38,023 nucleotides of DNA, from the NCBI GenBank assembly GCA_903926605.1, contig CAIYJV010000051.1:1-38023 (forward strand), given 5' to 3'. The notes below the pieces were generated by a model, which saw only the letters and a program-made list of their open reading frames with translations, was not told where the DNA came from and did not search any database. The position numbers and the translations under genes are program-made. Shown piece after piece: positions 1 through 38,023 of the stretch (positions are counted from its first letter, which is position 1; each line of letters starts with the position of its first letter). This DNA comes from an uncultured Bacteroidota bacterium. GTDB lineage: Bacteria; Bacteroidota; Bacteroidia; Chitinophagales; Chitinophagaceae.

Positions 1-245
1 CCGGCAAATTTCAGGTGTTTTTTATCGGTGTCTATACTCACGCCGACCACTGTAATTTTCTTTTTCTTCAGCAAGGCTACGTTGTCGCGCAGGTTGCAAG
101 CCTGAGCAGTGCAGGCCGGTGTATCGTCCTTGGGATAAAAATAGAGTACGATCTTTTTGCCCTTGAGTTTCTGAATTGAAAATTGTTTACCATCCTGATC
201 TAAAGCATTTATGTCTGGGGCCTGGTCTCCGGGTTTCAGTTTCAT
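1..245 (-). CDS. bcp: Thioredoxin-dependent peroxiredoxin, BCP/PrxQ type (3' part cut by window edge)
   Basis: Reverse-strand reading from the ATG at 243-245 gives the first 81 residues of a peroxiredoxin; the rest lies outside the window. The motif YFYPKDDTPACTAQAC is the PrxQ/BCP signature, with the peroxidatic Cys at residue 45 and the resolving Cys at 50 (CX4C). Such enzymes reduce hydrogen peroxide and organic hydroperoxides in the cytoplasm and are recycled by thioredoxin. The start codon overlaps the stop of the upstream M23 peptidase gene by one base (TAATG), so the two are probably co-transcribed and translationally coupled. There is no signal peptide. Confidence 0.93.
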   Translation of the reverse strand, partial: MKLKPGDQAPDINALDQDGKQFSIQKLKGKKIVLYFYPKDDTPACTAQACNLRDNVALLKKKKITVVGVSIDTDKKHLKFA

Positions 246-1975
246 TATCGGGTAAAGTTTAGTGTAAATTTTCTTTTGTTTCCGTTTTCGTCTTCGGCTG
301 TAAATACCAGCCGATGTTTGCCCTTGGGGCAGTGCTCGTCAAACTTGTAGAAGAAAAGGCTGCCGTGCTGTTCGAAACATACCCATTCGTCGTCTATAGA
401 TCCGCTGAATTTCTTTACCGATGTGAGCGTATCCTTTACTTCCAGTGTCAGCTGGCTGGCAACCGAATAATCTGTAGACTTTTGTAAGGAACGAATCACA
501 GGCGGTATGCTGTCTACTACCAGTTTGTAGGTTCCAAAATCCCTTACCCGGGCCGTGTACCAACCATTGTCGTCAAAACGGGCGGCGCGGCCATCCTCAC
601 TCGTGCCGTCTGCATAACGCATGGCTATCTTGTCGCGCAAGCCAAGCGGTATGGGCTTATTAGGCTTTAGCTTCAGTTCGAAATACTGGTGCAGGGGCAC
701 GCCCGGATGGTGAATAGTGAACCGGGGCGATACCGAAGCCGGGTCCGGAGACTGGCTGAACCTGAAAAAAACATCATCGTACAATAGTTTTTCTCCCAGC
801 GTAAATGATATGCCCGGTCTTGAAAATTCGTTGACCTTGCCTGCACGAAACCAAGTGGTGCCTGCAGGCGGCGTAAGAGGGGCGTAGGCGGAGACTGCTT
901 TCGCGTAAAAAACAACGACCGTTGTGTTCTCCCTGTCATCCGTAATTTGTATTTCCACTTTATGAATACTGCCATCCGGTAGTTGCAGTCGCCCCTTGTG
1001 CGGGTTGAGCCGGGTGTAGATGTGGTCCAGGTGGTTTCCCGGTAACTGGAACAGGCATTGCTCCCATTTATGTTTGCGTTCGTGAATATTGTAATCGGCA
1101 TAGGCATTGATATAACGGGTTTCGTCATAGCCTATGTCGTCCAGAAATATTTTGCCTTGCAGGGTATCGTCGAGAAACCACTTATAGGTGCAGGGGGCCA
1201 GCGTATTGTCGCTTCCCTCCATAAAATCATCGGTATTGATACCTATCCCTGTCAGGGCACCGCGTACCTCTACGGTATCATGTACCACTCTGTAGTTTCG
1301 GCTATCTGTTTTCAGGGGGCGATAGCCCTCGTCTGTTTTGGTGAGCGATAATGTGAGCACAGAGTCTTCATAAATATTGCCGCTATACAGTGTTATATCG
1401 GCCACCACGGGTTTTAGCTGATCTACGATCTCGAAACCAAATAATTCAGGATTCAGCGGGTGCTCGGATTTTGTGTTCCTTAGTTCGAAATGCAGATGAG
1501 GTGCAGTAGACGAACCGGTATTTCCAGACCATGCTATTTGCTGGCCTTTTTTTACAGGAAAATCGGCCGGTGTAAAAGCTATATCCACATCCCACTTTTT
1601 CAACTCATATTGCTTGTCGTGAACCGCTTTCTGCAATTCAGGAAAAAATGAATTAAGGTGTGCGTAAAGCGTGGTGTAGCCATTGGGGTGGGTGAGGTAA
1701 ATGGCATGACCAAACCCGCCTTTTTCCATTTTTATACGTGATACATAGCCATCGGCGGCGGCATGTACTGGCTGGTTTTCTTCGCCAAGGGTTTTAATAT
1801 CCATGCCGCTGTGGAAATGTCCTGGCCTGCATTCGCCGAAGTTACCCGCCAGCAGTATCGGAATATCCAGCGGATTGCGGAAGTAGTCTTTTGGATAGGT
1901 ATCAGGGCCGGGTGCTTGCGCCCTGACCAGCAATGGTAAGAAGCAAACAAACAAAAATATCCGGTAAATGGTCAT
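245..1975 (-). CDS. Secreted M23 (LytM-type) metallopeptidase
   Basis: A 576-residue protein using the ATG at 1973-1975. The open frame extends 15 codons further upstream, but this start gives a clean signal peptide (MTIYRIFLFVCFLPLLVRAQ). A LytM/M23 zinc peptidase domain follows at about residues 40-170. It has HSGMD (H55, D59) and HLHFEL (H160, H162), so the zinc and catalytic set looks complete, and peptidoglycan cross-link cleavage in the periplasm is likely. The remaining 400 residues are beta-rich and unrecognised, ending in an Ig-like segment around DSIPPVIRSL; they may position the enzyme. The gene ends in the TAATG overlap with the peroxiredoxin gene. Peptide-bond specificity cannot be read from sequence. 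Confidence 0.9.
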   Translation of the reverse strand: MTIYRIFLFVCFLPLLVRAQAPGPDTYPKDYFRNPLDIPILLAGNFGECRPGHFHSGMDIKTLGEENQPVHAAADGYVSRIKMEKGGFGHAIYLTHPNGYTTLYAHLNSFFPELQKAVHDKQYELKKWDVDIAFTPADFPVKKGQQIAWSGNTGSSTAPHLHFELRNTKSEHPLNPELFGFEIVDQLKPVVADITLYSGNIYEDSVLTLSLTKTDEGYRPLKTDSRNYRVVHDTVEVRGALTGIGINTDDFMEGSDNTLAPCTYKWFLDDTLQGKIFLDDIGYDETRYINAYADYNIHERKHKWEQCLFQLPGNHLDHIYTRLNPHKGRLQLPDGSIHKVEIQITDDRENTTVVVFYAKAVSAYAPLTPPAGTTWFRAGKVNEFSRPGISFTLGEKLLYDDVFFRFSQSPDPASVSPRFTIHHPGVPLHQYFELKLKPNKPIPLGLRDKIAMRYADGTSEDGRAARFDDNGWYTARVRDFGTYKLVVDSIPPVIRSLQKSTDYSVASQLTLEVKDTLTSVKKFSGSIDDEWVCFEQHGSLFFYKFDEHCPKGKHRLVFTAEDENGNKRKFTLNFTR

Positions 1976-2095
1976 GGATCTGCACTTTAGAAAATTAAAG
2001 GTAACAAAAGGCCAGAGCAAAAAAATATTGCTGTAGCCAAATCCCGTTGTTTTTCTGGCACATAATTTGCAAAGCTCCTGTTGTAATGGTTAGCA

Positions 2096-2130
2096 TTTGT
2101 TTTTAAATGAAGTATTATTCGTTATTTTTG
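2096..2130 (+). promoter_or_regulatory. Bacteroidota-type promoter of the DUF4476 gene
   Basis: TTTG at 2096-2099 and a perfect TAnnTTTG box (TATTTTTG) at 2123-2130 are separated by 23 bases, the upper end of the spacing known for Bacteroidota primary-sigma promoters. The box ends 20 bases before the ATG at 2151. Confidence 0.55.
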
Positions 2131-2150
2131 AAGCACACAATCATAATTTT

Positions 2151-3152
2151 ATGAAACTAAAACTACTATGTTTTTCAATCGGTATTTTTTTACCGTTCCT
2201 GCTTAAGGCGCAGGGAGTGATCACTGTTTTTTCGGAGGATGGAGACAAGTTTTATCTTGTCCTGAATGGTGTACGGCAAAACAGCGTAGCCCAGACTAAC
2301 GTGCGCGTGGATGGACTGACCAATGACTTCTACAGCGGAAAGATCCAGTTCGAAGACGGATCTAAGCCAGACATTACCAAAAACCTCAACACCAAGGACG
2401 CCGCTACCAGCCAGTTTGCTGAGGTAACTTTTAAGATCAAAAAGACCAAGGATGGTGAATTGAAACTCCGTTATTTTGGTGCCACTCCCGTACCTGTAAA
2501 CTACAACCCGCCACCCGATATGTATATAGTACATTACGGTCAGGCGGCTCCGGTGCCGGCTCAGCCAGCATATCAGCCAGCCCAGCAGACTACCGTAGTA
2601 ACCACTACTACTACCGCCAGCAATCCTGGTGGTGTAAATATGAACGTGGGTGCAGGTGGTGTGAATTTGTCTGTAAACCTCAGCGATCCTAGCGCTGGCA
2701 CGAACGGAAATGTGAACATGAACATTAACGTGCCCAATCCGGACGTACAGACAAACGTAAGCCGCACTACCACCACTACCTATACCACCACTACATCAAC
2801 TCCTCAGGCCACATACAACGATGCTCCCCAGCCACAGGCATCTGCATCAAACTGTGGTTTTGCAATGAGTTCGGCCAATTTCGGTTCCGCAAAAAACACC
2901 ATTGCGAAATCGTCTTTTGACGATACGAAACTTTCTACCGCAAAATCTATTCTGGCCAGCAACTGCATGAGTGCAGATCAGGTAGCGCAGGTATGTGGTC
3001 TGTTCTCGTTCGAAGAGTCGAAACTTGCTTTCGCAAAATTCGCTTACGGACGTACTACCGACCCTTCCAACTATTTTAAGGTTGTGAATGTATTTACGTT
3101 CGAAAGCAGTAAGACCGACCTGAACAATTTTATCAGCAACGGCGGCAGATAA
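2151..3152 (+). CDS. DUF4476 domain-containing secreted protein
   Basis: A 333-residue protein. The frame is open from 2097, but the ATG at 2151 is preferred because it lies just after the promoter and begins a signal peptide (MKLKLLCFSIGIFLPFLLKAQG). The N-terminal ~115 residues form a beta-rich domain. A Pro/Gln/Thr-rich linker with runs of Thr and Asn-Val-Asn repeats follows (about residues 125-230). The last ~90 residues match DUF4476: helical, with repeated F-x-x-x-K segments and two cysteines in CGFAMSS and ASNCMS. DUF4476 proteins are common in Bacteroidota, and their function is unknown. The gene stands alone, ended by a strong terminator. Confidence 0.85.
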   Translation: MKLKLLCFSIGIFLPFLLKAQGVITVFSEDGDKFYLVLNGVRQNSVAQTNVRVDGLTNDFYSGKIQFEDGSKPDITKNLNTKDAATSQFAEVTFKIKKTKDGELKLRYFGATPVPVNYNPPPDMYIVHYGQAAPVPAQPAYQPAQQTTVVTTTTTASNPGGVNMNVGAGGVNLSVNLSDPSAGTNGNVNMNINVPNPDVQTNVSRTTTTTYTTTTSTPQATYNDAPQPQASASNCGFAMSSANFGSAKNTIAKSSFDDTKLSTAKSILASNCMSADQVAQVCGLFSFEESKLAFAKFAYGRTTDPSNYFKVVNVFTFESSKTDLNNFISNGGR

Positions 3153-3164
3153 TTTCTCCATATT

Positions 3165-3217
3165 CCCCCAATTAAAACGGGATGCCATATATAGTGGCAT
3201 CCCGTTTTAATTGGGGG
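3165..3217. terminator. Bidirectional hairpin terminator, 23-bp perfect stem
   Basis: Bases 3165-3187 and 3195-3217 are perfect reverse complements with a 7-base loop (TATATAG). The stem contains an AATTAAAA/TTTTAATT block and ends in C5/G5. It lies between the convergent stops of the DUF4476 gene (3152) and the ABC transporter gene (3231), so it can serve both strands. Confidence 0.85.
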
Positions 3218-3230
3218 TCTTTCATTTAGT

Positions 3231-5048
3231 CTAGTGAACCTGCTGCATTTCTACAAGGCGGTTGTATATGCCATCGTTGGCAATAAGTTGGGTATGCGTG
3301 CCCCGCTCCATGATACGGCCTTTTTCCAATACAATGATCTCGTCGGCGTGCTGTACTGTAGACAAACGGTGCGCTATAACGATACAAGTACGGTTCTGCA
3401 TCAGTTTATTGATGGCGTCCTGCACCGTACGTTCACTTTCGGTATCCAGTGATGACGTAGCCTCGTCGAGAATTAGTATGGGCGGGTTTTTCAGGACAGC
3501 ACGGGCAATGGTCACGCGCTGGCGTTCGCCACCGCTGAGCCTGACCCCGCGATCACCCACCGACGTCTCGTAGCCATCGCTTTTCTGTAAAATAAACTGA
3601 TCGGCATGGGCAATACGGGCGGCTTCCTCCACCTTTTCGCGGCTAGCCCCACCGGTACCCAGGGTAATGTTGCTGTAAATGGTGTCGTTGAACAAAATAG
3701 GGTCCTGATTCACTACGCCCATCAAACGTCTGAGGTCGTCTATTTTCAGTTCTTTTATGTTTACACCATCCAGCAGTATCTCGCCCGACGACACATCGTG
3801 AAAACGGGGTACGAGGTCTGCCAGCGTACTTTTTCCCGCGCCGGATGCACCGACCAGGGCTATCATTTTCCCTTTCTCAATTTTCAGATTTATGTTGTCA
3901 AGGATTTTTTTGTCGCCGTATGCAAAAGAAACGTTCCTGAATTCAATCTCGTGTCCGAAAGACTTGACCGGTTTGGCATTGGGGATCTCGGAAACCGAGT
4001 TTTCGGCATGGAGCAGCTGCTCTATGCGCTCCAGTGCGGCTGTGCCTTTTTGTACATTGTAAAATGCAGACGACAGATTTTTAAACGGATTGATGATCTG
4101 AGTGAACAACCCGATATAGGTGAGGAACCAGGTGCCATCGAATCCGGATCCTGAAAACACCATTTTGCCTCCGAACCAGAGGATCACGCTTACCACTATG
4201 ATGCCCATTGTTTCAGAAAGCGGGGATGCCAGCTCTTTGCGGGCGGCAATGCGGTTGCGTGTACGGAACAAAGTGTTGTTGAGCTGCATGAACTTGAGGT
4301 GCTGATGCCGCTCGGCGCCAAAAGCTTTCACTACCCTCATGCCTACCAGTGTCTCGTCTATCACACCCAGCATACTGCCCAGTTGCTCCATGGCGATATT
4401 AGACGACTTGCGCAGCGACTTACTGATCCTGCCAATAATAAACCCTGCCACAGGCAAAAAGAGGAACAGGAAAATTGTAAGTTGAAAATTCATGTAGATC
4501 ATCATGCCCAGGTAGAACACAATGGACAAGGGCTCCCGCACAAAAATTTCCAGCACACTCATTATCGAGAGCTCTACCTCGTTGATGTCGTTGGTCATGC
4601 GGGATATGAGATCACCCTTGCGCTCTTCGGAAAAAAAGCCAATGGGAAGCGACAAGGTCTTTGTAAAGAGGTCGTCGCGCAACCGGCGCAGTACGGCATT
4701 GCGCAGGGGGTTGAGTATGTATACCGATATGTAGATGAACAGATTTTTCAGAATCGTGAACACAACGACAATGACACACACCCAGGCCAAAGCAGTGAGC
4801 TTGCCCTGCGTGGCAATGATTCCGTTTATGATCTCGGTAACATTGGAGAACGCATTCTTGGGGGCGGCTACCACAGGCATTGCCGGGGCTCCCGGCTGGT
4901 CGTTGCGGAAAAGTACCTGCAACACCGGGCCTATCATGGTGATAGAAAGCACGCCAAACAAAATGCCCAGCAGATTGGACCCAAAGTACAACGCAATTTT
5001 TCCCTTATAATCGGCGAGATAACGTAGCAGCCGGGAAATTTTTTTCAT
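3231..5048 (-). CDS. MsbA-like ABC exporter, fused permease and ATPase
   Basis: A 605-residue half-transporter. Residues ~15-320 are a type-1 ABC exporter membrane domain with about six hydrophobic segments. Residues ~360-600 are the ATPase, with Walker A GASGAGKS near residue 400, signature LSGGERQR near 503, Walker B LILDEATS and H-loop IAHRLS. It would act as a homodimer in the inner membrane. In Bacteroidota such proteins are usually annotated as lipid A/lipid or multidrug exporters, and substrate cannot be assigned here. It lies 53 bases downstream of yicC on the same strand and may be co-transcribed. The ATG at 5046-5048 gives the expected N-terminus. Confidence 0.92.
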   Translation of the reverse strand: MKKISRLLRYLADYKGKIALYFGSNLLGILFGVLSITMIGPVLQVLFRNDQPGAPAMPVVAAPKNAFSNVTEIINGIIATQGKLTALAWVCVIVVVFTILKNLFIYISVYILNPLRNAVLRRLRDDLFTKTLSLPIGFFSEERKGDLISRMTNDINEVELSIMSVLEIFVREPLSIVFYLGMMIYMNFQLTIFLFLFLPVAGFIIGRISKSLRKSSNIAMEQLGSMLGVIDETLVGMRVVKAFGAERHQHLKFMQLNNTLFRTRNRIAARKELASPLSETMGIIVVSVILWFGGKMVFSGSGFDGTWFLTYIGLFTQIINPFKNLSSAFYNVQKGTAALERIEQLLHAENSVSEIPNAKPVKSFGHEIEFRNVSFAYGDKKILDNINLKIEKGKMIALVGASGAGKSTLADLVPRFHDVSSGEILLDGVNIKELKIDDLRRLMGVVNQDPILFNDTIYSNITLGTGGASREKVEEAARIAHADQFILQKSDGYETSVGDRGVRLSGGERQRVTIARAVLKNPPILILDEATSSLDTESERTVQDAINKLMQNRTCIVIAHRLSTVQHADEIIVLEKGRIMERGTHTQLIANDGIYNRLVEMQQVH

Positions 5049-5101
5049 TTACTGTATTTGAGCCCGAAAGTAGACAAACTTGACCTAAACAGCTGTGGGA
5101 T

Positions 5102-5977
5102 TTACAAAATATTAAGAACCAGTTCCTTTGCTTTTTCCAGTTCGTCCTTCATATTTATGACCACTTGCTGTATGTCTGCATGATTGGCCTTGGACCCGAG
5201 CGTATTGATCTCCCTGCCTATTTCCTGCAAAATAAAGTTGAGCTTGCGGCCTATGGCCGTGTCGTTTTCTGTTGTGATGGTATGAAAGTAGACACAGTGC
5301 TGCTTGAGTCTTGTTTTTTCTTCAGAGAAGTCCATACGTTCCAGATAGTAGATCATCTCCTGTTCAAACCGGTTGCTGTCTATATTTTCTTTTCCTACCT
5401 GCTCGCCCAGCCACTGGGTTATTTTGTTCCTGATGCGATCCATGCGTTCAGATTCGAGCGGATGTACTTTATCCAGCAATTGCTCTATATTGGTGATACG
5501 CAGGCTAATATCGCGCAACATAGCTTCGCCTTCGTGCAGCCTGTGCGTGGTAAGGTCGGCTGCGGCCATTTCCACAACCCTTCGTATCTGCTCCCATTCG
5601 TTTTCAGAAACCACATCCTGCTCCGGGGCTACCACCTCTGGCATGCGCATCAGTGTAGACAACACATTTTCTTCTACCAGCCCTATTTTATCGGCTATCT
5701 GCTTCATGCCCTGGTAGTAGAATAAGGCAAGGTCGGTATTTACCACCATGGGTCTTGCAGCGCCCTCCTGGCGGATATTTACAGTCAGGTCTATGGTGCC
5801 TCGTTGCAGCATATTCATGAGCATGTTGCGCATATCCAGTTCGTAGGCCCGTATGATAGGCGGCAGCTTGGTAACCACGTCAAATTGTTTGCCGTTCAGC
5901 GCTTTTATCTCTACTATTACCTGTCTGCCATTTACCAAAGCCTCAGACCTGCCGAAACCAGTCATCGAGTATAACAT
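5102..5977 (-). CDS. yicC: YicC/YloC family endoribonuclease
   Basis: A 291-residue protein starting MLYSMTGFGRSEA, the hallmark N-terminus of the family. It has the YicC-like N-terminal domain (residues ~2-155, including EIKALNGKQFDV) and the DUF1732 C-terminal domain (residues ~205-291, with NFILQEIGREINTLGSKA). Members act on RNA; E. coli YicC is an endoribonuclease linked to small-RNA turnover. Length is normal. The guanylate kinase gene that often follows yicC is absent; the ABC exporter gene follows instead. It is divergent from the EnvC-like gene across a 302-base gap. Confidence 0.93.
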   Translation of the reverse strand: MLYSMTGFGRSEALVNGRQVIVEIKALNGKQFDVVTKLPPIIRAYELDMRNMLMNMLQRGTIDLTVNIRQEGAARPMVVNTDLALFYYQGMKQIADKIGLVEENVLSTLMRMPEVVAPEQDVVSENEWEQIRRVVEMAAADLTTHRLHEGEAMLRDISLRITNIEQLLDKVHPLESERMDRIRNKITQWLGEQVGKENIDSNRFEQEMIYYLERMDFSEEKTRLKQHCVYFHTITTENDTAIGRKLNFILQEIGREINTLGSKANHADIQQVVINMKDELEKAKELVLNIL

Positions 5978-6138
5978 ATCCTGCGTTTTAAGTGTGCTTA
6001 ATTTATTCCGTCCGAAAAAAAGTTTCCGGCAGATATTTACAATTCAGTTAAATATTGCAAAAGAAAACAAATAATCTTCAATTTTCTTGTAAATCCTCAA
6101 TACACAAAGAAATTTAATCTAAAAATGGTTCCTGTTCG

Positions 6139-6171
6139 CCTGTTAACGGATTCATACCGGAGTTTAACAGG
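6139..6171. repeat. Short inverted repeat in the yicC/envC-like gap
   Basis: CCTGTTAA at 6139-6146 pairs with TTAACAGG at 6164-6171, with further CGG/CCG pairing inside. It could be a hairpin or an operator-like dyad. There is no T-run for termination. Confidence 0.4.
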
Positions 6172-6186
6172 ATAAATGGGCGAAAA

Positions 6187-6230
6187 GCAGGGCTTGAAAA
6201 ATAAAGAAGTCTAAAAATGTGCAGCCCTGC
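6187..6230. repeat. Inverted repeat upstream of the envC-like promoter
   Basis: GCAGGGCT at 6187-6194 and AGCCCTGC at 6223-6230 are perfect reverse complements separated by 28 bases. The right arm ends 21 bases before the -7 box at 6252, where a -33 element or regulator site would sit. Confidence 0.4.
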
Positions 6231-6251
6231 CCAAAAAGGAGCAGAAAAAGT

Positions 6252-6259
6252 TAATTTTG
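6252..6259 (+). promoter_or_regulatory. -7 box of the envC-like gene
   Basis: TAATTTTG fits TAnnTTTG exactly and ends 20 bases before the ATG at 6280. No TTG is seen at the usual -33 distance. Confidence 0.45.
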
Positions 6260-6279
6260 TCTGATTATCCTGTTACTGA

Positions 6280-7662
6280 ATGCGTTTTGTTTTTCTGACC
6301 ATATTCTTATTCGCCAATCTACTTTCGTTTGCGCAACAGCAGAAGGAGGTGCAGATGCAATACTCCAAAAGCCAGCTGGAAGATAAGCGCAAAGAAATAA
6401 TGGATGCGATCGTGGAGACCGAAAAACAACTGGAATCCATAAAGCAAGACAAAAACGCATCGCTGGTTCAATTGAGGGCACTTCAAAGCAAACTGGCTGA
6501 AAGGCAAAGGCTTATTGCCAATATTAACGAGAGTATAAACGATATCGACAACACCATCGCGGCATCGTCGCACGAGGTGGGCAATCTGAAAAAAGATCTG
6601 GAACAGTACAAGATCCGTTATGCGCAATCCATACGTTACGCTTATGAGTCACGCAGCTCCTATGATATGATGGCGTTCCTGTTCTCGTCGAAGGACTTTA
6701 ACGAGGCGGTAAGGCGCATGAAGTACCTGAAGAAATTTCGTCGTTTCCGGATGCAGCAGGTAGAACAGATCAGGATCACTCAGGCCAAACTACAGAATAA
6801 AATAGGTGTATTGAATGCGCAGAAAGCGCAGAAGGATGAACTGTTGTCGTCGCAGTTGCAACAAAAGCAGGTACTGATAAAGGAAACATCGGAAACAGAC
6901 AATGTGATCAAACAACTGAAGGGCAAGGAAGGTGAACTACTGAAAGAAATTGAGAAAAAACGTATTGTCGCGAATCGTATCAACGATGCCATCAATAAGG
7001 TGATAGAAAGGGAAATGGAGGCAGCGCGTAAAAAAGCAGAGGAGGAAGAAAAGAAACGTCTGGCAGCAGCCAACAAAAACAACCCGCCCACGCCTACAAA
7101 AACAACAAGTACGAAAACTGCGGAACGACCCGCTGAAAACACCAACCCACGCAACATCCCTACACCAAAGCCAAAACCCGAGAACGAGACTCCGCTGTAC
7201 ATGACCCCCAACGACATTGCATTGTCTAACAATTTTGAGGGCAACAGGGGCAAGTTATATTGGCCGGTGGAGAAAGGATTTATTACTGATCATTTTGGAA
7301 CCCATCCGCACCCATTAGCAGAAAAGGTGATGATAGACAATCCCGGAATAGACATACGTACGTCTGAGAATGCGGCTATACACAGTATTTTCGAAGGCAC
7401 AGTAAGTTCGGTTTTTTCTACTGTGGGTAGTAATCAGGTCGTGATCGTGCAACACGGTAATTACTTTACGGTTTACAATGGTCTGCAAAGCGTGTCCGTG
7501 AAAAAAGACGACCATGTAAGTACGAATCAGGTAATAGGTACTGTGGCCAAGAACGACGAGGGCGAACCGACCGTGAATTTCCAGATTTGGAAAGCAGCTG
7601 CAGGAGGCAAAAAAGGCCAAACCAAGCTGAATCCGGAACAATGGATCGGTCGCCTGAAGTAG
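6280..7662 (+). CDS. EnvC-like murein hydrolase activator (coiled coil plus degenerate LytM domain)
   Basis: A 460-residue protein with a signal peptide (MRFVFLTIFLFANLLSFAQ). A long coiled coil rich in Lys/Glu/Gln spans residues ~25-265, followed by a Pro/Thr/Lys linker (~265-310) and a C-terminal LytM-like domain (~325-455). The layout is that of E. coli EnvC, which activates periplasmic amidases. The peptidase residues are lost: the usual HxxxD is NPGID (N354, D358) and the usual HxHF is TVNF (T431, N433). It is therefore most likely a non-catalytic activator. Neither ftsEX nor an amidase gene is adjacent, so the partner is unknown. Confidence 0.88.
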   Translation: MRFVFLTIFLFANLLSFAQQQKEVQMQYSKSQLEDKRKEIMDAIVETEKQLESIKQDKNASLVQLRALQSKLAERQRLIANINESINDIDNTIAASSHEVGNLKKDLEQYKIRYAQSIRYAYESRSSYDMMAFLFSSKDFNEAVRRMKYLKKFRRFRMQQVEQIRITQAKLQNKIGVLNAQKAQKDELLSSQLQQKQVLIKETSETDNVIKQLKGKEGELLKEIEKKRIVANRINDAINKVIEREMEAARKKAEEEEKKRLAAANKNNPPTPTKTTSTKTAERPAENTNPRNIPTPKPKPENETPLYMTPNDIALSNNFEGNRGKLYWPVEKGFITDHFGTHPHPLAEKVMIDNPGIDIRTSENAAIHSIFEGTVSSVFSTVGSNQVVIVQHGNYFTVYNGLQSVSVKKDDHVSTNQVIGTVAKNDEGEPTVNFQIWKAAAGGKKGQTKLNPEQWIGRLK

Positions 7663-7688
7663 TCTGAAACCCCAGCTGGGATCAGACT
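7661..7688. terminator. Possible small hairpin between convergent stops
   Basis: AGTCTGA (7661-7667) and TCAGACT (7682-7688) enclose the palindrome CCCAGCTGGG. The dyad overlaps the stop codons of both the envC-like gene and acs. There is no strong T-run on either side, so termination is tentative. Confidence 0.4.
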
Positions 7689-9595
7689 TTACCGTTCTTG
7701 ATGTCTTCCACAACCATGGGCTCCAGCAAGGTGCTGATGTCGCCCAGGTTAGACAAATCACCTTCGGCTATCTTCCGCAAAATCCTGCGCATTATTTTAC
7801 CGCTCCTGGTCTTGGGCAATCCAGTGACGAACTGCACCTTGTCGGGGCGCGCAATGGGCCCAATGATCCGGGTCACCGTCTGAAGCAGATCGAGACGGGT
7901 CTGATCCTGGTTTTCGTGCATTTTTTCCAGGATAACGAATGCATAGATGCCCTGACCCTTCAGGTCGTGGGGGAAGCCCACAACTGCGCTTTCAAGTACC
8001 CCTGTATGCATGTTGATAGCATTTTCCACCTCCGCGGTGCCTATTCGGTGTCCACTCACGTTCAGCACATCATCTACCCGTCCCGTAATGCGGTAAAATC
8101 CATTTTCGTCGCGGTAACAACCATCTCCCGTAAAATAATAGCCGGGGTACGTGGTAAAGTAGTTGAGCTTGCAACGTTCATGATCGCCATAGGTAGTGCG
8201 GATGATAGATGGCCAGGGGAAGCGGATACAAAGATTCCCGCTCACGTCATTACCCTCTATTTCCACACCCTTTTCGTCTACCAGAACCGGTTGTATACCG
8301 GGCAGTGGCAGTGTAGCATAGCCGGCTTTCGCCGGTGTGACACCGGCCATGTTAGAGATCATGGTAGCGCCGGTTTCTGTTTGCCACCAGGTGTCTACAA
8401 TAGGGCAGTTTCCCTTGCCGATATGTTCGTGATACCAGCGCCACGCCTCCTCATTTATGGGTTCGCCTACAGTACCCAACACTTTCAGCGAGCTCAGGTC
8501 CTTGCCCACAATGGGCGAGGTGCCGTAGGCCATAAGGCTTCTGATGGCGGTGGGAGCGGTGTAGAGAATATTCACTTTGTGCTTTTCCACGATATCCCAG
8601 AAACGGCCCGCATCGGGCCAGGTAGGTACACCCTCGAACATGAGTGAAGTGCCGCCAGCACACAATATGCTGTACACTATATAGGTATGACCGGTAACCC
8701 AACCGATGTCTGCGGTGCAGAAATGCACATCGCCGGGCTCGTACTGAAACACATTCACAAAGGTGTAAGTGCTATAGACCATATACCCCGCACTAGAATG
8801 CACGACACCCTTTGGCTTGCCGGTAGAGCCCGAAGTATAGAGGATGAACAATGGGTCTTCTGCGTCCATTTCTTCTGCTGCGTAGGGCGGATTGCCCTGT
8901 GTTTCTACTTTTTTTATTTCGTCTTCCCACCACACGTCGCGACCCTTTATCATACTCACGGGCGTATGTGTACGGGTAAGTACGATGACCCTTTTTACAA
9001 AGCGGCAACCTACCAATGCATCGTCTATTGTGTTTTTGAGCGGAATGTCCTTGGCGCCGCGGTATGCCCCGTCGCAGGTGATAATGAACTCTGCCTGGGC
9101 GTCAAACAATCGGTCTGCGATACTTTGTGCGCTGAATCCTCCGAAGATTACAGAGTGTATGGCGCCCACCCGTGCACAGGCCAGCATGGCCACTGGCAAC
9201 TCGGGTACCATGCCCATATAGATACACACCCGGTCTCCTTTTTTTACGCCATTGTTTTTCAGCACATTGGCAAACTGATTTACTTTAAAAAAGAGCTCGT
9301 TGTAGGTCAGGACACGATGGTGTTCTTCGGGGTCATTCGGTTCCCAGATAATTGCCGGCTGATCGCACGACATACGCAGGTGACGGTCCAGACAGTTCTC
9401 GGTAATATTGAGCTTGCCATTTACAAACCACTTCACGTCCGGTTGGTCGAAATTCCATTCCAGTGTTTTATCCCATTTCTTCTTCCATTTGAAGTGCGCC
9501 GCTATACCGGCCCAGAATTTTTCGGGCGACTCCACACTATGTTTGTAGGCTTGCTGATAGTCTGAGAGCGATTTTATCTGAAAAGGAAATGCCAT
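7682..9595 (-). CDS. acs: Acetyl-CoA synthetase (AMP-forming)
   Basis: A 637-residue ANL-superfamily enzyme of normal Acs length. It converts acetate, ATP and CoA to acetyl-CoA, AMP and pyrophosphate in the cytoplasm. Visible motifs are the P-loop YTSGSTGKPKG near residue 255, the WWQTETG motif, the hinge region YTGDG...RITGRVDDVLNVSGHR, and PKTRSGKIMRR near residue 598. That last motif holds the lysine that is reversibly acetylated in characterised Acs enzymes. The start MAFPFQIKSLSDYQ is the first in-frame ATG and fits the family. It is divergent from the GT-C-like gene at 9794; no patZ/sirtuin or actP neighbour is present. Confidence 0.96.
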   Translation of the reverse strand: MAFPFQIKSLSDYQQAYKHSVESPEKFWAGIAAHFKWKKKWDKTLEWNFDQPDVKWFVNGKLNITENCLDRHLRMSCDQPAIIWEPNDPEEHHRVLTYNELFFKVNQFANVLKNNGVKKGDRVCIYMGMVPELPVAMLACARVGAIHSVIFGGFSAQSIADRLFDAQAEFIITCDGAYRGAKDIPLKNTIDDALVGCRFVKRVIVLTRTHTPVSMIKGRDVWWEDEIKKVETQGNPPYAAEEMDAEDPLFILYTSGSTGKPKGVVHSSAGYMVYSTYTFVNVFQYEPGDVHFCTADIGWVTGHTYIVYSILCAGGTSLMFEGVPTWPDAGRFWDIVEKHKVNILYTAPTAIRSLMAYGTSPIVGKDLSSLKVLGTVGEPINEEAWRWYHEHIGKGNCPIVDTWWQTETGATMISNMAGVTPAKAGYATLPLPGIQPVLVDEKGVEIEGNDVSGNLCIRFPWPSIIRTTYGDHERCKLNYFTTYPGYYFTGDGCYRDENGFYRITGRVDDVLNVSGHRIGTAEVENAINMHTGVLESAVVGFPHDLKGQGIYAFVILEKMHENQDQTRLDLLQTVTRIIGPIARPDKVQFVTGLPKTRSGKIMRRILRKIAEGDLSNLGDISTLLEPMVVEDIKNGKV

Positions 9596-9769
9596 GAGGT
9601 GTTGGTTTTACAAGCTAAATTTAGGTAAAATGGCAACTGAAAAATCGGTGGAGCGATTAAATTCCCGGTATGAAGCTGCGCTTATATGCATTCGGTGTTT
9701 CAGATGTCCCCATTTGCACTCTTTCACCGATCGGGCCAGACGTTAATTATTTAGTATTTGACGTTACAT

Positions 9770-9777
9770 TACCTTTG
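9770..9777 (+). promoter_or_regulatory. -7 box upstream of the GT-C-like gene at 9794
   Basis: TACCTTTG matches TAnnTTTG exactly and ends 16 bases before the ATG at 9794. No TTG lies at the expected -33 distance. Confidence 0.45.
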
Positions 9778-9793
9778 TTTTCGCACCAAGGCC

Positions 9794-11503
9794 ATGAGTC
9801 AAAAAAATTTCAACAGTTTATTCATCAGACTTCACCACCTGACCAATGCAGGCTGGAAGCGTTTTCTGGTGCTGTGGGTAGTAGTCTTTGCACTTTACCT
9901 TCCGGCTGCACGTGCAGGATTCGTGGCCGACTTTAGCGGCTGGCTCGACGAGGTGAAGAACCACAGTTTCACCGATAACCTGAACAGGGTTGGTTTTCAG
10001 GGTCAGAGCCTCTACCAGCTGACCCAATTCAACACCTGGTTTTTTTACAAGATTTTTGGTATCCACGAGTGGCCCTGGCATTTGTTGTTCATCACGCTGC
10101 ACGTGGTAAACTGTGTGTTGATACTGGATGTTATAAAGCGGATCTTCAATGCTGTTTTGCTGCCAGACGGCGAGCAGATTGCGTTTGCCGGCGTATTGCT
10201 TTACAGTATCTCGCCCTATCTCTCTGAAACGCTGGTATGGGAACCTTCCTTCCATTTTTTACAGGGATTCTTCCTGATCCTGCTTGTGTTGCGCCTTACG
10301 TTCCAGTATTTTGAGTCGGGGAATATGCGATACGCGTACACTGCATGGATAGTGTATTTCTTATCTACCTTTTCGCTGGAGATCTTTTATATCACACCCT
10401 GGCTGGTGGCTACACAGGCGCTCTTTCTGCTGCTGGCCGGCGGCGAAAAGAACAAACCCTTGCAAATACTGAAAGTTCTGGTTGTGCCCATGCTGCTACT
10501 TTTCGGTTTACACTTGCTCCTGTTCAAACTGGTGTATGGAGGTTGGGTGGCGCACATAGGTACCGGCACCGTGACGGGAATGAAATTTACCGCATGGGGC
10601 AAGCCCCTGAAATATTTGTTCCACCTGCTTTTTCTGGGCAGATTTTTCAGCGCCAGTGTGCGGGATCAAGTGTATGATTTTTGCAGTACACCGGCCGCTA
10701 TTGGTGTGTTCGCTGCCGTAGCTGCAGTACTGACCGGCCTATGGATCGTGAAGTTCAGGAAGCTGAGCGCCACTGCTAAAGTGGCGGGTTTGGTGGGCAT
10801 TTGGTTAATGATAAGTCTGGCTGTGTTGGTGCCACTATGGTTTCAGGAGTTGCAACTCGTTATCTACGACCGGTATGTGTACTTCGCTGCCGCCTGGTTT
10901 TATTTGCTGGTGGCACTATTGGTGGGCAGGATCCGGGTGATGCAACTGGGCGCAGTTATTCTGGTGTGTTTCGCGCTTGTAAATCTGAGGTTCACAATTT
11001 TGGTGAACCGTTATTGGGGTAAATCAGCCAGGGTGATCAGTGGTTTGTTTCACAGATTTCCGGCCTGTCCGGGTAAGACCATTTTGTTGCTCAACATACC
11101 CCAGAACATGAACGGCGTAGCCATGATAGGTGCCGAACAAAGCAGCGAATTCAAATTGTTGCACGATCTGATTCTTCCGGAAAGTATGATAAAGGAGTCT
11201 GTGTTCGATTGCATGGCTTATAATATGCAAACACCCGGCGACGGTGCGCACGTTCGGGTCTTAAACGACAGCACCCTCACCGTAACACTGAATCAATGGG
11301 GTGGCTGGTGGTGGTTTGCTGGCAGAGGTGGCGGAGACTATGCGAATAGTGAATACCGTATCAAAGTGAACAGCACCGGTGCCACAGGTCTTTCTTATGA
11401 TCTGGTTTTGAAAAATCCTGTCAACCATTATGCATTGCTTTACAGCGTGGGTAACCAGTGGAAGGTGGTGGATATGAATTACCGTTCGCAGGATCAATAC
11501 TGA
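9794..11503 (+). CDS. Polytopic membrane protein, divergent GT-C glycosyltransferase-like
   Basis: A 569-residue protein. The ATG at 9794, after the -7 box, is chosen over an upstream in-frame start at 9758. About 9-10 hydrophobic segments cover residues 25-400; the last ~165 residues are soluble, probably periplasmic, and Trp/Gly-rich near NQWGGWWWF. The N-terminal half follows the GT-C/TMTC layout of the two proteins at 15851-19357: an acidic first loop (WLDE, residues 50-53), HLLFITLH (96-103), and SPYLSETLVW where those proteins have HPxLTxAVAW. The GRND motif is missing. A role in transferring sugars from polyprenyl phosphate is inferred; it could be inactive or use a different substrate. 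Confidence 0.7.
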   Translation: MSQKNFNSLFIRLHHLTNAGWKRFLVLWVVVFALYLPAARAGFVADFSGWLDEVKNHSFTDNLNRVGFQGQSLYQLTQFNTWFFYKIFGIHEWPWHLLFITLHVVNCVLILDVIKRIFNAVLLPDGEQIAFAGVLLYSISPYLSETLVWEPSFHFLQGFFLILLVLRLTFQYFESGNMRYAYTAWIVYFLSTFSLEIFYITPWLVATQALFLLLAGGEKNKPLQILKVLVVPMLLLFGLHLLLFKLVYGGWVAHIGTGTVTGMKFTAWGKPLKYLFHLLFLGRFFSASVRDQVYDFCSTPAAIGVFAAVAAVLTGLWIVKFRKLSATAKVAGLVGIWLMISLAVLVPLWFQELQLVIYDRYVYFAAAWFYLLVALLVGRIRVMQLGAVILVCFALVNLRFTILVNRYWGKSARVISGLFHRFPACPGKTILLLNIPQNMNGVAMIGAEQSSEFKLLHDLILPESMIKESVFDCMAYNMQTPGDGAHVRVLNDSTLTVTLNQWGGWWWFAGRGGGDYANSEYRIKVNSTGATGLSYDLVLKNPVNHYALLYSVGNQWKVVDMNYRSQDQY

Positions 11504-11528
11504 GCATCGTACATCAACGAACCCTTTG

Positions 11529-12653
11529 CTAAAAGCCCATTCCAAAGCCGAATTCGGCTAGTTCGGCCACTTCCCGGTGGGCCTTCAGATAGCCACACAG
11601 AAACAGATCTTTTACCCTACCTTTTTCGTGATGGAACAGATACAGATTGCCACCCATTTTCTCGTAAAACGGGCCGAGATCAAGGGCCGCTTGTTTTACA
11701 TAAAAGCCCAGTTGCAACACAACGCCTACACGGCCCAGCAAAAACTCGTTGCCGCAAATTATCGCGCTTTTCCATGAATGTGCTGCCTCTTCGCTGCCAT
11801 AAATATTGTTGTTACGGAGGAAAGCATAAATGCTTTCGTGGTAAGAATAATCAAGGCCACAGAAAAATTTGTTCTTACTGATCCATTTTTTGGTCACAAG
11901 TGCCGAAGCCATATATACGGGGTACGAAGGGCCCTGTGCCGGCGGGGGCTGGTCTAAGGCCAGTCCGACATGAAATGCCATACCCCAGTTGTTGCGAAGT
12001 GGTTTGAGTTCGCGATGCATTTTTTCAGGTTGCGAAGTGATCGGAAAGTACCGTATTCCCAAGTGTGCCCCAGCGAGATTTATACCCAGATTGGGCTGCA
12101 GAAAAGAAGCGTTGGAAATATGGGAAAGATTCAGCCCGGCCTGTATGTCCCAGTGCCGATTGACGTGCAGTCTGAGGTCGGTATTCAGGGTGGCATAGTC
12201 GTTCAAATGACTGCCGATGGCGTTATTGAGCGTGTCTACCGGCGTAAATCTCGAGTAGTGCCGTGTTACAAATCCGGCTCCGTCACCGATTCGAATGGTC
12301 CACTCCAATCGTTTGCCGCTGATGACAGGAAAAGTAATGTTGGGATACAGACTGAAACACCTGCCGTATACCGAATCTATACCGTAGTTGGTGTAGGTTA
12401 TGCCCAGGCCCACGGTAGGATAGCGTCTGCGTTGCTGCCAGGGTTTTTTTCCGTTCGTTTTCCAGATGAGGTTAATGTCCGCGCCTGTGGTCATAGCAGG
12501 GATGGGCAGCATAAATTTTTTGGTGTGCTTGATCACCTTTCCTGCAAACAGGTTTACCTCTGTTCCCATCCCCTCGTTGCCGTTTTGCTGTGCAAGGCAA
12601 CCCACTGAGAAAATACACGTTAAAGTCAATGTCAAAAGCCGTCGGAAAGACAT
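11529..12653 (-). CDS. Acyloxyacyl hydrolase / PagL-like lipid A 3-O-deacylase family protein
   Basis: A 374-residue protein with an N-terminal signal peptide (MSFRRLLTLTLTCIFSVGCLAQ). The start is the ATG at 12651-12653; the open frame reaches a TTG nine bases earlier. The body is beta-rich, as for an outer-membrane barrel. LSHISNASFLQPNLG (H168, S170, N171) matches the H-x-S-N active-site motif of the PagL/acyloxyacyl hydrolase family, which removes an acyl chain from lipid A in the outer membrane. The protein is about twice the length of Pseudomonas PagL, with extra C-terminal strands. It converges with the GT-C-like gene, only 25 bases apart. Function is likely but substrate is not proven. 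Confidence 0.8.
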   Translation of the reverse strand: MSFRRLLTLTLTCIFSVGCLAQQNGNEGMGTEVNLFAGKVIKHTKKFMLPIPAMTTGADINLIWKTNGKKPWQQRRRYPTVGLGITYTNYGIDSVYGRCFSLYPNITFPVISGKRLEWTIRIGDGAGFVTRHYSRFTPVDTLNNAIGSHLNDYATLNTDLRLHVNRHWDIQAGLNLSHISNASFLQPNLGINLAGAHLGIRYFPITSQPEKMHRELKPLRNNWGMAFHVGLALDQPPPAQGPSYPVYMASALVTKKWISKNKFFCGLDYSYHESIYAFLRNNNIYGSEEAAHSWKSAIICGNEFLLGRVGVVLQLGFYVKQAALDLGPFYEKMGGNLYLFHHEKGRVKDLFLCGYLKAHREVAELAEFGFGMGF

Positions 12654-12659
12654 AACGGG

Positions 12660-12667
12660 CAAATATA
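12660..12667 (-). promoter_or_regulatory. -7 box of the PagL-like gene
   Basis: On the minus strand TATATTTG fits TAnnTTTG exactly. It ends only seven bases before the ATG, so transcription would begin at or very near the start codon. Confidence 0.4.
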
Positions 12668-12683
12668 TACTCTTTTAAAAAGG

Positions 12684-12719
12684 AGAAGCTGCATCTGTTA
12701 AATTATCGATGCAGCTTCT
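12684..12719 (-). terminator. Rho-independent terminator of the lipoprotein gene
   Basis: An 11-bp perfect stem, AGAAGCTGCAT (12684-12694) with ATGCAGCTTCT (12709-12719), has a 14-base loop. Read leftward it is followed by CCTTTTT. It lies 33 bases past the stop of the lipoprotein gene and before the PagL-like gene. Confidence 0.75.
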
Positions 12720-12752
12720 ACAAAAATATTTGGTCGCATTAACACGGCTTGA

Positions 12753-13319
12753 TTACCATTTGGCGAAATTGAAATAACCGTTGGACACGTTTACGATACG
12801 TCCCTGCGAGTCTTCCAGTTCACCGTAAAACTGTCCTTGCAAATATCCGTGTGTACCCAAAAGAAAAGTATCGCTTTTTACCACGTATACGCCACCACTG
12901 TAGTTGGGTGCGTTGTAGGTCCAGTAGATATATTTGTCGGGAACCGAACTGCTGTCAGAGTATTTGAAGTACTGTTCGGTAAAATTGCGTCCCATAGAGT
13001 ATTTGTTTCCCGGATAAATAGAACCCAGCCATACACCGATTATTTTTTTGCCCCCCTGCGACCCAAAGAATATGTTGTAACCGCCTGAATACTGATAATC
13101 TACATGGTCCGCCACCCAATTTGTGGTAGACCCGTCGGTATTGGTGATTACTGCACTCATAGGCGCAGTTCCGGACCAATCGAAACTAGACATTGTTGGT
13201 GTAAGAGGGTTGGCGCTATTGTTGCTAGCTGAACCCGGATTGGCGTTGTATGCTTTGGTGCATGATGCAAAATAAATCAAACTGCCGCACACCATTAAAT
13301 ATATAAATAAATTTTTCAT
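12753..13319 (-). CDS. Hypothetical lipoprotein
   Basis: A 188-residue protein starting at the ATG 13317-13319; the frame is open to a TTG 15 bases upstream. MKNLFIYLMVCGSLIYFASC is a lipoprotein signal with the acylated Cys at residue 20. A Ser/Asn/Pro-rich spacer follows, then one beta-rich domain of ~140 residues with many Tyr and Gly residues. I do not recognise the domain; its look resembles the small uncharacterised lipoproteins common in Bacteroidota. A near-consensus -7 box (TACCTTTA, minus strand, 13338-13345) precedes it. Confidence 0.75.
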   Translation of the reverse strand: MKNLFIYLMVCGSLIYFASCTKAYNANPGSASNNSANPLTPTMSSFDWSGTAPMSAVITNTDGSTTNWVADHVDYQYSGGYNIFFGSQGGKKIIGVWLGSIYPGNKYSMGRNFTEQYFKYSDSSSVPDKYIYWTYNAPNYSGGVYVVKSDTFLLGTHGYLQGQFYGELEDSQGRIVNVSNGYFNFAKW

Positions 13320-13381
13320 AATGCTAAATTGCAATAGTAAAGGTAAGAGATTTTAAAAGAATTCATTAGTGGATAACAGAT

Positions 13382-13389
13382 TAAATTTG
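13382..13389 (+). promoter_or_regulatory. -7 box of the DUF5686 gene
   Basis: TAAATTTG fits TAnnTTTG exactly and ends 12 bases before the ATG at 13402. No TTG is seen at -33. Confidence 0.45.
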
Positions 13390-13401
13390 CCTTATAACGC
13401 A

Positions 13402-15841
13402 ATGCGCCGGTTTTTATTATTTCTTTTTAACTGTATGTTTATTTTTTCGGGGATCGGTGCCGCCCAGCCGGGTGTGCACCAGGTTCTTGATGCCAGAAAC
13501 AGGAGCGAGATACCATTTGCGACCATAAAATTAGATAACCGGGGCAGGGGGCATTATTGGAGATTTGCATGGAAAATTCAGTCTGGAAGGAAAGGATTAT
13601 AAGGATTTCCCCAGAATAGTGGTGTCGTGCCTCGGGTATGAGCCAGACACCATTGCGACTGATACCCTGGGCTATGTTGTGTTCTTGCGGCGCTCAGGGA
13701 GCGAGCTGAGTGAAATTGCCTTTACTCCCGACTATGCAAAGATTCACAGGGTGCTGGACCAGGCCGTTGCCCACAAACTACAGAATAATCCAGACAGGCT
13801 GGATTGGTACCAGTGCAAAGTGTATTATAAAATGATAGTCGATGCGGGGCGGACAGACTCACTTAAAAACGAACAGAAAGCGGAGGATAAAAAACTGCGC
13901 GAATTTCTGAGCAATCAGCACCTGATGCTGAGTGAAACCTACAGCAGGCGCACCTGGCGCAAGCCGGGGCAGTTGCAGGAAGATGTGTTGCTGAACAAAT
14001 TTTCCGGATTCAATAAAACCATGTTTACCAGTCTGGTTACCGATGTGCTGCCATTTCATGCCTATGCAGACTACCTGACCATTAACGGCAAGGATTACCA
14101 CAACCCGGTGAGCAAGGCATCTGGGAAATATTACAAATTCAACCTGAAGGATGAGTTGATCTCGGGTGCTGATACGACGTGGATACTCAGTTTTTTTCCG
14201 CTGGGACATAGGGCAAACGAGATGAAGGGAAGCGTCTATATTCATTCAGGTAGTTTCGCAATTACCAATTTCGTCGGCGATGCGACCGATACGCTGCTGC
14301 ACCTGACAGCCCGTATGGAACAACAATACGCCGAAACCGGCGGCAAAGCCGGACCGACAGTCTGGTTTCCAAAACACCTTAACTACCTCATACATTGGCA
14401 GCAAGATGTGAATGGTAAAAAGCTGCAACTGGATATGAAGGGCTCTACTGATATTGACTCTGTGAACTTTCATGAAGACGAGGCTTTCAAATTTGACAAA
14501 GGACATACCATGCGCATTGCTGCAACTGCTGCATACGCAGACGATAGCGCTTTACGGCTCATAAGACCCGCACCCTTGGATGCGAAAGAACGTAGATCGT
14601 ACCAGATAATAGACAGCGTAGGTAAAAAAGCGGAACTGGATAAAAAAATGAGTTTTTTCGCGCACAGTGCCGATTGGAAATTTCCGGTTTTCTGCTTCGA
14701 CCTCGATGCCCGGAAATTGATAGCTTATAACGATAAGGAAGGTTTGAGATTGGGTGCAGGTATACAGACAAATGACAGGGTGAGCAAATGGTTTTCGGTG
14801 GGGGGATATGGGGGGTATGGTTTTATGGACAATCAGACCAAGTTCGGCGTTTTTGGCGAGCTATACTTCGACCGGTACAAAGAGTTCTCGCTTCACGGTG
14901 AGTATTCCGACGACGTTGCAGATCCCGGCAGGGTTCAGTTGTTTGACGATATCGACAAGAACTATCTCAATTCCTACCTCTTATGGCGTACGGACCGGAA
15001 GCGTTCTTATTTGGTCTCTCTGCACAAAAAAACGGGATTCTGGAGCTGGCAGTTGTCGGCTTCGCGCGACTTCCTTCAGCCTCAGTACAATTACCAGTTC
15101 GTTTCTGGTGGCCATGCGTATGCGGCTTACAACGACAAACAGGCAGACCTGCGAGTGCGTTATGCATTCGGGGAGACCACGGCACCTTTTTTTAATACTT
15201 ATTATAGTCTCGGCACCAAGTATCCCGTTTGTTATCTCAAGGTAACTTGTGGCGTGCTGGATTCGGGAAGTCTTCATACGCCGTATACTCAGTTGACCGG
15301 TGCGGTCGTATGGAACAAGCACCTGAACAGAATAGGATACGAACATATCCGTGTTGAAGGTGGTGTCTCCTTATGCGATGGCCCGCTACCGCTCAGTAAA
15401 ATATTTGCCGCAAACGGATATAACTACGTCATGACAGGCGCCAATCCCTCCATTTATACTTTGGGTGGGATGATGACCATGACTCCCTACCAAGGCTATT
15501 CAGATCGGTTCGTGAACCTGATCTTTCGCCATGATCTTGACTGGAAATTGTTTTCGCTGGAGTCTGCCCGGACCGTGTATAGCAGCAGGCCGCGCCCATG
15601 TCTGCAGTACAACTTGCTTTTGGGCGGTTTAGCCCATAGGGATGCGCACCAGGGTATTGAGTTTTTGGTTCCCGATGCACCCTACCAGGAAATAGGAATG
15701 TTACTCAAAGACTTGCTTCGTATCAGATATGCAGGTCTTTACTATCTCACATTCGACTACGGTTGTTTCTTACACGCGACTGCCCATCCAGATGCGGGTA
15801 AGGACACCAGAATGGTTTTTGGTGTGGGGCTTGATCTGTGA
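13402..15841 (+). CDS. DUF5686 / carboxypeptidase-regulatory-like domain protein, apparent frameshift near 13551
   Basis: Two overlapping frames make one gene. The first, from the ATG at 13402, gives a signal peptide (MRRFLLFLFNCMFIFSGIGAAQ) and the start of a CarboxypepD_reg-like domain (VLDARNRSEIPFATIKLD). The second, open from about 13535 to 15841, continues it (DLHGKFSLEGK...VVSCLGYEPDT) and carries the DUF5686 body (SETYSRRTWRKPGQ, FKF-like segments, then about 15 beta strands ending VFGVGLDL). Removing one G from the GGGGG run at 13547-13551 restores a continuous reading (RGIIGDLHGKF). DUF5686 proteins are outer-membrane-barrel-like and of unknown function. Without the correction, translation stops at 13602, or begins at an internal TTG (13565) without a signal peptide. 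Confidence 0.8.
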
Positions 15842-15850
15842 TGCGGCCTG

Positions 15851-17587
15851 TTAAATATGGTATTGCTGCAGAATGTTTTCGGGCACCGGAAGACCCAGTT
15901 CTTTCATGTGCCGTGCCTGATACACGATCTTGTTGATCTGATTGGTGGTCAGGTATAACACCAACAGGTTGTTGTTTGCTTCGCTACCTTCCTTGCTGGT
16001 TTCGGGTTCTGTTTTCAGGAATTCCTGCAGGTACGCAATGGCACCATTGTTGTCGCCACGTTCAACTGACACTCTAGCCAGATAAAAATTGCATTTGTAG
16101 AAGCCGGAAATACCTTTTTCCGTCAACAAATAGGGCTCTGATATCAGAATCGAGTCCCTTTTATTAGTATTGATCAGCATCTCGGCATAAAAAAAGTTGG
16201 CATATTTTTCCTTAGGGTTGAGCTGAAAGGCTTTGCGGATCAATGCGCATTTTTTATCAAGATTGTCTTCGTATTCCGACAGGTGCAGATTGGCGAATGC
16301 CGAGCTGGGAGAGGTCTCCACAGCCTGTGACCAAAATTCATTGGGGTCGGAGAAATTCTGTTCATGAGAAAAAGTTTTGCCCGCTGTGATGCAGATAATT
16401 ACGATAGAATATATAAGCACCTGACCTTCGGTATACTTGCCATTAAACAAAATAGTTTCAGGAACCAATAACAATACGCCGATAATGGGCAGGTATAGCC
16501 TGTGTTCAAAAGTCTGATCGTTGAGACCGGCCGGTACGATCAGAGCCGGGATAAGAAACAGGACAAAGAAGATAACGCCGCCGGTGATTTTCATTTTGTC
16601 TTTGGCGGGTGAAAAGTAAATGGCAGCGATTGTAATGATTATAGCGATGATGCCATAGTAGTAAACAGTTTCCTGTTGTGTCGGGAACACACTGAGGTCA
16701 AAAGGCAATATGATCTTGCCAAAATATTGTATCAACAATGGCAGGCGGTGCAACAGTTCAGACAGAAATCCATTTTCATAGGTAACATTCTGGGTAGTGG
16801 CCATTTTTCTGGCTACAAACCATATTACCAGACACGCCGCCCAAAGAGCGTACTGCAGAAGCAACTTTTTGTTGGCAATTTTGTAACCGGCAAAAAACAT
16901 GTACAATACCATAATGGCGGCAGGCGCGAAAACCGCCGTCTCCTTGGTAAACAGCGCCAGGAGCAGAAAAAGCACTGACCAGCCCAGATTTTTACGCGTT
17001 CCGTCTGAGGTGAAGCGCATAGAATGATTCATAAAGGCGAGTACAAATATGGCTAGTAACGTGTCGTTGCGTCCCGGAATCCAAGCCACGGCTTGTGTGA
17101 GCACCGGGTGGATCGCGAAAAAGGCCGCGAGAATAAAAGCCTTGAGCGTTTTTATCTCCAGTTTCAGGAACAGCTTGAACAACAACACAACAGCAATACT
17201 GTGCAATGCAATGTTCACCAAATGGTAGAGAAAAATGTTTTGTCCGTGTCCGCTCAGCCAATAGTTAATGATCATGGAATCCATGAATACCGGGCGGTAG
17301 TACGGGTCTTTCAGCGCATCAAACAGTCCGCGGTTAAAGGAAAGAAACAGGTTTTTAAATTGTTCATTGTAGACATGAAAGTCGCGGATGAATATCGAGT
17401 CGTCCAGTTCTGTCAATCCAAACTTGAGGCTGGGTGCGTACGCGATGAAAGAAATTAAAACAAGCCATGCTAAAGGATAACCGATGAGATTGGGTTCAGG
17501 TTTTATTTTTTCTGACAAATTGATAGAATTTGCCGCCTTTGTGAGCACACGGCTGCCCTGGGTTTTTATGTTGGACTTTTTAGCCAC
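15851..17587 (-). CDS. TMTC-like membrane glycosyltransferase (GT-C) with C-terminal TPR-like repeats
   Basis: The chosen start is the GTG at 17585-17587, giving 578 residues. The longer open frame begins at a TTG (17647) upstream of the promoter, so it cannot be used by that transcript. About 10 membrane segments span residues ~38-415; the last ~150 residues are TPR-like helices (ETSPSSAFANLHLSEY, FQLNPKEKYANFFYAE). GT-C/TMTC hallmarks are the first-loop LDD (61-63), YYRP (96-99), HLVN (122-125) and HPVLTQAVAWIPGRND (160-175). In eukaryotes TMTC proteins are O-mannosyltransferases of cadherins. Donor and acceptor here are unknown; a polyprenyl-phosphate sugar is likely. It is the downstream copy of a tandem pair. 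Confidence 0.78.
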   Translation of the reverse strand: MAKKSNIKTQGSRVLTKAANSINLSEKIKPEPNLIGYPLAWLVLISFIAYAPSLKFGLTELDDSIFIRDFHVYNEQFKNLFLSFNRGLFDALKDPYYRPVFMDSMIINYWLSGHGQNIFLYHLVNIALHSIAVVLLFKLFLKLEIKTLKAFILAAFFAIHPVLTQAVAWIPGRNDTLLAIFVLAFMNHSMRFTSDGTRKNLGWSVLFLLLALFTKETAVFAPAAIMVLYMFFAGYKIANKKLLLQYALWAACLVIWFVARKMATTQNVTYENGFLSELLHRLPLLIQYFGKIILPFDLSVFPTQQETVYYYGIIAIIITIAAIYFSPAKDKMKITGGVIFFVLFLIPALIVPAGLNDQTFEHRLYLPIIGVLLLVPETILFNGKYTEGQVLIYSIVIICITAGKTFSHEQNFSDPNEFWSQAVETSPSSAFANLHLSEYEDNLDKKCALIRKAFQLNPKEKYANFFYAEMLINTNKRDSILISEPYLLTEKGISGFYKCNFYLARVSVERGDNNGAIAYLQEFLKTEPETSKEGSEANNNLLVLYLTTNQINKIVYQARHMKELGLPVPENILQQYHI

Positions 17588-17611
17588 GAATAGAATAGTT
17601 ATTATTAATGG

Positions 17612-17642
17612 CAAATTTAATACTGAATCCTGTAAATGACAA
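17612..17642 (-). promoter_or_regulatory. Promoter of the downstream TMTC-like gene
   Basis: On the minus strand TTG (17642-17640) is followed after exactly 20 bases by TAAATTTG (17619-17612). This is one of the best promoter matches in the window, with transcription expected from about 17605. It makes the GTG at 17587 the likely start codon. Confidence 0.7.
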
Positions 17643-17734
17643 CCCAAATTGATACATTAACTTATCATTTTAGATAAATTCTGATTTTAATTTTATATTT
17701 TAAAAAAAAGTTTATAAAAAATAAATTAGATATA

Positions 17735-19357
17735 CTATAGGCCGATTTCAGCCCGGATTGGTTGCCAGAGCGGGTTGTTGCGTCGGTGTATATTATTTAG
17801 TTCCACTTTCAACAAACCACTGCCGGGTGGAGTTGAATTGGCTGGGTTTTTAGAAATAAATAATCTCATTTCAGCTAAAAACACAGCGTCTTCATGATTT
17901 ATGGCCGCGACCTTCATAAGGTAATAGTGGCATATGTAGTTATCGTTAAGCGCCAATTCCCGGTTCAAAAAGACCTTGGCCTTGCTCACCGAATCCTGAT
18001 TGAGCCAAAAGACACCATACCGTAAGTTTAGTGACTTTAAGTTTGGATTTATGGAGTAGGCTTTTTCAAATTCATTTGACGCGATATTTGTTTGAGGGGT
18101 ATTTTCCGCCAGCATCAGGTGGCAAAATGCGTCTGCCGGGTTTTGCCGGGCCGCTTCCGACCAAAACATACGGGGTGAAGCGCACGCAGGCTGCCGTTGG
18201 TAATTAAGCATAGAAAAGACCAACACCACAATGAGCAGGAATATCGGGTAGCGCGATACCAGGGGCGTTTTATTTATAACCAATAACAACCCAAGCATGG
18301 GCAAATACATTCGGTGTTCCAGCACGACCTGATTGACCCGGGCATGTGGAATGAAGAGGTAGGGCAAAAGCAATACGCCAAAAAGAACGACACCTAAAAT
18401 TGCCATTTTGTACCCGTTTTTGCCGCTCCAAAAAACCAATGCCACCATAGCCGGAATCGCCAACAGCCCAGGCCAGGCGGCAACCATTTTCTGTGCAGGA
18501 TACACACCGAGCGCAACGGGCAGGAGGGCTTTTCCAAGATATTGGGTTATGATCGGAAACCGGGTATAACAGTCCGCAAGCATGGCGGAAGCATGCGGCC
18601 AGTGGGCGCGGCTATTCGCATACGTCATAGCAAAACCCCAACCAGCAATAGCAGTCACGGACACCAGCAAATGTCGGGAGAGGCAGGACGATACCCAATG
18701 TTTGCCGGACTGGTACCGCACCAACAGCAGGGACGCGGGAAGCAATACAATGGCTGTTTCTTTTGTAAAAAGTGCCAGGAGTAGCCAAACCATTGCGGTA
18801 CAGAGCAGTGCCGATTTTCCGGATGAGTAGTAAGCAATTGCATTTAAGAAATACGCCATAGCAAACACAAACAATAACGTATCGTTTCGTCCCGGTATCC
18901 AGGCTACCGCAGTTGTGAGCAAGGGATGTACGGCAAAAATGGCGGATAAAAGAAGTGCCGAAAGACGAGCGGCTCCGGTTTTGCATAGCAATTTGTACAA
19001 CAGCAGCACACAAACTGTATGCAGCAATATATTCACCACGTGGAAGCCCGCGACAGAATCGCCACAACACATTTTGTTTATGATTATAGAAATAGCAAAA
19101 ACAGGTCTGTAGAACGGAACACCCGAATTCGGAAAAATTACATTGGTAAAGGCTGATCCTAGTTCGTTCCATCCGGATGCGATCGAAGACGGTCCGTAAA
19201 TAAAATTGTAATCGTCCAGGTTGGTAAGGCCAAAACGCAAAGTGGGGGCGTACTGAGCCAGCGAAATCAGGCAAAGGAAAAGCAGTGGGTGCCGAATGAA
19301 TGCGGCGAACAGGCTATTGCTGTTTGGGTCATTCGATATGTATTTTGAATATTTCAA
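17735..19357 (-). CDS. TMTC-like membrane glycosyltransferase (GT-C) with C-terminal TPR-like repeats, paralogue
   Basis: A 540-residue protein that must start at a TTG (19355-19357) or another rare codon, as no ATG occurs in the first ~95 codons. A -7 box lies 19 bases upstream. About 10 membrane segments cover residues ~22-385, then ~120 residues of TPR-like helices. It has the same hallmarks as its neighbour: LDD (47-49), FYRP (82-85), FHVVN (105-109) and HPLLTTAVAWIPGRND (144-159). The two proteins are clearly paralogous but well diverged, so the duplication is old. A role in sugar transfer to secreted proteins or envelope glycans is inferred. The 147-base AT-rich spacer contains the next gene's own promoter. 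Confidence 0.75.
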   Translation of the reverse strand: MKYSKYISNDPNSNSLFAAFIRHPLLFLCLISLAQYAPTLRFGLTNLDDYNFIYGPSSIASGWNELGSAFTNVIFPNSGVPFYRPVFAISIIINKMCCGDSVAGFHVVNILLHTVCVLLLYKLLCKTGAARLSALLLSAIFAVHPLLTTAVAWIPGRNDTLLFVFAMAYFLNAIAYYSSGKSALLCTAMVWLLLALFTKETAIVLLPASLLLVRYQSGKHWVSSCLSRHLLVSVTAIAGWGFAMTYANSRAHWPHASAMLADCYTRFPIITQYLGKALLPVALGVYPAQKMVAAWPGLLAIPAMVALVFWSGKNGYKMAILGVVLFGVLLLPYLFIPHARVNQVVLEHRMYLPMLGLLLVINKTPLVSRYPIFLLIVVLVFSMLNYQRQPACASPRMFWSEAARQNPADAFCHLMLAENTPQTNIASNEFEKAYSINPNLKSLNLRYGVFWLNQDSVSKAKVFLNRELALNDNYICHYYLMKVAAINHEDAVFLAEMRLFISKNPANSTPPGSGLLKVELNNIHRRNNPLWQPIRAEIGL

Positions 19358-19376
19358 CGCAATTTCCGGAATCAGT

Positions 19377-19384
19377 CAAAGCTA
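19377..19384 (-). promoter_or_regulatory. -7 box of the upstream TMTC-like gene
   Basis: On the minus strand TAGCTTTG matches TAnnTTTG exactly and ends 19 bases before the proposed TTG start at 19357. No -33 TTG is seen. Confidence 0.45.
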
Positions 19385-19571
19385 AAACATAACATCCATT
19401 TTAAGTAAGAAGGCGGTTTGGCGGAGCGGAAGTCGCGCGAACCGGACGGGGGCACCAATGTGCTGATTTTAATTTATTTTTCAAAAAAATATACTATTGG
19501 TGTGGCGAAAATAAATCTCAATTAACCTTTTTATTTCCGGTCGCGCTGCCCAATACCTTGTTCTATTTTAT

Positions 19572-19579
19572 TAAATTTG
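19572..19579 (+). promoter_or_regulatory. -7 box of the UPF0173 hydrolase gene
   Basis: TAAATTTG, an exact TAnnTTTG match, ends 24 bases before the ATG at 19604. It lies inside the longer open frame from 19577, which argues for the ATG at 19604 as start. Confidence 0.45.
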
Positions 19580-19603
19580 CAAAAGTCAAAATTCGGTCAT
19601 TAT

Positions 19604-20284
19604 ATGAAATTCACATATTACGGTCATTCTTGTTTTGCCGTAGAAAGCGAAGGAAAAAAATTTCTTTTCGACCCGTTCGTGAGCGGTAATGAACTTGCAA
19701 AGGGCAAAGTAGATGTAGAAAAAATAGAAGCAGATTATATTTTCGCATCGCATGGTCATTTCGATCATGTGGCCGATCTGGTCTCTATAGCCACGCGTAC
19801 GGGTTCAAAATTGTTTGCGGCTTACGAAGTGGTATCCTGGGCACAGGCGCAGGGCGTGCGCAATGCGCATCCGCTCAATTTCGGGTCCACGAAGTTTGAT
19901 TTTGGCAAACTTCATTTTGTACCCGCAGCCCACAGCAGTTCACTGCCCGACGGAAGTTATGGTGGCAATCCCGGAGGTTTTATACTGAAGCTCAACGAGG
20001 GTAATTTTTATTACAGTGGTGATACCAGTCTTTCTGCTGAGATGCAGATGATACCCCATTATGGCAAGCTGAACTTTGCGCTATTGCCCATTGGTGGCAA
20101 CTTTACCATGGACACCGACGATGCCGTAGTAGCGGCGGGGCTGATAAAATGCGATAAAATAATAGGCCTGCATTACGACACATTCGGCTACATAAAAATA
20201 GACCATGCTGCTGCTATTGAGAAATTCAGAGCGGTAGGCAAAGAATTGATACTCCCTGAAATTGGGATGACGATAGAATTATAA
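19604..20284 (+). CDS. UPF0173 family metal-dependent hydrolase
   Basis: A 226-residue metallo-beta-lactamase-fold protein, close to the usual length of the family. The N-terminus MKFTYYGHSCFAVE is typical, and the metal motif HGHFDH is at residues 50-55. Further ligands are likely in PAAHSSS, SGDTS and GLHYDT. There is no signal peptide, so it is cytoplasmic. The substrate is unknown; E. coli UlaG is a distant relative. The start is the ATG at 19604 rather than an in-frame upstream codon, as the -7 box overlaps the longer version. parA follows 34 bases later on the same strand. Confidence 0.92.
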   Translation: MKFTYYGHSCFAVESEGKKFLFDPFVSGNELAKGKVDVEKIEADYIFASHGHFDHVADLVSIATRTGSKLFAAYEVVSWAQAQGVRNAHPLNFGSTKFDFGKLHFVPAAHSSSLPDGSYGGNPGGFILKLNEGNFYYSGDTSLSAEMQMIPHYGKLNFALLPIGGNFTMDTDDAVVAAGLIKCDKIIGLHYDTFGYIKIDHAAAIEKFRAVGKELILPEIGMTIEL

Positions 20285-20318
20285 TTTTAAATAACAGATA
20301 ATCAAGGGAAAACCTTAA

Positions 20319-21140
20319 ATGGCAAAAGTAATAGCGGTAGCAAATCAAAAAGGAGGGGTTGGGAAAACCACAACGGCCATCAACCTGGCGGCAAGTCTTG
20401 CCGTTCTGGAATACAAAACATTGTTGGTAGACGCCGACCCACAGGCTAACAGCACCACCGGAAATGGGTTTGATCTGAAAAATATAAAGCTGAGCCTTTA
20501 CGACTGCATGGTGAATGAGACTGCGGCCGCGGAAGTGATACTGGAAACGGAGACCCCCAATCTATTCCTGCTGCCCAGCCATCTGGATCTGGTAGGCGCC
20601 GAAATAGAACTGATCAATCACCCCAACCGGGAGTATGTGATGCGCAATGCGCTGGAACCTGAACAGTCCAAGTACGATTTTATTATCATTGACTGCAGCC
20701 CCTCTCTGGGTTTGATAACGGTAAACGCTCTTACAGCCGGCGACAGCGTGGCGATACCGGTGCAATGCGAATATTTTGCGCTTGAGGGCCTGGGTAAGCT
20801 GCTGAATACCATTAAGATCGTGCAGACACGACTGAACTCGCGGTTGAAAATTGAAGGCATACTCATGACGATGTATGATGGCCGTTTGCGTTTGTCTAAT
20901 CAGGTGGTGGAAGAGATCAAGAATCACTTTGGCAAAATGGTATTCAATACCATACTGCACCGCAATACTAAATTGGGTGAAGCGCCCAGTTTCGGCAAGC
21001 CGGCATTGCTGTATGACGCTGAAAGTACAGGAGCGACCAACTACCTGAATCTGGCAAAAGAGATTTTGCAGAAAAACAACCTGACAAAAATAAAAAACGA
21101 AGATAAAATATTTGAAACCGGAGATGGCTCAGCCAATTAA
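20319..21140 (+). CDS. parA: ParA/Soj chromosome-partitioning ATPase
   Basis: A 273-residue Walker-type ATPase beginning MAKVIAVANQKGGVGKTT, with the deviant Walker A motif (KGGVGKTT, residues 11-18), the DADPQANST switch and the FIIIDCSPSLG Walker B region. It binds DNA non-specifically as an ATP dimer and works with ParB to segregate origins. Its end overlaps parB by 17 bases, so the pair is an operon. The lack of an N-terminal helix-turn-helix indicates the chromosomal type rather than a P1-type plasmid ParA. Confidence 0.96.
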   Translation: MAKVIAVANQKGGVGKTTTAINLAASLAVLEYKTLLVDADPQANSTTGNGFDLKNIKLSLYDCMVNETAAAEVILETETPNLFLLPSHLDLVGAEIELINHPNREYVMRNALEPEQSKYDFIIIDCSPSLGLITVNALTAGDSVAIPVQCEYFALEGLGKLLNTIKIVQTRLNSRLKIEGILMTMYDGRLRLSNQVVEEIKNHFGKMVFNTILHRNTKLGEAPSFGKPALLYDAESTGATNYLNLAKEILQKNNLTKIKNEDKIFETGDGSAN

Positions 21141-22032
21141 GAAAAACGCGTTGGGAAAGGGTATCAGAGCGCTGCTGGATACCATTGACGAGGAAATTCA
21201 TACCACGAAAGACGGTGTTCCTGCCGTTTCGGGTCAGAATGTGGCGAATACCGCGAGGATTCCGGTAGAACAGATTGAAATTAACCCGAAGCAACCACGC
21301 CGGGATTTTGACGAGACCGCCCTTGCGGAATTGTCGGAAAGTATAAAACTTCATGACATCATTCAGCCGGTAACGGTAGTGAAAATAGGGCAGAGTAAAT
21401 ACCAGCTCATTTCCGGAGAACGCAGGTTGCGGGCCTCGAAAATGGCAGGTCTGGCCGATATTCCTGCATACGTGCGTACTGCCGAGACTCATGAAATGCT
21501 GGAAATGGCGCTGATTGAAAATCTGCAGCGTCAGGACCTGAACGCAATGGAAGTTGCACTGAGCTACCGCCAGTTGATGGATGAATGCGGACTGACCCAG
21601 GAACAGGTGGCAGAACGCATGAAGAAGGAGCGCAGTACCGTTGCTAATTTCCTAAGGCTGCTGAGATTGCCGCCGGATATTCAAAAATCTGTGAGAGACG
21701 GACAGTTGAGCATGGGACATGCTCGCGCCATAATAGGCCTTGAGCACGTAGATCAGCAATTGTATGTATATCGCGAGACCATGGCGCGCGGATTGTCTGT
21801 ACGCCAGGTGGAGCAGATGGTGAAAGAGATGTCGCAGGACAAACCTTTGACCATCAAGCCGCTCGCGCCGGTAAAGCTGCCCATTGCCTACAAAAAAATA
21901 GAAGACAATATGGCATCGCTCTTTTCCACTAAGGTTACGCTGCAGCGTAAAAAGTCGGGCAAGGGTAGTATAAGCATAGAGTTTTACAATGACGAGGATC
22001 TGGAACGCATCATGGACAAGATGAACCTGTGA
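21124..22032 (+). CDS. parB: ParB/Spo0J chromosome-partitioning protein
   Basis: A 302-residue protein from the ATG at 21124; an in-frame TTG lies 12 bases upstream. It has the ALGKGIRALL N-terminal motif that stimulates ParA ATPase, the ParB nuclease-fold/CTP-binding domain with GERRLRASKMAG, and the helix-turn-helix LTQEQVAERMKKERSTVANF for parS binding. The C-terminal dimerisation part ends FYNDEDLERIMDKMNL. parB starts inside parA, so translation is probably coupled. I found no parS palindrome (TGTTTCACGTGAAACA) in the window. Confidence 0.96.
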   Translation: MAQPIKKNALGKGIRALLDTIDEEIHTTKDGVPAVSGQNVANTARIPVEQIEINPKQPRRDFDETALAELSESIKLHDIIQPVTVVKIGQSKYQLISGERRLRASKMAGLADIPAYVRTAETHEMLEMALIENLQRQDLNAMEVALSYRQLMDECGLTQEQVAERMKKERSTVANFLRLLRLPPDIQKSVRDGQLSMGHARAIIGLEHVDQQLYVYRETMARGLSVRQVEQMVKEMSQDKPLTIKPLAPVKLPIAYKKIEDNMASLFSTKVTLQRKKSGKGSISIEFYNDEDLERIMDKMNL

Positions 22033-22113
22033 CCGGTTGCAAACAGTTTTTTTATCTCGTGTGCTCAGTCTTTATTACGCAAAATAATTTAGTTTTAGGT
22101 CATAATTTCTTTT

Positions 22114-22902
22114 ATGGTCTCACGCCTGCTTAATGATAAGCCCACAAAGCTATTTGTGGTATTGTCGGCCTTTTTTGTCGCCAATGCGCTGATTGCGGAA
22201 TGTATAGGTGGCAAACTTTTTTCACTCGAAAAAGTGTTTGGTATGCAACCACATCCATTCTCACTGTTTGGTGAAAGCGGGCTTACGTTTACGCTTACCT
22301 GCGGTGTATTGCTGTGGCCGCTGGAGTTTATCATGACCGATGTAGTCAACGAGTATTTCGGAAACAAAGCTGTGACCAGAATATCCTGGATCGCAGTCGG
22401 GTTAATTTCCTATGCCTTTCTCATGTTCCTTCTCGCTATAAGGGTCCCGCCCGAAACTTCGTTCTGGACTGGTAGTCAGAAAGAAATCGGAGTTCCGGAT
22501 ATGCAGGCGGCATTCGACTCTATTTTCGGGCAGAGTATGTGGATCATTGTGGGTAGTCTTACCGCATTTCTGGTGAGCCAGGTGGTGGACGTTTGGATTT
22601 TTCACCGCATCAAGCGGGTCACAGGGCAAAAGTACGTATGGCTGCGCGCCACGGGGTCTACCATCGTGTCACAGCTTGTGGATAGTTTTATCGTTTTGTT
22701 TATTGCTTTCAAAATAGGCAAGGGCTGGTCTTACCAGCGTGTGTTCGCTATAGGTCTGGTGAACTACTGTTACAAATTCACGATGGCCGTAGTACTTACA
22801 CCGTTGATCTATGTACTGGAAAGCGGAATAGAGCGATTTTTGGGGCATGAGTTAAGCATGCGCCTTAAGAATAGTGCAATGGGACAAGACGAAGCCCAAT
22901 AA
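22114..22902 (+). CDS. yhhQ: Queuosine precursor transporter (YhhQ/DUF165 family)
   Basis: A 262-residue inner-membrane protein with about six to seven hydrophobic segments. Family features are ANALIAECIGGKLF near the N-terminus, FIMTDVVNEYFG in the first half, and VSQLVDSFIVLFIAFKIG in the second half. E. coli YhhQ imports the queuosine precursors preQ0/preQ1. The family is normally 215-240 residues; here the loop around residues 110-140 is longer. It lies 81 bases after parB with no clear terminator between, so read-through is possible. No preQ1 riboswitch is seen upstream. Confidence 0.9.
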   Translation: MVSRLLNDKPTKLFVVLSAFFVANALIAECIGGKLFSLEKVFGMQPHPFSLFGESGLTFTLTCGVLLWPLEFIMTDVVNEYFGNKAVTRISWIAVGLISYAFLMFLLAIRVPPETSFWTGSQKEIGVPDMQAAFDSIFGQSMWIIVGSLTAFLVSQVVDVWIFHRIKRVTGQKYVWLRATGSTIVSQLVDSFIVLFIAFKIGKGWSYQRVFAIGLVNYCYKFTMAVVLTPLIYVLESGIERFLGHELSMRLKNSAMGQDEAQ

Positions 22903-22921
22903 TACTGACCAGGAAGGCAGA

Positions 22922-23386
22922 CTATGGGTGTGGGGCGATAAATGACCCGGAAGCCGCTCCCCCACCTTTATTAGTGTTGGAAAAATAAAACGTGCCATAT
23001 ACAGCGTTGTCGGTAACCTTGGTGACACTGATAGAACCGGTAACAGCGATAAATCCTGAAACGATGCCGAAGCCTACGTATTCACCGCTACTCATATTGG
23101 TGTTGAGCCCGGAACTCGTACCTGTACTCGGTCCCGTGTTGTGAATCTGGTAGGTGTTGATGCCGGAAAAGTTGGTAATCGTCAGATCTATTTTTTCCCC
23201 GGTTGTGCCGCGGGTAGCGCTAATATAGGTATAGTTCGAATATCGGGTAGTATTCACGTTTGAGGTAGACCAACTGCTGTCGCCGTCTATCGTGACCTGC
23301 AGCGAATAAATATTTGGGCCCGGGTTCGATTTTTTGCAGGATGTAAATAGGGATAACACCAGCAACGCAAGTGTAAAATACTTCAT
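22922..23386 (-). CDS. Small hypothetical lipoprotein
   Basis: A 154-residue protein from the ATG at 23384-23386; the open frame runs 66 bases further upstream but without a sensible N-terminus. MKYFTLALLVLSLFTSCKKS is a lipoprotein signal with Cys at residue 18. The mature part is Ser/Thr/Gly-rich and beta-like, with SISVTKVTDNAVYGTFYFS near the end. It resembles small Bacteroidota lipoproteins (DUF6252-like in appearance), but I cannot assign a family. A TTG-N19-TATTTTTA promoter-like string lies at 23391-23420, so close that the message would be nearly leaderless. Confidence 0.7.
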   Translation of the reverse strand: MKYFTLALLVLSLFTSCKKSNPGPNIYSLQVTIDGDSSWSTSNVNTTRYSNYTYISATRGTTGEKIDLTITNFSGINTYQIHNTGPSTGTSSGLNTNMSSGEYVGFGIVSGFIAVTGSISVTKVTDNAVYGTFYFSNTNKGGGAASGSFIAPHP

Positions 23387-23475
23387 GTAGTAAAAATAAG
23401 TCAATAAACGATTCCTGCAATAGCCGGAATCCCCCCAAAGGGGAAATCCCACATTTTTCTAATTTTCGCAACAGG

Positions 23476-26400
23476 CTATCTTCCTGATAACATAAAGCGG
23501 TGGCGATAAGTAACACCGCCAAAATCATATACCAGCATATAGACGCCCGGAGCACAATCCGGAATGTCAAGGGTAATGAGGCCCGTGCTTGCGGAAACCA
23601 AAGAAATGTCTATCCGCTTACCCAGCATATCCAGCGCATATACCGAACCAAGATCCGACAGAATGTTGGTGCGCAGATAAAGCCGTCCGGTGGTAGGGTT
23701 GGGGAATAAAGACCCATCAAGGGTATTCGGTACTAACTCAGCCACTCCATTTACCGAATCGCAGTAAGCCTTGGAATAAACAATGATCTGCACACTGTCT
23801 TTGCCCGTACCGCAGATGCTTTCTATGGCATAAAATACGAGGCCCGTACCAGCAGTATCGCCGGTAACTACCAGGCCAGCGGTTGTGCCAAAAATACTGG
23901 TTACATTGTTGCCATTACTCCAGGTGCCCCCGGTCGGAAATCCGTTCAGTGTATCTTTTTTACCCACACACACACTGGTGCCGCCGGTAATGGTAGGGTA
24001 AACCACCTGACCTACTGTGAGAATGGCCGTGTCGCGAAAAACACCGCAATGGCCCGACATTAAATAAATGATGGTGTCTGCGCCGGGTGTGACCCCGGAA
24101 ATGACCAGTCCCACCGAACTTGGAGTCAATAGTGCATTGCTATTGGTGGCGTACCAGGATCCTGTTGGGGGATAAGCCAGCAGCGTGTCGTTCGGGCCGC
24201 CCACGCAAGCAAATGTGCCCCCGGCGATAAGCGGATGAACGGGTGCAACCACTACTACATTTTTTGCAGTATAACTGGAGCCACAAGCATTGGTTACCTG
24301 ATACAAAATACTGTCCGACCCGGCAACGATGCCGGTTACAAGCCCGCCGGTGACTGTAGCTACAAAGGGTAGCTGAGACGACCAGGAACCGCCGCCCACG
24401 GTAGACGTGAGTTGCACACTATCGCCCACGCATAAAGTATCAGGACCGGATAGCGAGCCGGGGTCGGGAAGGGGATCTATTGTGATCACCCTGAATGTAG
24501 TTGCTGTACCACAAATATCTGTATGGGCATAGAATATGGAGTCGGTGCCTGCATTCAGACTGTTTACGATACCCCCGCTGACAGACGCATTGGTGTTGGC
24601 AGCATACCAGTAGCCGGGATAGGATGAATTAGTAAGTGTCACGGAAGCGAAAACACACATGGACGCTGGTCCGGAAATAGTATCTACAATGGGTTGGGGT
24701 TTTACATAAAATGCCTTGGTGGCAAAATCTGAACCACAGGAGTTTGAGACTGTATAAGTAGCTGTATCGAAGCCGGGTGATACGCCATACATTACTGCGC
24801 CGGCATGAGTGGCATTGCCATTGCTCAGGCTCCAGAAACCGCCGGGGTTTGACGGGTACAATTCCATACTGCCGGCTACGCAGAGGGTATCCGGGCCGAA
24901 CACCATTCCGCCAACCGGAACAGGGATCACGGTTATGGACTTGGTTGCTGTAACGGTAGCACAGCCATTGGTCACGGTATATACCAGCGTGTCTGTACCG
25001 CCGGAGAGCCCGATCACAAGGCTGTCTTCGAGGTAACAGCTAAAAGCGTCGGTGACGCTCCAAATTCCGTTGGTTGCACTTACGGAATAAATAGCAGAAG
25101 CCCCCTGACAAAAAGAATCAATGCCCGAAATGATACCTGCGGATGGTATTACATCTATATGTATAACCTGAATTGCAGCGACGCTGCCACAGCTGTTGGT
25201 GATGGTGTACCTAATGGTATCCGTACCTGTTGACGTGCCAGAACTCACGACCATGCCGCCAGTTACATGTGCCAGACTGTTTGATGCACTCCAGATGCCT
25301 CCCGATGTGGTATCGGTAAGCAGGGTCGAGTCGCCCAGACACAGGCCCGTGGCACCGGAAATAGGAGTCACAAATGGAAGCGGATTGACCGTGATGACCT
25401 TAGTAGTGGTTTGCGACCCGCAGGAATTAGTGGTCGTGTAACTTACGGTATCGGTGCCTGCGGATACGCCGGTGAAGGCTCCGGCAGAGTCGGACAGATT
25501 GCTGTTTGATACATTCCAGATACCACCAGCGGCGGTGTCTGCGAGTGTGATCACTGAGCCGACGCATACAACTGCCGGACCCGTTATAGTACCGGGATCA
25601 GAAAGCGGAAGTACCGTTATGGTTTTTATCGCCGAAACAGCCCCGCAGGTATTATATACCGTATAGCCCACGATGGCCGGTCCGGCGCTAATACCTGTGG
25701 CTACACCGTTTGTATCCACATGTAGTTTGGCCGGCGTGAGCGATCCGAAGCTGCCACCCAGGACCGAGTCGGTAAAAGTAGTGGATGCACCCACGCAAAG
25801 TGAAGATACACCCGTGATAGTGCCCGCATTGGGAGGCGCCACAACCGTGATGGCTACACTTACGATTGTAGTACAAATACCGTTGGTTTTGGAGTAGTAG
25901 ATTGAATCTGTGCCGGCAGAAACACCGGCGACAACACCAGCCGGAGAAATGGTGGCATGGCTGTTAGAAATACTCCATGTGCCGCCCGTTGCCGTTTCCG
26001 TGACGGTAATAGTTGCCCCCGTACAAACCGAACCAGGGCCAGCGATAGGAGATAATACCGGAGCACTAAAAACCGTTACCGCTTTTGTGGCTGTAGTAGT
26101 TCCGCACACATTGGAATCTATATACCGTATAGTGTCTAGCCCCGGATTGAGTGGCGTTACTATTCCGGAACCGGTTACCGATGTGTAAGTGCCCGTTGAA
26201 TACCACCTGCCAGACCCAACCGTATCCGTAAATGTTGCAGTTGAGTACATACACAACAACGACGGACCGGAAATAACTCCTACTCCGGGAAGCGTGTCTA
26301 TGGCTATAGTGGTGGTAGTGGTGTACCCGTGCAGTGTGTAACTAATGGTATCGGTGCCGGCAGACAGTCCCGACACGAAACCGAAGGAAGGATCTATGGT

Positions 26401-27906
26401 TGCTATCGTCGAGTTGCTCAGACTCCAGACGCCTTCAGACACCAGGTCTCCCATTGTTGCCACCGTGCCAACGCACAACGATAAAGGCCCGAAAATGGGG
26501 CCGGGCACTATTGCGGTGTCGTTGAATTTAGCCAGGAAAGATTGTGAGACACCGGTATTAGTGAGTCCGGTAAAACTAAAATACACCAGGGGACTAGTGA
26601 GTGTGCCGGAAAGGTAAGCTGATTGGTATGCACCGCGGCTCAGGCCACTGGCCGCGTCTGTACCACTGCCGCCACTGTGCTGTGCGAGCAATGCACTTCC
26701 GGTAGAATCGAATTTGGCCAGAAAAATATTTCCGGCACCGCTGCTGGACAGATGAAAGGGTGATATAGTCAGTGAATCGCCCGTGAAATTTCCTGCGGCG
26801 TATACAGCGTTTCCATCGCTGGTCACAAGTGCTGTGATGAGTTCTGAATCAGTGCTGCCAGCAGAGACGGCACGGTAGAAATTACCGTTCACGTCCAGCT
26901 TCGCCAGAAACATATCAAGGCCACCGTTATTGGAAAGCATAGTGCCGCCTATTGTGAGTGTGGAGCTGGCAAATCCACCGCCGACCCAGATCCTGCCCGA
27001 ATCATCTACCGCAACCGACGTAGAAAAATCATCTCCCGGCCCACCTGCGCTTTTGGCCCAGAGCAGAAGCCCTCCGTTGGTGTATGAAGTAACAAACAGA
27101 TCGCTGCCACCGGCACCAGTGAGTGTTGTGGTGCCAAATATAGCCGTACTGCCGAAGTATCCGGACAATACCAGATTTCCGGCCGGAGAAATGGCGAGTC
27201 CTGCGGCCTCCACATTATTGCCCTTACCCTGCCTTATCCAGTACACAGTTCCCCCTGTATTTATTTTTACAAGGAACAGATTGTCGCTGGTATCGGTACT
27301 GGTATTAGCAAGCGTAAAAGTGTCGAAGGCGATGGCCGGGTCACGGAAACGGCCCGCTGCATATACATTACCACTGGCATCGGTGGTAAGTGCGTTGGCC
27401 TCATTCCGGGTGGTGCCTGTTGCACCTTTCACCCAGCTGATATTTCCAGAGTGGTCGTAGCGGGCTATGAATGCGCTGCGCTGGCCGTGATTGACAATAT
27501 ACTGTGAGCCGAACCAGGCGGTATCGCTTTCGGTATAGCCCGCCACATATACAGACCCGGTATAGTCTGTGGTCACACTTAGCGCTGCATCATTACCGGT
27601 ACCACCTGCAGTCACTGCCCATATAACATTGCCAGAAGCATCATACTGTGCAAGGTAAATATCGTTTGCGCCATGGGTTGACAGGGAAACCCCGCCCAAC
27701 GCCATTGCGCCATCATTGAAATAACCGCAGACCACGACGTTCCCGGAGATGTCGGTGGCATTGGCTGTGGCATGAGCAAGTCCCGTTGCCAGAGACTGTT
27801 TGGCCCAGGGCCATCCCTGTGCAAATATGCCGGCTGGCGCACAACAGAATAACAGAGTTGCCAGGATAAAGCCGTGAAGCTTTGTTCCGTATTGACATGG
27901 AATCAT
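23476..27906 (-). CDS. Large T9SS-secreted repeat protein: seven propeller-type repeats, twelve Ig-like repeats, type A sorting domain
   Basis: A 1476-residue protein with a signal peptide (cleavage near residue 30, IFAQ). Residues ~31-465 hold about seven ~60-residue SBBP-like repeats ending SGNVYVAGYF-type, suggesting a seven-bladed propeller. Residues ~469-1389 hold twelve ~77-residue Ig-like repeats (ISGPxxLCVG...GGxWSxSN...GTDTIxYTVTNxCG). Most have two cysteines; the first lacks the second Cys. Residues ~1398-1476 match the T9SS type A sorting domain (LFPNPTTGRLYL, LDMLGKRID, GVYMLVYDFGG...RFMLSGR). The protein should cross the outer membrane by T9SS and be attached or released. Adhesin or matrix roles are plausible, not shown. 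No catalytic motif is seen. Confidence 0.9.
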   Translation of the reverse strand: MIPCQYGTKLHGFILATLLFCCAPAGIFAQGWPWAKQSLATGLAHATANATDISGNVVVCGYFNDGAMALGGVSLSTHGANDIYLAQYDASGNVIWAVTAGGTGNDAALSVTTDYTGSVYVAGYTESDTAWFGSQYIVNHGQRSAFIARYDHSGNISWVKGATGTTRNEANALTTDASGNVYAAGRFRDPAIAFDTFTLANTSTDTSDNLFLVKINTGGTVYWIRQGKGNNVEAAGLAISPAGNLVLSGYFGSTAIFGTTTLTGAGGSDLFVTSYTNGGLLLWAKSAGGPGDDFSTSVAVDDSGRIWVGGGFASSTLTIGGTMLSNNGGLDMFLAKLDVNGNFYRAVSAGSTDSELITALVTSDGNAVYAAGNFTGDSLTISPFHLSSSGAGNIFLAKFDSTGSALLAQHSGGSGTDAASGLSRGAYQSAYLSGTLTSPLVYFSFTGLTNTGVSQSFLAKFNDTAIVPGPIFGPLSLCVGTVATMGDLVSEGVWSLSNSTIATIDPSFGFVSGLSAGTDTISYTLHGYTTTTTIAIDTLPGVGVISGPSLLCMYSTATFTDTVGSGRWYSTGTYTSVTGSGIVTPLNPGLDTIRYIDSNVCGTTTATKAVTVFSAPVLSPIAGPGSVCTGATITVTETATGGTWSISNSHATISPAGVVAGVSAGTDSIYYSKTNGICTTIVSVAITVVAPPNAGTITGVSSLCVGASTTFTDSVLGGSFGSLTPAKLHVDTNGVATGISAGPAIVGYTVYNTCGAVSAIKTITVLPLSDPGTITGPAVVCVGSVITLADTAAGGIWNVSNSNLSDSAGAFTGVSAGTDTVSYTTTNSCGSQTTTKVITVNPLPFVTPISGATGLCLGDSTLLTDTTSGGIWSASNSLAHVTGGMVVSSGTSTGTDTIRYTITNSCGSVAAIQVIHIDVIPSAGIISGIDSFCQGASAIYSVSATNGIWSVTDAFSCYLEDSLVIGLSGGTDTLVYTVTNGCATVTATKSITVIPVPVGGMVFGPDTLCVAGSMELYPSNPGGFWSLSNGNATHAGAVMYGVSPGFDTATYTVSNSCGSDFATKAFYVKPQPIVDTISGPASMCVFASVTLTNSSYPGYWYAANTNASVSGGIVNSLNAGTDSIFYAHTDICGTATTFRVITIDPLPDPGSLSGPDTLCVGDSVQLTSTVGGGSWSSQLPFVATVTGGLVTGIVAGSDSILYQVTNACGSSYTAKNVVVVAPVHPLIAGGTFACVGGPNDTLLAYPPTGSWYATNSNALLTPSSVGLVISGVTPGADTIIYLMSGHCGVFRDTAILTVGQVVYPTITGGTSVCVGKKDTLNGFPTGGTWSNGNNVTSIFGTTAGLVVTGDTAGTGLVFYAIESICGTGKDSVQIIVYSKAYCDSVNGVAELVPNTLDGSLFPNPTTGRLYLRTNILSDLGSVYALDMLGKRIDISLVSASTGLITLDIPDCAPGVYMLVYDFGGVTYRHRFMLSGR
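23740..26502 (-). repeat. Twelve tandem Ig-like repeat units within the T9SS protein
   Basis: Residues ~469-1389, with units starting GPIFGPLSL, ISGPSLLC, IAGPGSVC, ITGVSSLC, ITGPAVVC, ISGATGLC, ISGIDSFC, VFGPDTLC, ISGPASMC, LSGPDTLC, IAGGTFAC and ITGGTSVC. The units are related at the protein level but diverged at the DNA level, so recent unequal crossover is unlikely. Ten of the twelve carry D-[ST]-[AILVMT] just before the conserved Tyr. Confidence 0.85.
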
Positions 27907-27972
27907 AATACCAATTTGACGAAGAATAAATTACAACCCACAAAAATACGATATGTGGACCTTATATACAGT

Positions 27973-28611
27973 TTAGCTTTTGGGTTCTTTTGGGTTGAAA
28001 GCTCGCCCGTCGGTGTAATAGCGTACCATGGGCCGGTGCACCGATGTGCGGTCTACCACTTCGAATCCAGCCTGTTCGAATGATTTATAAAGGCCGATCC
28101 ACCCGAATGAGTCGGGCAGCGGCTCCTTGGTGGGAATGTTGGGATAGGCCTCTATTACTGCTATCTTCTGTTTGCGGGCATAAGCTATCAATCCCCTGAG
28201 CATGGCCACGGACACGCCCGAGCGACGGTAGTCTTTATCCACAAAAAAGCAACTGACCGACCAAACTTTTTCGTCGTCTATTCTTTTATGAACCCTCGAA
28301 TTTTCAATTTTCCGGTAGTCTTCCCTGGGTGCGAAAGCACACCAGGCAATAGCCTTGCCCTGATGCACCCCCATGATCCCGGTAGGCATACCCGACCACA
28401 CCAGTTCGCGCATTTTGGCCTTGTTGCCCCCGTCTTTTTTGCCATCCACAAATTCCTGTGGCCGGAGGCGGAAATACATACACCAGCAATTACCGCATGC
28501 GCCACGTTCGCCAAACAACTCGGTGAACATACCCCAAGTGGCCCGGCTTAGCGGTTCAAAGGTCAGCTCGTCGGCAATGTTCCAGTTATCTGTCTGGGGT
28601 AACTTTTTCAT
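27973..28611 (-). CDS. GNAT family N-acetyltransferase
   Basis: A 212-residue protein from the ATG at 28609-28611; a second ATG lies 36 bases upstream at 28647 and is less likely. The GNAT core is visible: WSVSCFFVDKDYRRSGVSVAMLRGLIAYA (beta4, acetyl-CoA loop and alpha3), followed by VIEAYPN and GFEVVDR. The N-terminal CGNCWCMYFRLRP is Cys-rich and recurs in a group of small GNAT proteins of unknown substrate. It would be cytoplasmic. It lies divergent from the GT22 gene, about 106 bases apart. Confidence 0.88.
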   Translation of the reverse strand: MKKLPQTDNWNIADELTFEPLSRATWGMFTELFGERGACGNCWCMYFRLRPQEFVDGKKDGGNKAKMRELVWSGMPTGIMGVHQGKAIAWCAFAPREDYRKIENSRVHKRIDDEKVWSVSCFFVDKDYRRSGVSVAMLRGLIAYARKQKIAVIEAYPNIPTKEPLPDSFGWIGLYKSFEQAGFEVVDRTSVHRPMVRYYTDGRAFNPKEPKS

Positions 28612-28717
28612 GGTAAACGAATTTACAGAGAAACAGGGAAATAGCATTTTTGTGATACCTCAAATCCTATTCTATCCACTACATGGCCTATATTAGCACC
28701 CGGAATCACCAACCCGA

Positions 28718-30190
28718 ATGTGGACACAGACACCATACAGAAAATATATATGGGCTTCTTTGCCCCTTTTTTTGCTTACTGCCTGGTTCAGCGTGGGCTA
28801 CAATCACCCCGACGAGCATTTTCAGATACTGGAGTATTGTAACTATAAGCTGGGCTTCTCGGCAGCGAAAGATCTGCCCTGGGAGTTTGCCACCCGGTGC
28901 CGTACGTCGGTACAACCCTTTCTGGCTTTCTGTCTGTGCAAAGCAATGCTCGCGCTGGGCATATTCCGGCCATTGTGGGCCGCTTTTCTTTTAAGGCTTA
29001 TTGCTGCCTTGTTATCCTGGTGGGTAACGGTGAGGCTGATCGCGAAATTGCTTCCCGGATTTGCAACCGAAACAGGCCGGAAATTTTTTGTGGCGTGCAG
29101 TTTGTTTCTTTGGTTCGTACCCTATCTGGCAGTACGTTTTTCGGCAGAGAATCTTTCGGCTAGTTTGTTTTTGCTCGCTGTTTCTTTCATTCTGGATTTT
29201 GAGTCGCCGGATGGCCGCAAAAAAATATGGATGCCCCTTTTGGTGGGATGCCTGCTTGGTTTTGTGTTTTTCGTTCGAGTGCAAATGGCCTTTGCCATGA
29301 TCGGACTTGGTATCTGGATGTTGTTCATAAAAAGATTCAAATTGTCGGTCTGGCTGCTGATGATAGCGGGTGCGGTTGTTGCCGTGATCCCCTCTGTCAT
29401 GGCCGACCACTGGATGTATGGTGAATGGCTGTTTACCCCCTATCTCTACTTCAAGACCAACCTCATCAATCATGTGGCTGAAAAATGGGGCGTTTTCCCC
29501 TGGTACTACTACATTGTAATGTATGTGCAGATGGCCATACCGCCCATCAGTATTGTGCTGCCGGTATTATTTCTGTGGGGCGTCCGGAAGCGGATTACGG
29601 ATGTATTCAGTCTTATCACCGTAGTATTTCTGTTGGGGCACTTTATGATCGGGCATAAAGAGATGCGGTTTTTGTATCCGGTTTCTTTTGCGTTCACCTA
29701 TGTGGCTGCTACAGGTCTGGATGCCTGGCTTGCCGATCATTCACTCAAACCGCTGTACAAGGGTTTTGCGAAGATTCTCGTAGGATTCAATCTGGTCATA
29801 CTTTCCGTACGCACATTTATGCCGGCGCAGGAAGCCATGCTGTATTTCAACTTTTTGTACCGCTATGCCGGAAGTCATCCCACCACCATGGTGCACCGGG
29901 GCCGTACCCCCTATGGACTCAGCGTGTTGCAGGCCAATTTTTACCGCCATCCGGATCTGCAATTGATAAGCAGCGGTACCTGTTGGGCAGACTTTGATAC
30001 TGCGCTTAACAGTGCGCCCCGCGACAGGGACTTGCTTTTCCTGAGCCGGCAGATAAAACCGGAACCGGAGATAGCCGGTTATAAGTTGAAGAAGCTATAC
30101 TGCATTTACCCCGACTGGTTGCTCCGATTCAATATAGGCGACTGGGAAGAGCGGTCGAACATCTGGACGGTATATCAGGTGATCCGGTAA
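28718..30190 (+). CDS. GT22 family (ALG9/PIG-B-like) membrane mannosyltransferase homologue
   Basis: A 490-residue polytopic protein with about 10 hydrophobic segments. It carries both GT22 signatures: HPDEHFQILEY at residues 30-40 (acidic first-loop motif) and HKEMRFLYP beginning at 313. In eukaryotes GT22 enzymes (ALG9, ALG12, PIG-B, PIG-Z) add mannose from dolichyl-phosphate-mannose to lipid-linked oligosaccharides or GPI. Bacterial members exist and are mostly uncharacterised. A polyprenyl-phosphate-sugar donor and a periplasmic-side active site are inferred. The last ~130 residues form a soluble tail. A DPM1/GtrB-like GT2 gene, a possible donor synthase, lies 0.5 kb downstream on the other strand. 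Confidence 0.85.
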   Translation: MWTQTPYRKYIWASLPLFLLTAWFSVGYNHPDEHFQILEYCNYKLGFSAAKDLPWEFATRCRTSVQPFLAFCLCKAMLALGIFRPLWAAFLLRLIAALLSWWVTVRLIAKLLPGFATETGRKFFVACSLFLWFVPYLAVRFSAENLSASLFLLAVSFILDFESPDGRKKIWMPLLVGCLLGFVFFVRVQMAFAMIGLGIWMLFIKRFKLSVWLLMIAGAVVAVIPSVMADHWMYGEWLFTPYLYFKTNLINHVAEKWGVFPWYYYIVMYVQMAIPPISIVLPVLFLWGVRKRITDVFSLITVVFLLGHFMIGHKEMRFLYPVSFAFTYVAATGLDAWLADHSLKPLYKGFAKILVGFNLVILSVRTFMPAQEAMLYFNFLYRYAGSHPTTMVHRGRTPYGLSVLQANFYRHPDLQLISSGTCWADFDTALNSAPRDRDLLFLSRQIKPEPEIAGYKLKKLYCIYPDWLLRFNIGDWEERSNIWTVYQVIR

Positions 30191-30217
30191 CCGGGATAGG
30201 TCTAGATCATTTTTTAC

Positions 30218-30225
30218 TAAATTTG
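30218..30225 (+). promoter_or_regulatory. -7 box of the RidA gene
   Basis: TAAATTTG is an exact TAnnTTTG match. It leaves a leader of about 70 bases before the ATG at 30305. No -33 TTG is visible. Confidence 0.4.
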
Positions 30226-30304
30226 CCAGAAAGGAATTTTATAGCGATTTGACCGAACAGACGGTGTCGCCAATTGTTGTTCGTACAATTAATAAACACA
30301 TACC

Positions 30305-30715
30305 ATGCACATATCTACCGACAAAGCACCCAAACCCGTAGGACTTTACCCGCACGCACGCCGCGTGGGCAACCTCTTGTTCCTTTCGGGCGTGGGGCCA
30401 CGCAAGGCGGGCACCGACGAGATCCCGGGACTCCTTACCGACAAGCATGGCAATTTTCAGGGTTTTGATATTGAAGCACAGTGCAGAAGCGTGTTCGACA
30501 ATGTGCGCACGATACTGGAAGAAAGCGGTAGCAGCTGGGATAAACTGGTGGATGTAACTGTTTTTCTTGTGGATATGAAGCGCGATTTCCATGCCTACAA
30601 CAAGGTCTATGCCGAGTATTTTAAAGACAATCAGCCATGCAGGACCACGGTGGGTATAGATGCATTACCTACGGCTATTGCAATAGAACTGAAGTGTATT
30701 GCTACGATTGAATAA
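30305..30715 (+). CDS. RidA family (YjgF/YER057c/UK114) protein
   Basis: A 136-residue protein of typical length with SGVGPRKAG, VFDNVRTILEESGSSWDKLVDVTVFLVDM and the C-terminal CRTTVGIDALPTAIAIELKCIA, which contains the conserved arginine that binds the substrate carboxylate. RidA hydrolyses reactive enamine/imine intermediates. The long N-terminal loop resembles the 2-aminomuconate-deaminase-like subgroup, so archetypal RidA function is not certain. It converges with the GT2 gene with no spacer: its stop ends at 30715 and the other's begins at 30716. Confidence 0.92.
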   Translation: MHISTDKAPKPVGLYPHARRVGNLLFLSGVGPRKAGTDEIPGLLTDKHGNFQGFDIEAQCRSVFDNVRTILEESGSSWDKLVDVTVFLVDMKRDFHAYNKVYAEYFKDNQPCRTTVGIDALPTAIAIELKCIATIE

Positions 30716-31666
30716 TTAAAACCCAACCTTCTCTTCTGTAAGGTACAAATTCCGGTCTGTGGCGTTACGAACCACCAGTTCGGATATAAACCCGGTAAGG
30801 AAGAACAGCGTTCCCATGACCATTGCAGTAAGCGCAATGTAAAAGGCAGGTTTATTGGTGAGGCCGACTTCATTGGCATGGAGTATCTTATCGGATACCA
30901 GCCAAAGCGTGCAGATAAATCCGGCAAAAAATGTGAACGACCCCAATGCGCCGAACAGGTGCATGGGTTTCTTGCCGAAGCGGGTGATAAACAGAATGGA
31001 TAAAAGGTCGAGAAAACCATTGATGAAGCGCTCCCAGCCAAATTTCGACACGCCGAATTTCCGTGCGCGGTGCTGCACCACTTTCTCTCCTATCTTCCGG
31101 AATCCTGCATTCTTGGCGAGCACGGGTATGAACCGGTGCATTTCTCCATATACTTCTATACTCTTCACCACACGCGACTTGTAGGCTTTGAGCCCGCAGT
31201 TCATGTCGTGCAGCTTGATTCCGCTGAGGCGGCGGTTCACGGAATTGTATAATTTCGAAGGGAGATTTTTGGTGATCGCATTGTCGTAGCGAACTTTTTT
31301 CCAGCCACTCACCAGGTCAAAACCGTCTTCGGTGATCATTTTGTACAGTCCGGGTATTTCATCGGGGCTGTCCTGCAAGTCGGCATCCATCGTGATGACG
31401 ATCTTGCCGGTTGTTACCTTAAAGCCTTCGTGCAGTGCGGGACTTTTGCCATAGTTGCGTTGGAAACGTATGCCCCGCAACGACATATACTTTGTCGAAA
31501 GTTCTTTTACTACGTCCCAGCTATTGTCGGTGCTGCCGTCGTCTACCATGATCACCTCGTAGGTGTACTGGTGTTCCTTGCATACGCGATCTATCCAGGC
31601 CATTAGTTCCGGGAGCGATTCTTCCTCGTTAAAAAGAGGAACTACGATAGAAATATCCAGCGACAT
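30716..31666 (-). CDS. GT2 glycosyltransferase, DPM1/GtrB-like (polyprenyl-phosphate sugar synthase type)
   Basis: A 316-residue protein. The GT-A domain at residues ~1-230 shows VVPLFNEEESLPEL, MVDDGSTDNS, DADLQDSPDEIP (metal-binding DxD) and GWKKVRYDN...LPSKLYN, the pattern of dolichyl/undecaprenyl-phosphate glucose or mannose synthases. Two C-terminal membrane segments (~235-260 and ~270-300) match the GtrB/ArnC layout. It likely transfers a nucleotide-activated sugar to polyprenyl phosphate on the cytoplasmic face, making donors that GT-C enzymes use. Its sugar is unknown. A TTG-N20-TATTTTAG promoter-like string lies upstream on the minus strand. Confidence 0.88.
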   Translation of the reverse strand: MSLDISIVVPLFNEEESLPELMAWIDRVCKEHQYTYEVIMVDDGSTDNSWDVVKELSTKYMSLRGIRFQRNYGKSPALHEGFKVTTGKIVITMDADLQDSPDEIPGLYKMITEDGFDLVSGWKKVRYDNAITKNLPSKLYNSVNRRLSGIKLHDMNCGLKAYKSRVVKSIEVYGEMHRFIPVLAKNAGFRKIGEKVVQHRARKFGVSKFGWERFINGFLDLLSILFITRFGKKPMHLFGALGSFTFFAGFICTLWLVSDKILHANEVGLTNKPAFYIALTAMVMGTLFFLTGFISELVVRNATDRNLYLTEEKVGF

Positions 31667-31776
31667 CGGCGGCTAAAATAGTAATTTATTAAAGTGTAAT
31701 CAATTAAACTTTTGCCAAAATTAATGCATTTGGCACTGAGTGCCTTGGCTACGGTGCTGCAAAATATGAGTCTGTC

Positions 31777-31810
31777 TTTGGAAATGACAAAATAAATATC
31801 CCTACCTTTG
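31777..31810 (+). promoter_or_regulatory. Promoter of the thiamine operon
   Basis: TTTG at 31777-31780 and an exact TAnnTTTG box, TACCTTTG (31803-31810), are separated by 22 bases. Transcription would begin a few bases before the TPP riboswitch, which supports the assignment. Confidence 0.7.
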
Positions 31811-31818
31811 AACTGAAC

Positions 31819-31895
31819 TTTAGGGGTGCCCGGAAATTTCCGGTGCTGAGAGATTACCCTTTTACCTGAACAGGATAATGCCTGCGGAGGGAAAA
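31819..31895 (+). promoter_or_regulatory. TPP riboswitch (THI element)
   Basis: The conserved THI core is readable: GGGGTGCC at 31823-31830, a short stem, CTGAGA at 31846-31851, then ACCTGAACAGGATAATGCC from 31864 running into GCGGAGGGAA (ends 31893). It lies upstream of thiS and the rest of the operon and should turn expression down when thiamine pyrophosphate binds. I could not see a convincing intrinsic terminator in the ~80 bases before thiS, so control of translation initiation or another mechanism is possible. Confidence 0.95.
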
Positions 31896-31974
31896 GCGCA
31901 ACCGTTCATACCAATTCATTTCCACTCCCCCCTGTTGTTTGTCAAGGTCATCATGTCTCATGAAAAAGTGAACT

Positions 31975-32178
31975 ATGGAGATTATTATCAACAGCAAGCC
32001 TTTTGATCTGGCAGAAGCCACCGGCATAATGGATGCGCTCGCAGCCGTGAACATCAGCACCACCAACGGAATAGCCGTAGCGGTAAACAATCAGGTTGTG
32101 CCACGTCAGGAATGGACTTCCTACACACTGAAAACGGGAGACAAGATCACATTAATACGTGCCACGCAGGGCGGATAG
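31975..32178 (+). CDS. thiS: Sulfur carrier protein ThiS
   Basis: A 67-residue ubiquitin-like protein ending in the Gly-Gly tail (RATQGG) that is converted to thiocarboxylate and donates sulfur to thiazole synthase. The length is typical and NQVVPRQEW is a family motif. It is the first gene after the TPP riboswitch; thiC follows after 34 bases. Its usual activator ThiF is not encoded in this window. Confidence 0.95.
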   Translation: MEIIINSKPFDLAEATGIMDALAAVNISTTNGIAVAVNNQVVPRQEWTSYTLKTGDKITLIRATQGG

Positions 32179-32200
32179 GGCGCATAAATTCAAAAACTGA

Positions 32201-34072
<1,872 letters not shown>

Positions 34073-34086
34073 GTCAGAATCATAAA

Positions 34087-34860
34087 ATGAACCACTCCAG
34101 GCAAATAGATACTACCGTGTTGTCGGTGGCGGGTTTCGATCCGTCGGGCGGGGCGGGTGTGCTTGCGGATGTGAAAACATTTGAGGCCAACGGTGTATAT
34201 GGTTTTGGAGTAGTATCAGCCCTTACGGTGCAGAACGACCGTGAGTTTGACTCCGTGCAATGGGTGGACACGGAACTGATACTGCGGCAAATAGATGCGT
34301 TATTGCGGCGGTTCGATTTCCGGCATATCAAGATAGGTTTGATAAAGGATGCAGCCACACTACGGGCGGTTGCAGACCATTTGCATGACCGGATAGACAG
34401 ACCCACGATCGTCTTCGACCCGATTCTGAGCGCAAGTGCAGGTTTTGTTTTTCACGAGGGGCTGACGGTGGACGACATCGCCAAAGGGCTCAGCTTATTA
34501 ACGCCGAATATTCCGGAGGCGCAGCGGTTGTTTGGCGCAGACACACTGGAAGAAAAACTCACAAACTGGAGTCATACATTGCCTGTGTACCTGAAGGGTG
34601 GACATAGTGATGCAGACAACGTGACCGACCTGTTATTCTATCAGGGCCAGACGCATCGTTTCTGCACGCCAAGATTGCCGCACGGCGCCAAGCATGGCAG
34701 CGGCTGCGTATTGTCTGCTGCGCTTACGGCACAACTGGCACTGGGAAAAGAGCTGGCAGCGGCTGCTCAGGAAGCGTTCTCCTACACGGGTAGATTCCTC
34801 GCATCTACAGATGCATTACTGGGTTATCATTTTAATCAGGTGGTATATGAAGAAAATTAG
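34087..34860 (+). CDS. thiD: Hydroxymethylpyrimidine/phosphomethylpyrimidine kinase ThiD
   Basis: A 257-residue ribokinase-fold kinase producing HMP pyrophosphate. The ATG at 34087, 14 bases after thiC, is preferred over an upstream in-frame start inside thiC. Motifs: AGFDPSGGAGVLADVKTF near the N-terminus, YLKGGHSD, and GAKHGSGCVLSAA with the catalytic Cys near residue 207. It is a single domain, not fused to ThiE. Its last 14 bases overlap thiE. Confidence 0.96.
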   Translation: MNHSRQIDTTVLSVAGFDPSGGAGVLADVKTFEANGVYGFGVVSALTVQNDREFDSVQWVDTELILRQIDALLRRFDFRHIKIGLIKDAATLRAVADHLHDRIDRPTIVFDPILSASAGFVFHEGLTVDDIAKGLSLLTPNIPEAQRLFGADTLEEKLTNWSHTLPVYLKGGHSDADNVTDLLFYQGQTHRFCTPRLPHGAKHGSGCVLSAALTAQLALGKELAAAAQEAFSYTGRFLASTDALLGYHFNQVVYEEN

Positions 34861-35476
34861 CCGCTTACAATATATCACCACTACGCCAGAACTAGCCGAA
34901 AAGGCCTGTGCCGGCGGTGTGGACTGGATACAGCTGAGGATGAAACACACCAGCGAAGAAACCTATATAGGGGTAGCCATGCAGGTGCGCGAAATTTGCA
35001 CCCATTATGGGGCCACGCTTATCATCAACGACAATGTGCGGGTGGCGCTGGCAGCAAATGCCGACGGCGTGCACCTGGGCAAAACAGATATGGACCCCGT
35101 GGCTGCCCGGCAACTTCTGGGCCCGGACAAGATAATAGGCTGCACGGCCAATACCCGGAAAGACATCCTGAAGTATTCGGCAATGCCGGTAGACTATGCG
35201 GGTCTGGGGCCGTTCCGATTCACCACCACAAAGGAGAAACTTTCGCCCATAGTGGGGTTGCAGGGCTATGCCCGGATAATGCAGAGCCTGCGCGAGTTGT
35301 CGGCTCCTGCATTACCGGTAGTGGCTATAGGTGGCATCCGGTTAGATGATGTAGCCGAAATAATGGCGCGCGGCTTGTGGGGCATTGCCATATCCGGGGC
35401 CATATCTGCCAGCGAAGATGTGACAGCCACTGCTGCAGCATTTAAAAAAATTATAAAAAAACATTCAGAATCATGA
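34847..35476 (+). CDS. thiE: Thiamine-phosphate synthase ThiE
   Basis: A 209-residue TIM-barrel enzyme that joins HMP pyrophosphate and thiazole phosphate to give thiamine phosphate. The ATG at 34847 overlaps the end of thiD and gives the expected short N-terminus; the longer frame from 34694 lies inside thiD and is not likely. Motifs: [42 protein letters not shown] and PVVAIGGI. The stop overlaps the thiG start as ATGA. Confidence 0.95.
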
Positions 35477-36246
35477 TACAAGATGAATTGACGATACGAG
35501 GCAAAAAGTTTACTTCGCGCCTGTTTACCGGTACCGGAAAGTTTGGCGATCACATGCTCATGGAGCAGGCGTTGCTGGCCTCGGGATCGGAATTGGTGAC
35601 GGTTGCACTGAAACGTATGAATATTGAAGGGGATGACGACGACATACTGAAACATTTGTCGCATCCGCACATCAGCTTGTTGCCCAACACATCCGGGGTA
35701 CGAACCGCAGAGGAGGCCTTGTTCGCGGCAAGACTGGCGCGGGAGGCCCTGCAAACCAACTGGCTGAAACTGGAGATACATCCTGATCCCAAATACCTGA
35801 TGCCCGATCCTATCGAGACGCTGAAGGCTGCGGAGCTGCTGGTGAAAGACGGTTTTATCGTATTGCCCTATATTCATGCCGATCCGGTGCTTTGCAAACG
35901 ACTGGAAGAAGTGGGCGTGGCCGCGGTAATGCCGCTGGGCGCACCTATAGGCAGCAATCTGGGATTGAAGACGCTGGAGTTCCTTCAGATCATCATTGAG
36001 CAAAGCAATGTGCCCGTGGTGGTGGATGCCGGTATCGGCGCACCCAGTCATGCGGCGGCGGCCATGGAGCTGGGCGCAGATGCTGTACTTGTCAATACTG
36101 CTATTGCAGTAGCCGGAGACCCCGTACAAATGGCGCTGGCATTTAAGATGGCGGTAGAGGCAGGCCGTATGGCCTATCTGGCACGTCTGGGCGCTACACA
36201 ATCTTTTGCATCACAAAGCAGCCCGTTGACTGCATTCTTAAACTGA
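35473..36246 (+). CDS. thiG: Thiazole synthase ThiG
   Basis: A 257-residue TIM-barrel enzyme that builds the thiazole phosphate from deoxyxylulose phosphate, dehydroglycine and ThiS thiocarboxylate. The Schiff-base lysine is K99 in [46 protein letters not shown] and [28 protein letters not shown] are all conserved. It is translationally coupled to thiE (ATGA) and followed by thiH after 14 bases. Confidence 0.97.
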
Positions 36247-36260
36247 CCGAATACAAACGT

Positions 36261-37376
36261 ATGTTTCAGGCGCTATTTGACAGGTATAGTTGGGATGAGG
36301 TGAAGGCCTCCATCTATGCCAAAACCGACAAGGACGTGGTACGCGCCCTGCAGGCACCCAAAAGGACGATTGAAGATTTTAAGGCACTGATCTCGCCTGC
36401 GGCGTTGCCCCATCTGGAAGAGATGGCGCAGCTGAGTCACACACTCACGCAGAAGCGTTTTGGCAAGACCGTATTGCTTTATGCACCCATCTACCTGTCC
36501 AACGAGTGCCAGAACATCTGCAACTATTGCGGGTTCAGCCTCGACAACAAGATCAAGCGGAAGACATTGTCTCCCATGGAGATCATGCAGGAAGCAAGGC
36601 ATCTGAAGGATCTGGGTTACGACCATATCCTGCTGGTTACCGGAGAGGCGCAGCAGACCGTGGGCGTAGACTATCTTAAAAAGGCTATCCGCATGCTGCG
36701 GCCCATGTTCGCAAACATATCTATCGAAGTGCAGCCGCTGGAGGAAGACGAATACCGCACACTGGCAGAAGAAGGCCTGTTTGCCGTACTGGTATACCAG
36801 GAGACCTATCACCGCGAGAACTACCGCGACTACCACCTCAAGGGGCGTAAGTCCAATTTTTACTACCGCCTCGATACACCAGACCGTCTGGGCCGGGCTG
36901 GTATACACAAGGCCGGGCTGGGCGTGCTGTTGGGTCTTGAAGACTGGCGCACCGACAATTTTTTTACCGCATTGCACGTACAATATCTCGAGAAAACCTA
37001 CTGGCAAACCCGGTACAGCATCTCATTCCCCCGTCTGCGCCCCGCACAGGGCCTCATAGAACCCAAAGTGGTGCTGGGCGACAAAGAATTTGTGCAGCTT
37101 ATCTGTGCATGGCGCATCTTTAACGAAGAGGTGGAATTATCCATTTCCACCCGCGAAAGCGAAGTGTTCCGCAATCATATTATCAAGCTTGGAGCCACCA
37201 CCATGAGCGCGGGCTCCAAGACCAACCCCGGCGGTTATACCATAGAAGAAGAAAGTCTTGAACAATTCGAGATCAATGACGACCGCCCCGTAGAACAAGT
37301 AATGGACATGATACGCAAGTCGGGCTACAAACCCGTATGGAAAGACTGGGATAGGTTTAGTGTGGTGGCGGGGTAG
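36261..37376 (+). CDS. thiH: 2-iminoacetate synthase ThiH
   Basis: A 371-residue radical-SAM enzyme that cleaves tyrosine to make dehydroglycine for ThiG. The CX3CX2C cluster motif is C83, C87, C90 (CQNICNYC). Conserved blocks include HILLVTGEA, VYQETYH, GLGVLLGLEDWR, RYSISFPRLRPA and AGSKTNPGGY. Its presence means the anaerobic-type tyrosine route rather than ThiO glycine oxidase. It is the last recognisable gene of the operon; thiF, often next, is not here. Confidence 0.97.
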   Translation: MFQALFDRYSWDEVKASIYAKTDKDVVRALQAPKRTIEDFKALISPAALPHLEEMAQLSHTLTQKRFGKTVLLYAPIYLSNECQNICNYCGFSLDNKIKRKTLSPMEIMQEARHLKDLGYDHILLVTGEAQQTVGVDYLKKAIRMLRPMFANISIEVQPLEEDEYRTLAEEGLFAVLVYQETYHRENYRDYHLKGRKSNFYYRLDTPDRLGRAGIHKAGLGVLLGLEDWRTDNFFTALHVQYLEKTYWQTRYSISFPRLRPAQGLIEPKVVLGDKEFVQLICAWRIFNEEVELSISTRESEVFRNHIIKLGATTMSAGSKTNPGGYTIEEESLEQFEINDDRPVEQVMDMIRKSGYKPVWKDWDRFSVVAG

Positions 37377-37487
37377 TGTAGTGAGCACATTGGTGACCAA
37401 TCACGAATGGGCTTCCCCGAAACATTCGGGTACGAATGGAGCAAGAAGTTAGCCCACATTGCAGCTAAGAGTCCACTGGCGCGGATA
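37377..37487. other. Post-thiH spacer with two small hairpins
   Basis: ATTGGT-G-ACCAAT (37389-37401) and CCCGAA-ACA-TTCGGG (37416-37430) are short perfect dyads after the thiH stop. Neither has a T-run, so they are at best weak terminators. No trace of a thiF coding region is recognisable here. Confidence 0.45.
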
Positions 37488-37494
37488 TTCCGCA

Positions 37495-37543
37495 AGGATT
37501 ATCCGTGTCTTCATAAACTTGCCGTTCTCCGAACGGAATTCAA
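37495..37543 (+). repeat. Left inverted repeat of the element
   Basis: 49 bases: a 16-base outer block (AGGATTATCCGTGTCT), 11 diverged bases, then a 22-base inner block (37522-37543). The inner block contains the hairpin CCGTTC-TCC-GAACGG, a REP-like palindrome. Both blocks recur exactly in reverse complement at 37924-37972. Confidence 0.9.
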
Positions 37544-37600
37544 AGAACCAAAGTTGACTTATGACATTGCTAAATTGCGAACAAAATATATATTTACAGT

Positions 37601-37885
37601 GTGTCATCGCGGTATAAAATACATGATCACGAGCTTCCTCATTTTGTAAACCTTTTCCGATATGCAGGAATGAACAGTAATAATGAATACCAATTTTGGC
37701 GACCTGATTACCATCCTATTGCGTTAGATACAGAAGAAAAGATGAGGCAGAAGATTAATTATTTACATGAAAATCCGGTGCGGGCTGGCTTAGTCTGGGA
37801 AGCTACACACTATAAGTATAGCAGTGCTACAGATTATCCTGGGAAATCTAAGGGCTTGTTGCCAATAGAGCGTCTTGAGATATAG
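37601..37885 (+). pseudogene. Internally deleted REP-associated tyrosine transposase (Y1_Tnp) remnant
   Basis: A GTG-led reading frame of 94 codons. The first ~16 residues (SSRYKIHDHELPHFV) look like the N-terminus of Bacteroidota Y1-type transposases. The remainder (MNSNNEYQFWRPDYHPIAL, KINYLHENPVRAGLV, YKYSSATDYPG) matches their C-terminus. About 80-100 residues expected between, including the HUH metal motif, are missing; normal proteins are around 180 residues. The frame is still open, so the deletion was in frame. It cannot be an active nuclease by itself, though it might be mobilised by a full-length relative elsewhere. Confidence 0.75.
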
Positions 37886-37923
37886 AGAATTTAGGCTAAG
37901 ATGCTATACTCAGCTTTGGCACA

Positions 37924-37972
37924 TTGAATTCCGTTCGGAGAACGGCTGATTTAAATAGACACGGATAATCCT
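37924..37972 (-). repeat. Right inverted repeat of the element
   Basis: Reverse complement of the left arm: the 22-base block at 37924-37945 and the 16-base block at 37957-37972 are identical, and the 11 bases between them differ. The CCGTTC-GGA-GAACGG hairpin is present here too. Confidence 0.9.
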
Positions 37973-38023
37973 ACCGGAAGGGAATGTAAATTAAACTGTG
38001 TCAGGTCCTTCATCATGTGTTAG

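Follow-up and report, generated by a model that had tools for sequence, protein, structure and literature searches.

The eukaryotic TMTC1-4 (CAZy GT105), O-mannosyltransferases of cadherin-type substrates, join a GT-C core of 11 TM helices, with the N-terminus inside and the C-terminus outside, to about 10 lumenal TPRs, and both this topology and seven sequence motifs (M1 to M7) have been published (PMC7801869). Many prokaryotes carry homologues that span the full length, transferase part and TPR part included (PMC7801869), so the existence of GT-C+TPR proteins in bacteria is already on record and as a general discovery is not new. The closest experimentally studied proteins of this kind are tied to protein O-mannosylation (PMC7801869). 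Two other systems share the GT-C core. The protein O-mannosyltransferases Pmt1-Pmt2 and Pmt4 have an acidic residue in the first external loop (EL1) and carry a MIR domain, and ArnT uses an undecaprenyl-phosphate-sugar to modify lipid A. To our knowledge, ArnT has no C-terminal TPR domain. In the literature searched, we found no study on the function of bacterial TMTC-like enzymes and no biochemistry for any member. A function for the bacterial branch described here would tell whether TMTC-type protein glycosylation predates animals and would provide a tractable bacterial model of the TMTC enzymes.

The window, the whole stretch of 38,023 nucleotides that was analysed, corresponds to contig C51 in the draft genome of a Bacteroidota bacterium (G000; 3.97 Mb, 97% complete). 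It contains two ORFs on the same strand, p2 followed by p1, with 87 bp between them (Table 1). The two proteins are 33% identical over 517 aligned residues (E 3e-87), which bears out the two adjacent paralogues of the original prediction. The start of p1 is probably a GTG near residue 21 (~17587) rather than the TTG at 17647, because a V-x-K start is common to the relatives at that place. The motifs quoted in the original prediction, LDD (residue 81 in p1 and 47 in p2), YRP (117 and 83), H(L/V)VN (142 and 106) and HPxLTxAVAWIPGRND (180 and 144), each occur once per protein. TKET and EHRxY, which were not listed there, are also present in both. Core residues are 91-100% conserved in 88 family members, so the motif pattern is far beyond chance. 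R193, K235, E236, E381, R383 and Y385 are invariant, and D82, D83 and D195 join them at 99-100%; p2 retains all nine.

Table 1. Features of the tandem pair (positions refer to the window, residues to each protein).
Feature	Position	Strand	Residues	Remark
p1	15851..17647	minus	ORF 598 aa	~578 aa if GTG start near 17587; GT-C + TPR membrane glycosyltransferase
p1 DD	17399..17404	minus	D82-D83	First periplasmic loop, EL1; 99% in 88 relatives; = TMTC M1
p1 YRP	17291..17299	minus	117-119	End of EL1; 93-99% conserved; partial TMTC M2
p1 HPVLTQAVAWIPGRND	17063..17110	minus	180-195	EL2; includes RxD (TMTC M3); WIPGRND in 87/88 relatives
p1 KET	16937..16945	minus	235-237	EL3; K, E 100% conserved; partial TMTC M4
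p1 EHRLY	16493..16507	minus	381-385	EL5; E, R, Y 100%, H 99%; variant of TMTC M7 ERxxY
p1 C-terminal TPR domain	15863..16345	minus	435-595	Predicted periplasmic
p2	17735..19357	minus	ORF 540 aa	GT-C + TPR; diverged tandem paralogue of p1
p2 DD	19211..19216	minus	48-49	Motif placement
p2 YRP	19103..19111	minus	83-85	Motif placement
p2 HPLLTTAVAWIPGRND	18881..18928	minus	144-159	Motif placement
p2 KET	18755..18763	minus	199-201	Motif placement
p2 EHRMY	18305..18319	minus	347-351	Motif placement
p2 C-terminal TPR domain	17747..18175	minus	395-537	

AlphaFold2 models were obtained for p1 (pLDDT 85.2, pTM 0.82) and p2 (pLDDT 86.9, pTM 0.87). Foldseek returned E-values of about 1e-3 to 1e-4 with modest TM-scores. 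Because its list mixes matches to the core with matches to the TPR part, VIA-align was used for all domain-level structural statements; given the weak Foldseek E-values, the GT-C assignment rests on the VIA-align Z-scores together with the sequence evidence. Based on VIA-align, residues 45-459 of p1 match STT3 (8agb, Z 20.5), Pmt4 (9i5l, Z 20.5), Pmt1-Pmt2 (6p25, Z 19.8) and ArnT (5f15, Z 19.6), and the core of p2 matches Pmt4 (Z 20.8), STT3 (Z 20.7) and ArnT (Z 20.4). The GT-C matches of the two models lie at Z ~19-21 across ~330 residues, including Z 19-21 for the Pmt proteins and 19.5-20.4 for ArnT (5ezm/5f15). No TMTC structure was among the structural matches listed. Where the Pmt proteins have their MIR domain, p1 and p2 have TPR helices: residues 477-586 of p1 superimpose on the designed TPR 2wqh (Z 13.6, rmsd 2.0, 103 residues), and the C-terminus of p2 on the CHIP TPR 4kbq (Z 14.5, rmsd 2.7, 122 residues). 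The model of p1 has about 10 helices past TM11, that is about 5 TPRs, and p2 is similar. In the Pfam scan these repeats stayed sub-threshold; they become clear from the structure and from relatives alone, among them orthologues with TPR matches in Pfam. The C-terminal TPR-like helices and the GT-C fold that had been predicted for both proteins are thus supported. The count of about 10 TM helices did not hold. Read with the motifs as a guide, the model helices are consistent with 11 TM, a cytoplasmic N-terminus and a periplasmic TPR domain; hydropathy on its own did not resolve all 11. On the models, DD and YRP fall in EL1, the HP...GRND stretch in EL2, KET in EL3 and EHRLY in EL5.

How close, then, is the pair to the TMTCs? 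The GT-C core, the 11-TM topology and the TPR domain on the lumenal or periplasmic side are shared, and DD, YRP, RxD and KE follow in the same order, whereas TMTC1-4 have about twice as many TPRs as p1 and p2. M1 (DD) is present. From M2 (SHKSYRP) the pair keeps YRP, with a D-x-Y type stretch in place of SHKS. M3 (RxD) is found as GRND at 99-100%. In M4, KE(T/Q)xxT, the KE is 100% conserved in the family and the final T is missing. M5, the DW of EL4, is absent in 88/88 relatives; the stretch aligned there is NLSVFP. The prolines of M6 (PxxP, TM9) are conserved in the p1 family as P367 and P372, with the spacing PxxxxP. M7 (ERxxY, EL5) is EHRxY in 86/88, so that E and Y are kept and R is shifted by one. 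The DUF1736 profile gave no match to p1 or p2 even at E 10, and neither protein appeared in the genome-wide scan with it. Of the original prediction of TMTC homologues, then, the fold, the TPR part, the topology, the motif order and the general relationship are supported; p1 and p2 lack DUF1736, DW, ERxxY and the final T. The link to the TMTCs is one of genuine yet distant homology. It is reasonable to say that p1 and p2 work like a TMTC/PMT-type GT-C, and the statement that either is a TMTC is not supported. Compared with prokaryotic TMTC-like GT-C+TPR proteins (e.g. AMJ42_05695, PMC7801869), the core-then-TPR order is the same, and the pair differs in WIPGRND, TKET, EHRLY and a shortened EL4 without the D/DW site. 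Several sister paralogues, with YRPL, HPxHTEAVANIKGRDE, SKExxxT, DYSY and ERFLF, are closer to TMTC, and the 11 other homologues of the same genome include better fits to TMTC.

Direct Pfam and NCBIfam scans of p1 and p2 gave only sub-threshold TPR and Agl23-like matches, and a single-sequence phmmer search of the PDB returned nothing useful for either. Full-length profile searches of the PDB were dominated by TPR proteins and therefore did not test the core. Pfam PMT_2 is matched by 9/14 close orthologues (best 1.8e-8) and TMTC_DUF1736 by 12/30 wider GT-C+TPR paralogues (best 3.5e-7). The orthologue profile aligned with these 30 sister paralogues collinearly over 531 columns (E 4e-59; core alone E 3e-44). 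An alignment-based genome scan recovered 298 relatives, as against 0 for a single-sequence scan with poor peptide patterns. The named orthologue loci are mostly from Chitinophagaceae, e.g. Taibaiella and Flavipsychrobacter; the cultured relatives Flavipsychrobacter stenotrophus and Taibaiella soli each have a p1 orthologue. Bacterial GT-C+TPR proteins are numerous: p1 matches 13 places in its own genome alone, itself and p2 counted, and the 11 further homologues lie on contigs C346, C27, C131, C290, C145, C287, C370, C423, C403, C234 and C97. Similarity to DUF1736 was seen at 9 places in this genome, 3 of them above the curated cut-off and none of them p1 or p2. Since only 3/198 sampled Bacteroidota genomes, this one included, have DUF1736 at E<=1e-4, the genome is unusually rich. 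Judged by their sequences, p1 and p2 are a distinct Bacteroidota branch (WIPGRND/TKET/EHRLY), patchy across the phylum and present in 10/198 genomes at E<=1e-30. A general Bacteroidota O-OTase was reported as unidentified in 2018 (PMC6120980); the idea that p1 and p2 are this missing enzyme was rejected on account of the same patchy distribution.

We consider it likely that p1 and p2 are active, polyprenyl-phosphate-sugar-dependent periplasmic glycosyltransferases whose TPR domain recruits the acceptor. What the analysis shows is homology, a predicted fold, a topology in keeping with the motifs, conserved residues and the history of the duplication; the activity, the donor, the acceptor and the part played by the TPRs are inferred. 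As GT-C enzymes of the inner membrane, they would most likely take one sugar from the polyprenyl-phosphate-sugar at the periplasmic face and pass it to the acceptor. The DD of EL1 would position or activate the acceptor, whereas the K/E of EL3 and the EHRxY of EL5 would hold the donor phosphate. The EL4 metal-site DW/D of the TMTCs and several sister paralogues is absent from p1 and p2, so the site for the metal or the phosphate has to be built differently. The periplasmic TPR domain would most likely recruit the acceptor, with a secreted or envelope protein the most plausible one. The sugar may be mannose and the two copies may serve different acceptors, as the original prediction had proposed for the latter. 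Points against this explanation are the missing EL4 site, gene neighbours that indicate neither a donor nor an acceptor, and the possibility that the TPR domain binds another enzyme instead of the acceptor. A narrower version is tentative and, taken as a whole, rather unlikely: p1 and p2 would represent an uncharacterised branch of bacterial protein O-glycosyltransferases, a sister branch of the TMTC-like enzymes in which the donor-phosphate/metal site is rearranged (EHRxY, and no Asp in EL4), the tandem copies serving different envelope proteins.

It is possible, if somewhat doubtful, that the pair are active GT-C transferases with a glycan or lipid acceptor (LPS, exopolysaccharide or a lipid-linked oligosaccharide), like ArnT, Agl23-type enzymes and arabinosyltransferases, and that the TPR domain tethers them to an envelope assembly machine. 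With Z 19.6-20.4, ArnT is as good a match as Pmt4, the weak NCBIfam matches are to a surface glycopolymer family and to Agl23, and the GT2 protein of the window is closest to ArnC. However, among the neighbours in 80 loci, gene clusters for LPS or polysaccharide did not turn up repeatedly, and the nearest studied GT-C+TPR proteins are linked to protein O-mannosylation (PMC7801869). A protein acceptor for p1 and p2 is plausible.

The history of the pair was traced with a maximum-likelihood tree (quick method, SH-aLRT support). In this tree p2 falls outside the clade of p1 and joins the second copies from the other three species of the genus (support 93, rising to 98 for the nearest of them), and the tandem pair is present in all four species (4/4 genomes). 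The pairing of p2 with L114 is unsure because long branches meet there, and is supported by the tandem position kept in all four genomes. The end branch is 2.55 for p2 and 0.96 for p1, so that p2 has evolved about 2.5 times faster. We conclude that p2 arose by an old tandem duplication, that it has been kept, and that the two copies evolve at unequal rates. Could p2 serve p1 as a non-catalytic or regulatory partner? Its long branch and its loss of positions conserved at 91-95% (R106, G107 and D114 in EL1, W269 and R280) speak for such a role, which we nevertheless regard as unlikely, with every core catalytic residue intact and the second copy kept in all four species. Because conserved loop positions are lost while the core is untouched, the pattern of substitutions fits an enzyme with an altered acceptor or partner rather than a decayed copy. 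The old, retained and rate-asymmetric duplication would likewise be compatible with acceptor divergence. Least likely of all is that the pair are true bacterial TMTC orthologues, protein O-mannosyltransferases with a polyprenyl-phosphate-mannose donor, as the shared architecture, topology and ordered DD, YRP, RxD and KE stand against the missing DUF1736 match, DW, SHKS and final T of M4, the EHRxY for ERxxY, only ~5 TPRs, and a better fit of other paralogues in the same genome.

No partner gene recurs beside p1 among the neighbours in 80 loci. The neighbours vary (ParA/ParB, metallo-hydrolase, YflT, Nramp, MgtE_N, DMP19), and the neighbourhood was rejected as a functional clue, the recurrent ones being unrelated housekeeping genes. 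Elsewhere in the window, the GT2 protein at 30716-31666 (minus strand) is most like ArnC (E 3e-44) and also resembles GtrB and DPM synthase; it is a candidate polyprenyl-phosphate-sugar synthase, that is, a putative donor maker. An Alg9-like GT22 (GT-C) protein lies at 28718-30190 (plus strand); Pfam assigns it at E 1e-32, and its sequence matched nothing in the PDB. Both are ~9-16 kb from p1 and p2, and nothing ties either to the pair. At 23476-27906 (minus strand) there is a 1476-aa protein that ends in a T9SS type A sorting domain and may be a large surface protein exported by the cell. The 581-aa ORF at 9758-11503 (plus strand) matched neither Pfam nor NCBIfam. Tandem copies of the family, apparently from independent duplications, are also found at L066:7902-11338 and L120:7890-11319. 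The second L066 copy has WICARVE for WIPGRND and EYRLY for EHRLY.
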